The notes under the pieces are model-generated. The model was not told where the DNA came from. It searched no databases and was given only the letters and a program-made list of their open reading frames with translations. DNA of 64,000 bases from Methylobacteriaceae bacterium. GTDB taxonomy: Bacteria > Pseudomonadota > Alphaproteobacteria > Rhizobiales > Beijerinckiaceae. The translations under genes and the position numbers were made by a program. Position 1 is the first letter of the stretch. Each line of letters begins with the position of its first letter. The stretch spans positions 124,001 to 188,000 of the forward strand of contig CANEZL010000004.1 of NCBI GenBank assembly GCA_947444195.1, written 5' to 3'. Positions 1 to 64,000 of the stretch are shown here, one piece after another.

Positions 1-1141
1 CGGCGTCGGCGCCTACGCGGCGGGCGTGTTCCACCTGTTCACCCACGCCTTCTTCAAGGCGCTGCTGTTCCTCGGCGCCGGCTCGGTCATCCACGCGATG
101 CACCACGAGCAGGACATGCGGAACATGGGCGCGCTGCGCCACTACATCCCCTTCACCACCGCGATGATGGCGATCGGCACGCTCGCCCTGATCGGCTTCC
201 CCTTCACGGCCGGCTACTACTCGAAGGACGCCATCATCGAGGCGGCCTACATGTCGACCCGGCCGGGGCACACCCTGGCCTTCCTCGCCACCGTAATCGC
301 GGCCTTCTTCACCTCCTTCTATTCCTGGCGCCTGTTCTTCCTGACCTTCGAGGGCCCGGCCCGCTGGGCCGGCCACGGCCACGGCAGCCATGGCCATGAC
401 GACCACGCCGCCCACCACGCGCCGGCCGTCGCCCACGCCGCCGCTTCCCATCAGGCGGACGGCGCCCCCGGCCACCACGAGGGCGTGGCCCACGACGACC
501 GCGGCCACGACGCGGAGCCCGCCTCCCACAGCGCCATCGAGCACCACGACCACGGCCCGCACATGCCGCACGAGAGCCCGCTGGTGATGACGGTCCCGCT
601 GGCCATCCTCGCCGTCGGCGCGCTCTTCGCCGGCCTCGTGTTCAAGAACAAGTTCATCGGCGACGGGATGGACGCGTTCTGGGGCCACGCCCTGGCGCAC
701 GGGCCCGACAACCACATCATGCACGACATCCACAACGTGCCGCGCTGGGTCGCCCTGTCCCCCTTCGTGATGCTGGTGCTCGGCTTCCTCGTCGCCTTCT
801 GGATGTATATCCGCCGGCCCGAACTGCCGGGCCAGCTCGCCGCGCAGCAGCCGGCCCTGTACAAGTTCCTGCTCAACAAGTGGTACTTCGACGAGCTCTA
901 CGACCGCATCTTCGTGCGGCCGGCCAAGGATTTCGGCATCTTCCTCTGGAAGCAGGTGGACGGCCGGGCCATCGACGGGGCCGGCCCGGACGGCATCGCC
1001 GCCCGCGTCGTGGACATCACCCGCGGCGTGGTCCGCTTCCAGACCGGCTACGTCTACCACTACGCCTTCGTCATGCTGATCGGCGTGGCCGGCCTCATCA
1101 GCTGGTACATGATGACCGGCCTGCCCAAGGCCGGCCACTGA
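1..1141 (+). CDS. nuoL: NADH-quinone oxidoreductase subunit L, 3' part (truncated by window start)
   Basis: Translation [47 protein letters not shown] is typical NuoL; followed by nuoM and nuoN. Confidence 0.95.
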
Positions 1142-1217
1142 TGGCCGGCCCGCTCGCCACCCCCCGGGCCGCAGGCCGCATCACCCAAGGCGCCACCCAA
1201 GTGAGGGCCCACTGACC

Positions 1218-2738
1218 ATGTTCGGCCTCGGCATCCTCTCCGGGCTCCTGATCGTCCCGCTCTGCGGCGCCGCCTTCATCCTCACCCTCAACGGGGACGA
1301 GGCGAGCGTGAAGCGCAACGCGCGCTGGGCCGCGCTCGCGACGACGATCGTCACCTTCCTGCTTTCTCTGGTGGCCTGGAACCGCTACGACCCGACCTCG
1401 GCGAGCTTCCAGCTCGTGGAGAGCCACGCCTGGATCACCGAGACGATCCGGTTCAAGCTCGGGCTCGACGGCTTCTCGATGCCGCTGATGCTGCTGACGA
1501 CGTTCCTGATGCCGTTCTGCATCGGCGCGTCCTGGCACTCCATCGACACCCGCGTGAAGGAGTACTTCGTCGCCTTCCTCGTCCTCGAGACGACGATGAT
1601 CGGCGTGTTCTGCGCCCTCGACCTGGTGCTGTTCTACCTGTTCTTCGAGGCCGGCCTGATCCCGATGTTCCTCATCATCGGCATCTGGGGCGGCAAGCGG
1701 CGCATCTACGCGAGCTTCAAGTTCTTCCTCTACACGCTGCTCGGCTCGGTGCTGATGCTGCTCGCCATCATGGCGATGTACTGGCAGGCCGGCACCACCG
1801 ACATCCCGACCCTCCTGCAGACCCGCTTCCCCGCCCACCTGCAGACCTGGCTCTGGCTCGCCTTCTTCGCCTCCTTCGCGGTGAAGATGCCCATGTGGCC
1901 GGTCCATACCTGGCTCCCGGACGCCCACGTCGAGGCGCCCACCGCGGGCTCGGTGATCCTGGCCGGCATCCTCCTGAAGATGGGCGGCTACGGCTTCATC
2001 CGGATCTCGCTGCCGATGCTGCCGGACGCGAGCCAGGCCTTCGCGCCGCTGGTCTTCGCCCTGTCGGTGATCGCGATCATCTTCACCTCGCTCACCGCGA
2101 TGATGCAGACCGACATCAAGAAGCTGATCGCCTACTCCTCCGTGGCGCATATGGGCTTCGTGACCCTCGGCCTGTTCACCCTGAACGAGCAGGGCATCCA
2201 GGGCGCGCTGTTCCTGATGATCTCCCACGGCATCGTCTCGGGGGCGCTCTTCCTCTGCGTCGGCGTGGTCTACGACCGCATGCACACCCGCGAGATCGCC
2301 GCCTACGGCGGCCTCGTGAAGCGCATGCCCCTCTACGCGGCGGCGATGATGGTCTTCACCATGGCCAATGTCGGCCTGCCCGGCACCTCCGGCTTCGTCG
2401 GCGAGTTCCTGGCCATGATGGGCGCCTTCAAGGCCAACCCGACGGTGGCCTTCTTCTCGGTCTTCGGCATCATCCTCTCGGCGGGCTACGCCCTGTGGCT
2501 CTACGCCCGGGTGATCTACGGCAAGCTCGAGAAGCCGAACCTCCAGGGCATCCTCGACCTCGACACCCGCGAGAAGATCATCCTCGCGCCCCTCGTGGCC
2601 CTGACCATCTACTACGGCGTGCACCCGGCCCCGATCCTGGACGTGTTCGCGCCCTCGACCGAACAGCTGATGGCCGGCATCCGCACCGCCCTCTCGAACA
2701 CGCAGACCGCGGCCACCGCCCTGCCGCTCGCGCGCTGA
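1218..2738 (+). CDS. nuoM: NADH-quinone oxidoreductase subunit M
   Basis: 506 aa, antiporter-like membrane protein with [31 protein letters not shown] motif; operon position. Confidence 0.96.
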
Positions 2739-2746
2739 GAAGACCC

Positions 2747-4192
2747 ATGCCGACCGTGCACTCCGTCCTGCCGACCCTGGCGCCGCTCCTGCCCGAGATC
2801 ATCCTGAGCGTCGGGGTGATGGTGCTGATCCTCTACGGCTCCTTCCGGGGCGAGCGCTCCACCGAGGGCGTCAACGTCGGCGCCCTGCTGCTCCTGGTGC
2901 TCGCCTTCTTCGTGGTGATCGGTCAGGCCTCCGACCTGAAGGTGACGACCCTGTCGGGCTCCTTCATCCAGGACGGCTTCGCCAAGGTGATGAAGGCGCT
3001 GGTCCTGCTCGGCTCGGCCGCCGCCATCCTGCTCTCGCGCGACTACTTCCAGCGCGCGCGCATCGACCGCTTCGAGTACCCGATCCTGATCGTGCTCTGC
3101 ACCATCGGCATGATGGTCATGGTCTCGGCCAACGACCTGATCGCGCTCTATCTCGGCCTCGAACTGCAATCGCTGGCCGCCTACGTCATCGCCTCCTTCC
3201 ACCGCGACGATCTGAAGTCCACCGAGGCGGGCCTCAAGTACTTCGTGCTCGGCGCGCTCTCCTCGGGCATGCTGCTCTACGGCGCCTCGCTGATCTACGG
3301 CTTCACCGGCACCGTCTCCTTCCCCGGCATCGTCTCGGCGCTGCACGACAAGGCGGGCTTCGGCATCGTGCTCGGCATCGTGTTCGTGGCCGCGGCGGTC
3401 GCCTTCAAGATGTCGGCGGTGCCGTTCCACATGTGGACGCCCGACGTCTACGAGGGCTCGCCGACGCCCGTGACGGCCTTCTTCGCCTCCGCCCCGAAGA
3501 TGGCGGCGGTGGCGATGACCGTGCGCGTCTTCATCGGCGCGCTGCCCGACGTCACCGCGATCTGGCAGCAGATCATCGTCTTCATCGCCATCGCCTCCAT
3601 GGCGCTCGGCTCCTTCGCGGCCATCGGCCAGCGCAACATCAAGCGCCTGATGGCCTATTCCTCCATCGGCAATATCGGCTACGCCCTGATCGGCCTCGCC
3701 GCCGGCTCCGAGGAGGGCGTGCGCGGCATCGTGATCTACATGATCATCTATCTCGCGATGACGCTCGGTGCCTTCGCGATCATCCTGTCGATGCGCCGCA
3801 AGGACGAGATGTTCGAGTCGGTGGAGGATCTGGCCGGTCTCTCGCGCACCCATCCCTGGATGGCGTTCTGCCTCGCGATGATGATGTTCTCCCTGGCCGG
3901 CATTCCGCCGCTCGCCGGCTTCTTCGCGAAGTTCTACGTCTTCGCCGCCGCCATCAAGGCGGGCCTCGTGGTGCTCGCCGTCATCGGCGTGGTCACCAGC
4001 GTCGTGGGCGCCTACTACTACCTGCGCATCGTCAAGATCATGTATTTCGACGAGCCCAAGGCGCCCTACGAGGCGATGCCCGCGGGCTCCGTGATCGTGC
4101 TCGCCCTGTCGAGCATCGTGGTGATCCTGTTCTGGCTGCTGCCCGCGCCCCTGGTGGGTGCCGCGGGGGCCGCCGCCAAGTCGCTGTTCTGA
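2747..4192 (+). CDS. nuoN: NADH-quinone oxidoreductase subunit N
   Basis: ATG at 2747 (MPTVHSVLPTLAPLLPEIIL..), FHMWTPDVYEGSPTPVTAFFASAPKMAA; the longer ORF 1895..4192 includes out-of-gene sequence. Confidence 0.96.
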   Translation: MPTVHSVLPTLAPLLPEIILSVGVMVLILYGSFRGERSTEGVNVGALLLLVLAFFVVIGQASDLKVTTLSGSFIQDGFAKVMKALVLLGSAAAILLSRDYFQRARIDRFEYPILIVLCTIGMMVMVSANDLIALYLGLELQSLAAYVIASFHRDDLKSTEAGLKYFVLGALSSGMLLYGASLIYGFTGTVSFPGIVSALHDKAGFGIVLGIVFVAAAVAFKMSAVPFHMWTPDVYEGSPTPVTAFFASAPKMAAVAMTVRVFIGALPDVTAIWQQIIVFIAIASMALGSFAAIGQRNIKRLMAYSSIGNIGYALIGLAAGSEEGVRGIVIYMIIYLAMTLGAFAIILSMRRKDEMFESVEDLAGLSRTHPWMAFCLAMMMFSLAGIPPLAGFFAKFYVFAAAIKAGLVVLAVIGVVTSVVGAYYYLRIVKIMYFDEPKAPYEAMPAGSVIVLALSSIVVILFWLLPAPLVGAAGAAAKSLF

Positions 4193-4196
4193 GATC

Positions 4197-4994
4197 TTGG
4201 ACTATCGCCTCGGCAGCGACGCCAGAGCCTCGGGCCATCGCCTCCACGTTCACGACCGGATCGGGTCGACGAACGGGGAGGCGATGGCGCTCGCGCGAGC
4301 GGGCGAGGCCAGTCCCCTCTGGATCGCCGCGCGGCGCCAGGAGGCCGGGCGGGGCCGCCGCGGCAACGTCTGGGAATCGGTGCCCGGCAACCTCGCGGCG
4401 AGCCTGCTCTGGCCGGGAACGGGGATCGAGCCGGAGCGGCTCGCCACCCTCGGCTTCGTGGCGGGCGTGGCCCTCGCCGAGGCCCTGGAGGCGGCCTGCG
4501 GGGTCTCCGGGTCGGGGGGCTCGGCTCCGTTCCGGCTGAAATGGCCGAACGACGTGCTCTTGGGCTCGGCCAAGCTCGCCGGCATCCTTCTGGAGACGGA
4601 GGCGCTGCCGGGGGGCAGGCGGGCGGTGGTGATCGGGTTCGGCGTCAACGTCGCTGGGGTGCCCGATTCCGTGGCCGGCGCGGCCGTGGCGCTCGCGGGC
4701 GCAGGCTTCTCGGCCGACGCGCCGCTGGTGCTGGAGCAGCTCGGCGAACGGTTCTGCGCGGCGGCGCGCGCCTGGGACCGCGGGCGGGGCTTCGCGGGGA
4801 TCCGCGAGCGCTGGCTCGCCCGCGCCGCGGGCCTCGGGCTTCCGATCGCGGTCGGGACAGGTTCGGCGACCCTGCGGGGGCGCTTCGAAGAGATCGACGA
4901 GGGGGGGCGGCTCGTGATCCTCGCCCCGGACGGCACGCGACACACCGTGACGGCGGGCGAGGTGCATTTCGGAACGGCCGCGACGGCGGCATAG
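4197..4994 (+). CDS. birA: biotin--[acetyl-CoA-carboxylase] ligase
   Basis: QEAGRGRRGNVWESVPGNLAASLLWP, LKWPNDVLLGSAKLAGILLE; probable TTG start just after the nuoN stop. Confidence 0.9.
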   Translation: MDYRLGSDARASGHRLHVHDRIGSTNGEAMALARAGEASPLWIAARRQEAGRGRRGNVWESVPGNLAASLLWPGTGIEPERLATLGFVAGVALAEALEAACGVSGSGGSAPFRLKWPNDVLLGSAKLAGILLETEALPGGRRAVVIGFGVNVAGVPDSVAGAAVALAGAGFSADAPLVLEQLGERFCAAARAWDRGRGFAGIRERWLARAAGLGLPIAVGTGSATLRGRFEEIDEGGRLVILAPDGTRHTVTAGEVHFGTAATAA

Positions 4995-5010
4995 GGTTGG
5001 ACGACGGACA

Positions 5011-6684
5011 ATGACCACTGAACAGGACGAACTCGTCTTCCTGCCGCTCGGCGGGGTGGGCGAGATCGGCATGAACGCGGCCCTCTACGGGTTCGGGCCG
5101 GCCAAGCGCCGCAAATGGATCATGGTGGATTGCGGCATGGGCTTCGCGGGCGAGGAGGCGATGCCCGGCGTCGACCTCATGTTCCCGGACCTCTCCTTCA
5201 TCGAGGAGCGCCGCAAGGACCTGCTCGGCATCTTCATCACCCACGCCCACGAGGACCATATCGGCGCGATCAGCGAGCTCTGGCCGCGCCTGAAGGTGCC
5301 GGTCTACGCCACCCGCTTCGCCAAGAACCTCCTGGAGGCCCGCCGCCTCGGCGAGCCCGGCGCGCCGAAGGTAGAGCTGCGCGAGGTCAAGCCCGGCAAG
5401 CGCGTCACGGTCGGGCCCTTCGACCTCGAATTCGTGCCGGTCTCCCACTCGATCCCCGAGTCGAACGCCGTCGCGATCCGCACCGCGGCGGGCCTCGTCC
5501 TGCATACCGGCGACTGGAAGATCGACCCGACGCCGGTGGCCGGCAACGTCACCGATCCGGACACCTTCCGGGCGCTCGGCGACGAGGGCATCCTCGCCAT
5601 GGTCTGCGACTCGACGAACGTGGTGCGCGAGGGCTTCTCGCCCTCCGAGGCCGAGGTCTCGCAGACGCTGGCCCGGCTCGTCGCCGACGCCCCCCACCGG
5701 GTGGCCGTGACCACCTTCGCCTCGAACGTCGCGCGCATCCGCGCCGTGGCCGAGGCGGCCAAGGCCTGCGGGCGCGAGGTCGTCGCGGTCGGCCGCGCCA
5801 TGGACCGCGTCATCGATGTCGCCCGCGAATGCGGCTACCTCGACGGCCTGCCCGAGTTCCGCCGCGCCGATTCCTGGCGCAACCTGCCCCGCGAGCGGGT
5901 GGTGGCGTTGCTCACCGGCTCGCAGGGCGAGCCCCGCGCGGCGCTGGCCCGCGTCTCGCGCCGGGACCATCCCGACATCCAGCTCGCGGGGGGCGACCGG
6001 GTGATCTTCTCCTCGCGCGCCATTCCCGGCAACGAGCGCGATGTCGGCGCGATCATCAACGACCTGATCGAGCAGGGCGTCGAGGTCGTCACCGACCGGA
6101 CCGAGCTCGTCCACGTCTCCGGCCATCCCCGCCGGGACGAGATGGTGCAGATGTACCAGTGGACGCGGCCGCAGACCGCGATCCCCGTCCACGGCGAGGC
6201 GCTGCACCTCGACGAGCACGCCCGCTTCGCCCGGGCGCAGGGCGTGCCGAACGTGGTCAAGGCGCGTAACGGCAGCCTCGTGCGGCTCCATCCCGGCAAG
6301 CCCGAGGTGGTGGAGCACGTGAAGGCCGGGCGCCTGTTCAAGGACGGCCACGTCCTCATCGACGACAAGGACCGGGCGATCCCCGAGCGGCGCAAGCTCG
6401 CCCAGGCCGGCCTCGTCTCGGTGGCCATCGCCATCGACGAGGACGGCGTGGTGCTGGGCGAGCCCGCGGTCGACATCATCGGCCTGCCGAGCCGGGGCCG
6501 CGGCGGCAAGACGCTCATCGATTCCGTGGTCGACGCGGTGGGCGACACCCTGTCCGGGCTCTCGCGGGGCAAGCTGAAGGACTCGGAGGGCGTCGAGAAG
6601 GCCGTCGACCGGGCCGTCCGCACCGCCGTCAACGAGGCCTGGGGCAAGAAGCCGGCCTGCCACGTCCAGGTGGTCGAGGTCTGA
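5011..6684 (+). CDS. rnj: ribonuclease J
   Basis: LVFLPLGGVGEIGMN, metallo-beta-lactamase motif THAHEDHIGAI, 557 aa. Confidence 0.93.
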   Translation: MTTEQDELVFLPLGGVGEIGMNAALYGFGPAKRRKWIMVDCGMGFAGEEAMPGVDLMFPDLSFIEERRKDLLGIFITHAHEDHIGAISELWPRLKVPVYATRFAKNLLEARRLGEPGAPKVELREVKPGKRVTVGPFDLEFVPVSHSIPESNAVAIRTAAGLVLHTGDWKIDPTPVAGNVTDPDTFRALGDEGILAMVCDSTNVVREGFSPSEAEVSQTLARLVADAPHRVAVTTFASNVARIRAVAEAAKACGREVVAVGRAMDRVIDVARECGYLDGLPEFRRADSWRNLPRERVVALLTGSQGEPRAALARVSRRDHPDIQLAGGDRVIFSSRAIPGNERDVGAIINDLIEQGVEVVTDRTELVHVSGHPRRDEMVQMYQWTRPQTAIPVHGEALHLDEHARFARAQGVPNVVKARNGSLVRLHPGKPEVVEHVKAGRLFKDGHVLIDDKDRAIPERRKLAQAGLVSVAIAIDEDGVVLGEPAVDIIGLPSRGRGGKTLIDSVVDAVGDTLSGLSRGKLKDSEGVEKAVDRAVRTAVNEAWGKKPACHVQVVEV

Positions 6685-6793
6685 TACGATCGCCGCTCGG
6701 TCGAAGCGGGGGTCGTATCGACCGAGCCCGCGCGGCGCCTGAGCGAGGCCCGGATCCGCTATCCCGAGGGGATCGATCGGATCTGGTACGAGG
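6682..6793 (+). repeat. Dispersed palindromic repeat, family 1 copy 1
   Basis: TGATACGATCGCCGCTCGGTCGAAGCGGGGGTCGTATCGACCGAGCCCGCGCGGCGCCTGAGC..; near-identical to 17196..17308. Confidence 0.85.
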
Positions 6794-6917
6794 CGCGACC
6801 GGGGCGGCCTGCCGCCTCGGACCAACGACCCGGGAGACACCGGGCGGCGGTGTGCTATCGAGACGACGTGCGCCGCCCGCTCGACAAGGGCGGCGCCGGG
6901 AGCGGGGAGAGAACACC

Positions 6918-7322
6918 ATGATCGGGCGCCTGAACCACGTGGCCATCGCCGTGCGCGACCTCGACGCCGCGGTCGCCGTCTACCGCGACACGCTGGGTGC
7001 CGTCGTGAAGCCGCCCCTGCCGCAGCCCGAGCACGGGGTGACCGTGGTCTTCGTGGAACTGCCCAACAGCAAGGTCGAGCTGATGGCGCCCCTCGGCGCC
7101 GACTCGCCGATCAGCGGCTTCGTGGAGCGCAATCCGGGGGGCGCCATCCACCATGTCTGCTACGAGGTGGACGACATCCTGGCCGCCCGCGACCGGATGA
7201 AGGCGCAGGGCGCCCGCGTGCTCGGCACCGGCGAGCCGAAGATCGGCGCGCACGGCAAGCCGGTGCTCTTCCTGCACCCGAAGGACTTCCTCGGCACCCT
7301 GGTCGAGCTGGAACAGGTCTGA
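6918..7322 (+). CDS. mce: methylmalonyl-CoA epimerase
   Basis: MIGRLNHVAIAVRDLDAAVAVYRDTLGA..GGAIHHVCYEVDDI; VOC fold. Confidence 0.92.
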   Translation: MIGRLNHVAIAVRDLDAAVAVYRDTLGAVVKPPLPQPEHGVTVVFVELPNSKVELMAPLGADSPISGFVERNPGGAIHHVCYEVDDILAARDRMKAQGARVLGTGEPKIGAHGKPVLFLHPKDFLGTLVELEQV

Positions 7323-7326
7323 GCCC

Positions 7327-7662
7327 GTGAGCGGTCTTCTCGAACCGGTGGCGCGCACGACCGCGCGGACCCTCGCCCTCGTCCTGGTGCTGGTCTCGGC
7401 CTTCGTCGCGGTGGCGGTGTCGGCCTTCAAGCTCACCGTGTTCGGGGCGACCGCGCTCTATTTCGTGGTCTGGTGGACCCTGCTCTTCGCGGTCCTGCCG
7501 ATCCGCAACCAGCCCGAGACCCGGCCCGAGCATCTGGTGCCGGGGCAGGATCCCGGAGCGCCGGCGGCACCGCGCCTGCGCGAGAAGGCCGTGTGGACGA
7601 CGCTCGCGGCGGGGCTGGTCTTCCTGGGGGCGCTCGCGGTCTTCCCCCTCGCCGGCCTGTAG
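7327..7662 (+). CDS. DUF1467 family membrane protein
   Basis: Small two-TM protein with FGATALYFVVWWTLLFAVLPIRNQPE, adjacent to mce and proS as usual in Rhizobiales. Confidence 0.8.
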   Translation: MSGLLEPVARTTARTLALVLVLVSAFVAVAVSAFKLTVFGATALYFVVWWTLLFAVLPIRNQPETRPEHLVPGQDPGAPAAPRLREKAVWTTLAAGLVFLGALAVFPLAGL

Positions 7663-7726
7663 GGGCGGCGCCGAAACCGCCGCGTTCCCGCCACGGAGGC
7701 TCGCCTCGATCGGCGGCAGGGTCCGG

Positions 7727-7758
7727 AAAATAAAAAAGCAAGGCCCGGGGCCTTGCTT
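7727..7758 (-). terminator. Rho-independent terminator (minus strand)
   Basis: AAGCAAGGCC-CGG-GGCCTTGCTT stem followed on the minus strand by TTTTTTATTTT. Confidence 0.8.
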
Positions 7759-7877
7759 GAAAGAGGTTCCGTCGTAGCTGGACCTTGATGAACCTACGCA
7801 TTGCCTGCGTGGCGGTCCCTTTTTCCTCCCGAGACTCGGACCCTGCGCCACCTCTGCCGGGCGTCGCAAACATCGCG
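7727..7877 (-). ncRNA. Candidate structured sRNA, divergent from proS
   Basis: Minus-strand GTGACA (7907-7912)-17 nt-TATAAG (7884-7889) promoter, two stems (GTGGC/GCCAC+GGTCC/GGACC; AGGTTC/GAACCT), then a 10-bp GC hairpin and T-run. Confidence 0.6.
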
Positions 7878-8135
7878 AGAGCGCTTATAGGAACAACAAT
7901 TCGTGCTGTCACGACCCGGGCGAAAGAAAATTGCGTTTTTCTGCCGCCGGTCGGGATGGGTCTGCCCGGGCGCCCGTGGGCGAGGGGTGCGGCAAGGACC
8001 CAGGCGTTCACGAAACGCGTTGCCGGCCGTGGCCAAGCTCGGGCGGCGCTTGTGTTTTCCCGGGGCAATGTGTTGTGTGCCAACGGCGCGGGGCCGGCGG
8101 TCCCGCCGCGAAACCCTCGGATCCGTCGGACCCTC

Positions 8136-9461
8136 ATGCGTCTCTCCCGCTACTTCCTGCCCACCCTGCGCGAGACGCCCAAGGAGGCCGAGATCGTCTC
8201 GCACCGGCTGATGCTGCGGGCGGGCCTGATCCGGCAGGAGGCGGCCGGCATCTATGCCTGGCTGCCGCTCGGTCTGCGCGTGCTCAACCGGGTCTGCGCG
8301 GTGATCCGCGAGGAGCAGGACCGCGCCGGCGCCGTGGAACTCCTGATGCCCACCGTGCAGTCGGCTGACCTCTGGCGCGAGTCCGGGCGCTACGACGCCT
8401 ACGGCCGGGAGATGCTCCGCCTGAAGGACCGGCACGACCGCGAGATGCTCTACGGCCCCACCGCCGAGGAGGTCGTCACCGAGATCTTCCGGGCGAGCGT
8501 GCGCTCCTACAAGGACCTGCCGAAGAACCTCTACCAGATCTCGTGGAAGTTCCGCGACGAGGTGCGCCCGCGCTTCGGCACCATGCGCTCGCGCGAGTTC
8601 CTGATGAAGGACGCCTATTCCTTCGACCTCGACCAGGCCGGGGCGCGCCACGCCTACAACCGCATGTTCGTGGCCTATCTGCGCACCTTCGCCGGCCTCG
8701 GCCTGAAGGCGATCCCGATGCGCGCCGATACCGGCCCCATCGGCGGCGACCTCAGCCACGAGTTCATCATTCTCGCCAAGACCGGCGAGAGCGAGGTCTT
8801 CTGCGACCGGGCCTATCTCGATTTCGAGATCCCCCCCGCCACCATCGATTTCGAGGACGTGGCCGGGCTCCAGGGCCTCGTGGACGCCTGGACCTCGCAC
8901 TACGCCGCCACCGACGAGATGCACGAGGCCGACGCCTTCGCCGAGGTGGCGGAGGAGAACCGCATGGCCGCCCGCGGCATCGAGGTCGGGCACATCTTCT
9001 ACTTCGGCACCAAGTATTCCGAGGCCATGGGCGCCCGGGTCACCGGGCCCGACGGCATCGAGCGGCCGGTCCATATGGGCTCCTACGGCATCGGCCCGAG
9101 CCGGCTCGTGGCGGCCATCGTCGAGGCGAGCCACGACGAGGCCGGCATCATCTGGCCGGATTCGGTCGCCCCCTTCGACGTGGCGCTGATCAACCTGAAG
9201 GTCGGCGACGCGGCGACCGACGCGGCCTGCGCCGAGATCCAGGGCCAGCTCGAGGCCGGCGGCCTCAGCGTGCTCTACGACGACCGCGACGAGCGGCCGG
9301 GCGCCAAGTTCGCCACCGCCGACCTCATCGGCCTGCCCTGGCAGGTGGTGGTCGGGCCGAAGGGCCTCGCCGAGGGCAAGATCGAGCTGAAGCGGCGCGC
9401 GGGCGGCGAGCGCGAGAGCCTCGCCCCGGTCGACCTGCTGGCCCGGATCAAGCGCGTCTGA
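8136..9461 (+). CDS. proS: proline--tRNA ligase
   Basis: [46 protein letters not shown]; 441 aa. Confidence 0.96.
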
Positions 9462-9472
9462 GGCGGATCGCG

Positions 9473-10783
9473 ATGGGCGCGGGGGCGAAGACTTTCGAGA
9501 CCGTGCGGCAGCGGCTCGCGGCGCTGGCGCCGCGGCGCGGGGCGACCCCGCCCTTTGCCGTCTTCGAGTGGATCATCGCGGGGCGCTACCTGCGCGCCCG
9601 CCGCCGGGGCGGCGGCGTCTCGGTGGTGGCCTTCTTCTCCGTGCTCGGCATCGCGCTCGGCGTCGCCACCCTCATCATCGTGCTCTCGGTGATGAACGGC
9701 TTCCGCTCCGAGCTGATGTCGAAGATCATCGGCATCAACGGGCACGTCTTCGCCACGCCCATCGACCGCACCTTCACCGACTATGTCGATCTCTCGGAGC
9801 GGCTGGCGAAGGTCGCGGGCGTGCGCGCCGCGATCCCCCTGGTGGAGGGGCAGGCCTTCGCCTCCTCGCCCTACGGCGGCAGCGGCGTGCTGGTGCGCGG
9901 CGTGCGGGCGGAGGACCTCGACAACCTCGCCGCCATCGCGAAGTCGATCCGCGGCGGCACGCTGGCCGGCTTCGACGACGGCTCGGGCGTCATCGTCGGC
10001 CGCAGGCTCGCCGACAGCCTCGGGCTCCAGGCCGGCGACACCATCACCCTCTCGACGCCCAAGGGCTCGACCACGCCCTTCGGCACCGCCCCGCGCACCA
10101 AGAGCTACGCGGTCAAGGCGATCTTCGAGATCGGCATGACCGAGTTCGATTCGACCTTCGTCTTCATGCCGCTCGCCGAATCCCAGGCCTTCTTCAACAA
10201 GGAGGGCGACGTCAGCATGATCGAGATCTACATCGATCATCCCGACGACGTCGGCGCCATGCGCGAGCCCCTGGAGATGGCGGCCGAGCGCCCGATCCTG
10301 CTCACCGACTGGCGCCAGCGCAACCGGACCTTCTTCGGCGCCCTCGAGGTCGAGCGGAACGTGATGTTCCTCATCCTCAGCCTGATCGTCGTGGTGGCGA
10401 CGCTCAACATCGTCTCGGGGCTGATCCTGCTCGTGCGCGACAAGTCGAGCGACATCGCGATCCTGCGCACCATGGGCGCCACGCCCGGCACCATCATGCG
10501 CGTGTTCCTCATCAACGGGGCGCTGATCGGCCTCGTTGGCACGCTGTCGGGCCTCGTGCTCGGGGTGATCATCACCCTCAACATCAAGCCGATCCAGCGC
10601 GTGCTCTTCCCCGGCGCCTGGGACCCCACCGTGCGCTTCCTCGCCGAGATCCCGGCGCAGATGAACACCGGCGAGGTCGTCGTCGTCGTCGTCACCGCCT
10701 TCCTCCTGTCGCTCGCGGCGACGCTCTATCCCTCGTGGCGCGCGGCCCGGCTCGATCCGGTGCAGGCGCTGCGCTACGGCTGA
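9473..10783 (+). CDS. lolC: lipoprotein-releasing ABC transporter permease (LolC/E family)
   Basis: [48 protein letters not shown]; followed by LolD-type ATPase. Confidence 0.92.
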
Positions 10784-10784
10784 G

Positions 10785-11507
10785 TTGACGGACAAACCCA
10801 TGCGCACCGACGCCCCCGGCGCCCAGCCGGTGCCGGCCCTGTTCTTCGCCCGGGTGGAGCGGCGCTATCCCCAGGCCGAGGGCGCGCTGGAGATCCTGCG
10901 CGGGGCCGACCTCGCGATCTGGCCGGGCGAACTCGTCGCCCTCGTCGCACCCTCGGGCGCCGGCAAGTCGACGCTCCTGCATCTCGCCGGGCTTCTGGAA
11001 CGGCCGGACGGCGGCGAGGTCTTCGTGGGCGGCCAGCCGACCGCGGCGATGAGCGATGCCGAGCGCACCCGCTTCCGCCGGGAGGAGATGGGCTTCGTCT
11101 ACCAGTTCCATCACCTGCTGCCCGAGTTCTCGGCGCTGGAGAACGTGGTGATGCCCCAGCTCATCCGCGGCCTCTCGCGGGCGGAGGCGCGGGCGCGGGC
11201 GGCCGAGCTCCTCGGCTTCCTCGGGCTGAAGGACCGGCTGCCGCACCGGCCGGCGGAACTGTCCGGCGGCGAGCAGCAGCGCGTCGCCATCGCCCGCGCG
11301 GTGGCCAACGGGCCGCGCCTGCTGCTCGCCGACGAGCCCACCGGCAACCTCGACCCGCAGACGGCGGGCCACGTCTTCGGCATCCTCCTGTCCCTGGTGC
11401 GGGCCTCGGGGCTCGCGGCGCTGATCGCCACCCACAACATGGAACTCGCCGCCCGCATGGACCGCCGGGTGACCATCCGGGACGGGCTGATCCAGCAACT
11501 CGACTAA
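10785..11507 (+). CDS. lolD: lipoprotein-releasing ABC transporter ATP-binding protein
   Basis: Walker [59 protein letters not shown] start or ATG 10800. Confidence 0.93.
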
Positions 11508-11740
11508 CCGGCCGCGAGGCAGGCGAGTCTGAGGCGGTACCCGCCATGTCTTCTTCAGCCTCGTCCGACGTCGGGTTAGCTATGATCAGTCTCTCGCCGA
11601 CCCACATCCGGCTCCAATAGAGCAGCGATCGATGTGATAGCTGCATTGCAGAAAAGCGCTCTGTTTGATCGCATGTTGGTTTGAAAATGAGTCTGCGAAA
11701 GTGCTAATTGCTTGCAAGCGATGGTCAGCGAGTATCGCAT

Positions 11741-12421
11741 ATGACGCTCTCTCAAGTTCAAATTATCCGCTCTTTGGCTGAGGGATTGGCATGGTTCGAG
11801 AAGGAACTGGCCTGGAATGTCGCTCCAGCTGAGTTAAGGCATCTGACGGGTCGCATCGGCGAACTCTACGCTGCGATGATTACACGCGGACAGATGGCTT
11901 TGAGCACCATGCAGCGCGGCTACGACGTCGTCAGCGCCGAGGGACAGCGCATTTCAGTGAAAACCGTCACCTCATCGAGTCACGTCAGTTTCAATAAGGC
12001 CACGCTCCACGAGGCAAGTCATGTGATGATTCTTCGGCTGAACGTCTCAGAGGGTGAAGCCTCGATCGAGGAGCTATTTCGGGGAAGTGTGGAGGAGTTG
12101 GTGCTTCTTTGCTCCCACGTCGGCAGCAATCTCCAATTTCCAATCAAGAAGCCCGCGTCCGACCCGATCGCTCTTGATGGGCTTGCGGTTACGGGAAGTG
12201 CTCAGATCGGGAAGCGGCGAGTCATCCAGTTCGAGAACGGATCGATCATTGTCGAGACGGAGGGGGTTAGAGAGCTTGTGACTAAACCGGTGCTGCGAAA
12301 GATTGCTCAGGAACGAGGAATTAGTCCGCTAAACAGTGCCGGCAACATGATGAATACGCGCCAGCTTGGCGCAGCCATTATCGCCTCCTCAACGAGTTCG
12401 GCTGCCCCATTTCCGGACTGA
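11741..12421 (+). CDS. DUF6998-like / PD-(D/E)XK-like protein of unknown function
   Basis: LRHLTGRIGELYAAMITRGQMAL..QRGYDVVSAEGQRISVKTVTSSSHVSFNKATLHEASHVMILRLN; visibly lower GC than neighbours. Confidence 0.6.
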   Translation: MTLSQVQIIRSLAEGLAWFEKELAWNVAPAELRHLTGRIGELYAAMITRGQMALSTMQRGYDVVSAEGQRISVKTVTSSSHVSFNKATLHEASHVMILRLNVSEGEASIEELFRGSVEELVLLCSHVGSNLQFPIKKPASDPIALDGLAVTGSAQIGKRRVIQFENGSIIVETEGVRELVTKPVLRKIAQERGISPLNSAGNMMNTRQLGAAIIASSTSSAAPFPD

Positions 12422-12510
12422 AGGTCAGGTGGACCCGATCCGTTGGATGCTCCCCGTTCAGATCTGCTTAACCATGTCCGGCATCTGCCGGTTCTCCACG
12501 CTTTCCATAA

Positions 12511-12525
12511 GAACAAAACAGGAAC
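12511..12525 (+). promoter_or_regulatory. LexA-type box GAAC-N7-GAAC
   Basis: GAACAAAACAGGAAC, lying between possible -35 TTTCCA (12502) and -10 CATACT (12525). Confidence 0.6.
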
Positions 12526-12557
12526 ATACTGGTTTCGTTCTTCAGGAGGCAGCCGAG

Positions 12558-12662
12558 ATGTTCAAGCGGATTGTCGTGACCGGCATGGCGGAGTTCATGG
12601 CGTTCGGTCTGCTCACGGTGGCGGTGGCGGCCTGGGGTGTAGCCCTGACCCCGATCCCCTAA
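12558..12662 (+). CDS. 34-aa single-TM small protein, candidate SidA-like SOS cell-division inhibitor
   Basis: MFKRIVVTGMAEFMAFGLLTVAVAAWGVALTPIP; SD AGGAGG 8 nt upstream of ATG; LexA-type box in promoter. Confidence 0.6.
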   Translation: MFKRIVVTGMAEFMAFGLLTVAVAAWGVALTPIP

Positions 12663-12695
12663 CGGCGCTTGTCGGGAATCGCGTTTCGTTCCCAT

Positions 12696-12710
12696 GTTCC
12701 GGGCTTGTTC
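12696..12710 (+). promoter_or_regulatory. LexA-type box GTTC-N7-GTTC upstream of dnaE
   Basis: GTTCCGGGCTTGTTC, within a cluster of four GTTC/GAAC half-sites (12688-12718). Confidence 0.45.
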
Positions 12711-12833
12711 ACAGGAACATCGTTGCGGGGCGGCGCCGGGAATCCGGTGGATATCGCCGCCGGTGCGGCGCCCCGGTGACAGACTCCTTGAGGCCGGACC
12801 GGCAACCTCTCCGGCCCCGCAGCAAGGTCCGTC

Positions 12834-16364
<3,531 letters not shown>

Positions 16365-16537
16365 GGGGCGCGCCTGTGCGCTTTGGCACCAAGCGGTTCA
16401 CATGCGAACCGAATGGTGCGGAGCGAAGCCGAATGGCCCTTGCCATTGTGCGGCGCAGCGTGAAATACCAGCGTGGTCGAGCGGCGATGGCGTCGCTGCC
16501 CGACTGCCCTTTCTGGGCGTTTCCTCCCTAGACTTCG

Positions 16538-16566
16538 GGCCGCTCCTTCGGGAGTGGCCTTTTTTA
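16538..16566 (+). terminator. Rho-independent terminator downstream of dnaE
   Basis: GGCCGCTCC-TTCG-GGAGTGGCC followed by TTTTTT. Confidence 0.85.
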
Positions 16567-16869
16567 TGCCCGGGCGGCGCCCCGCTCCCCACCGCGCCGG
16601 GCGCGCGCCGTGCTCGGCTCGGTGTCCGGGAGGGTCGTGTCGTCCCGGTGCCAGCGCGTCGTGCTGCCCACGCGCGTGCGCCGGATGAGCCCACGGGCCT
16701 CGAGGGCGAGGCAGGCGGCGAGGACGGCCGCGTTCCGGAGCCGCAACGGAACGCCCGCCCGCATCTTCAGGACGGACGTGCTGACGGGCTCGGCCGTGAC
16801 GGCCCGCAGGACGGCCTGCTCCAGATCGTTCGGCATAAGCGTGTCACCGGCCGAAATTGAATTGTCCAC
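16564..16869 (-). CDS. Small hypothetical protein, possible winged-helix
   Basis: MPNDLEQAVLRAVTAEPVSTSVLKMRAGVPLRLRNAAVLAACLALEARGLIRRTRVGSTTRWHRD; helix-rich with wHTH-like pattern. Confidence 0.5.
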   Translation of the reverse strand: MDNSISAGDTLMPNDLEQAVLRAVTAEPVSTSVLKMRAGVPLRLRNAAVLAACLALEARGLIRRTRVGSTTRWHRDDTTLPDTEPSTARARRGGERGAARA

Positions 16870-17024
16870 TATTTAATAGCACACATCCCGGATCCCGTCG
16901 AGATCGCGGCGGGCGGCGGGAACCCCGGGGACCCGGCGCTCACATCCCAGCGCGGATGCGGCACTCGCGCGCGTCTCCCGCGTTGACCGTGGGAGACGCG
17001 ACCCGACAACCGGAGGAGGCATCC

Positions 17025-17198
17025 ATGGCGACGCACTCGGCACAGTGGGAAGAGGGCAAGGCCGCCAAGAAGGCCGGCCAGCCCTACACCGCCGACCCCT
17101 ATCCGGCCGGCTCGCAGCGGAGCGCCGATTGGCTCGCGGGCTTCACCGACGACGAGCCGGAACAGAACGTGGACCGGCCCCAGCCCGGCGAGGGCTGA
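17025..17198 (+). CDS. Rmf/CrpP-like small protein
   Basis: MATHSAQWEEGKAAKKAGQPYTADPYPAGSQRSADWLAGFTDDEPEQ: G..A...G....PYP.G..R..W..G pattern; GGAGGAGG Shine-Dalgarno. Confidence 0.6.
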   Translation: MATHSAQWEEGKAAKKAGQPYTADPYPAGSQRSADWLAGFTDDEPEQNVDRPQPGEG

Positions 17199-17308
17199 TA
17201 CGATCTCCGCTCGATCGAAGCGGGGAGCGTATCGGCCGAGCCCGCGCGGCGCCTGAGCGGAGCCCAGATCCGCCATCCCGAGGGGATCGACCGGACCTGG
17301 CATGAGAC
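17196..17308 (+). repeat. Dispersed palindromic repeat, family 1 copy 2
   Basis: TGATACGATCTCCGCTCGATCGAAGCGGGGAGCGTATCGGCCGAGCCCGCGCGGCGCCTGAGC..; aligns along its length with 6682..6793. Confidence 0.85.
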
Positions 17309-17423
17309 CGCATTGTCCGATCGTGACCCGTGATCCCGCCGCGACCCTGTTGCGGCGGAGACGGCGCCGATGCACCACCCGCCGGACGCGGGTGAGCCTG
17401 CCCGCTCCAGCCCGAGAGCGCGC

Positions 17424-17855
17424 ATGTCCTTCACTTCCTGCCTGATCGTGATGCTCGGCGGCGCCCTCGGCACGCTCGCCCGCTACGCGATCTCGGTTCT
17501 GGCGCAGCCGCTCAGCCGCGACCTGCCCTGGGGCACCATCCTCATCAACGTCGCGGGCTCCTTCGCCATCGGCCTGTTCGGAACCCTGACCCTGGCGCAG
17601 GGCCGCTATCCCGCCTCGGAGAACCTGCGCCTGTTCGTGATGATCGGCCTGTGCGGCGGCTTCACCACCTTCTCCTCCTTCAGCCTCCAGACCCTCGACC
17701 TCCTGCGCGGCGGCGCCGTGATACGGGCGGGCGTCAACGTCGCCGCCTCGGTGCTCCTCTGCCTCCTCGCCGTGGCGGCCGGCCACGCCGCCGCCGCGCG
17801 TCTCAACGGCGGCGCGACGCAGGTCGCCCAGATCACGATCGAGGAGGAGGCCTGA
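17424..17855 (+). CDS. crcB: CrcB family fluoride channel
   Basis: [51 protein letters not shown]. Confidence 0.93.
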
Positions 17856-17989
17856 ACGTGGTCGTCCGCCATCGCCGCACGGGGCTTCCGGCCCGGCGGG
17901 CGGGTGTGCTGTCGCGGAGACATCCCCGAGAACTCGCCCGACATCCGGCGTCGGCCGCGTTGACCGCATGCCCCGGCCGCTTATCAAGG

Positions 17990-18165
17990 CGGTGACGGTT
18001 TCCTTCGGGAATCAAAAGGGAACGCGGTGAGGGGAAACCCGATGCCGCGGCTGCCCCCGCAACTGTGAGCGGCGAGCCTTCCGCCACCATGTCACTGGGC
18101 GCCTCGCCCGGGAAGACGGTGAGAGGGCAGCGACCCGCGAGCCAGGAGACCTGCCGTCAGCCGTG
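17990..18165 (+). promoter_or_regulatory. Cobalamin (AdoCbl) riboswitch
   Basis: Canonical conserved segments: AAAAGGGAA, GCCGCGGCTGCCCCCGCAACTGTGA, CACTGGG..CGGGAAG, GCGAGCCAGGAGACCTGCC. Confidence 0.93.
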
Positions 18166-18367
18166 GTCACACGCGAAACGCGCCGGGCGGGGTGTCCTGG
18201 CGGGTGTCGAGGCACCGCCCATCCCGCGAGGAGGCGGTCCGCCGAGGCCTCGTTCGCGGTGACGTGCCACAGGGCCGACCGCGCCGCCGCCGATGTCCGT
18301 CTCGATGCCGACCTCCGCCCGGAGACAGCCGCGCCCTGCGCGCGCGCCGCTTCCGTTGCCGAAGAAT

Positions 18368-18382
18368 TGTAACATTGTTACA
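18368..18382. promoter_or_regulatory. Perfect 15-bp palindrome, candidate operator
   Basis: TGTAACA-T-TGTTACA, 54 bp upstream of the TonB receptor start. Confidence 0.45.
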
Positions 18383-18435
18383 TTGGGGCTCGAACAACTC
18401 GGCTGGGCGCCGCGCCCCAATCGTGATCCCGCACC

Positions 18436-20628
18436 ATGCAGACCGCCCGCTCCCCCCGTCACGGCCGCCTGCGCCGGCTGGCGCCCCCCGGCACGCTCGC
18501 CCTGACCCTCCTGGCCGGCGGCGCTGCCGCCCAGGAGACCGTGACCCTCGATCAGCTCTCGGTGGAGGGGGAGGGCGCGGTCAGCCTCACCCGCGCCGCG
18601 CCCGTCGGCCTGAACCTGCGCACGCCGGACCGCGCCGCGAGCCGGCTCGGCCTGACGCCCCTCGAGACGCCGGCCAGCGTCGACATCGTCTCCGGCGAGA
18701 CCGCGCGCCTGCGCGGGCAGGACACGATCGCGGATGCCGTGACCCAGGACGCCACCGGAATCACCACCATCGCCTCCCCCGGCAACGGCAACGGCGCCTT
18801 CACGGCGCGGGGCTTCGCCGGCCCCAACTCGATCCAGCAGCTCTACGACGGCACCCGCTTCTACGTGGGCGCCAACACCGTGACCTTCCCGTTCGACACC
18901 TGGAACGTCGAGCGCATCGAGGTGCTGCGCGGGCCCGCCTCGGTGCTCTACGGCGACGGCGCCATCGGCGGCGTGATCAACGTGGTGCCCAAGAAGCCGA
19001 CCTTCGTCTCCGTGAACGCGGCCCGCGCCGTGATCGGCACCGACGGCGTGGCCCGCCTCGCCCTCGATTCGGGCGGCGCCATCGGCCGGGAGAGCTTCGG
19101 CGAGACCTTCGCCTATCGCCTGAACGTCAGCGGCAACCGCGCCGACGGCTGGGTCCATCCGGTGGGCGACTTCCGCAACCTCGCGGTCTCGGCCGCCCTC
19201 CTGTTCCGGCCGAGCGCGGACCTCGCGGTCACCCTCAGCCACGACCTCGGCTACCAGGAGCCCGCGCGCTACTGGGGCACGCCCCTCGTCGAGGGCCGCA
19301 TCACCGATCTCGTGCGCTTCCGAAACTACAACGTCCTCGACCCGAAGATCACCTGGGCCGACAACTGGACGCAGTTCAGGACGGAATGGACGCCGTCCGC
19401 CGACGTGACGATCCGCAACACCGCCTACCGCCTCACCAGCCGCCGACACTGGCTCGACGTGGAGCAGTACGCCTTCAACCGGGGCACGGGTCTCGTCGAC
19501 CGCTCCGATTACCTGGAGATCTACCACAGCCAGGAACAGGTCGGGAACCGCTTCGATGCCGCCTTCAGGGGCAGCCTGTTCGGGTTCCGCAACGCGTTCC
19601 TGGCCGGTTTCGACGTGAACCGCATCGATTTCCGCCACACCAACAACTTCACCTTCGACAAATCCGACAGCGTGCCGCTGGCCGGCGGCTCTCTCGGCCT
19701 GTTCCCGCAGGACGGGCGGGCGAGCCCGGCCTACGCCACGCGCACGACGCAGGCCTCGGTCTTCGCCGAGAACCGGCTGATCCTCACCGACCGGCTCTCC
19801 CTCCTCGCGGGGGTGCGCTTCGACGCGCCGACGCTGCAGCGGGACGACCTGCGCTCGGGCGCGCAGTTCGAGCGCACCTACAGGTCCCTCGGCTACCGCT
19901 TCGGCCTCGTCTACAACCCGACGCCGGACACGGCGCTCTACGCCCAGTACAGCTTCGCCACCGATCCGGTGAACAGCCTGATCACCTTGAACCAGTCGCT
20001 TGCCGGCTTCAGGCTCGCCACCGGCGATCAGGTCGAGATCGGCGCCAAGGGGCTCGCCTTCGACGGCGCCCTGGAATGGACCCTCGCGGGCTACCGCATC
20101 GTCAAGGGCGACCTGATCTCCCGGCTGCCGGGCAGCGCCGCCGTGGGCGTCCAGGTCGGGAGCCAGTCCTCGCAAGGGGTGGAGTTCGCGCTGGGCTGGC
20201 GCGTGGCCCCGGGCTGGCGCCTCGACGGGAACCTCGCCCTGCTCCACGCCCAGTACGACAGCTTCAGCCAGATCGTGGATGGGGCGGCGGTCTCGTACGC
20301 CGGAAGGCAGCCGATCGACGTGCCGGAGCGGGTGGCCAACCTCTGGCTGACCTTCGACGGCGTCCGCGACTGGACCGCGCGCCTCGGCCTGCAGAACGTC
20401 GGCGAGACCTACAGCGACTTCGGCAACACGGCGCGACGCCCGGCCTACAACCTCGTCAACGCCGTGCTCGACCATCAGGTCACGGCCGATTCGCGCCTGA
20501 GCCTGCGCCTCTACAACCTGTTCGACAAGGTCTACGCCATCTCGGGCAACGCGGTGAACGGGGTCGGCACCAACTGGCTGCTCGGGCGTCCGCGCTCCGT
20601 CGAGGTCGCCTACACCGTGACGTGGTGA
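18436..20628 (+). CDS. TonB-dependent receptor (siderophore-receptor-like)
   Basis: Signal peptide, plug (VERIEVLRGPASVLYGDGAIGGVINVVPKKP), C-terminal beta-barrel ending in VEVAYTVTW. Confidence 0.92.
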   Translation: MQTARSPRHGRLRRLAPPGTLALTLLAGGAAAQETVTLDQLSVEGEGAVSLTRAAPVGLNLRTPDRAASRLGLTPLETPASVDIVSGETARLRGQDTIADAVTQDATGITTIASPGNGNGAFTARGFAGPNSIQQLYDGTRFYVGANTVTFPFDTWNVERIEVLRGPASVLYGDGAIGGVINVVPKKPTFVSVNAARAVIGTDGVARLALDSGGAIGRESFGETFAYRLNVSGNRADGWVHPVGDFRNLAVSAALLFRPSADLAVTLSHDLGYQEPARYWGTPLVEGRITDLVRFRNYNVLDPKITWADNWTQFRTEWTPSADVTIRNTAYRLTSRRHWLDVEQYAFNRGTGLVDRSDYLEIYHSQEQVGNRFDAAFRGSLFGFRNAFLAGFDVNRIDFRHTNNFTFDKSDSVPLAGGSLGLFPQDGRASPAYATRTTQASVFAENRLILTDRLSLLAGVRFDAPTLQRDDLRSGAQFERTYRSLGYRFGLVYNPTPDTALYAQYSFATDPVNSLITLNQSLAGFRLATGDQVEIGAKGLAFDGALEWTLAGYRIVKGDLISRLPGSAAVGVQVGSQSSQGVEFALGWRVAPGWRLDGNLALLHAQYDSFSQIVDGAAVSYAGRQPIDVPERVANLWLTFDGVRDWTARLGLQNVGETYSDFGNTARRPAYNLVNAVLDHQVTADSRLSLRLYNLFDKVYAISGNAVNGVGTNWLLGRPRSVEVAYTVTW

Positions 20629-20640
20629 GACGGGGCCGGT

Positions 20641-22093
20641 GATCCGCAAGCGCCTGAAGCGGTGGCTCCATCTCGGCCACCGCTGGCTCGGCATCGTGAC
20701 CTGCCTGCTCTTCGCGACGTGGTTCGTCTCGGGGCTGGTGATGCTCCATGTCGGCTTCCCCGCCCTGAGCGAGGACGCGCGCCGCGCCGGCCTGCCCGCC
20801 CTCGACTGGGCGCAGGTCCGGCTCTCGCCGGAGGAGGCGCTGGCGGCGGCGGGCGCGGACCGCTTCCCCCGCGACCTGCGCCTCGCCATGCTCGACCGCC
20901 GGGCGGTCTACCGGATCACCGACTGGGACGGCTCGATCCGCACCCTCTCGGCGCTGGACGGCGCGCCTGTCGCCGGGGTCGATGCCGCGACCGCCCGCGC
21001 GGTCGCGGCGCACGACCCGCGCGCGGTACGCCCCGCGAGCCTCGGCACGGTGGCGCGCGACCAGTGGAGCGTGACGGCGCGCTACGATCCCCTCCGGCCG
21101 TTCCATCTCGTGGGGCTGGGCGACGCGGCCGAGACCCGCCTCTACGTCTCGGCGCGCACGGGCGCGGTCGCCCTCGACACCACGGGCCGCGAGCGTTTCT
21201 GGAACTGGTTCGGGGCGATCCCGCACTGGATCTACCTGACCCCCTTGCGGGCGCAGGCGGAGCTCTGGCGCGACGTGGTGCTCTGGGTCTCGGGCGTCGC
21301 GGCCGCCGCCGCCGTCAGCGGATTCTGGATCGGGCTGCTGCGCCTGCGCCCGCGGCGGCGCTACCGGGACGGGCGCGCGACGCCCTATCGCGGCTGGATG
21401 GCGTGGCACCACCTCGCCGGCACCGTCGGCGGGGTCACGCTCCTCGCCTTCATCGCGAGCGGCTGGCTCTCGGTGAACCCCAACCGCTGGTTCGGGCCGC
21501 GGGCGCCGAGCCAGGAGATGCTGGAGCGCTACGCGGGCGCGACCGCGCCGCGCTTCGCCCCAGGCGTGGCCGCGCTTCGCGCCGCCTGCCCCGAGGTGGT
21601 CGAGCTCCGCTTCGGCCATCTCGGCGGCAGGCGGCTCGCCGTGGCTGCCTCGCGCGGCGATACCGTGTCGTGCTTCGGGGACGATGCGCTCGGCCTCGCG
21701 CGCCTCACGGCCGCGGCCCGCCTGCTGCTGCCGGAGGCCGGGGCCCCACGCGTCACGCGCCTCGAGGAGGAGGACGCCTACTGGTACGGGCCCCGCGACA
21801 CGCGCCCGCTCCCGGTCCTGCGGGCGGTCTTCGCCGATCCGGACGCGACGTGGTTCCACATCGATCCGCGCACCGGCGAGATCCTCAACCGCGCGGACCG
21901 CAGCGCGCGCCTCTACCGCTGGCTGTTCAGCGCCGCCCATACCTGGGATCTCGGCATCCTGCTGCGGCACCCGCCGGCCCGGGACATCGTGGTCTGGCTG
22001 CTCTCCGCCCTCGGCCTCGCCACCGCCCTGTCCGGCATCGTCCTCGGCTGGCGCCGGCTGCGCAGGCGCGCGGTCCGGCCTGTCCCCGCCTGA
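20641..22093 (+). CDS. PepSY-domain / PepSY-associated TM protein
   Basis: MIRKRLKRWLHLGHRWLGIVTCLLFATWFVSGLVMLHVGFP..; repeated TM-PepSY layout; directly downstream of the receptor (GTG start near 20641). Confidence 0.82.
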
Positions 22094-22196
22094 TGGCGAG
22101 CGGATGGGCGACCGCGGGCCGGTTCTGGCATCCCCTCGCCCCGCAGGTGAGGGGATGCGCACGGGGGCGCGGCGATTGCCTGGAGGATCCGCGCGG

Positions 22197-22514
22197 CTAC
22201 TCGTCCTCGCCGAAGCGGTTGGCGAGGAGCGCCTCGATCGCCTCCATGCAGGCCTGCGCGTCGTTGCCGGCCGCGGTGACGATGATGGAGGTGCCCTGGG
22301 CCGCGCCCAGGGTGAGGAGGCCCATGATCGAGCGCCCGCCCACCGTCTCGCCCGCGCGGGTCACGGTCACCGCCGCATCGAAGCGCTCCACCGTCTGGAC
22401 GAACTTGGCGGAGGCGCGGGCGTGGAGGCCGCGGCGGTTGATGATCGGGAGCGTCCGCAGGAGGCCTCCTTCCGGAACGGGCGGCAGGTCGTCCGTTTCG
22501 TAGAGATCGTCCAT
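22197..22514 (-). CDS. ptsH: HPr family phosphocarrier protein
   Basis: NRRGLHARASAKFVQTVERF..GRSIMGLLTLGAAQGTSI. Confidence 0.93.
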   Translation of the reverse strand: MDDLYETDDLPPVPEGGLLRTLPIINRRGLHARASAKFVQTVERFDAAVTVTRAGETVGGRSIMGLLTLGAAQGTSIIVTAAGNDAQACMEAIEALLANRFGEDE

Positions 22515-22715
22515 CGCTGCGGCGCGCCTCGTTGGGAAGCCGCGCGAGCGGGCCCCGCGTCGGCGGACGGACCGGCCGTCGTGGATCGTGCCTAGCCGGT
22601 TCGCGGCAGGGACGGAAGTGGTTTCGCGGGCGACCCGGTGACGCCGTCGGGCCCCCGACAACCCCCGGACCGCGCGCCGCGGGCGTTCCGGGAGGCGGGA
22701 TCCCGCGGGCGGCCT

Positions 22716-23117
22716 CTACTTGCCGGCGAGCACCCGCGAGGCGACGTTGATGTACTTGCGCCCCGCCTCCTGGGCGTGGAGCACCGCGTCCCCGAGGGAT
22801 TCCTCGTCGCGGACGCTGGCGAGCTTGATCAGCATCGGCAGGTTGATCCCGGCGACCACCTCGACGGCGCCGCCGTTCATACAGGAGAGGGCGAGGTTCG
22901 ACGGCGTGCCGCCGAACATGTCGGTGAGCACCACCACGCCGGTGCCCGTGTTCACGCGGCCGACCGCGGACATGATGTCCCGCCGCCGCATCTCCATGTC
23001 GTCCTCCGGGCCGATCGTGATGGTCTCGATCTGCTCTTGGGGGCCGACCACATGCTCCAACGCGGCCTTGAACTCGGTCGCGAGCAAGCCGTGGGTGACG
23101 AGCACCATGCCAATCAT
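22716..23117 (-). CDS. PTS IIA component (mannose-family EIIA)
   Basis: MIGMVLVTHGLLATEFKAALEHVVGPQEQIETI..VVLTDMFGGTPSNLA. Confidence 0.92.
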   Translation of the reverse strand: MIGMVLVTHGLLATEFKAALEHVVGPQEQIETITIGPEDDMEMRRRDIMSAVGRVNTGTGVVVLTDMFGGTPSNLALSCMNGGAVEVVAGINLPMLIKLASVRDEESLGDAVLHAQEAGRKYINVASRVLAGK

Positions 23118-23265
23118 CGACGCGTGATCCGACGTCCTGTGAACCGAGCCGCCATGTTGTGCATCGCACGCGGCAAGCACAAGACGGACGCGGCGTTTTG
23201 CTCAAACGAGCGGCCCATCATGCCACGGCCGCTGCGCCCGCGCCACAGGACCGTTCCGCGCGCCG

Positions 23266-23742
23266 CTACGCAGCCGGCCTGTGCGGCTGCGAAGTCACGC
23301 CGCAGGCGGCGAGGATCAGGCCGGGCGCGAGCCCGGTGTCGCGCAGGGCGCGGTCGAGGCAGAGGCGCGGCAGGGAGATCCCCAGGAGATCCGCGCGCTC
23401 GGCCCCCGGCTCCGGCAGCCGCGGGGCGGCGGGGACGAGGTCGACCACGAGGCGCAGGAGGCAGGCCTCCTCCGCCGGCCGGCCGAGCAGGCCGAGGCCG
23501 CGCACCTCGATCCGGCCGGCGATGGCCGGATGCGGCCGGGCCACGAGGCGCCCGTGCCGCAGGGCGATCCGCACCCGGTCGTCGGCCACGAGGGCGGCGA
23601 ACAGCCCGCGCGCGGCGGCCCGTTCGAGGAGCGCGAGCCCGAGGCTCGACTTGCCGGACCCGGATTCGCCCCGAATCAGCACGCCCGCCTCGCCCAGCAC
23701 CACGCAGGTGGCGTGGCAGGCGAGGCCGGGCGCCTCAGGCAT
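23266..23742 (-). CDS. hprK: HPr kinase/phosphorylase (short alphaproteobacterial form)
   Basis: Walker A GESGSGKSSLGLALLERA; position between chvG and the EIIA gene. Confidence 0.9.
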   Translation of the reverse strand: MPEAPGLACHATCVVLGEAGVLIRGESGSGKSSLGLALLERAAARGLFAALVADDRVRIALRHGRLVARPHPAIAGRIEVRGLGLLGRPAEEACLLRLVVDLVPAAPRLPEPGAERADLLGISLPRLCLDRALRDTGLAPGLILAACGVTSQPHRPAA

Positions 23743-25516
23743 GGGCGAGCTGGCGCGGGGCGCCGGGCAGGCGCACCACGAAGCGGGCGCCGCGCACGGT
23801 GGGCTCGCCCTCCTCGTTGGCCGGGCCCGGCCGGTTCTCGGCCCGGATCGTGCCGCGATGGGCCTGCACGATCTGCCGGGAGATCGAGAGGCCGAGGCCG
23901 GAATTCTGGCCGAAGCCCTGCTCGGGCCGGTCCGTGTAGAAGCGCTCGAAGATCCGCTCCAGGGCGTGCTCGGGAATGCCGGGGCCCTCGTCCTCGCAGA
24001 TCATCTCGACCTCGCCGCGCACCCGCCGGAGCGCCACCCGGACCTTCGCCTCGGGGGGCGAGAAGGAGCGGGCGTTGTCGATGAGGTTGTTGACGACCTG
24101 GCCCAGGCGGCTGTCGTGGCCGATGATCGCGAAGGGCGTCTCCTCGCCGGCCGGCGCCTCGATGTCGAGCTGGATCACGCAGTCCTTCGGGCGCCGGCGC
24201 TCGTTGGCCACCGAGATCACGGTGGTGAGGAGCTTGCGCAGGTCGACCCGCCGCGCCTCGGCGCGGGCGAGTTCCGCGTCGAGGCGGGAGGCGTCGGCGA
24301 TGTCGCTGATCAGCCGGTCGAGGCGCTTCACGTCGTGCTGGATGATCGCCATCAGGCGCCCGCGCGATTCGTCGGTCTTGGCGAGCGGCAGGGTCTCCAC
24401 GGCGCTCCGGAGCGAGGTCAGCGGGTTCTTGAGCTCGTGGCTCACGTCGGCCGCGAAGCTCTCGATGGCGTCGATGCGCCGGTAGAGGGCCTGGGTCATG
24501 TCCCTGAGCGCCCCGGAGAGGTGCCCGATCTCGTCGGTGCGGTAGGTGAAGTCGGGGATCTCCTCGCGGGTCTTGATGCCCATCCGCACCTTCTCGGCGG
24601 CCTCCGCGAGGCGGCGCACCGGCCCGGCGATGGCGCCCGCGAGCAGGATCGACAGGGCCACCATGATCACGGCGGCGACGATGAAGACCTGGAACAGGCC
24701 GAAGCGCTCGGAGGCGATCACGCGGTCGATGGCGTCGCCCTGCGTCGAGATCAGGAGGGCGCCGCGCACTTGGCCCCCCTTGTGGATCGGCACCGCCACC
24801 GAGACCGTGGTCTCGCCGACGCCGTTGCGGCGCACGAGGCTGCCCCGCGCGCCCGCGAGCGCGGTCTGGACCTCGCGCAGGGAATGGCCGTTGGTGGGGC
24901 CGACCTCCTCCGGGGCGGCGCTCCGGCCGAACAGGGCGGTGAGCCCGGACTGCACCCCGTTGAAGGCGCGCTCCAGCACGTTCGCCTTGTGCTGGGGGGC
25001 CTCGCCGCGCCCGTCGTTGCGGTTGAACAGCGAGCGGGTGTCGAAGAGCAGGCCGCCCTCGCGGTCGTAGATCCGCGCCCGGTTGCCGGTGGGGGTGACG
25101 AGGCGCGCGAGCAGGGGCGCCACCTGCTCCGGGTTGAGGGAGAAGGCGAGCGGCGAGGCCTCCTCCTCGGGTCCCGGCTCCCCCGCCTGATCCTGCAGGA
25201 GCTTGTCGGGATCGATGCGGATGGTGTCGGTGTCGACGGAGGCCGAGGAGGCGATGGCGCTCGCGATGATCTCGCCCTGGATGGCGAGGCTCTGCACCCG
25301 CGCCTGGATCAGCCCCTGGCGGAACTGGTTCAGGTAGAGGAAGCCCACCAGCAGCGCGACGAGCCCCACGAGGTTGAGCACGACGATGCGGCGGGTGAGG
25401 CTGGAGGAGGCGCGCTGGCCGATGCCCTCCCAGAAGCTGCGCGGCCAGGCGAGGGGCAGGGCGAGGCGCCGGCCGAGCGGGGGGCGGGGCGCGGGTTCGT
25501 CGGTGGTGGACGGCAC
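23735..25516 (-). CDS. chvG: sensor histidine kinase ChvG/ExoS
   Basis: HAMP, DVSHELKNPLTSLRSAVETL H-box, N-terminal stimulus-sensing domain. Confidence 0.92.
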   Translation of the reverse strand: MPSTTDEPAPRPPLGRRLALPLAWPRSFWEGIGQRASSSLTRRIVVLNLVGLVALLVGFLYLNQFRQGLIQARVQSLAIQGEIIASAIASSASVDTDTIRIDPDKLLQDQAGEPGPEEEASPLAFSLNPEQVAPLLARLVTPTGNRARIYDREGGLLFDTRSLFNRNDGRGEAPQHKANVLERAFNGVQSGLTALFGRSAAPEEVGPTNGHSLREVQTALAGARGSLVRRNGVGETTVSVAVPIHKGGQVRGALLISTQGDAIDRVIASERFGLFQVFIVAAVIMVALSILLAGAIAGPVRRLAEAAEKVRMGIKTREEIPDFTYRTDEIGHLSGALRDMTQALYRRIDAIESFAADVSHELKNPLTSLRSAVETLPLAKTDESRGRLMAIIQHDVKRLDRLISDIADASRLDAELARAEARRVDLRKLLTTVISVANERRRPKDCVIQLDIEAPAGEETPFAIIGHDSRLGQVVNNLIDNARSFSPPEAKVRVALRRVRGEVEMICEDEGPGIPEHALERIFERFYTDRPEQGFGQNSGLGLSISRQIVQAHRGTIRAENRPGPANEEGEPTVRGARFVVRLPGAPRQLAHA

Positions 25517-25540
25517 GGGGGAGCGGTCTCGCAGCGGGGC

Positions 25541-26251
25541 TCAGCTTTCCTTGAAGCGGTAGCCGACGCCGTAGAGGGTCTCGATCATGTCGAAGTTCGT
25601 GTCCGTGACCTTGAACTTCTTGCGCAGCCGCTTGATGTGGCTGTCGATGGTGCGGTCGTCCACGTAGACCTGATCGTCGTAGGCCGCGTCCATGAGCGCG
25701 TTGCGGCTCTTCACGACGCCGGGCCGGTGGGCCAGCGCCTGCAGGATCAGGAACTCGGTGACGGTGAGCGTCACCGGCTCGCCCTTCCAGGTGCAGGTGT
25801 GGCGCTCCGGGTCCATCATCAGGGCGCCGCGCTCGAGCGACCGGGCGGCCACGTCCGCCTCGCGGGCGGCGGCGCCGGGGCCGTCCTTCGGGGCGAAGCG
25901 GCGCAGCACCGCCTTGACCCGCTCCACCAGCAGGCGCTGCGAGAACGGCTTATGGATGAAGTCGTCCGCGCCCATCTTCAGGCCGAACAGCTCGTCGATC
26001 TCCTCGTCCTTCGAGGTGAGGAAGATCACCGGCAGGTCCGATTTCTGCCGCAGGCGGCGGAGAAGCTCCATCCCGTCCATGCGCGGCATCTTGATGTCGA
26101 AGATCGCCAGATCCGGGGGCGAGTGGCGCAGGCCGTCCAGCGCCGAGGCGCCGTCCGTGTAGGTCTGGATGCGGTACCCTTCGGTCTCCAGGGCGATCGA
26201 CACGGACGTGAGGATGTTGCGGTCGTCGTCGACGAGGGCGATGGTCGGCAT
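25541..26251 (-). CDS. chvI: response regulator ChvI
   Basis: [28 protein letters not shown]..; OmpR-type C-terminus [17 protein letters not shown]. Confidence 0.93.
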
Positions 26252-26507
26252 GCGCGTTCCTTAGACTGAAACGGCGGCGGCGGGACTCGGGCCCAGGCGA
26301 ACGGCCGAGCCCGGACCCGTCGGCGGCAGGCGTGAGCGCGAGGCGGGCCCCGGGCACCGGCCGCCCGGGACCCGCTTCGCACCGAAGGGACAGGTGCTTT
26401 AGTATGAAGCTCTGAAAAAAGCGAGCGCCGGACATAGCTTGGCCGTATTCACCTGGGCTGATCCGGGCGACGGGGCGCGTTCCGGGCCGCGAATCGGGGA
26501 GGAGACG

Positions 26508-27296
26508 ATGGACGGAACGGATCAGGCCGGCGCCCCGCGCGGTCCGGCGCGTCCGCTGCCCGCGGCGGAAGCGGGGTTCGACGCGGTGGCGCTCGCCCGC
26601 AACCTCCTGCGCAGCATCCGCAGCGGGGCGCTCGCGACCCTCGATCCGGACGGCGCGCCCTTCGCCTCCCTCGTCACCGTGGCCACCGACGCGGACGGCA
26701 CGCCCCTGTTGCTGCTGTCGCGCCTCTCCGCCCATACCCGCAACCTCCTCGCCGATCCGCGCTGCTCGCTGCTGCTGGCGGCGGGCGGAAAGGGCGACCC
26801 CCTCGCCCATCCCCGGCTGACCGTGGCCGGGCGGGCGGCGCCCACGGAGGAGGCCCGGGCGCGCGCCCGCTTCCTCGCCCGCCATCCGAAGGCGAAGCTC
26901 TACGCCGACTTCCCCGATTTCGGCTTCTACGCCCTGGCGCCCGCGGCCGGGCACCTGAACGGCGGCTTCGCCAAGGCCGCCACGCTCACGCGGGACGAAC
27001 TTCTCCTCGACCTCGCCGGGGCCGAGGGTCTCGTGGCCGGGGAGGCCGGCGCCGTGGCCCACATGAACGCCGACCACGCCGACGCCCTCGCCCTCTACGC
27101 CTCCGGGACGGGGGAGGGCGGGCGCGAGGGCGCCCATGCGGGCACCTGGCAGCTCACGGGCCTCGACCCCGAGGGGATGGACCTGGTTTCCGGCGAGCGC
27201 ACGGCGCGGGTGCTCTATCCCGAGCCGGTCGCCGAGATGGGCGCCCTGCGCAAGATCCTCGTCGCCATGGCCGCCCGGGCCCGCGGGGCGGGCTGA
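26508..27296 (+). CDS. HugZ-like pyridoxamine 5'-phosphate oxidase-fold protein
   Basis: ARNLLRSIRSGALATLDPDGAPFASLVTVATD..VAHMNADHADALALYA. Confidence 0.85.
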   Translation: MDGTDQAGAPRGPARPLPAAEAGFDAVALARNLLRSIRSGALATLDPDGAPFASLVTVATDADGTPLLLLSRLSAHTRNLLADPRCSLLLAAGGKGDPLAHPRLTVAGRAAPTEEARARARFLARHPKAKLYADFPDFGFYALAPAAGHLNGGFAKAATLTRDELLLDLAGAEGLVAGEAGAVAHMNADHADALALYASGTGEGGREGAHAGTWQLTGLDPEGMDLVSGERTARVLYPEPVAEMGALRKILVAMAARARGAG

Positions 27297-27383
27297 GGGG
27301 CGGGAGGGAGGCCCGAGGGAGGCTCGGGGGCGAGGCTCGAAGGGGCTATGGCGGACCCGGCCCCGATGCCCCATATAGGCGCG

Positions 27384-27584
27384 ATGAACGAGATCCAGTC
27401 CGATACCTACCCCTTCAGCCTCGACGTCGAGCCGGTCGGCGAATCCGGCAGCATGTTCCAGTGGAGCATCCGCAAGAACGGCAAGCTGCATCAGCGCTCC
27501 GACCGCAAGCATCCCACCGAGGCCAAGGCCCGCGCCCATGGCGAGGCCGAGATCGAGCGCCTGATCCGCGGCCGCGGCCGCTGA
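27384..27584 (+). CDS. hypothetical protein
   Basis: MNEIQSDTYPFSLDVEPVGESGSMFQWSIRKNGKLHQRSDRKHPTEAKARAHGEAEIERLI. Confidence 0.6.
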   Translation: MNEIQSDTYPFSLDVEPVGESGSMFQWSIRKNGKLHQRSDRKHPTEAKARAHGEAEIERLIRGRGR

Positions 27585-27742
27585 TCCGGGGCGCTCTCAC
27601 CTCACGCGATCCGACGCGGGCGGCCCGGCGGTCGCCCGCGCCGTCCGGGGTGCGCGGCCGCGACGGCGCGAGCCGCCCTGTCGGCTCCGCCGCTCGTCCG
27701 CCCCTTGGCGTGTCCCCGCCCCGCTGCTATCCCGCGCCTGAC

Positions 27743-27850
27743 CTAGAGCATCGTCCCGAAAGGTGGTTGCCGGCTTTCGGAAAAAGACGATGCGAAACCA
27801 AGAGCCTGGTGCATCGTCCTGGATCTGATTTCCAGCACGATGCGCTAGAA
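27743..27850. repeat. CTAG-bounded intergenic repeat, family 2 copy 1
   Basis: CTAGAGCATCGTCCCGAAAGGTGGTTGCCGGCTTTCGGAAAAAGACGATGC...CACGATGCGCTAG. Confidence 0.8.
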
Positions 27851-27920
27851 TAAGATCCCGATCAGACGGCGCACGACGTCCGGCCCCTCGGCCCGGTGCC
27901 GCGCGCCGGAGAGCCCGCCG

Positions 27921-29726
<1,806 letters not shown>

Positions 29727-29744
29727 GTTCAGTCCAGCCCCGGT

Positions 29745-30215
29745 AGAGCCTTTGCCCCTTGCGGGCAGGGTCGATTGCGCACGAGAAGGCATCGACGAGA
29801 TGGTCTTCGCTCCAAGACGCGTGCTTCATCTTTCTGCGGATGGGCAGATCGGACGGACGCGGCCCCAGGATGTTGCGTGCGAGAGGGCTCAACAGGGCGG
29901 GGTTCTTCCGGCGGCGCGCGTCGTCCTCGTGGAAGACCGCGTCCGGCGTCCCGTGCGGTTGGTTCTCGATGCCCCGCTGCGCGCCCACCCGTATCGCGAG
30001 CCGGCTCGGCGTGGACCGGCGCGAGAGCGCGAAGGTGCGCACGTGATCTTCCGTCCGCCCCGATCCGGCGCACGCTCACGACGCGACCGAAAGCGGCCCT
30101 GAGGTTTGAGCACGTCGTCGGCGCCGGCCTCACGGATCACCGCATTGGTGTCCGGGCGGTAGTGCATCATGTGCAATTGCCCTGCCCGCAAGGGGAAGAG
30201 AGGGCCCTGCATCAC
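29745..30215 (-). pseudogene. ISAs1-family transposase remnant (frameshifted)
   Basis: GAQRGIENQPHGTPDAVFHEDDARRRKNPALLSPLARNILGPRPSDLPIRRKMKHASWSEDHLVDAF in one frame; LHMMHYRPDTNAVIREAGADDVLKPQG in another. Confidence 0.65.
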
Positions 30216-30239
30216 CGGGTCGACCGACCGCGAGACGGA

Positions 30240-30845
30240 TCACGCGGGCGGATCCGCATCGACGGTGCGGCGGGCGAGGTCGTAGGGGAAGCCCGCCCGG
30301 GCGAGGGCGGCGAGGTCGCGCGCGCGGTTCTCGGCGCGGGCCGCCTCGGGGCGGAAGGGGCCGAGCCGGCGGCGGCGGGCATAGGCGCGAGCGGCCTCCG
30401 CCTCGACGGTTGCGGCATCCGCCTCGCCCTCCGCCCGCTCGGCCGCCATCGCGGCCTCGACCGCGTCGCGCCCGACGCCCTTGGCCGCGAGCTTGGCCGC
30501 CGCGCCGCGGGCCGAGGCGCCGCGCCGCCGCAGCGTCGCGAGGCGGGCGCGGGCGAAGCGGGCATCGTCCACGAGGCCGGCCGAGACGGCGCGGGCCACC
30601 ACCGCCTCGACGAGCCCGGCGAAATCGGCCGCCTCCTCGCCGCGGGCGCGGGCCCGCTTCTCCACGCGGCGGGCCAGCGTCCGGCGCAGCATCTCCGTCG
30701 AGGCGCTGTAGCGTTCGAGGTAGTGCAGGGCCGCCCGCTCGAGCCAGGCCTCGCTCACCGGCCGCGGGACCGGCTTGTCCGCGGGCTCGGATCCCGCCCC
30801 CTGCCTGCGCGGAAATGGGTCGTCGGCAACGAATCTCTGGGTCAC
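30240..30845 (-). CDS. recX: regulatory protein RecX
   Basis: ALHYLERYSASTEMLRRTLARRVEKRA..GLVDDARFARARLATLRRRGASARGAAAKLAAKGV. Confidence 0.85.
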   Translation of the reverse strand: MTQRFVADDPFPRRQGAGSEPADKPVPRPVSEAWLERAALHYLERYSASTEMLRRTLARRVEKRARARGEEAADFAGLVEAVVARAVSAGLVDDARFARARLATLRRRGASARGAAAKLAAKGVGRDAVEAAMAAERAEGEADAATVEAEAARAYARRRRLGPFRPEAARAENRARDLAALARAGFPYDLARRTVDADPPA

Positions 30846-30870
30846 GGGTTCTTCACGATCTGAACAGGTT

Positions 30871-30899
30871 TGCGTTGCATGGTGCCATCATGCAACGCA
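30871..30899. promoter_or_regulatory. 10-bp perfect inverted repeat overlapping a start codon
   Basis: TGCGTTGCAT-GGTGCCATC-ATGCAACGCA; right arm begins with the ATG at 30890. Confidence 0.55.
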
Positions 30900-32341
30900 C
30901 GCAACGCGACAGGACAGAGCATGGTCTCGTCCACGCCGTATCGGCGATCCTCTTGAGACGGGAGTGGCTCCTCGTCCTCCTGGCCCTCGGGCTGGCGGCG
31001 ACGGCGGCGGTCGTCTTCTATCTGTCGCGCCCGTCCACCCTCACGGTGGCGGTGGCGCCGCAGGACGGGCCCGAGACCGGGCTGATCGAGGCCTACGCCG
31101 CGGCGCTCGCCCGCGCCCGCGAGGATGTCCGGCTCAAGGTGGTCCGCTACGGCGACGTGCGGGACAGCGCCGCCGCGCTCCAGGAGAACAGGGTCGATCT
31201 CGCCATCGTGCGGCCCGACGTCCTCATGCCCGAGAACGGCCTGACCCTCGCCGTCCTGCACGAGGAGGCCCTGGTCGTGGCCGCCCCCGAGGCCGCCGAG
31301 ATCGAGGATTTCCCCGATCTCGCCCGCAAGCGCATCGGCCTCGTGGTCCGCCACGCGGCCGATCTCCCCTTCCTCACCAACATGCTCGCCTTCTACGACC
31401 TCGCCCCCGGCGACGTGTCGGGGCCCGGCCACGTGGTTCTCGTGCCCCTGAAGGCCGCCGAGGTCACCGCGGCGGTGGCCGAGAAGCGCGTGGACGCGGT
31501 GGCGGTGGTGGCGAGCCCCGCCTCGAAGGTGGCCGTGGCCACGGTACGGGCGGTCGAGCTCGGCTCCCCCGAGCGCAAGGTCTCCCTGGTCTCGGTGCCC
31601 GACACCGACGCCATCCTCCAGCGCTATCCCGAGTTGCAGGCGGTGACGATCCCCGCCGGCACCTTCGGCGGCCGCCCGAAGCGGCCCGCCGAGGAGGTGA
31701 AGACGGTGGGCGCCTCCTACCGGCTGATGGCGCGCAGCTCCGTCAGCCGCGTGGCGGTGGCGGCGGCGACCCAGCACCTGTTCGAGTGGCGCTCCCGCCT
31801 CGCCTCGGTGGCGCCGGTGGCCAAGCTGATGAAGGCGCCGGACTTCGACACCACCGTGGCGGCCACCTCCGCGCGGCTGCCGAACCATCCGGGCGCGGTG
31901 GACTATTTCGAGCGCGAGCAGCAGACCTTCCTGGAGCGCTACGAGGACTACATCTACCTGTTCGCCTTCTTCGGCGGCACCATCGGCTCCGGTATCGCGT
32001 GGCTCGGCCAGCGCCTCGCCCGCAAGCGGCGCGAGCGCATCGACATCGTCCTCGACCGGCTCATCGACATCCTGCGCGAGGTGCGCACCGCGCAGACCCG
32101 CGCCGAACTCGACACGCTCGCCGTGGAGACCGACGGGCTCGTGGCCGACGTGGTGCGCCACGCCCGCGAGCGCACCATCGACACCCGCACGGTCAGCGCC
32201 CTGATCCTCGCGGTCGACGCCGTCCACGCGGCCATCGCCGATGCCCGCCGCCTGCTGGGAGCCGCCGGGGACGAGACGCGCAGCGGCGCCCGCGCCCGGA
32301 CGGCGCGGCTCCTCGCCCTCAGCATGCCGGCGGCGGAGTAG
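30890..32341 (+). CDS. TAXI-family solute-binding protein, membrane anchored
   Basis: N-terminal TM, TAXI-like binding domain, second TM (YIYLFAFFGGTIGSGIAWLGQRL) and C-terminal helical region. Confidence 0.8.
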   Translation: MQRTQRDRTEHGLVHAVSAILLRREWLLVLLALGLAATAAVVFYLSRPSTLTVAVAPQDGPETGLIEAYAAALARAREDVRLKVVRYGDVRDSAAALQENRVDLAIVRPDVLMPENGLTLAVLHEEALVVAAPEAAEIEDFPDLARKRIGLVVRHAADLPFLTNMLAFYDLAPGDVSGPGHVVLVPLKAAEVTAAVAEKRVDAVAVVASPASKVAVATVRAVELGSPERKVSLVSVPDTDAILQRYPELQAVTIPAGTFGGRPKRPAEEVKTVGASYRLMARSSVSRVAVAAATQHLFEWRSRLASVAPVAKLMKAPDFDTTVAATSARLPNHPGAVDYFEREQQTFLERYEDYIYLFAFFGGTIGSGIAWLGQRLARKRRERIDIVLDRLIDILREVRTAQTRAELDTLAVETDGLVADVVRHARERTIDTRTVSALILAVDAVHAAIADARRLLGAAGDETRSGARARTARLLALSMPAAE

Positions 32342-32355
32342 CGGGCCGGGGGGAA

Positions 32356-33495
32356 TCAGGTCCCCGAGGCGTCGGCGGGCAGCGGCATCGCCGACGCGGC
32401 GCGTTCCCGCCGCACCCGGGCCGCGGGTCGCAGCAGGGCGAGGGCGGCGCGGGCGAGCCGCATCTGCCCTTCGAGGTGGCGGGGCCCCACCGGGCGGAAG
32501 GCGAGGCGCGGGCTCGCGCGCTCGGCCGCCGCCACCGCCTGGGCCGCCCGCGGCAGCGCCGCGATCCGGCCGGCCTCCTCGGCGGGGATCGCGAGGAGCC
32601 GCGCCCAGCCCCGGCGCGCGGCGAGCCCCCCGGAGGCGTGCAGGCCCCGGAGACGGCGCCGCACGAGGCAGCGCAGCATCAGCCGCGGCACCCGCTCCAT
32701 CCGCGCGTCGCAGAGGGCGTCGGGCTCCTCGCAGCGCGCCCGGATCGTGTCCGCGACCCCGCCCGGCGCCCGTCCGGTGAGGCGGGCGGAGATCGTCACC
32801 ACCACGTCGCGCGGGTGGCGCACGCGAAAACCCTGCTGCAGGAGCGCGGCCACGAAGGCGCCGTCCTCGCCGAGCGGGATCTCGGGCATCCCGCCCACGC
32901 TGCGGTAGGCGGCGAGCCGCACGCCGAGGGAGGCGCCGATCGTCGTGCGGTGGCAGGGCCAGGGATCGTGCGGATCGGGGTCGAGGCAGGTCTCGATCTC
33001 GGTGATGAGGGCGTCGTAGGCGTCCTCCAGCCGTCCGCGCGCGGGCAGCGAGGGGGGCAGCAGGGCGGCCTCCTCCGGGGCCAGCACGACGCGGCCGGCC
33101 ACCGCGTCGGCGCCGGCATCGAGGGCGGCGAGATTGCGGGCGACCCAGTCCGGCGGGACCCGGCTGTCGGCATCGGTGGTCAGCAGCGTGCCTCCCGCCG
33201 CCCCCGACTCGATCCAGGCGGCGGCCTCGTCCATGGCCCGGCGCCGCGCCCAGCCCGCATGGGCGCCCGCATGGGTCGCCGTCACCACCCGCAGGGGCAG
33301 CGACAGGCCCGGCCGCAGGGCCTCGACGAGGCTCTCCGTGTCGTCCGTGCAGTTGTTGAGGAAGAGCACCAGCCCGAGCCGGCCCGGGGCCACGCCGGTC
33401 TGTCCGTCGAGCGCCCGCAGGCAGGCCACGATGCGCTCGCTCTCGTTGCGCACGGGGACGGCGATGATGACATCCGGCGGGACAGGGGCGGACAC
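32356..33495 (-). CDS. glycosyltransferase family 2
   Basis: VIIAVPVRNESERIVACLRALDGQ..LFLNNCTDDTESLVEAL..TTDADSRVPPDW. Confidence 0.88.
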   Translation of the reverse strand: MSAPVPPDVIIAVPVRNESERIVACLRALDGQTGVAPGRLGLVLFLNNCTDDTESLVEALRPGLSLPLRVVTATHAGAHAGWARRRAMDEAAAWIESGAAGGTLLTTDADSRVPPDWVARNLAALDAGADAVAGRVVLAPEEAALLPPSLPARGRLEDAYDALITEIETCLDPDPHDPWPCHRTTIGASLGVRLAAYRSVGGMPEIPLGEDGAFVAALLQQGFRVRHPRDVVVTISARLTGRAPGGVADTIRARCEEPDALCDARMERVPRLMLRCLVRRRLRGLHASGGLAARRGWARLLAIPAEEAGRIAALPRAAQAVAAAERASPRLAFRPVGPRHLEGQMRLARAALALLRPAARVRRERAASAMPLPADASGT

Positions 33496-33646
33496 GGGCG
33501 GACTCCGATCGGGACGGGCTGGCTCCCGTCGGGACTGGGTGGTGTGCGGCGCGGCTCGACCGGCGACACGTTCGGGACGGGCTTCCTATCAGATCCCGAT
33601 GAACGGGACCCATCGCGCCCCTTCGCGCCCCGTGCGCCCCGCGCCG

Positions 33647-34660
33647 TCAGGCCCCCTTCGGCGGGTCCATCATCCGGTCGATCACACGCTCGATCTGCCC
33701 CCGGGCCCCGTAATGGATCATGTGGCCGTGGCCGGGGAGCAGCTTGAGGGTGCTGCCCGGGATCGCGGCGTGCAGCCGGACGGCGTGCCGCGAGGCGTTC
33801 ACGACGACGTCGGCGCTCCCGGTCACGATGGCCACCGGCAGGGTCAGGCGCGGGTAGACGCCTTGCAGCCAGGAGGCCGTGGCGTTCATGGTCGCCGCAT
33901 CCTCCGTCCCCGCGCGCAGCTGCGTGGCGCTCGTCGCCTGATCGACGGGGAAGTGCGCGCTGAAGCGGGCGGGGACCGGCTGCGGCCAGAACACCCGCCG
34001 GAAGGCCTGCTCGGCCATGTTCCGGTTCATCGCGGCCGGGACGAGGGCGCGGGCCGCGTCGCCGAAGCCCGGCACGGCCAGCGGCCCGGCCAGCGCCGCA
34101 TCCGCCCGCGTCTCCGGGAAGTAGAAGCCCGAGAGCAGGACGAGGCCGCGCAGCGCCCGCCGGTTCTCGGCCGTCAGGGCCAGGGCCACCAGCGTGCCCC
34201 AGGAATGGCCGACGAGGAGCGGACGCTCGACCTTCAGCTGCTCCAGCACCCGGTCGACGAGGGCGGCCTGGGCCGAGGCGGTCCAGACCCGGTGGCGCGG
34301 CCGCGCGGTGCGGCCGAAGCCCGGCCGGTCGAGGGCGATCACTCGGTAGCGCGCGGCGAGGCGGTCGATCAGCCCGCACAGGGCGAAATCCTCCGCCATG
34401 GTGCCGTTCCCGTGGATCAGCACCACCGGCCGGCCCCGACCGCGCACGATCACGTGGACCGGCAGGCCGTCCACCGTCACGAAGCGGCCCGCGGGCGCCG
34501 GGCGAGGCCGTTCCGGCCGGAGGGTGCGGGCGATGGCCTTGGCGGTCCTGTCGGCCTGGCGGACCGCGCTCTGCGCCTCCTTCAGGGTCCGGTTGAACTC
34601 GCTCGCGGCCCGCCGGCTCGAACGGCGCAGGCGCTTGGCCGAGAAGGGAAACAGCGGCAT
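33647..34660 (-). CDS. alpha/beta hydrolase
   Basis: PVVLIHGNGTMAEDF..GHSWGTLVALAL..LLPGHGHMIHYG. Confidence 0.9.
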   Translation of the reverse strand: MPLFPFSAKRLRRSSRRAASEFNRTLKEAQSAVRQADRTAKAIARTLRPERPRPAPAGRFVTVDGLPVHVIVRGRGRPVVLIHGNGTMAEDFALCGLIDRLAARYRVIALDRPGFGRTARPRHRVWTASAQAALVDRVLEQLKVERPLLVGHSWGTLVALALTAENRRALRGLVLLSGFYFPETRADAALAGPLAVPGFGDAARALVPAAMNRNMAEQAFRRVFWPQPVPARFSAHFPVDQATSATQLRAGTEDAATMNATASWLQGVYPRLTLPVAIVTGSADVVVNASRHAVRLHAAIPGSTLKLLPGHGHMIHYGARGQIERVIDRMMDPPKGA

Positions 34661-34929
34661 CGCGAGGCGGCCTCCGCGGCGGGGCCGGCGATCCGCCCGC
34701 GCTACCGGTCTAACCTGGCACGCTGCGGTGCGGGATCAATGATGCGGTGCGAGATCCTCCCGCCGTCCGCGGCCCGGATCGCGGGGGAATTCGCTCGGCC
34801 GAGCCCCGGATGGGTCGGACGGCCGCCGTTTCCCGAGGGGAATCCACGATATGCCGACGGCCCGGACGGGCAAGGCGTTGGTCCGACGAAGCGAACCGGC
34901 CTAGAACTAGGATCGCGGGAGGATCCAGA

Positions 34930-36051
34930 ATGTCGGGCGACGGCCGAGCTGAGGAGACGATGACAGGGGACGATCTCGGTGGAGATCCGCCCAAGGAACG
35001 CCCCGTCGAGGGACTTTCCGCTGAGGAACGCGCCGCCGGGGAACTCGCCGTCGTGGAGGAGGTGCCGGCCGAGGATTCTCAGAAGCACGAGGTCGACAAG
35101 GCGTCGGTCTACTGGAACCGTCAGCACTTCGCCGCGGACTATCTGCGGGGGGAATGGTCCCACCATCCGGCCGCGCAGGCCCGCCTTAACCGCGTGCTCG
35201 GCGGCCTATCGCGTGAGGAATGGTTCTGGCGTCGCGTCCTCAACGGCCGGTCGGGCTTGCGCGCGCTCGGCGTCGGAGTCGGCCGCGCGGCCACGGAACT
35301 GCGCCTGCTGTCCACCGGCACGATCGCGCAGTACGATCTCTACGATCCCGCCTCGGTCGCCCTGGAAGCCGGCGCCGAGGTGGCCGCCGCGATGGGCTTG
35401 AGCGACAAGGCGAATTTCATCTGCGGGGATATCCGGACCGCCACGCTCGAGCCCGAGAGCTACGACCTCGTCACGTTCGTGGCCTCGCTGCACCATTTTC
35501 CGGATCTCGACCGAGTCCTCGAGATCTGCAAGCGGGCGCTCAAACCGGGCGGGATCGTGTGGACGCTGGAATATGTCGGGCCCGACTATTTCGATTATCC
35601 GCCGGAGCATGCCCGCCTCGCCCACGACCTCTGGCACGGCCTGGATCCAGCGCTGACGAAATCATGGGTGCCGCAACTCACCCTTCCGAGCGTGGCGGAG
35701 GTGATCGCCGCCGATCCGACCGAATCGCCGGCCTCGTCGCAGATCATCGAGACCATGCGCCGGGTACTGCCGGCCACGCAGGTGATCCCGACCTACGGGA
35801 GCTTCGCGTTCATCATCTTCTGGGGTCTCAACCACGACGTCATCTACGACACCGAGGCGGGCAACCGCCTCGCCGAGGCGATCATGGCCATCGACACGGC
35901 CCTGATCGATTCCGGTGCGCTGCCGCACTACTTCGCCTACACGATCTCCCAGAAGCCCGGGCCGGGCGTGGCGCCGATGCCGCCTGTGCCCACCGCCGAG
36001 ACGATCCGCGGCCACCTCTTCGTCGAGACGCGCGAGCGCCCGCGGCGCTGA
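34930..36051 (+). CDS. class I SAM-dependent methyltransferase
   Basis: ALGVGVGRAATELRLLS..SYDLVTFVASLHHFPDLDRVLEICKRALKPGGIVW. Confidence 0.85.
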   Translation: MSGDGRAEETMTGDDLGGDPPKERPVEGLSAEERAAGELAVVEEVPAEDSQKHEVDKASVYWNRQHFAADYLRGEWSHHPAAQARLNRVLGGLSREEWFWRRVLNGRSGLRALGVGVGRAATELRLLSTGTIAQYDLYDPASVALEAGAEVAAAMGLSDKANFICGDIRTATLEPESYDLVTFVASLHHFPDLDRVLEICKRALKPGGIVWTLEYVGPDYFDYPPEHARLAHDLWHGLDPALTKSWVPQLTLPSVAEVIAADPTESPASSQIIETMRRVLPATQVIPTYGSFAFIIFWGLNHDVIYDTEAGNRLAEAIMAIDTALIDSGALPHYFAYTISQKPGPGVAPMPPVPTAETIRGHLFVETRERPRR

Positions 36052-36270
36052 CCCCGTACGGCTTGGAATGGATGGCCCGGCTCGACCGGCGCCAGTGACG
36101 GTGCGTCGGCTCCGAGAGCCGGCCGCCTCCGCGGCCTGCCAGGCTCGACGACCGGGCGGCGGCTCGATGGTCATTCACCCAGGAAGGGGGCGGGCAGGAC
36201 CAACCTGCCTTGGATAACCCGCCACAACCGACGGGTATTCCAGCGTGATCTGATCGGATCTCGGGAATTC

Positions 36271-36345
36271 TGGAGCGGGCGAAGGGATTCGAACCCTCGA
36301 CCCCAACCTTGGCAAGGTTGTGCTCTACCCCTGAGCTACACCCGC
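36271..36345 (-). tRNA. tRNA-Gly (GCC) copy 1
   Basis: GCGGGTGTAGCTCAGGGGTAGAGCACAACCTTGCCAAGGTTGGGGTCGAGGGTTCGAATCCCTTCGCCCGCTCCA. Confidence 0.97.
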
Positions 36346-36480
36346 TCGCAGCGGCGCCACCGAACGTTCGGCCCGGCGGCCCCGGACGGGCTCTCTAAAC
36401 ACCATTCCGCCGGGAAAGGGAAGGGCAAAATGCGGCCCTCCGGCGCCCGCCCCGGCCCGCCGCGCGGGGGTCCGGAAACG

Positions 36481-36509
36481 ACGAAAGCCGCCCGAGGGCG
36501 GCTTTTCGT
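36481..36509 (-). terminator. Hairpin between the two tRNA-Gly genes
   Basis: ACGAAAGCCGCC-CGAG-GGCGGCTTTTCGT. Confidence 0.6.
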
Positions 36510-36531
36510 GGGCGTCCGTCCTGTTGGAAAC

Positions 36532-36606
36532 TGGAGCGGGCGAAGGGATTCGAACCCTCGACCCCAACCTTGGCAAGGTTGTGCTCTACCCCTGAGCTAC
36601 ACCCGC
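36532..36606 (-). tRNA. tRNA-Gly (GCC) copy 2, identical
   Basis: Identical 75-nt sequence to 36271..36345, with about 70 bp of upstream flank also duplicated. Confidence 0.97.
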
Positions 36607-36720
36607 TCGCAGCGGCGCCACCGAACGTTCGGCCCGGCGGCCCCGGACGGCGCTCTCTAAACACCATTCCGCCGGGCGGCGCAAGCGGCCGAGCCTGGAA
36701 TTTTGCCGGGTGCGCAACCC

Positions 36721-37188
36721 TCACCAGGTGTCGGCCGGGGGGATCTCCTCCCGGATCTCGCGCAGGCGCTCGACTGTCGCGCGGGTCGTCCCCTCGGGCA
36801 GGGCGTCGAGGGGGAAGAAGCCGCAGGCCGCGATCTCCCGGTCGGGGGCCTTCTCGCGCAGGCGCGTGAAGGCCGGCGCCACGTAGAGGGCGACGTGGTC
36901 GCGGCCGGAGGCCGCGCGGTTGCGGTAGAAGCCGTGCAGCCGCAGGCCCCCGGAGGGCACCGCGAGTTCCGCCTCCTCGCGGAACTCGCGCAGCATGGCC
37001 TCGACCGCGCTCTCGCCCGTCTCGACGCCGCCCCCCGGCAGGTGCCAGCCCGCGGTGTAGGTGTGGCGCACGAGGCAGACCCGGCCCTCGCCGTCGATCG
37101 CCGCGCCGCGCACGCCCAGGGTCATGCCCCGCACGGCCAGCGCGCCCAGGTGGAACAGCCGGCGGGCGAGGGGATGATCGAGGAGCAC
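36721..37188 (-). CDS. NUDIX hydrolase
   Basis: GGGVETGESAVEAMLREFREEAEL Nudix box; GTG start likely. Confidence 0.88.
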   Translation of the reverse strand: MLLDHPLARRLFHLGALAVRGMTLGVRGAAIDGEGRVCLVRHTYTAGWHLPGGGVETGESAVEAMLREFREEAELAVPSGGLRLHGFYRNRAASGRDHVALYVAPAFTRLREKAPDREIAACGFFPLDALPEGTTRATVERLREIREEIPPADTW

Positions 37189-37193
37189 GCGCC

Positions 37194-37889
37194 TCAGACC
37201 ACGTCGAGCACGATCTGGCCCAGGCCCGCCACCGCGCCGGTCATCCGCTCGCCCCGCCGCACGGGCCCGACGCCGGAGGGCGTGCCCGTGAAGATCAGGT
37301 CCCCCGGCGCCAGCTCGAAATAGGCCGAGAGATAGGCGATCTGCTCGGCCACCGACCAGATCATCTCGGCAAGATCCCCCTGCTGGCGCAGGCTCCCGTC
37401 GACCTCCAGGGTGATCGCCCCGCGGTCCGGATGGCCGACTGCGGCGACCGGGTGGAGCGGCCCGATCGGCCCGGAGGCGTCGGCGGCCTTGCCGAGGTCC
37501 CACGGCCGGGCCATGCGCTTGGCCTCGTCCTGCAGGTCGCGCCGGGTCATGTCGAGGCCCACCGCGTAGCCGAAGACGTGGTCGAGGGCCGCCTCGACCG
37601 GGATGTCGCGCCCGCCCTTGCCGAGGGCCGCCACCATCTCGATCTCGAAATGGTAGTTCTCGGTGCGCGGCGGATAGGGGTGCGGGGCGGGCTCGCCGCC
37701 GACGCTCTGGAGGGCGTCGGCCGGCTTCATGAAGAAGAAGGGCGGCTCGCGGTCGGGGTCGGCCCCCATCTCGCGGGCATGGGCGGCGTAGTTGCGGCCG
37801 ACGCAGTAGACCCGCCGCACGGGAAACAGGTCGGCGCTGCCCGCCACGGGCAGGGCGATGCGCGGCGGATTGGGGATGACGGAGAGCAT
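37194..37889 (-). CDS. fumarylacetoacetate hydrolase family protein
   Basis: VYCVGRNYAAHAREMG..PPFFFMKPADAL..LIFTGTPSGVGPV. Confidence 0.92.
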   Translation of the reverse strand: MLSVIPNPPRIALPVAGSADLFPVRRVYCVGRNYAAHAREMGADPDREPPFFFMKPADALQSVGGEPAPHPYPPRTENYHFEIEMVAALGKGGRDIPVEAALDHVFGYAVGLDMTRRDLQDEAKRMARPWDLGKAADASGPIGPLHPVAAVGHPDRGAITLEVDGSLRQQGDLAEMIWSVAEQIAYLSAYFELAPGDLIFTGTPSGVGPVRRGERMTGAVAGLGQIVLDVV

Positions 37890-38028
37890 GGGGCCTCTTC
37901 AGTTCCCTCGGGTTCCGCGGCCGCCCGGCGGAGGCTATCCCGTCCGCGGCGGCCGTCTCCGCATTACCTTATGCGAGGACGGCGCCCGTGCCAGCCCGGC
38001 GCGGACACGCTGTAGCGAGGAAGAAACG

Positions 38029-39513
38029 ATGGGCGATACGGAGGAGCCGGCGGAGCGCGCTCTGGTCGCGGCCCTGCGCGCCCGGCTGGGCGACCGGCAC
38101 GTGCTCACGGAGCCCGGGGACCTCGCCCCCTATCTCACCGAGTCGCGCCGCCTGTTCCAGGGCCGGGCCCTCGCCGTCGCGCGCCCGGCCGACACCGCGG
38201 AGGTCGCCTTCGCCGTGCGCGCCTGCGCCGAGGCCGGGGTGCCGGTGGTGGCGCAGGGGGGCAATACCGGCCTCGTCGGCGGCGGCGTGCCGGAGGGTGG
38301 CCTCGTCCTCTCGCTCGCCCGCCTCGACCGGGTGCGGGCGGTCGATCCGGTGGGGGCGACGATGGTGGTGGAGGCCGGCGCCGTCCTCGCCGCGGTGCAG
38401 GAGGCGGCCGAGGCGGCGGGCTTGCTGTTCCCGCTCTCCTACGCCTCGCGGGGCTCCGCCCGGATCGGCGGCGGCATCAGCACCAATGCCGGCGGCATCG
38501 CGGTGCTGGCCTACGGCAATGCCCGCGACCTCGTCCTCGGCCTCGAGGTGGTGCTGGCCGACGGGCGGGTCTGGAACGGGTTGCGCGCCCTGCGCAAGGA
38601 CAATGCGGGCTACGACCTGAAGCAGCTCTTCATCGGCTCGGAGGGGACGCTCGGCATCGTCACCGCCGCGGTGCTGAAGCTCTTCCCGCGGCCCCGCTCC
38701 ACCACCGTCGCCTTCGTCGGCCTCGCCTCGGCGGAGCGGGCGCTCGCCCTGTTCACCCATCTGCGCGCGCGCTGCGACCGCGACCTCACCGCCTTCGAGG
38801 TGATGCCCCCCTTCGGCCTCGACCTCGTCCTGCGCCACGCCCCCGGCACGGTCCGGCCGCTGGCGGGCGAGCACGGCGCCTACGCCCTGGTCGAACTCGC
38901 CGCGAGCCGGCCCGGCGCGGACACCCGGGCCGAGATGGAAGCGGTCCTCGCCGAGGCCCTGGAGGCCGGCATCGCCGAGGACGCGGCGGTGGCCGCGAGC
39001 GAGGGGCAGAACCGCGCGCTCTGGGCCCTGCGGGAATCGCTGCCCGCGGCGCAGTCGCGCGCGGGCGCCTCGATCAAGCACGACGTCTCGGTGCCCCTGG
39101 CCGCGCTGCCGGGCTTTCTCGCGGAGGCCACCGCCGCCTGCGAGGCGGCGCTGCCGGGCCTGCGCGTCTGCGCCTTCGGGCATTTCGGCGACGGCAACAT
39201 CCACTTCAACCTGACGCAGCCCCCCGGGATGGCGCGGGCGGACTTCATCGCCCAATGGGGACGCTTCAACCGGATCGTGCACGACATCGTGCACGCGCGC
39301 GGCGGCTCCATCGCCGCCGAGCACGGCGTCGGACGCCTGAAGCGGGCGGAACTGGCGCGCTACGGCGACCCGGTCGGCCTCGACCTGATGCGCCGCCTCA
39401 AGGCGGCCCTCGACCCGCAGGGCCTGCTCAACCCGGGGAAGGTGGTGCCCGAGGTGCCCGAGCCCGAGGCGTCGGAGCGAGACGCGCCCGCCGGAGACCC
39501 GGGTCGGGTCTGA
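38029..39513 (+). CDS. FAD-binding oxidoreductase (GlcD / D-2-hydroxyglutarate dehydrogenase type)
   Basis: VVAQGGNTGLVGGGVPEGG..FGHFGDGNIHFNLTQP..EHGVGRLKRAELARY. Confidence 0.9.
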   Translation: MGDTEEPAERALVAALRARLGDRHVLTEPGDLAPYLTESRRLFQGRALAVARPADTAEVAFAVRACAEAGVPVVAQGGNTGLVGGGVPEGGLVLSLARLDRVRAVDPVGATMVVEAGAVLAAVQEAAEAAGLLFPLSYASRGSARIGGGISTNAGGIAVLAYGNARDLVLGLEVVLADGRVWNGLRALRKDNAGYDLKQLFIGSEGTLGIVTAAVLKLFPRPRSTTVAFVGLASAERALALFTHLRARCDRDLTAFEVMPPFGLDLVLRHAPGTVRPLAGEHGAYALVELAASRPGADTRAEMEAVLAEALEAGIAEDAAVAASEGQNRALWALRESLPAAQSRAGASIKHDVSVPLAALPGFLAEATAACEAALPGLRVCAFGHFGDGNIHFNLTQPPGMARADFIAQWGRFNRIVHDIVHARGGSIAAEHGVGRLKRAELARYGDPVGLDLMRRLKAALDPQGLLNPGKVVPEVPEPEASERDAPAGDPGRV

Positions 39514-39669
39514 GAGGGTGTCCGGCGGGCGCATCGGTCGGGGGTTCGGACCCCGGACGAGAGGGACGCTACAACCCCGACATGACGGGCCTGCGACGCG
39601 GCGGGACCGGCGGCGAGTCCCGAAACGAGACGGGCGCGGGCGGGCCTCCTCTGATCGACGACCTCGTCT

Positions 39670-39870
39670 CTGAACGGGCCTCTCCTCCCCCGGTTCTCGG
39701 GCTTGCTCGAGAACCGCACCCTGCTCGCCCGGATCGGGCAGGCCCGATCCGGGTGGGGAGGAGCCGGAGGTGGGGGATAGTTCAGGATCGAGCGTCCCGG
39801 TGCCTTCTGCGCCACCCCCACCCCGAACCCCTCCCCGCAAGGGGGAGGGGACACGAGCCCTTCAGCCCAG
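39670..39870 (+). repeat. Composite GC-rich repeat, family 3 copy A
   Basis: Flanks match reverse complement of 61099..61295; internal core 39777..39812 is in the same + orientation in both. Confidence 0.8.
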
Positions 39871-39967
39871 TCTCCCGTCATCCGTCCCGAACCGGGACGA
39901 AAAACACGGAACGGGCTTTGCTCACCTGCCGCTCACGATCCTGGCTCGCCCGGAAGAGACACTCGTG

Positions 39968-40723
39968 ATGCCGCACCGACGCAAAGAGTTCATCAATCTC
40001 GGCTTCGATGCCCTGACGCAGGACGAGGTCGTCGGGCGGATCCTGCAGGCGACCGCGGCGCCGCGCTTCCGCTACGTCGTGACCCCGAACGTCGACCACA
40101 TGGTCCGGATCGATGCCGATCCGCAGGTCGCCGCCCTCTACCGGAACGCGTGGCTCTGCCTCAACGACAGCCGCATCCTCAGCGCGCTCGCGCGGCTCGC
40201 GGGGGTGGAGCTGCCGGTGACCCCCGGCTCCGACATCGTGGTGGATCTCCTCGGGGATGCGCGCCTGCCCCGCGACACGCCCATCCTGGTGGTGGGCGGG
40301 GATGCCGGCCTGCCGGGCCAGATCCGGGACAAGCTCGGCCTCACCCAGGTCTCGCAGTACCGGCCGCCCATGAACCTCCTGCGCGATCCCGCCGCCCTGC
40401 GCCGGACCGTCGAGGCCATCGAGGAGAGCGGGGCCGCCCTCGTCTTCCTCGCGGTGGGCTCGCCCCAGCAGGAGCACGTCGCCGCCGCCGTCGCCGCGCG
40501 GGGCCGGGCCGCCGGCGTCGGCCTCTGCATCGGCGCGGCCCTGGAATTCCTCACGGGCGCCCGCCAGCGCGCCCCGCGCTGGATGCAGCGCGCCGGCCTC
40601 GAATGGGCCTTCCGCCTCGGCAGCGAGCCGCGCCGGCTCGCCCGCCGCTACCTCGTGATCGGGCCGCGGATCTTCGGCATCTTCCTGTCCTACCTGGTCT
40701 CCCGCCGCGTCAGCCTGCGCTAG
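39968..40723 (+). CDS. WecG/TagA/CpsF family glycosyltransferase
   Basis: VVTPNVDHMVRIDADPQVAALYRNAWLCLNDSRIL..VFLAVGSPQQEH. Confidence 0.92.
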   Translation: MPHRRKEFINLGFDALTQDEVVGRILQATAAPRFRYVVTPNVDHMVRIDADPQVAALYRNAWLCLNDSRILSALARLAGVELPVTPGSDIVVDLLGDARLPRDTPILVVGGDAGLPGQIRDKLGLTQVSQYRPPMNLLRDPAALRRTVEAIEESGAALVFLAVGSPQQEHVAAAVAARGRAAGVGLCIGAALEFLTGARQRAPRWMQRAGLEWAFRLGSEPRRLARRYLVIGPRIFGIFLSYLVSRRVSLR

Positions 40724-40875
40724 AGCATGCTGTTTTTTCACGGAAACGGCAGCATGCTCTATCTCTTTGTGGTCGCGCGATGATGTCGGAAAACCGGGTT
40801 CCACTTTTCCGCATCGTGCGCTAGGGCATCGTCCTGAAGGCGGTCGCCGGCTTGTCGCTGAAAGACGATGCTCCA
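40720..40875. repeat. CTAG-bounded intergenic repeat, family 2 (two abutting units)
   Basis: CTAGAGCATGCTG..CAGCATGCTC..GCATCGTGCGCTAG followed by CTAGGGCATCGTCCTGAAGGCGGTCGCCGGCTTGTCGCTGAAAGACGATGC. Confidence 0.8.
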
Positions 40876-40965
40876 GGGCGCCGAGCCGGTTCTCCGGACA
40901 TGCCGGGCAACCGCGAAGGGACGGCGCGTGCCGCCCCCTCCGTGGGAGCGCGGCACGCGCGCGGC

Positions 40966-41457
40966 TCAGCTCAGGGCGGGCAGGCGTCCCTCGGGGGAGT
41001 AGCGATCCACCGCCGAGGGCAGATCGCGGGAGAGGCGGGACAGGAGCTCGCTGCGGCTCAGGCCGGTGCGCTCCTCCAGCGCGGCCAGGGTGTCCGGGCC
41101 GATCGCGTGCTCCAGGTCCCGCTCCGCGATGTCCCGGTTGGGGCCGTGGTTGATCCACGAATGCGCGGTCTCGCCCTGGCCGCCCTTGGTGAAATGCTCC
41201 ACGAGCTCGCTCAGGCCGCTGGCGATGAGGCCGCCGACCCCGGCCGAGCCCACACCGCCGAGAAGGCCGGAGAGGTTGCCGAGGCCGCCGGTGCCGCCGG
41301 TGCCCGCTTGACGGTCCGACACGGAGGGGACCGGCGAACGGCCGGTGCCGGGGCCGTCATGGCCCTTCAGGAACTCGGCGATCTTGTCCCTGTTCTGGTA
41401 GCCCGCCACCGCCAGCAGACCCAGCAGGGCGGTCATCGAGGGGTATCCCTTGCTCAT
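40966..41457 (-). CDS. YidB/DUF937 family protein
   Basis: [53 protein letters not shown]. Confidence 0.85.
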
Positions 41458-41703
41458 GGCGTATCCTTCTCCTGGCGATCTGTGATCCCGGCGACCGCGA
41501 TCCGGCCGCGCGCCGACGCGACGGGGTGACGAAAGCTCCGGCCCCGGATGCGCGCGCCGCGCCCGGGGCCGAGGGGAGGCGGTCCCGCCGAAGCGCTCAC
41601 GGGCCGGAGCCGATATCGGTTCGGCGAGGGGGCGCGTCGGGACGACGCCGAGACAACGCAGGGAGGCCCGCCCGATCGCGGGGCGATCGGGCGGGCTCCG
41701 GTC

Positions 41704-41907
41704 TCAGCGCTTGCCGGTGATCTTGTCGGCGAGGTTCTTGGCGCCGTCCTTCACGTCGCCGACGGTCTTCTGCGCCTCGCCCTTCAGCTCCTGCGCCTTG
41801 CCCTCGGCCACGAGCTTGTCGTTGCCGGTGACGTTGCCGACGCCCTGCTTGACGTTGCCCACGGCCTCGTTGGCCAGACCCTTGATCTTGTCGGTGGTGC
41901 TGCTCAT
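41704..41907 (-). CDS. CsbD family stress protein
   Basis: DKIKGLANEAVGNVKQGVGNVTGNDKLVAEGKAQELKGEAQKTVGDVKDGAKNL. Confidence 0.92.
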   Translation of the reverse strand: MSSTTDKIKGLANEAVGNVKQGVGNVTGNDKLVAEGKAQELKGEAQKTVGDVKDGAKNLADKITGKR

Positions 41908-41972
41908 CGCTGTGCTCCTTCGGTCGGAGGGGGTTGGCGGGCCGGCGGGAGGGCCGGCCCGGCGGGGGTGAA

Positions 41973-42884
41973 TCAGGCCCGGCGCGCGTCGTAGACGTCG
42001 AGGAGGTTCACCGGCTTCGGGGCGCCGAGGCGACCTCCGAAATAGGCGGCGAGGGCGCCCAGGATCAGCGCGATGGCCGCGTAGAAGGCACCCTGCGTGG
42101 CGGCCGACTTGGCGGCGACGGCGGCGGCCTCGGCCTTCTGCTTGGCGGTGGCGACCGCCTGCTCGTACTGCTTCTGGTAGTCCTGCACCTGCTGGCGGGC
42201 CTGGTCGACCGGGATGTTCTGGGCCCGGGCGAGGGCGTCGGCGGCGCGGGACTCCGCCTGGCTCTTCTGGGCGGAGTCACCCGTGAACAGGGCCTTCACC
42301 GCCGCCACCGCCGCGTCGCGGGCGGCCTGCGGGTCCTGGCCGGCGGCCTGCTCGCGCACCTTCTGCTCGATCCCGTCGAGGGGGTTCGAGATCTTGGACA
42401 GCGAGGGCGCGGCGGCCTGCGCGGCCGTCTGCACGGTGCCGCCCACGAGGTTGCCCGCGCCGCCGAGCGCGCCCGAGACGGTGCCGAGGGCGCCGCCGAC
42501 GAGGCCCGTGGCCGCCGAGGTCAGCAGGTAGAGGACGACGAGGGTGGTCACCGCCCAGGAGACGAGGCCGTGCAGGGCCGCGGCGCCCGCCAGGGGCTTG
42601 CCGGAGAGGCGGCCGGCGATGGCGCCGCCGGCGAGGGAGGCCACGATCCCCGAGACCACGAACCAGATCCCCGCGCCCATGGAGACGGTGGAGGCGGCCG
42701 GGTTGTCGGGGGCGTTCACGCCGACGCTGGAGAGGCCGACCCCGACGCCGATCATGTTGAGGACGATCTGGGTCACGAGGGCCGTGACGGCGCCGGCGAA
42801 GATGGCGCCCCAGGACACTTCGTTGAGGAGGACGGCCCGCGTATCGCCCGCGGCGACCGGGGAGAGTTGGGTGGTCGTGGTCAC
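41973..42884 (-). CDS. multi-TM membrane protein (PhnA-like), stress-cluster member
   Basis: VSWGAIFAGAVTALVTQIVLNMIGVGVGLSSV..GIWFVVSGIVASLAGGAIAGRLSG. Confidence 0.7.
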   Translation of the reverse strand: MTTTTQLSPVAAGDTRAVLLNEVSWGAIFAGAVTALVTQIVLNMIGVGVGLSSVGVNAPDNPAASTVSMGAGIWFVVSGIVASLAGGAIAGRLSGKPLAGAAALHGLVSWAVTTLVVLYLLTSAATGLVGGALGTVSGALGGAGNLVGGTVQTAAQAAAPSLSKISNPLDGIEQKVREQAAGQDPQAARDAAVAAVKALFTGDSAQKSQAESRAADALARAQNIPVDQARQQVQDYQKQYEQAVATAKQKAEAAAVAAKSAATQGAFYAAIALILGALAAYFGGRLGAPKPVNLLDVYDARRA

Positions 42885-42926
42885 GCTTTGAGACTCCGGT
42901 AACGATCGATCGGAACGGGGAAGACG

Positions 42927-43256
42927 TCAGATCTTGCTGACGAGGAGGCCGAGGCCGAAGCCGATCAGGCCCGCCACGAGGAGCGAGGTGTGCGGCCACT
43001 CGGTGGAGCGGTCGTGGCCCTCGCGCAGGTAGCGGCGCCCCTGGTCGTAGGCGTCCTCGGCGTAGTCGGAGACCTCGTCGGCCGCGTGCCGGACGGCGTC
43101 CTTGGCTTGGCCGTAGAGGTTCTCCGCGCCGCCCCGCGCCTCGCGCAGCCGGCCTTCGAGGGAATCGCTGCGCGATCCGGTGAGGTCGCCCACCGCGCCC
43201 TGCACCTTGCCGCCCATTTCCCGCGCGGCGCCCGTGATCCTGTCGGTGTCGATCAT
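42927..43256 (-). CDS. CsbD/ElaB-like protein with C-terminal TM
   Basis: DRITGAAREMGGKVQGAVGDLTGSRSDSLEGRLREARGGAENLYGQAKD..LLVAGLIGFGLGLLVSKI. Confidence 0.75.
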   Translation of the reverse strand: MIDTDRITGAAREMGGKVQGAVGDLTGSRSDSLEGRLREARGGAENLYGQAKDAVRHAADEVSDYAEDAYDQGRRYLREGHDRSTEWPHTSLLVAGLIGFGLGLLVSKI

Positions 43257-43510
43257 GTCGTTCTCCTCGTTGGTCGGGTGATGCGTGCCCCGGCCCCGGA
43301 TCGGGCCGGCGCACGGAGCCGTAATTCGCGGCGGGCGTCGCGGATGGGCGCCGCCCGCCCCTGCGGGACCCGCCCTCGGCGGGCGCCTCGCGCGGTCCGG
43401 GAGGACGTCGCGCCCTCCGCGCCGCCCGATCGGTCCTGGTCCGCTCGCCCTGAGATGGTCCGGGGACGGCGCCTCTCAATGGTGCAAAAAGACCAGTATA
43501 GCGGTTTATT

Positions 43511-44968
43511 CTACCCGGACGGGCCCACGGGAAAGCCGTGGTCGCGGCCCCAGAGGACCACCTCGGTCCGCCGGTGCAGGCCGAGCTTCCGGTAGAGCGC
43601 CGCCACGTGGTTGCGCACGGTGTTGCGGGCGAGATCGAGCCGCTTGGCGATGGCCTCGTCGCCGAGGCCCGTGCAGATCAGGTTGAGGATCTGCCGCTCC
43701 CGGACGGTGAGGTCCGGGCTGGCGCCGTTGCCGTCGCGGGTGCCGGGCTGGCGCAGGTTGGCGAGCTTCTCGATCAGCCCGCGGCTGAACCAGGAGGTGT
43801 CCGCCATCACCGTCTCGATGGCCTCGAACAGCTCCCGCTCGGAGCGCTTGCGCTCGGTGATGTCCTGCAGGACGAGGAGCGCGAAGATCTCCTCGCCGAT
43901 CTCCACGCGCTCGGCGGAGGCGAGGCAGTCGATCTCCGATCCGTCCGCGTGGCGCAGGCAGACCTCCTGGCCCGCCACGAAGCCCGTGCGCCGGACCGCC
44001 TCCTCGAACCGCGCGCGCATGGCGTCCGCGGCCCACAGGCCGGTCTCGGCGGGGGAGCGCCCGATGATGCCGTCCTCGCCGTGGCCGAAGACGCGGGTGA
44101 AGGCCTCGTTGACGCCGGTCACCGTGAAGGCGTCGAGGCGCGCCAGCAGCGTCGGCACCGGGGTGAGGCGGAAGGCCTTGGCGAAGCGCTCCTCGCTCTG
44201 GCGGAGCGCCGTCTCGGCCTTCCGGCGCAGTTCGAGGTCGGCGAAGGTGAAGAGCATGCAGGGCTCGTCGCCCATGGCGATGGGCTGTCCGGCCACGATC
44301 ACGAAGCGCGAGCCGCCGTCCGGCAGGTCGAGGCAGGCCTCCATCTGCGGGATGGTGCCGCCCTCGTGCAGGCGCGAGACGGCGAGGTCGCGGTTGCGCG
44401 CGCCCGCCAGCACGTCGACCTCGTAGACGCTGCGGCCGATCACGGCGTCGCGGACGTGCCCGGTCATCTCCAGGAAGCCGTGGTTGACCTTCACGTGCCG
44501 CAGGTCGGACAGGCGCGTGATCACGGCGGGCGCCGGGTTGGCGTTGAAGGTGCGCTCGAAGCGCTCCTCGGCCTCGAACTGGTCCGAGACGTCCTTGATG
44601 ATCAGGGCGAGGCAGCTCGGCGCGCCGCCGCGGTCGGTGGCGACGAGGCTGCGCAGGGAGTGGACGAAATCGACGTCCGGCCGGTCGGCGCGGCTCACCT
44701 CCACCACGACGTCCTGGAATCGCTCGCCGGCCACGAGGCGCTCGATCGGGTCGGTCTCGGGCTGGCGGTTGTTGCGGTAGCGCAGGTGGAAGCGCGCGCA
44801 ATAGGCGTCCACGGTGGCGCCGAGCTCGTCGAGGCTCCCCGCGCCGTGCATGGCGAGGGCGGCCGCGTTGGCATAGGCGATGGTCCGGTCCGGCTCGACC
44901 AGCAGGACCCCCTCGCTCAATCCGGCGATGATCTGCCGGAGCTCATGCCTGTCGACGCCATTCGTCAC
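43511..44968 (-). CDS. PAS-domain LuxR-family transcriptional regulator
   Basis: Repeated PAS-like domains and C-terminal LTVRERQILNLICTGLGDEAIAKRLDLARNTVRNHVAALYRKLGLHRR. Confidence 0.9.
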   Translation of the reverse strand: MTNGVDRHELRQIIAGLSEGVLLVEPDRTIAYANAAALAMHGAGSLDELGATVDAYCARFHLRYRNNRQPETDPIERLVAGERFQDVVVEVSRADRPDVDFVHSLRSLVATDRGGAPSCLALIIKDVSDQFEAEERFERTFNANPAPAVITRLSDLRHVKVNHGFLEMTGHVRDAVIGRSVYEVDVLAGARNRDLAVSRLHEGGTIPQMEACLDLPDGGSRFVIVAGQPIAMGDEPCMLFTFADLELRRKAETALRQSEERFAKAFRLTPVPTLLARLDAFTVTGVNEAFTRVFGHGEDGIIGRSPAETGLWAADAMRARFEEAVRRTGFVAGQEVCLRHADGSEIDCLASAERVEIGEEIFALLVLQDITERKRSERELFEAIETVMADTSWFSRGLIEKLANLRQPGTRDGNGASPDLTVRERQILNLICTGLGDEAIAKRLDLARNTVRNHVAALYRKLGLHRRTEVVLWGRDHGFPVGPSG

Positions 44969-45020
44969 GACGCGCGATCACCCTTCCGCAGCCAGGACCG
45001 CCCTCTGGCAGCGGGGCACA

Positions 45021-45045
45021 AACGGGTTGCGCGCAAGTCGGTTCC
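45021..45045 (-). promoter_or_regulatory. EcfG-type promoter motif GGAAC-N17-GTT
   Basis: Minus strand GGAAC-CGACTTGCGCGCAACCC-GTT, about 50-75 bp upstream of the PAS-LuxR start. Confidence 0.5.
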
Positions 45046-45324
45046 GGCGGGCACACCTGATTTCTAGTACAACCGCATCACGCACGCGGTCGTTATCGAC
45101 CAGAGGCAGGTCAACGCGCTTCCGGGAAGCCCGGCGGCCCGGGTCGGCGGCTTGTTCCGGCATCAAGTCCGGCCTCCGCGTCCGCGGACCGGCCGGAACA
45201 TCCGGCCGGCCGGGTATGGAGAATGCCAAAGACTGGGTCCGGCCGACCGGCTGGCCGGCCAAGACTGGAGCATTATCACTTTAAGTTGCATGAGCCGATG
45301 CGCGGACCTGCGCCGGGGCGGCCC

Positions 45325-48255
45325 CTAGGCCGGCAGCGCGCGGTCGAGCACCCGGGCCACGTGCTCGGCCTGGCGGCCCAGCCCGTCATGGATCTGGTGG
45401 CGGCAGCTGGTGCCGTCGGCCACCACGAGATCGCCCGGCCCCGCCGCCCGCAGGGCCGGGAACAGGGACAGTTCGGCCATGGCGAGCGAGACGTCGATCG
45501 TGTCGGCGCCGTAGCCGAAGGCGCCGGCCATGCCGCAGCAGCTCGATTCGATCGGGCGGACATCGAGGCCCGGCACGCAGCGCAGCACCGTCTCCACCGC
45601 CCCCATCGCGCCGAACGCCTTCTGGTGGCAGTGCCCGTGCAGATGCGCGACCCGGCCCCCCTGGTGGGCGAGGGGGAGGTCGATCCGGCCCGTCGCGAGG
45701 TCGGCGGCGAGCAGTTCCTCGAACAGCACGGCGCGGGCGGCGAGGGCCCGCGTCTCCGCCCCCGGCAGCAGCGCCAGGAACTCGTCGCGGAAGGTGAGCA
45801 GGCAGGAGGGCTCCAGCCCGACGATGCGGGCGCCGGCCTCCGCGTAGGGCAGGAGCGCGTCGCGGGTGCGCCGGGCCTCGGCGCGGGCGCGCTCGGTCTG
45901 CCCGGAGGCGAGATAGGTCCGGCCGCAGCAGAGGGGGCGGTGTCCCTGCGGGGGACCGACGCGGTGCAGGCGGTAGCCCGCCGCCCGCAGCACCCGCTCG
46001 GCCGCCTCCAGGTTCTCGCGCTCGAAGGCGCGGTTGAAGGTGTCGCCGAACAGGACGATGTCGCGGAAATCCCCCGTGACGTCACCCGGATGGGCGTGCT
46101 CCCCCGCCTCCCGCCAGGGCCGGCCCCAGCGCGGCAGGGTGCGCCGGGCGGAGAGGCCCGCCACCCGCTCGGAGAGCCGGGCGAGGGGGGCGAAGCGGTC
46201 GCGCAGGTTGAGGAGCGGGGCGAGCTTGGCCGCCACGCCCGCGTAGCGCGGCAGCTCGGCCACCAGACGCTCCCGCAGGGGCAGTCCGTGGCGGGCGTGG
46301 TAGTGGTGCAGGAACTCGACCTTCATCCGGGCCATGTCCACGCCGGTCGGGCATTCCCGGCGGCAGGCCTTGCACGAGACGCAGAGGTCCATGGTCCGCT
46401 TCATCTCAGGAGCGGTGAAGGCGTCGGCCCCGAGCTGGCCGGAGACGGCGAGGCGCAGGGAATTGGCGCGGCCGCGGGTGAGGTGCTGCTCCTCCCCCGT
46501 CGCCCGGTAGGAGGGGCACATGGCGCCGCCCGCGAGCTTCCGGCAGGTGCCGTTGTTGTTGCACATCTCCACCGCCGGCCCGAACCCGCCCCAGTCCGAC
46601 CAGTCGAGGGCGGGCGCGGCCGGCGCCTCCACCCGGTAATCCGGCTTGAACCGGAACAGGTCGCGGTCGTCGAAGCGCGGCGCGCGGACGATCTTGCCGG
46701 GGTTCAGGCGGTTCCCGGGGTCGAAGGCGTCCTTCACGGCCTCGAAGGCGCGCGTGAGCGTCGCGCCGAACAGGGGCTCCACGAATTCCGAGCGCGAGAT
46801 CCCGTCGCCGTGCTCGCCGGAATAGGAGCCGTGGTAGCGGCGCACCAGCTCGGCCGTCTCCTCGGCGATGGCGCGCATGCGGGCGACGTCGCCCCCCTGC
46901 TTCATGTCGAGGATCGGGCGCACGTGCAGGCAGCCGACCGAGGCGTGGGCGTACCACGTGCCGCGGGTGCCGTGCCGCGTGAAGACCTCGGTGACGGCGT
47001 CGGTGTAGTCGGCCAAGTGCTCCAGCGGCACCGCGCAATCCTCGATGAAGGAGACGGGCTTCGCGTCGCCCTTCATCGACATCATGATGTTGAGGCAGGC
47101 CTCGCGGACCTCCCAGACCGTCCTCTGCCGGGCGGGCTCGACCACCTCGACCACGGCGTTCGCGAAGCCGTGGTCGCCCATGCAGGCGTCGAGGCGCTTC
47201 AGGTCCCGCTCCAGCGCCGCGAGGTCGTCGCCCGCGAACTCCGTGAGCAGCAGGCAGTTCGGCCGTCCCCGCGTGATGTCGGCGAGCGTCGTGCGGAACA
47301 GCGGGATGTCGGCGCCCAGCACCAGCACGTTGTTGTCGACGAGCTCCACCGCCACGGGGGCGAGGTCGACGATGGCCTGCGTGGTCTCCATCGCGGCCCG
47401 GAAGGAGGGGAAGTGGCACACCCCCATCACCCGGTGGGCGGGAAGCCGCGCGAGCTTCAGGGTCACCGCCGTGGTCGCCGCGAGCGTCCCCTCGGAGCCG
47501 ACGAGGAGATGGGCGAGGTTCGGGCGCGGCTCGATCAGGCTGTCGAGGTTGTACCCGCCGACCCGGCGCTGCACCCGCGGATAGACCCGCTCGATCTCGG
47601 CGCGGTTGGCGGCGGCGAGCCCGCGCATCCGCCGGGCGATGTCGGCGGCCCGGCCCGATCCCGTGACGCCGTCGCCCGCATTGCCGGTGAGGCCGAAGCC
47701 GAAGGGCTCGCCGTCGTGCAGGAGGGCCTCGAGGCCCAGCACGTTGTCGCTCATCTTGCCGAAACGGAGGGAGCGGGCGCCGCAGGAATTGTTGCCCGCC
47801 ATGCCGCCGATGGTGCAGCGGGTGGCCGTGGAGGGCTCGACGGGGAAGAACCAGCCGTCCGCCTTCACCCGCGTGTTGAGCCGCTCCAGCACGAGGCCCG
47901 GCTCGACGGTGACGGTGCCGGCCTCCCGGTCGTAGGCGCGCACACCGTTGAAGTGGCGCGAGCAGTCGAGGACGAGCCCCGCGCCGATGGGCTGGCCGTT
48001 CTGCGAGGTGCCGCCGCCGCGCAGGATCACCGGAACCCCGTGCTCGGCCGCGATCCGCAGGCAGGCGGCGACGTCCTCGGCGTCCCGCGGCAGGACGACG
48101 CCCGCCGGCATGATCTGGTAGATCGAGGCGTCGGTGGCGTAGCGCCCGCGGGTGAAGGCGTCGAAGCGGATCGCGCCCCGCACGGCCCCGGCGAGGCGCC
48201 GTTCCAGCTCGGCTCTGTCCGAGGGGTCGAGCCTCGGCCGGGCGCTTGCTCCCAT
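45325..48255 (-). CDS. FAD-binding and Fe-S-binding fused oxidoreductase (YdiJ/Dld-like)
   Basis: FAD domain (GGGTSQNGQPIGAGLVLDCSRHFN), Fe-S motif CVSCKACRRECPTGVDM, CCG-type repeats; ORF upstream of MGASARP is not needed. Confidence 0.9.
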   Translation of the reverse strand: MGASARPRLDPSDRAELERRLAGAVRGAIRFDAFTRGRYATDASIYQIMPAGVVLPRDAEDVAACLRIAAEHGVPVILRGGGTSQNGQPIGAGLVLDCSRHFNGVRAYDREAGTVTVEPGLVLERLNTRVKADGWFFPVEPSTATRCTIGGMAGNNSCGARSLRFGKMSDNVLGLEALLHDGEPFGFGLTGNAGDGVTGSGRAADIARRMRGLAAANRAEIERVYPRVQRRVGGYNLDSLIEPRPNLAHLLVGSEGTLAATTAVTLKLARLPAHRVMGVCHFPSFRAAMETTQAIVDLAPVAVELVDNNVLVLGADIPLFRTTLADITRGRPNCLLLTEFAGDDLAALERDLKRLDACMGDHGFANAVVEVVEPARQRTVWEVREACLNIMMSMKGDAKPVSFIEDCAVPLEHLADYTDAVTEVFTRHGTRGTWYAHASVGCLHVRPILDMKQGGDVARMRAIAEETAELVRRYHGSYSGEHGDGISRSEFVEPLFGATLTRAFEAVKDAFDPGNRLNPGKIVRAPRFDDRDLFRFKPDYRVEAPAAPALDWSDWGGFGPAVEMCNNNGTCRKLAGGAMCPSYRATGEEQHLTRGRANSLRLAVSGQLGADAFTAPEMKRTMDLCVSCKACRRECPTGVDMARMKVEFLHHYHARHGLPLRERLVAELPRYAGVAAKLAPLLNLRDRFAPLARLSERVAGLSARRTLPRWGRPWREAGEHAHPGDVTGDFRDIVLFGDTFNRAFERENLEAAERVLRAAGYRLHRVGPPQGHRPLCCGRTYLASGQTERARAEARRTRDALLPYAEAGARIVGLEPSCLLTFRDEFLALLPGAETRALAARAVLFEELLAADLATGRIDLPLAHQGGRVAHLHGHCHQKAFGAMGAVETVLRCVPGLDVRPIESSCCGMAGAFGYGADTIDVSLAMAELSLFPALRAAGPGDLVVADGTSCRHQIHDGLGRQAEHVARVLDRALPA

Positions 48256-48411
48256 GATCGATGCCTTCTCCGGGCGGCCCGCCTCCCGGCGGGCGATCCG
48301 CCGGACGCGTCGGTCTCGACCGATGGTCGGGATCGATGCAACTTCTATAAGAGCTGCATCGGGCGCGGTCTGCCCGGCGCCGTTGCCGCAGGCCGCCCGG
48401 GGGAGTGAGGC

Positions 48412-49461
48412 GTGACCGTCGATCTGTTCAGCGACACCCAGACCCGGCCGACCCCCGGCATGCGCGCGGCCATGGCCCGCGCCGAGGTCGGCGACGAGCA
48501 ATCGGGCTCGGACCCGACCACCAACGCCCTCTGCGCCCGGGTGGCCGAGCTGCTCGGCATGGAGGACGCGGTCTTCATGCCGTCCGGCACCATGTGCAAC
48601 CTCGCCGCGATCCTGGTGCAGACGCGGGCGGGCGACGAGATCGTCGTCGACGACCAGTCCCACATCTACAACACCGAGGCCGCGGGCGCGGCGGCCATCG
48701 GCGGCGTCTCGGTCCGGGCGCTGCCCACGCGCAACGGCCTCTACACGCCGGAGCAGGCGGCGGCCGCGATCCGCGCGCCCCAGCGCACGGCCCCGCGCTC
48801 GGCCCTGATCTCGGTGGAGCAGACCACGAGCTTCTCCGGCGGCTCGATCTGGGACCTTGCGGCGATGCGGGCGATCCGCGACGTCGCCCACGCCCACGGC
48901 CTGAAGGCGCATATCGACGGGGCGCGGCTCCTCAACGCGGTGGCCGCCACCGGCATCCCGGCCCGGGCCTATGCCGAGGGCTTCGACAGCGCCTGGATCG
49001 ACCTGAGCAAGGGGCTCGGCTGCCCGGTCGGCGCGGTCCTGTGCGGGACGAAAGGGTTCATCGTCGAGGCGTGGCGCTGGAAGTACCGGCTCGGGGGCGC
49101 CCTGCGCCAGAGCGGCGTGCTCGCGGCGGCCGGCCTCTACGCCCTCGACCACCATATCGGCCAGCTCGCCGAGGACAACGCCAACGCCCGGCGCCTGCGC
49201 GAGGCGCTCGCCGGCGCGCCGGGCCTCGCCTTCGAGCCGGAGGCGGGCCAGTCGAACATCCTCAGCTTCTCGGTGGCCGGGCTCGGCATCACCGCCGCCG
49301 CCTTCGCGGAAGGCTGCCTCGCGCAGGGCGTCCGCGTGCGGGCGCTCGGCACCGAGCAGATCCGCGCGACCACCCATCTCGACGTGGACCGCGCCGGCAT
49401 CGCCCGCGCCGCCGCCGCGATCCGCGCCGAGGCCGAGCGCGCCTTCGCGCGGCGCGGCTGA
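48412..49461 (+). CDS. ltaE: low-specificity L-threonine aldolase / beta-eliminating lyase
   Basis: DLFSDTQTRPTPGMRAAMARAEVGDEQSGSDPT..DLSKGLGCPVGAVLCG. Confidence 0.92.
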   Translation: MTVDLFSDTQTRPTPGMRAAMARAEVGDEQSGSDPTTNALCARVAELLGMEDAVFMPSGTMCNLAAILVQTRAGDEIVVDDQSHIYNTEAAGAAAIGGVSVRALPTRNGLYTPEQAAAAIRAPQRTAPRSALISVEQTTSFSGGSIWDLAAMRAIRDVAHAHGLKAHIDGARLLNAVAATGIPARAYAEGFDSAWIDLSKGLGCPVGAVLCGTKGFIVEAWRWKYRLGGALRQSGVLAAAGLYALDHHIGQLAEDNANARRLREALAGAPGLAFEPEAGQSNILSFSVAGLGITAAAFAEGCLAQGVRVRALGTEQIRATTHLDVDRAGIARAAAAIRAEAERAFARRG

Positions 49462-49779
49462 GGCTCACAAGGGGCGGCTGCCGCGACCGGGAGGCCGATA
49501 CCGTTTCAAGTCGGACGCCGCGGCGGCCCACGCATTCCTCGCCCAGCATGCGGGAAGAAGGCTCTGCTGACCCCCTCGTCGGCGAAGGCACAGCTGGAGC
49601 GGTGGTGAGCTGGAGCGGCAGTGAGCGCCCATCCCAACACCGGCCGGCGCCAACTTCCTGATACAAGGGGGCTTGAACGGAAGAGCCTCTTCCCCGAGCC
49701 GCCCCCTCACAACCGCTCCGGCTTCGCCTGGGCTCCCGGCCCGCAGACAAGGTCCATGCGGGCCTCTCCCGGCAGGCCT

Positions 49780-50015
49780 GTGGGCTTCACACGGTGTGTT
49801 GTCCGAGTTTGAGGGCGGAGCCGCGCTCTCGGGCTTGGATCTCCTTCCAGCCTTCGAACATCACGATCGGGCCTGGCTTGCCGCAAGAGCCGACCAAGCG
49901 CGACACTGAGAACGCCCCCCTCATCGAGCCGCCGATCGCCAAACCGACCCGGACACAGCTTCATCACAACCCCTCCAAACCCAACCGGACCGCCCTCAGC
50001 CTGACCGGCCAACAA
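49780..50015 (-). pseudogene. Possible IS4-type transposase relic (N- and C-terminal scraps)
   Basis: PGRFGDRRLDEGGVLSVALGRL and MFEGWKEIQARERGSALKL on the minus strand in different frames. Confidence 0.35.
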
Positions 50016-50091
50016 CGATGTGTGAGTGGATCAACCCGCAGAGGGATGAGGGGAGCGCGGCTGAAGCCGATGGGATCCGCCGGAAGCCCGC

Positions 50092-51318
50092 TCAGGCGTC
50101 CACGTTCTTCAGCACCAGGGTCGCGTTGGTGCCGCCGAAGCCGAAGGAGTTCGAGAGAACGTGGCCGAGCTCCGCCCCGTCGCGGCGGGCGCGCAGGATC
50201 GGCATGTCGGCGAAGGCGGGGTCGAGCTCGTCGATATGCGCGCTCTCGCAGATGAAGCCGTTGTTCATCATCAGGAGCGCGTAGATCGCCTCCTGCACCC
50301 CCGTGGCGCCGAGCGAGTGACCGGTGAGGGACTTCGTGGCAGCGATCGGCGGGCAATCCTCGCCGCGGCCGAACACCGTGCGGATCGCCTCGATCTCCTT
50401 GTCGTCGCCCACCGGCGTCGAGGTGGCGTGCGGGTTGATGTAGTCGATCCGCGCGCCCTTCAGGCCCTCGATCGCCTGGCGCATGCAGCGCACCGCGCCC
50501 TCGCCGGAGGGGGCGACCATGTCGTGCCCGTCCGAGGTGGCGCCGTAGCCCGCGACCTCGCCGTAGATGCGGGCGCCGCGCGCCTTGGCGTGCGCGTACT
50601 CCTCCAGCACCAGCACCCCGGCGCCGCCCGCGATGACGAAGCCGTCCCGGCCCGCGTCGTAGGCGCGCGAGGCGCGGGACGGCGTGTCGTTGTACTTGGC
50701 GGACATGGCGCCCATGGCGTCGAACAGGACCGAGAGGGTCCAGTCGAGATCCTCGCAGCCGCCCGCGAAGATGATGTCCTGGCGGCCCGCCTGGATGATC
50801 TCGGCGGCGTTGCCGATGCAGTGGTTCGAGGTCGCGCAGGCCGACGAGATCGAGTAGTTCACGCCGCGGATCTTGAACCAGGTCGCGAGCGTCGCCGAGG
50901 CGGTGGAGGACATCGCCTTCGGCACCGCGAAGGGGCCGACCCGCTTGGGGCCCTTGTCGGTGGCGATCGCCGCCGATTCGACGATGGTGCGCGTGGACGG
51001 GCCGCCCGAGCCCATGATGATGCCGGTGCGGTCGTTCGAGACGTCGCCCGCCTCCAGGCCCGCATCCTGGATCGCCTGCTCCATGGCGACGTGGTTCCAG
51101 GCGGTGCCGCCCCCGTGGAAGCGCATGGCGCGCCGGTCGACCACGCCCTCGGGGTCGAGGCTCGGGGCGCCGGAGACCTGGCTGCGGAAGCCGTGCTCGG
51201 CCTGGGACGCGTCGCGCGCGATGCCCGAGCGCGCCTCGCGCAGGGAGGCCAGCACTTCCTGCGTGTTGTTGCCGATGGACGAGACGATGCCCATCCCGGT
51301 GATGACGACACGGCGCAT
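50092..51318 (-). CDS. fabB: beta-ketoacyl-ACP synthase I
   Basis: [44 protein letters not shown]..; fabA adjacent. Confidence 0.95.
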
Positions 51319-51455
51319 GAACGAACTTGTCTCCGCCGCGGCCCCGGGATCGCCCCTGCGCCGCGTTTTCGGTCAGCTAGGACGAAGCCGACACAATCTC
51401 AACTGCCGAGGAGGGGGCGCCGTTGCCGGCCCGTCCCCGCGGCGCGCGAAAAAAA

Positions 51456-51992
51456 TCAGCTCTGGAACAGGGCGACCCGCAGGTCCTGCGCCTCGTAGAT
51501 GCGCTTGCCGTCCGCCTCCAGCCAGCCGTCGGCGATGCCGAGCACGAGCTTGCCCTGGCGCACCCGCTTGAGATCGACGCCGTAGACCACTTGGCGGACG
51601 CTCGGCAGCACCTGATCGCTGAACTTCACCTCGCCGACGCCGAGCGCCCGGCCGCGGCCCGGCGCGCCGAGCCAGCCGAGATGGAAGCCCACGAGCTGCC
51701 AGAGGGCGTCGAGGCCGAGGCAGCCCGGCATCACCGGGTCGCCCTTGAAGTGGCAGGGGAAGAACCAGAGGTCGGGGCGGATGTCGAACTCGGCCCGCAC
51801 CAGGCCCTTGCCGTGGGCGCCGCCCGTGCTCGCGATCTCGACGATGCGGTCGAACATCAGCATCGGCGGCAGCGGAAGCTGCGCGTTGCCGACGCCGAAC
51901 AGCTCGCCGCGCCCGCAGGCCAGCAGCTCCTCGTAGGTGTAGCTCGACGCGCGGGCCGGGGGCTGCGCGGTGGTGTCGGCGTCGGAAGGCAT
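51456..51992 (-). CDS. fabA: 3-hydroxydecanoyl-ACP dehydratase
   Basis: [50 protein letters not shown]. Confidence 0.96.
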
Positions 51993-52307
51993 GGAGGCGG
52001 TTCGATTCCCTGAGGGTCTTGATCAATCTTGCCGGAGGCTCGGCCGCGGAAGGCGCCGCCACCGGAGGCGGGTGCGCCGCCGGGCCCCGGCCCCGGCTGG
52101 TCGGCGACCGGGTCGGCAGGCATTCGGCCCTTCGTTAACACGGGCTCGGGCGCCTTTGAAGCTTCGGGCGCGGAAGCTTCGGGCGAGCCCGAGGCATTCC
52201 GCCAGGGCATCCCGCGGCCGAGGCGGGGTCGGGTTGCGGCACCGGCGACGGTTCCGTATAGTCTTGCACTAATATCCCGCGTCCGTATGCGAGCGTTCAG
52301 TTCACCG

Positions 52308-52820
52308 ATGTCCGATCTGGTGCCCCTGCAGGCCGTCCTCAACGGCCGGATCTCCCCGCTCCCGGCGGAGGCCTCCGGTGCGGGCCGCCGCGGCTGCCCG
52401 CTCTCGGACCTGCGGGACCGCCTGCGCCGCGCCGGCCTGCGGCCGACCCGCCAGCGCCTCTCGCTGGGCTGGCTGCTCTTCGGCCGCGGCGACCGTCACC
52501 TGACCGCGGAAATGCTCTACGACGAGGCGATGCGGGCCAAGGTGCCGGTGTCCCTCGCCACCGTCTACAACACCCTGCACCAGTTCACGGAGGCCGGCCT
52601 CCTGCGCCAGCTCGCCCTCGACGGGTCGAAGGCCTATTTCGACACCAACCCGAGCGAGCACCACCACTTCTACCTCGAGGACGAGGGCCAGGTGATCGAC
52701 ATGCCCGATTGCGGCATCACCGTCGACGCGCTGCCCGAGGCGCCCGAGGGTATGGAGATCGCCGGCGTCGAGGTCATCGTGCGTCTGCGCCGCCGGGGCA
52801 GCAACCGCCGCCAGGGCTGA
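52308..52820 (+). CDS. irr: Fur-family iron response regulator Irr
   Basis: GLRPTRQRLSLGWLLFGRGDRHLTAEMLYDEA..VSLATVYNTLHQFTEAGLLR..HHHFYLEDEGQVIDMP; divergent from fabA-fabB. Confidence 0.9.
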   Translation: MSDLVPLQAVLNGRISPLPAEASGAGRRGCPLSDLRDRLRRAGLRPTRQRLSLGWLLFGRGDRHLTAEMLYDEAMRAKVPVSLATVYNTLHQFTEAGLLRQLALDGSKAYFDTNPSEHHHFYLEDEGQVIDMPDCGITVDALPEAPEGMEIAGVEVIVRLRRRGSNRRQG

Positions 52821-52921
52821 GCCGCGGCAGGTCCCGGACCGGGGCCCGAAGCGTCGCGAGATCAAGGCAAGGCCCGGGGAGACCCGGGCCTCTCGCTCGA
52901 GTGCGACCGCACCCTCGGGCG

Positions 52922-53476
52922 CTACTGCACCTTCTCGTCCGGGTAGACGCCCCAGAGGCGGTTCTGGCGGATGTAGCCGTCCACGTCCCCGCGCCGGCCC
53001 GGCAGCGCCACCACGAGGCGGCACCACGTGCCGGTGCAGCTCTTCACGCTGCCGATCACGCCGGCCTCCAGCCGGGCCTCGTCCGGGGCGCCGTCGTCGG
53101 CGCTGGCGCGCAGGGGCACGGCGCTCCTGTCCGGCCCCTTCACCGCGTTGACGATGGCGGTGCGCCGCCCCGACAGGAGCGAGTGCAGCACCCAGCCCTC
53201 GGTGCCCTCGGAATCGCGGATGCGCCGCCAGGTCTCGAACTCGGCCACGATCTCCACAGGCAATCCGGCCCGCTGGAACACCCACAGGGTCCGGTGGTCC
53301 TTGGAGGGGCCCTCGCGCAGGTTGACCCGGTCGGTCTTCAGGCTGGCGTAGCGCGGCAGCGGCAGCTTGGTGACGGGGCCGAGGCCGGCCTCGGGGGGCA
53401 CCACGGGCGGGGCCGCCTCGGCGGCGCCGGTGCAGGCCAGGGCAGCGGCCGTCAGGGCGATCCGGACCAAACGCAT
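52922..53476 (-). CDS. SH3-domain (DUF1058-like) exported protein
   Basis: Signal peptide; RYASLKTDRVNLREGPSKDHRTLWVFQRAGLPVEIVAEFETWRRIRDSEGTEGWV. Confidence 0.85.
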   Translation of the reverse strand: MRLVRIALTAAALACTGAAEAAPPVVPPEAGLGPVTKLPLPRYASLKTDRVNLREGPSKDHRTLWVFQRAGLPVEIVAEFETWRRIRDSEGTEGWVLHSLLSGRRTAIVNAVKGPDRSAVPLRASADDGAPDEARLEAGVIGSVKSCTGTWCRLVVALPGRRGDVDGYIRQNRLWGVYPDEKVQ

Positions 53477-53727
53477 CGTCGCACTGTCCTCCTCGTCGAA
53501 GCGGGAGCCTCCGGCCGGCCGCATTGTGTTCCGGCCTCGCTCTGGTAGAGAGGCCGAGGGCCCGAAACCCGCCTGCCGCCGGTCCCGTCCACGGCTGGAT
53601 CCTGTCTCGCCGAGTTCGGTTAACGGAGGTTTGAGGCCGTTGCGTGCCGCCCGCAGCCCGGGCGGGTCCGCGCCGGGCCGAGAGCCGGGTCAAGCCAGGC
53701 GCCGGAATGGGCGCGAGGGGAGGAACG

Positions 53728-54726
53728 ATGTCGAAGCGCAAGCCGCTCGTGGTGGTGACGCGGCGCCTGCCGGACGCCGTCGAGACGCGCATGCGCGAAC
53801 TCTTCGACGTGCGCCTCAACGCCGACGACAAGCCGATGGGCGCGGAAGCCCTCGCCGGGGCGATGCGCGAGGCGGACGTCCTCGTGCCCACCGTCACCGA
53901 CGAGATCGATACCGGCATCCTCGCCCAGGCCGGTCCGAACCTGCGCCTCATCGCCAATTTCGGCAACGGCGTCGATCACATCGACGTGGCCGCGGCGCTG
54001 GAGCGGGGCATCACCGTCACCAACACCCCGGGCGTCCTCACCGACGACACCGCCGACATGACGATGGCGCTGATCCTCGCCGTCGCCCGCCGGGTGACGG
54101 AGGGCGCGCGCATCATCCCCGACGACGACTGGGACAGCGGCTGGTCGCCGACCTGGATGCTCGGGCGCCGCATCACCGGCAAGCGCCTCGGGATCGTCGG
54201 CATGGGCCGCATCGGCCAGGCGCTCGCCCGCCGGGCCCGCGCCTTCGGCCTGCAGATCCACTACCACAACCGCCGCCGGGTGCCGGCCGCCACCGAGAGC
54301 GCGCTGGACGCCACCTACTGGGAATCCCTCGACCAGATGCTGGCGCGCGTCGACATCGTCTCGGTCAACTGCCCGCACACCCCCGCGACCTACCACCTGC
54401 TCTCGGCCCGCCGCCTCAAGCTCCTGAAGCGCGAGGCCATCGTGGTGAACACCGCCCGCGGCGAGGTGATCGACGAGAACGCGCTCGCCCGCCTCATCGA
54501 GGCCGGCGACATCTCGGCCGCGGGCCTCGACGTGTTCGAGCAGGAGCCCGCGGTGAGCCCGCGCCTCGTCAAGCTCGCGCGCACCGGCAAGGTGGTGCTG
54601 CTGCCGCATATGGGCTCGGCCACGCACGAGAGCCGCCTCGACACCGGCGAGAAGGTCATCATCAACATCAAGACCTTCATGGACGGCCACCGCCCGCCGG
54701 ACCGCGTCCTGCCCAGCATGCTCTGA
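53728..54726 (+). CDS. 2-hydroxyacid dehydrogenase (glyoxylate reductase type)
   Basis: NFGNGVDHIDVAAALERGITVTNTPGVLTDDTADMTMALIL..GIVGMGRIGQALARRA. Confidence 0.92.
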   Translation: MSKRKPLVVVTRRLPDAVETRMRELFDVRLNADDKPMGAEALAGAMREADVLVPTVTDEIDTGILAQAGPNLRLIANFGNGVDHIDVAAALERGITVTNTPGVLTDDTADMTMALILAVARRVTEGARIIPDDDWDSGWSPTWMLGRRITGKRLGIVGMGRIGQALARRARAFGLQIHYHNRRRVPAATESALDATYWESLDQMLARVDIVSVNCPHTPATYHLLSARRLKLLKREAIVVNTARGEVIDENALARLIEAGDISAAGLDVFEQEPAVSPRLVKLARTGKVVLLPHMGSATHESRLDTGEKVIINIKTFMDGHRPPDRVLPSML

Positions 54727-54820
54727 GGCCGCGCACCGGGCGCCGCCGCCCGGTGCGATGGCAGAAAGCGAGGGAACGACGTCGTTGTGACGCCGGCCCC
54801 GCGGTGCGAGCATCCCGGCG

Positions 54821-55915
54821 ATGTCCAAGGATGCCTCGCCCCAGCCCCCCGCGCCGCCCGAGATGCCGGCCCGCCGCGTCCTCGTCCTCGCGGCGGCGCC
54901 CGCCCAGCTCCTCGACATCGCGGGGCCGGCCGAGATCCTGTCCCAGGCCAACCGCCTCACCGGCCGGCCGCTCTACGACATCGCCTGCCACATCGTGCCG
55001 GAGCCGGGCTCCGCCGCCACCTCGGCGGGGCTGCCCCTCGGCTCCACCGTGGGCCCGGCGGAGATCCGCGCCTGGAACCGCCTCGACATCCTGATCGTCG
55101 CCGGCGGGGAGGGCGCGCGCCGCCGCTGCGCCGAGCCCGACCTCGCGGGGCTGGCGGCCCATCTCGCGGCGAGGGCCGAGCGCGTCGTCGGGGTCTGCAC
55201 CGGCGCCTTCATCCTGGCCGAGGCGGGCTGCCTCGACGGGCGGCGGGTGGCCACCCACTGGCGCTGGTGCGAGACGCTCGCCCGCCGCCATCCGGGCCTC
55301 AGCGTCGATCCCGAGCCGATCTACCTGCGCGACGGCCGGGTCTGGACCTCGGCCGGCATCACCGCCGGGATGGACCTCGCCCTGGCGCTGGTGGAGGCCG
55401 ACCACGGCCATGCCCTGGCGCTCTCCGTCGCCCGCGAGCTGGTGATGTTCCTGCGGCGCCCGGGCAGCCAGAAGCAGTTCAGCACCCTGCTCGCCGCCCA
55501 GACCGACCTGCCGACGCGGCTCACCGACCTCATCGCCTGGATGGGCGAGAACCTGCACCGGCCCCTGCGGGTGGAGACCCTGGCCGGGCGCGCGGGCCTC
55601 AGCCCGCGCCACTTTGCCCGCGCCTTCCGGACACGGACGGGGACGACCCCGGCCCGCCTGCTCGAGCGCCTGCGCGTCGAGGCGGCGCGGCGGATGCTGG
55701 AGAGCGGCGGGGCGGGCCTGGCGACGGTGGCGGCCCACTGCGGCTTCCAGTCCGAGGAGACCCTGCGGCGAACCTTCCTGCGGCAGGTCGGGGTGAGCCC
55801 CGGCGATTACCGCGACCGCTTCCGCGGCGCTCCCCGCGCCGCGCCGGCGCCGCCCGAGGCGCCCGGCCCATCCCGAGCACTTGCGCAAGACCCCGAGAGG
55901 AGACCCCAACCGTGA
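54821..55915 (+). CDS. GlxA-family AraC-type transcriptional regulator (DJ-1/PfpI domain + HTH)
   Basis: N-terminal amidotransferase-like domain GVCTGAFILAEAGCLDGRRVATHW; C-terminal AraC HTH. Confidence 0.92.
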   Translation: MSKDASPQPPAPPEMPARRVLVLAAAPAQLLDIAGPAEILSQANRLTGRPLYDIACHIVPEPGSAATSAGLPLGSTVGPAEIRAWNRLDILIVAGGEGARRRCAEPDLAGLAAHLAARAERVVGVCTGAFILAEAGCLDGRRVATHWRWCETLARRHPGLSVDPEPIYLRDGRVWTSAGITAGMDLALALVEADHGHALALSVARELVMFLRRPGSQKQFSTLLAAQTDLPTRLTDLIAWMGENLHRPLRVETLAGRAGLSPRHFARAFRTRTGTTPARLLERLRVEAARRMLESGGAGLATVAAHCGFQSEETLRRTFLRQVGVSPGDYRDRFRGAPRAAPAPPEAPGPSRALAQDPERRPQP

Positions 55916-56613
55916 TCCAGCCCGACCGCCACCTCCAGATCGGCTCCCTGCTCTTCGAGGGCGTCGACCAGATCGACCTCACCGGCCCCTTCGAGGTGCT
56001 CGCCCGCATCCCGAACGCCACCTACCGGGTCTACGCCCGGGACCGAGCGCCGGTGCGCGACGTGCGCGGCCTGTTGCTCACCCCCGACGCCACCCTGGCG
56101 GAGGCGCCCCAGCTCGATCTCCTGCACGTGCCCGGCGGCTACGGCCAGGAGGCGCTGATGGAGGACGAGGCCGTGCTCGGCTGGATCCGCGACCAGGCGG
56201 CGGGGGCGCTCTGCGTGTTCTCGGTCTGCACCGGGGCGCTCCTGCTCGGCGCGGCCGGGCTGCTGCGGGGCCGCCGGGCCACGGCCCACTGGAGCGCGCA
56301 CCACCTGCTGCCGCTCTTCGGCGCGATCCCCGTCGATGCCCGCGTGGTGGAGGACGGCAACCTCGTCTGCGCCGCGGGCGTCACCGCCGGCATCGACGGC
56401 GCGCTCACGGTGGCGGCCCGCCTGCGCGGGGACGAGGCCGCGCAGGTGATCCAGCTCGTGATGGCCTACGCGCCGGAGCCGCCCTTCGACGCCGGCACGC
56501 CCGAGCGCGCGCCGGCCGCCGTGCTGGCCGCCGCCCGCGCGGGCGCGGCCGAGATCACGGCCCGGCGCACGGAGACGGCCCGGCGCATCGCGGCGCGCCT
56601 CGGGCTGGGCTGA
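55912..56613 (+). CDS. DJ-1/PfpI family protein (isonitrile hydratase-like)
   Basis: LLFEGVDQIDLTGPFEVLARIPNATYRVY..FSVCTGALLLGAAGLLRGRRATAHW; GTG start overlapping upstream stop. Confidence 0.85.
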   Translation: MIQPDRHLQIGSLLFEGVDQIDLTGPFEVLARIPNATYRVYARDRAPVRDVRGLLLTPDATLAEAPQLDLLHVPGGYGQEALMEDEAVLGWIRDQAAGALCVFSVCTGALLLGAAGLLRGRRATAHWSAHHLLPLFGAIPVDARVVEDGNLVCAAGVTAGIDGALTVAARLRGDEAAQVIQLVMAYAPEPPFDAGTPERAPAAVLAAARAGAAEITARRTETARRIAARLGLG

Positions 56614-56618
56614 GGCGA

Positions 56619-56658
56619 CCGGTACGACCCCCGCTTCGATCAGGCGGAGATCGTATCA
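56619..56658 (-). repeat. Dispersed palindromic repeat, family 1 copy 3 (partial, minus strand)
   Basis: Reverse complement reads TGATACGATCTCCGCCTGATCGAAGCGGGGGTCGTACCGG. Confidence 0.75.
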
Positions 56659-56775
56659 GACCAGTCCGGTCCCGCCGGCGGGCGGGACCCGGGCCTCGGC
56701 GCGCACGCCGAGTCCGAGGGCGACGATGAGGCCGGAGGCCAGGAGCGTGGCGAGGGCGAGGCTGGGAATGAGCAT
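56656..56775 (-). CDS. Possible 39-aa membrane protein
   Basis: MLIPSLALATLLASGLIVALGLGVRAEARVPPAGGTGLV; no convincing Shine-Dalgarno. Confidence 0.25.
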   Translation of the reverse strand: MLIPSLALATLLASGLIVALGLGVRAEARVPPAGGTGLV

Positions 56776-56907
56776 GGTCGGGAGGATTCGACTGTATATC
56801 TTAACGGATGCTTTCCCATCCGGCCGCTTCCACAGGTTCGAGGGGCTCGCGGCGCCCGAAGGCGCCTGCCCTGTGGATGAGAGCGTGCACACAGCGAAAT
56901 TCCCCTT

Positions 56908-56932
56908 GGAACGGCCGGCGCACCGCTTAGTT
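56908..56932 (+). promoter_or_regulatory. EcfG-type promoter motif GGAAC-N17-GTT
   Basis: GGAAC-GGCCGGCGCACCGCTTA-GTT, about 67 bp upstream of the SWIB gene start. Confidence 0.5.
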
Positions 56933-56998
56933 GTTGCAGCTATGCTGCCCCGGCTGCACGGTGTCTCCGCGCGGCGCAGCCGAAACCGGAGGATTTCC

Positions 56999-57373
56999 AT
57001 GGCGACCAAGACGACCGACAAGGCTGCGCCGAAGGCGGCGAAGGCCAAGGCTCCCGCCGCTGCCGAGAAGGCGGCGCCCAAGGTCGCGACGAAGGCGGCC
57101 GCCAAGCCGAAGGCCGAGGCCGGCGCCAAGCCGAACGCCCTCCAGCAGCCCCTCAAGCCCTCGGCCGAGCTCGGCGCCATCGTCGGCACCAGCCCGCTGC
57201 CGCGCGGCGAGGTGGTCAGCAAGGTGTGGGAATACATCAAGAAGCACAATCTCCAGAACCCGGAGAACAAGCGCGAGATCGTCGCCGACGACAAGCTGAA
57301 GAAGGTCTTCGGCAAGGACAAGTGCAGCATGTTCGAGATGAACAAGCACCTCGCCGCGCACCTCAAGGCCTGA
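56999..57373 (+). CDS. SWIB/MDM2-domain protein with Lys/Ala/Pro-rich N-terminal tail
   Basis: LKPSAELGAIVGTSPLPRGEVVSKVWEYIKKHNLQNPENKREIVADDKLKKVFGKDKCSMFEMNKHLAAHLKA. Confidence 0.93.
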   Translation: MATKTTDKAAPKAAKAKAPAAAEKAAPKVATKAAAKPKAEAGAKPNALQQPLKPSAELGAIVGTSPLPRGEVVSKVWEYIKKHNLQNPENKREIVADDKLKKVFGKDKCSMFEMNKHLAAHLKA

Positions 57374-57485
57374 AGAAACCCTTCCTCCCCGCAGCAACGG
57401 CCGGATGCGCCGGGACGGCCTTCACGAGACCGTCCCGTGCAGCCCCGCACCCGTCGCGCGGTGACGGGCTCCGTCCGCCGTCCGC

Positions 57486-58295
57486 TCAGGCGATGCCGGT
57501 GAGGACGCCGCCGTCCACGCGCAGGGCCGCGCCGCTGGTGGCGCTCGCCGCGGGCGAGCAGAGATAGGCCACCATGCTGGCCACCTCCTCGACGCGGGCG
57601 AGGCGCCCGATCAGCGAGGTCGGCCGGTGCTCGGCGATGAACTGCCGCCCGAGCGCGTCGAGATCGCCGGCATCGGCATCCTTGGCCATCTGTTTCAGGA
57701 ACGTCGCCACCCCTTCCGAGAGGGTGGGTCCGGGCAGCACGCTGTTGACCGTGACCCCGGAGCCCGCGACCGTCTGGGCGAGGCCGCGGGAGACCGCGAG
57801 CTGGGCGGTCTTCGTCATGCCGTAATGGACCATCTCGTCCGGGATGTTGAGGCCCGACTCGCTGGAGACGAACACCACCCGTCCCCAGCCCCGGGCGACC
57901 ATCCCCGGCGCGTAGGCGCGCGACAGGCGCACGCCGCTCATCACGTTCACCTCGAAGAAGCGCTGCCAGTCGGCGTCCGGGATCTCGAAGAACGGCTTCG
58001 GCTCGAAGATGCCGGTGTTGTTGACGAGGATGTCGATCTCCGGCAGCGCCGCGACCAGGGCGGCGACGCCGCCCGCATCCGCCACGTCGCCCACCGCCGC
58101 GAAGGGCTTGCCGGCCCGCGCTTTGCCCGCGCTCTCCTCCCGCAGCCGGGTGAGCGCCGCCTCCACGCGGTCGGAGGTGCGGCCGTTCACGCCGACATCG
58201 GCGCCGAGTTCGAGGAGCGCCCGGGCGATGCCGTAGCCGATGCCGCCGGTGGATCCGGTGACGAGGGCGCGCCGTCCGGCGAGGTTGAGGTCCAT
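57486..58295 (-). CDS. SDR family oxidoreductase
   Basis: ALVTGSTGGIGYGIARALLELGADV..ILVNNTGIFEPKPF..YGMTKTAQL. Confidence 0.92.
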   Translation of the reverse strand: MDLNLAGRRALVTGSTGGIGYGIARALLELGADVGVNGRTSDRVEAALTRLREESAGKARAGKPFAAVGDVADAGGVAALVAALPEIDILVNNTGIFEPKPFFEIPDADWQRFFEVNVMSGVRLSRAYAPGMVARGWGRVVFVSSESGLNIPDEMVHYGMTKTAQLAVSRGLAQTVAGSGVTVNSVLPGPTLSEGVATFLKQMAKDADAGDLDALGRQFIAEHRPTSLIGRLARVEEVASMVAYLCSPAASATSGAALRVDGGVLTGIA

Positions 58296-58381
58296 GGGGT
58301 CGGGCTCCGCGGCCTGTGGCGATGCGGGACAACGCGCCGGGCCGGCCGCGGTGGCATGCGCGGGCCGCGGGGGCGCCCCCG

Positions 58382-59779
58382 TCAGCGCACGGGCACCCGG
58401 CGCAGCACGCTCGTGAGGATGCCGAGGAGCGCCAGCGCCACCGCCCACCACAGGGCGTGGCCGATGGCCGTGCCGGTTCCGAGCCCGTGGGTCAGCCCGA
58501 AGATCACCGCCACCAGGGCGGCGCCGAGCGACTGGCCGGTGAGGCGGGCGGTGGACTGCATGCCGCTGGCGCCGCCGCTGCGCTCGCGCGGGGCCGCGGT
58601 GATGATGACCCGGTTGTTCGGGGACTGGAACAGGCCGAAGCCCAGCCCGCACAGGGCGAGGCGCCAGGCGATGTCGAGGGCCTCGGGCGCGGGCGGCAGC
58701 AGGGCGATGGCGCCGAGGCCCGCGGCCATCAGGGCGAGGCCGATGCCCCCGAGGAGGCCCGGCGGGTAGCGGTCGGCGAGCCGCCCCGAGATCGGCGCCA
58801 TCAGGGCGATGGCGATGGGCCAGGGGGTGAGCAGGAAGCCGGCTTCCGTGCTCGAGCGGTGCAGCACGTCCTGGAAGTAGAAGGGCAGGGCGATGTAGGC
58901 GATCATCTGCGCCGCGAACGCGAGGATCGAGGAGGCCATCGACAGGGCGAAGGCCGGGATGCGCAGGAGGTCGACGGGCAGGAGGGGCGCGGTGAGCCGC
59001 ATCTGGCGCCGCACGAAGACGACGCCGACGAGGCCCGCCGCCGCCAGGACGGCGAGCGCCCGGCCCTGCCCGCCCGGATCGCCGAGATGGTCGATGCCGA
59101 CGATCAGGAGGCCGAAGGTCAGGGCGTTGAGCAGGGCGCTCAGCCCGTCGAAGCGCGCGCCGCTGCGGGGCGTCGCCGGCAGGGTGCGGGAGGCCACGGC
59201 GAGCGCCGTCAGCCCCACCGGCAGGTTCACGAGGAACAGCCAGGGCCACGAGGCCACCGAGAGGATCGCGGCGGCCACCGTCGGCCCGGCCGCCGAGGCC
59301 ACGGCGACCACCAGGGCGGTGTTGCCGACCCCGCGCCCGATCATCCGGTGCGGGTAGATGAAGCGCACCAGCGCGATGTTCACGCTCATCACGCCCGCCG
59401 CGCCGAGCCCTTGGGCGATCCGCGCCGCGATCAGGGCCTCGAGGTTCGGCGCGAGCGCGCAGGCGAGGGAGGCCGCCACGAACACGGCGAGCCCCGCGAG
59501 GTAGACCCTGCGGTAGCCCAGGATGTCGCCCAGCGAGGCCAGGGGCAGCAGCGCGGCGGTCACCGCGATCTGGTAGCCGTTGACCACGAAGATCGCGGCG
59601 TTCGGCGTGACGGCGAGGTCGCGGGCCATCACCGGCAGGGCCACGTTGACGATCGCCCCGTCGAGCACCGCCATGGTCATGGCGAGCCCGATCGCCAGCA
59701 TGGCGAGCAGCCGCTCGCGCACGGGCAGACCGTCCTGCGCCCGCGTCTCGGCTTCCCTGGGGCCGGCCGCCTCGACCAT
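58382..59779 (-). CDS. MFS transporter (multidrug-type)
   Basis: Multi-TM; AMTMAVLDGAIVNVALPVMARDL. Confidence 0.92.
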   Translation of the reverse strand: MVEAAGPREAETRAQDGLPVRERLLAMLAIGLAMTMAVLDGAIVNVALPVMARDLAVTPNAAIFVVNGYQIAVTAALLPLASLGDILGYRRVYLAGLAVFVAASLACALAPNLEALIAARIAQGLGAAGVMSVNIALVRFIYPHRMIGRGVGNTALVVAVASAAGPTVAAAILSVASWPWLFLVNLPVGLTALAVASRTLPATPRSGARFDGLSALLNALTFGLLIVGIDHLGDPGGQGRALAVLAAAGLVGVVFVRRQMRLTAPLLPVDLLRIPAFALSMASSILAFAAQMIAYIALPFYFQDVLHRSSTEAGFLLTPWPIAIALMAPISGRLADRYPPGLLGGIGLALMAAGLGAIALLPPAPEALDIAWRLALCGLGFGLFQSPNNRVIITAAPRERSGGASGMQSTARLTGQSLGAALVAVIFGLTHGLGTGTAIGHALWWAVALALLGILTSVLRRVPVR

Positions 59780-59948
59780 CCCGGCGCTCCCGATGAAAAG
59801 GATCCCGCCGCCTGCTCTGACGGAGCGGGGCCGGGCCGTCGAGACGCCCCATGTGCCCCGAGACGCCCCATGTGCCCTATGTCACCTCGCGGCAGGGGCC
59901 GCGCGGCGCCGCGCCTTTCCACCGCCACAGCCAGGATCCCCAGGAACC

Positions 59949-61004
59949 ATGTCGACGACCGTGACCCGGACCATGCTCGAGGCTCGCCCCCTCGCGGCCC
60001 TGTGCCTCGCGGCGATGCTCGCCGGCCTGCCGTTGCCGGCCGCCGCGCAAGGGGCGCCCGACCAAGGGTCGCCCGAGCCGCTGGGCATCGCGCTGGAAGG
60101 CTTCGCCTATCCCTATCCGGTCGCCTTCCTGCCGCTCGCCCGCGACGGCGAGGCCCAGCGCCTCGCCTACATGGACGTGCCGGCGGCGGGCGCGCCGAAC
60201 GGGCGCACGGTGGTGCTCCTGCACGGGCGCAACTTCCCGTCGAGCTACTGGGCGCCGGTGATCCCGGCCCTCGCGCGGGCCGGCTACCGGGTGGTGGTGC
60301 CGGACCAGCTCGGCTTCGGCAAATCCTCCAAGCCCGTCGGGCCCTACACCTTCGACCGGATGGCCGCCGACACCGTGGCGCTCCTCGACGCGCTGTCCCT
60401 GCGCCGGGTCGACGTGGTGGCCCATTCCATGGGCGGCATGCTCGCGGTGCGGCTCGCCCGCAACGCGCCGGACCGGGTCAACAGCCTCGTCCTGGAGGCG
60501 CCGATCGGCCTGGAGGATTACCGCTTCTCGGTGCCGCCGGTGCCGGACGCGGTGCTGCTCCAGCGCGAGGGCGACCTCACGGCCGCGGCCTACCGCCGGC
60601 AATTGATGACGAGCTACGCCCTCTCGCTGCCCGAGACGGCCATCGAGCCCTTCGTGGAGATCCGCGAGCGGGTGAAGGGCTCGGGCGAGTACCGGCGCTG
60701 GCTGCAATCCTTCGTGAATTCCTATCAGGCGATCTGGGGCCAGCCCGTGGTGCACGAGATCCCGCTGGTGCAGGTGCCGACCCTGTTCCTGATGGGGGCC
60801 AACGACCACAACGCCCCCGGAAAGCCCTTCGCCCCGCCGGAACTCGCCAAGGGCATGGGCCGCAACGCCGAGAACGCGCGGGCGCTCGCCGCCCGGATGC
60901 CGAACGGTCAGGCCGAGGTCTTCGAGGGCGTCGGCCACCTCGTCCACATGGAGGCGACCGACCGCTTCAACACCCGCGTGGTCGGCTTCCTCGACAGCCA
61001 TTGA
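59949..61004 (+). CDS. exported alpha/beta hydrolase
   Basis: Signal peptide; VVLLHGRNFPSSYWAPVIPALARAGYRVVVPDQLGFGKSSKP; AHSMGGML. Confidence 0.92.
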   Translation: MSTTVTRTMLEARPLAALCLAAMLAGLPLPAAAQGAPDQGSPEPLGIALEGFAYPYPVAFLPLARDGEAQRLAYMDVPAAGAPNGRTVVLLHGRNFPSSYWAPVIPALARAGYRVVVPDQLGFGKSSKPVGPYTFDRMAADTVALLDALSLRRVDVVAHSMGGMLAVRLARNAPDRVNSLVLEAPIGLEDYRFSVPPVPDAVLLQREGDLTAAAYRRQLMTSYALSLPETAIEPFVEIRERVKGSGEYRRWLQSFVNSYQAIWGQPVVHEIPLVQVPTLFLMGANDHNAPGKPFAPPELAKGMGRNAENARALAARMPNGQAEVFEGVGHLVHMEATDRFNTRVVGFLDSH

Positions 61005-61017
61005 GGATGAAACGTAG

Positions 61018-61047
61018 GGCCCCCCGGTCCGGAGACCGGGGGGCCCT
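61018..61047. terminator. Strong GC hairpin
   Basis: GGGCCCCCCGGTC-CGGA-GACCGGGGGGCCC right after the hydrolase stop; T-poor. Confidence 0.5.
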
Positions 61048-61098
61048 TCGAGCTTCGGTGATGCCCGGTCCCATACGCGCTCCGAGCGCTCGCTTCGA

Positions 61099-61295
61099 CC
61101 GACTGAAGGGCGCTTGTCCCATCTTCCTTGCGGGGAGGGGTGCGGGGTGGGGGTGGTGCAGGATCGAGCGTCCCGGTGCCGTCTGCGCCACCCCCACCTC
61201 CGGCTCCTCCCCACCCGGATCGGGCCTGCCCGATCCGGGCCAAGCAAGGTGCGGATCTCGGGCAAGCCCGAGATCCGGGGGAAGGAGAGGCCCGC
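61099..61295 (-). repeat. Composite GC-rich repeat, family 3 copy B
   Basis: Reverse complement of flanks of 39670..39870; core 61156..61188 not inverted with them. Confidence 0.8.
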
Positions 61296-61325
61296 CTGAA
61301 CCGAGCCGCCTGACCGGAGACCGGT

Positions 61326-64000
61326 TTAGAAGCGCCAGGTGAAGTTGCCCTTCACCGCGTGGTCCTCGACGCGGTCGCCGATCTGGCCGGTATAGGCGAT
61401 GCCCAGCGTGGCGTTCGGCGCGACCCGCAGATCCAGGCCCGCCTGGGCGACGAGGGCGTCGCGGGCGATCGGGATGCCGGCCGACAGGAAGGTCGGGCCG
61501 TTGCCGAAGGCCAGGAGTGCCGCCGGCACCACGTCGCCGAAGGCGCGGCGGTAGCCGACGAGGCCGCGCAGCGAGAGCGGCAGGCCGAGGCCGAGATCGA
61601 GCCCCGTCTGCGCCCGCAGGCCCGCGGTGACCGCGCTGACCTCGTAGGTGCGGGCAAAGCCGGTGAGCGCGGCCACGCCGCCGGCCTCCACGAAGCGGTC
61701 GTGCCCGATCGAGACGTGCGAGCCGCCGACGAAGGGCTCGATATAGGCGGCCGCCGCCTGGAGCGGGGCGGGCCCGTCCTTCGAGACGAGGGAGGCCGGC
61801 GCGCCCTGCCCGAGGAAGAAGCGGTAGCCGATCTCGCCGAAGCCCTGGACCGTGGAGCCGCCGGCCCGCGCGGTCGCTGTGTCCGAGACGCCGGCGAAGG
61901 CCACCGCCCGGCGGGTGCGGGTGCTGTTGTCGGCGTAGGTGGCGCCGAGCCGGAGCGAGAACGGCCCCGCCTCGTAGCCGCCGTAGACGCCGCCGTAGCC
62001 GCTCTCGACGGTGGCCGATTGCAGGCGGCCGGTGGTGTCGAGGCCGGCGGCGGTGTAGCCGCCGACGACGCCGAGCTTGATCCCGTTCTCGAGCCGGACG
62101 TCGGCGCCCAGCGCGAAGCCCGAGATCTGGCGGCTGAAGCCGGCGGCGTTGCCGTCCGAGCGCGCATCGCCGAAGCTGCCGAAGCCCTGGCCCCAGAGGC
62201 CGAACACCCGGGGGTCGAGGATGCGGGCGGCCACCGGCGCCACCGGGGCGGAGCGGCCGGGCAGGTCGGCGGTGTAGGTCGCCGGCAGGCGACCGTAGTT
62301 CAGGCCGTCGGCGGTGCCCGGCGTGGTGCCCCAGCGCAGGCGGTCGAGGATCGCCTCCCGCACGAAGAAGGCGGTGGCGTACTCGGTGGAGACCGTGCTG
62401 CCGTGCACGTCGCCGGCGAGCGCCTGGAAGGCGCCCCGCGCCTCGCCGGTGGTGAGGCCCACCGTGCGCTGGAACGGCGCGGTGCCCGCGCCGCCGCCCT
62501 GGATCGCGTCGGCGACCGCGCCCTGGTTGCGGTTCTGCGCGATCGTCGAGAAGGCGATGTCGTTGCGGGTGAGCGTGAGGCTGACGGCGTTGGCGGTGTA
62601 GCCGAGCGTCGGGTCGAGGAAGGCGAAGTTCGAGCTCACGCCCGCGAACTGGCCGCTGACCCCGCCCGCCGCCGTGAGCACGGTGTAGCGGGTGCGCGGG
62701 TCGTAGCCGCCCTGCGCCGCGCTGACCTGGACCGTGCCGCCCGCGAGGGTGGCGCTGCCGCCCGCCGCGAGGAGCGAGGCCTGGCCGGCGGCATTGGCGG
62801 CGACCTGATAGGCCGAGCCCGCCGCGAAGGCGACGTTGCCCGAGACGTTCAGGCTGCCGATCGCGCTCGCGGTGCCCGGCGCGACGGCGCCGCCCGCGTT
62901 GACGGCGAGGCCCGCCACCGTGCCGGTGCCGCCGAGCACGCCCCCCGAGCCGACGGTGACCGGGACGTTCACCCGGTCGCGCCCGTCGAGGACGAGGGTG
63001 CCGGAGACGTTGTCGAAGTAGCCGGCCGCGGTGAACAGGTCGAGGCGGGACCAGTAGCTCAGGGCCGTGCCGTAGAAGGCACTGAGCGCGTTGGTCTGCG
63101 TGTTGACGAGGATCTGGTTGATCGTGTCGCTCTGCAGGCTGCCGTAGAGGCCGCCGCTCGGGGCGATCGTCTGGGCGGCGGTGCTGCTGCCGCCGTAGAG
63201 GGGGGCGAGCAGGATGGAGGCGTCGGGGCCGCCGGCGGGGGCCGCCTCGCGCGGGGCCTGCGCGAAGGTGAGCGTCGGCAGGCCGTAGGTCAGGCGGGAC
63301 TGGTAGAGCGCTTGGTTCGCGGCGGTGGGCAGGTAGGGGTTGCCCGTGGTGTTCGCCGTGCCAGCGGCGCAGGCGGCGACGGTGTTGCCGCACTGGGCGG
63401 AGAGGTAGCTCTGGAGCTCGCCCTGCGCCCGCGTGAACAGGCCGGGCAGGTTGATCGCCGTGCCGGTGGTGCCCGCGTTGTTGATGTAGAGCGGGTTGGT
63501 GAAGCCCTGGGCGAGGTCGTAGGCCGAGAAGGCCCGCGAGGCGATGATGTCGAGGGGGTAGTGCACGCCCAGCACGATGCGGCTGTCGCCGTATTCCGCG
63601 GCGCGCGCCAGCATGTTCCGGTACTGCTGCGGCACCAGCATCGCGAGCAGGTAGCTGTCGGTATAGGCGTACTGGGTGTGCCCGCTCGGGAAGGAGGGGT
63701 TGGTGGCCAGCCCCGTCAGCGCCGTCGGGTCGAAGATGTTGTAGCTGTTGGGCGCCACCTGGATCGGGCGTGAGGAGCCGTAGACGTCCTGGCCGGGTTG
63801 CGTGTTCCGCACGCCGTAGGCGAGGTCGTAGACGCTGTCGCGGGTGTTGGGCAGGCCGTTGAAGGTCGGCAGCGTGTAGCCGGCCGGCGCGACGGCGGGC
63901 ACGGGCACGTAGCCCGCGGGCGTGGTGCTCGGATTGGTGGCGGCGCCGTTGGCGAAGTAGTTCTTGGCCACGCCGAGATTCGACGACAGGACCGAGTAGG
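61326..64000 (-). CDS. PAP2-type acid phosphatase fused to autotransporter beta-barrel (N-terminus beyond window)
   Basis: PAP2 motifs NPSFPSGHTQYAY and SRIVLGVHYPLDIIASRAF; AT barrel ending in VKGNFTWRF. Confidence 0.88.
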   Translation of the reverse strand, partial: YSVLSSNLGVAKNYFANGAATNPSTTPAGYVPVPAVAPAGYTLPTFNGLPNTRDSVYDLAYGVRNTQPGQDVYGSSRPIQVAPNSYNIFDPTALTGLATNPSFPSGHTQYAYTDSYLLAMLVPQQYRNMLARAAEYGDSRIVLGVHYPLDIIASRAFSAYDLAQGFTNPLYINNAGTTGTAINLPGLFTRAQGELQSYLSAQCGNTVAACAAGTANTTGNPYLPTAANQALYQSRLTYGLPTLTFAQAPREAAPAGGPDASILLAPLYGGSSTAAQTIAPSGGLYGSLQSDTINQILVNTQTNALSAFYGTALSYWSRLDLFTAAGYFDNVSGTLVLDGRDRVNVPVTVGSGGVLGGTGTVAGLAVNAGGAVAPGTASAIGSLNVSGNVAFAAGSAYQVAANAAGQASLLAAGGSATLAGGTVQVSAAQGGYDPRTRYTVLTAAGGVSGQFAGVSSNFAFLDPTLGYTANAVSLTLTRNDIAFSTIAQNRNQGAVADAIQGGGAGTAPFQRTVGLTTGEARGAFQALAGDVHGSTVSTEYATAFFVREAILDRLRWGTTPGTADGLNYGRLPATYTADLPGRSAPVAPVAARILDPRVFGLWGQGFGSFGDARSDGNAAGFSRQISGFALGADVRLENGIKLGVVGGYTAAGLDTTGRLQSATVESGYGGVYGGYEAGPFSLRLGATYADNSTRTRRAVAFAGVSDTATARAGGSTVQGFGEIGYRFFLGQGAPASLVSKDGPAPLQAAAAYIEPFVGGSHVSIGHDRFVEAGGVAALTGFARTYEVSAVTAGLRAQTGLDLGLGLPLSLRGLVGYRRAFGDVVPAALLAFGNGPTFLSAGIPIARDALVAQAGLDLRVAPNATLGIAYTGQIGDRVEDHAVKGNFTWRF

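Follow-up and report, generated by a model that had tools for sequence, protein, structure and literature searches.

A LexA-boxed mini-protein gene beside dnaE in a Methylobacteriaceae bacterium, a probable and strongly diverged SidA-type SOS division inhibitor

In this study, we explored a 34-aa open reading frame (ORF) lying ahead of dnaE in a stretch of 64,000 nucleotides from a Methylobacteriaceae bacterium (the window). Our findings identify this ORF as a real, unannotated gene, and we consider it probable that it encodes a strongly diverged SOS division inhibitor of the SidA type, its induction, the block of division and FtsW as target all being inferred. Because the window peptide failed the test against the SidA model NF033228, we call it SidA-type and not SidA. 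Genome comparison further indicates that a LexA box followed by a mini-ORF is a locus type common across Alphaproteobacteria. On balance, we lean toward a model where LexA-controlled single-helix mini-proteins beside dnaE made up an SOS division checkpoint in the ancestor of most Alphaproteobacteria, and where they persist unannotated in many families, rhizobia included, having diverged so fast that they can be recognised by position and promoter alone, and perhaps having changed divisome partner from one lineage to another.

Results

The features of the locus are as follows.

10785..11507, + strand: lolD-like ABC transporter ATPase gene, the upstream neighbour (TIGR02211, E 6e-76, under the curated cut-off)
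11708-12421: DUF6998-domain gene (PF22522, E 6e-11), between lolD and the ORF
12502..12530, + strand: promoter-like element, TTTCCA (12502-12507), 17-nt spacer and CATACT (12525-12530), read from the sequence; the LexA box fills the spacer
12511..12525, + strand: LexA box GAACAAAACAGGAAC (GAAC-N7-GAAC), exact match, starting 47 nt before the ATG
12544..12549, + strand: Shine-Dalgarno AGGAGG, read from the sequence, 8 nt before the ATG
12558..12662, + strand: 34-aa predicted single-TM mini-protein MFKRIVVTGMAEFMAFGLLTVAVAAWGVALTPIP, SidA-type candidate (orthologues, pN/pS, AlphaFold, hydropathy), with the ATG at 12558 and the stop at 12660-12662
12834..16364, + strand: dnaE (DNA polymerase III alpha), the positional anchor (NF004226, 1419.8 bits against a cut-off of 1002)

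The ORF and its ribosome binding site lie just where the preliminary description had put them. Its placement of the ORF between lolD and dnaE also stands, the former ending at 11507 and the latter starting at 12834, but the DUF6998 gene between lolD and the ORF had been missed. The gap from ORF to dnaE measures 171 nt. The hexamers and spacer of the proposed promoter read as had been claimed, and in many relatives the upstream hexamer appears as CTTTACA/CTTTGACA at an unchanged position; a strict sigma-70 scan, on the other hand, returned no match at the element 12502-12530. Promoter and terminator scans of the locus found none, and TTTCCA-17-CATACT as a promoter is an inference. Within the ORF-dnaE gap (12663-12833 in the window, and the gaps of loci L001-L021), the elements TTATGCACAGG, TTGTCCACAG and CGGTGGATATCG are shared by many genus members, the second of them being DnaA-box-like; perhaps these are dnaE's own promoter or control region. 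The gap of the window also holds a second GTTC-N7-GTTC (12696-12710), likewise overlooked in the preliminary description, with a box near this place in L001, L002, L017 and L018 only, and its function is doubtful because it overlaps a DnaA-box-like element in the window.

Searched with the peptide, each of the 25 same-genus genomes (that of the window included) yielded an orthologue, and matches elsewhere were only weak. The genus is inferred to be Methylobacterium, M. bullatum giving the best match to the N-terminus of the window's dnaE product among the plasmids searched. Among the genus orthologues, pN/pS is 0.46 in the coding frame, whereas the two other frames give 1.02 and 1.91; no multiple-hit correction was applied, so that selection is, if anything, underestimated. 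The 20 distinct peptides keep M1, E12, G17, L19, W26, A29, L30, and P32 invariant. For the window peptide, AlphaFold predicts one helix spanning residues 2-30 (mean pLDDT 94), and hydropathy reaches 2.0 in the best 19-residue stretch. With its 34 aa it meets the size and topology expected of the SidA type (about 25-45 aa, one hydrophobic TM helix), and a membrane location of the mini-protein, although predicted, is well supported. Pfam offers no family for the 34-aa peptide, and Rfam gave no match in 11500-12900. In the plasmids and phages searched, no relative of the peptide was found at E<=1, so nothing points to a mobile origin. Each of the 25 genus genomes has an exact box ahead of the ORF, in most cases beginning 46-47 nt from the start codon; 14 of the 15 box positions carry 1.8-2.0 bits, the exception being one spacer base, and most flanking positions are variable. 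As far as sequence comparison can establish it, the ORF is coding, and selection acts both on it and on the box. Loss of ORF or box from related genomes, which had been named in advance as a possible refutation, was not encountered.

Because 1.14 matches to GAAC-N7-GAAC are expected in the window from shuffles (four are observed), the box alone is weak evidence, in keeping with the earlier estimate of about one chance box per 64 kb. The matches at 19534 (inside a receptor-like ORF) and 34893 have GC-rich spacers, look like chance occurrences, and were rejected as LexA sites. In the whole genome the motif was counted 113 times, against 42 for the reversed control. The box of the ORF had been described as a perfect LexA-type box; it is exact, and the source genome has GAAC-N7-GAAC 86 nt before the start of lexA (C2:169652) and the same box type upstream of the family-matched genes dnaE2, imuA, ssb, radA and a repair radical-SAM gene (TIGR03916), with the provisos that the imuA match falls under the curated cut-off and that dnaE2 was searched as an N-terminal piece. 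Such a box also precedes dnaB and parC, both identified by sequence inspection without a family search. A gene set of the lexA, dnaE2, imuA, and ssb type is the typical alphaproteobacterial SOS regulon, and the predicted control of the mini-protein by LexA is well supported.

The SidA protein of Caulobacter, 29 aa long and induced in the SOS response, resides in the inner membrane and interacts with FtsW (PMC4211646). In the named Caulobacter genomes, dnaE is directly preceded by an ORF of 29 aa, itself preceded by GAAC-N7-GAAC boxes that are exact or deviate at one position, and two Caulobacter 29-aa peptides match NF033228 (div_inhib_SidA) above the cut-off (1.6e-20 and 1.1e-13); the vicinity of sidA and dnaE, which the preliminary description had mentioned as unverified, is thus confirmed. 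The window shares with Caulobacter a short, putatively single-TM peptide, a GAAC-N7-GAAC box just 5' of it and at the inferred promoter, a gene directly upstream of dnaE (as in most of the genus), and a gapless alignment obtained via class-wide intermediates. It differs in the length of the peptide (34 aa), in the absence of the Caulobacter SidA core ARESLALxSVxxFVW, in remaining undetected by NF033228, and in a gap to dnaE (171 nt) longer than in Caulobacter. Against this equivalog model (cut-off 35 bits) the window peptide gave no match, and no place in the whole source genome rose above the cut-off; the model recognized the Caulobacter peptides but 0/8 other peptides tested. When the genus profile was aligned directly to that of SidA, no match emerged. 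With hhalign, Caulobacter SidA aligned with the class-wide peptides of the survey below at Prob 94 and E 9.4e-8. The window subfamily aligned with them weakly (Prob 7, E 0.005); the alignment has no gaps across residues 8-31 and places W26 on the common W of the class-wide family. A class-wide HMM whose training set excluded the genus and the Caulobacteraceae gave the window peptide 10.7 bits, a score reached by 0/500 shuffles; the genus members L004 and L005 score like shuffles. The SidA-like identity put forward earlier is therefore sustained by synteny, LexA box, and class-wide intermediates, but not by direct similarity to Caulobacter SidA, which is not significant. Common descent of the window peptide and SidA is likely when position, promoter, topology, and weak sequence resemblance are combined; the sequence alone is no proof.

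For the class-wide survey, dnaE-upstream regions of the order and class were scanned for an exact box with a start codon 20-100 nt later, the ORF having to show a Shine-Dalgarno, a length of 22-50 aa and at least 14 consecutive residues without D, E, K, R, H, N, Q, or P. Qualifying regions amounted to 51 of the 158 (36/70 in the order, 15/88 in the further class), from 34 tool-defined families, and the controls gave 0 on the reverse strand and a mean of 0.0 over 20 shuffles per region. The survey peptides align almost gap-free as hh(K/R)(D/E)hhAhhxhhxF, with a W frequently following about 7 residues later; mean column identity is 31%, indicating strong divergence between families. Searching with a profile brought in further cases whose boxes are imperfect or lie farther away, raising the tally to 39/119 sampled families, and 48/50 Caulobacteraceae loci are covered; recovery of the qualifying peptides is circular, since the profile was trained on them. 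The 16 best-scoring non-training peptides are all in dnaE loci, nearly all of them directly upstream on the dnaE strand. For instance, Sinorhizobium meliloti Ak57 (L295) has in its lolD-dnaE gap (region 1650-1784) a 28-aa ORF MADFVRDLAAFASMSLFIVSISVIALGL (1698-1784) with two tandem LexA boxes, which is absent from the (incomplete) gene table. The record itself is titled pSymB; with 3.7 Mb, lol genes, and dnaE, it looks like a mislabelled chromosome. This ORF is probably sORF25, reported by a Ribo-seq study as translated in the S. meliloti dnaE1 5'-UTR (PMC10117765). Both S. meliloti and the window thus have a short ORF 5' of dnaE, the former with a SidA-like 28-aa frame and two LexA boxes there; the authors, however, suggested a possible uORF and not a division inhibitor (PMC10117765). 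The open-licence literature searched contained no description of the class-wide locus type, and priority cannot be claimed.

Discussion

We propose that LexA, bound between the -35 and -10 elements, would keep the gene silent. Upon DNA damage, active RecA would lead to self-cleavage of LexA, and the mini-protein would be made and inserted in the inner membrane as one helix. There it would most likely bind the late septal peptidoglycan machinery (FtsW/FtsI/FtsN, with FtsW favoured), and division would be delayed until the damage is repaired. FtsW is encoded in the source genome (332 bits, just under the cut-off of 337.5). In Caulobacter, resistance to SidA maps to FtsW mutations at A31, F145, and A246 (PMC4211646). 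A31 and F145 are identical in the source-genome FtsW and A246 is replaced by S; in the genus-mate G008, A31 is replaced by G, though G008 also carries the ORF. This residue pattern is compatible with FtsW binding, yet it does not show binding.

Other known inhibitors resemble the putative window product in part. DidA of Caulobacter, too, is a small membrane protein that inhibits division and is made upon DNA damage (PMC4211646), but it is SOS-independent (DriD) and binds FtsN, whereas the window has a LexA box. YneA (Bacillus subtilis), SosA (Staphylococcus aureus), and ChiZ (Mycobacterium tuberculosis) are damage-induced small membrane inhibitors of late division, with FtsW contact predicted or shown (PMC13396833). 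They differ from the window peptide in being larger, in their LysM domain (YneA, ChiZ) or extended helix (SosA), and in belonging to other phyla. We know of no dnaE synteny for any of them.

It is possible, if unlikely, that the SOS membrane mini-protein has a partner other than FtsW (FtsN as in DidA, or FtsI), or that it regulates another envelope protein. The strong divergence between families (31% mean column identity) would accommodate such a shift, and Caulobacter does possess a second inhibitor, DidA, with FtsN as its target (PMC4211646); yet for SidA itself the interaction is with FtsW (PMC4211646), and AlphaFold 3 models from a 2026 study place SidA, SosA, and ChiZ on FtsW TM7, albeit with low confidence (PMC13396833). 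We find it very improbable that the peptide is instead an SOS-induced membrane toxin of the TisB/DinQ type, which would depolarise the membrane and slow growth without inhibiting the divisome, the synteny and box arrangement being as in sidA. Antisense RNA controls both TisB and DinQ, whereas no Rfam match exists at the locus (a novel RNA is not excluded). Still, a small single-TM peptide behind a LexA box is common ground with such toxins, Escherichia coli DinQ being a peptide of this kind under antisense RNA control (PMC3567139).

A SidA-type inhibitor also has to be weighed against a role in dnaE expression, where box and ORF would form an SOS-controlled 5' leader of dnaE and the ORF would serve as uORF or leader peptide tuning expression of the replicative polymerase. 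The ORF does lie 5' of dnaE in most genomes, and S. meliloti sORF25, in the dnaE1 5'-UTR, is counted among possible uORFs (PMC10117765). Nevertheless, we dropped this explanation, which retains very little weight, mainly since box and ORF travel jointly away from dnaE. In 3/25 genus genomes (L014-L016) they stand together beside an OmpA-like gene and not dnaE, and because both moved together in these three genomes, the box belongs to the ORF. The dnaE of G008 (L032), a genome with a relocated ORF, and that of M. bullatum (L296) have no box upstream. At L057 (G119), a SidA-like ORF and its two exact boxes, some 220 nt ahead of it, occupy the opposite strand and point away from dnaE; this ORF might overlap a longer frame or form a fusion with it. 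Selection, moreover, acts on the amino-acid sequence, and the other conserved elements of the gap suggest a separate dnaE promoter. As for the possibility that a meaningless short ORF happens to lie near a random GAAC-N7-GAAC, such a box is indeed expected about once per 64 kb, but the conservation in 25/25 genomes, the pN/pS of 0.46, and the class-wide 51/158 against 0 in the controls rule it out for practical purposes.

SidA is already known from Caulobacter. If these peptides act alike, damage-induced division arrest by mini-proteins would be a general alphaproteobacterial trait, and what is known as a checkpoint of a single model group may prove to be old and widespread. For rhizobia and methylobacteria, the identity of the SOS inhibitor can now be tested on a named gene whose promoter is predicted, and fast divergence at a fixed locus supplies natural variants for mapping single-helix inhibition of FtsW/FtsI/FtsN.

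The DUF6998 gene has a GC content of 0.51-0.57, compared with about 0.73 in its surroundings, and the distance from the end of lolD to the ORF is 1050 nt in the window versus 184 nt in the closest relative (L002); it is therefore a probable recent acquisition. Elsewhere (G000 C30; minus strand of L276, near 1500), a gene of 280 aa with a DUF6456 domain (PF20057, E 4.5e-43) directly follows a LexA-type box, GAACAAATCATGAAC, and is a candidate for an uncharacterised SOS gene.
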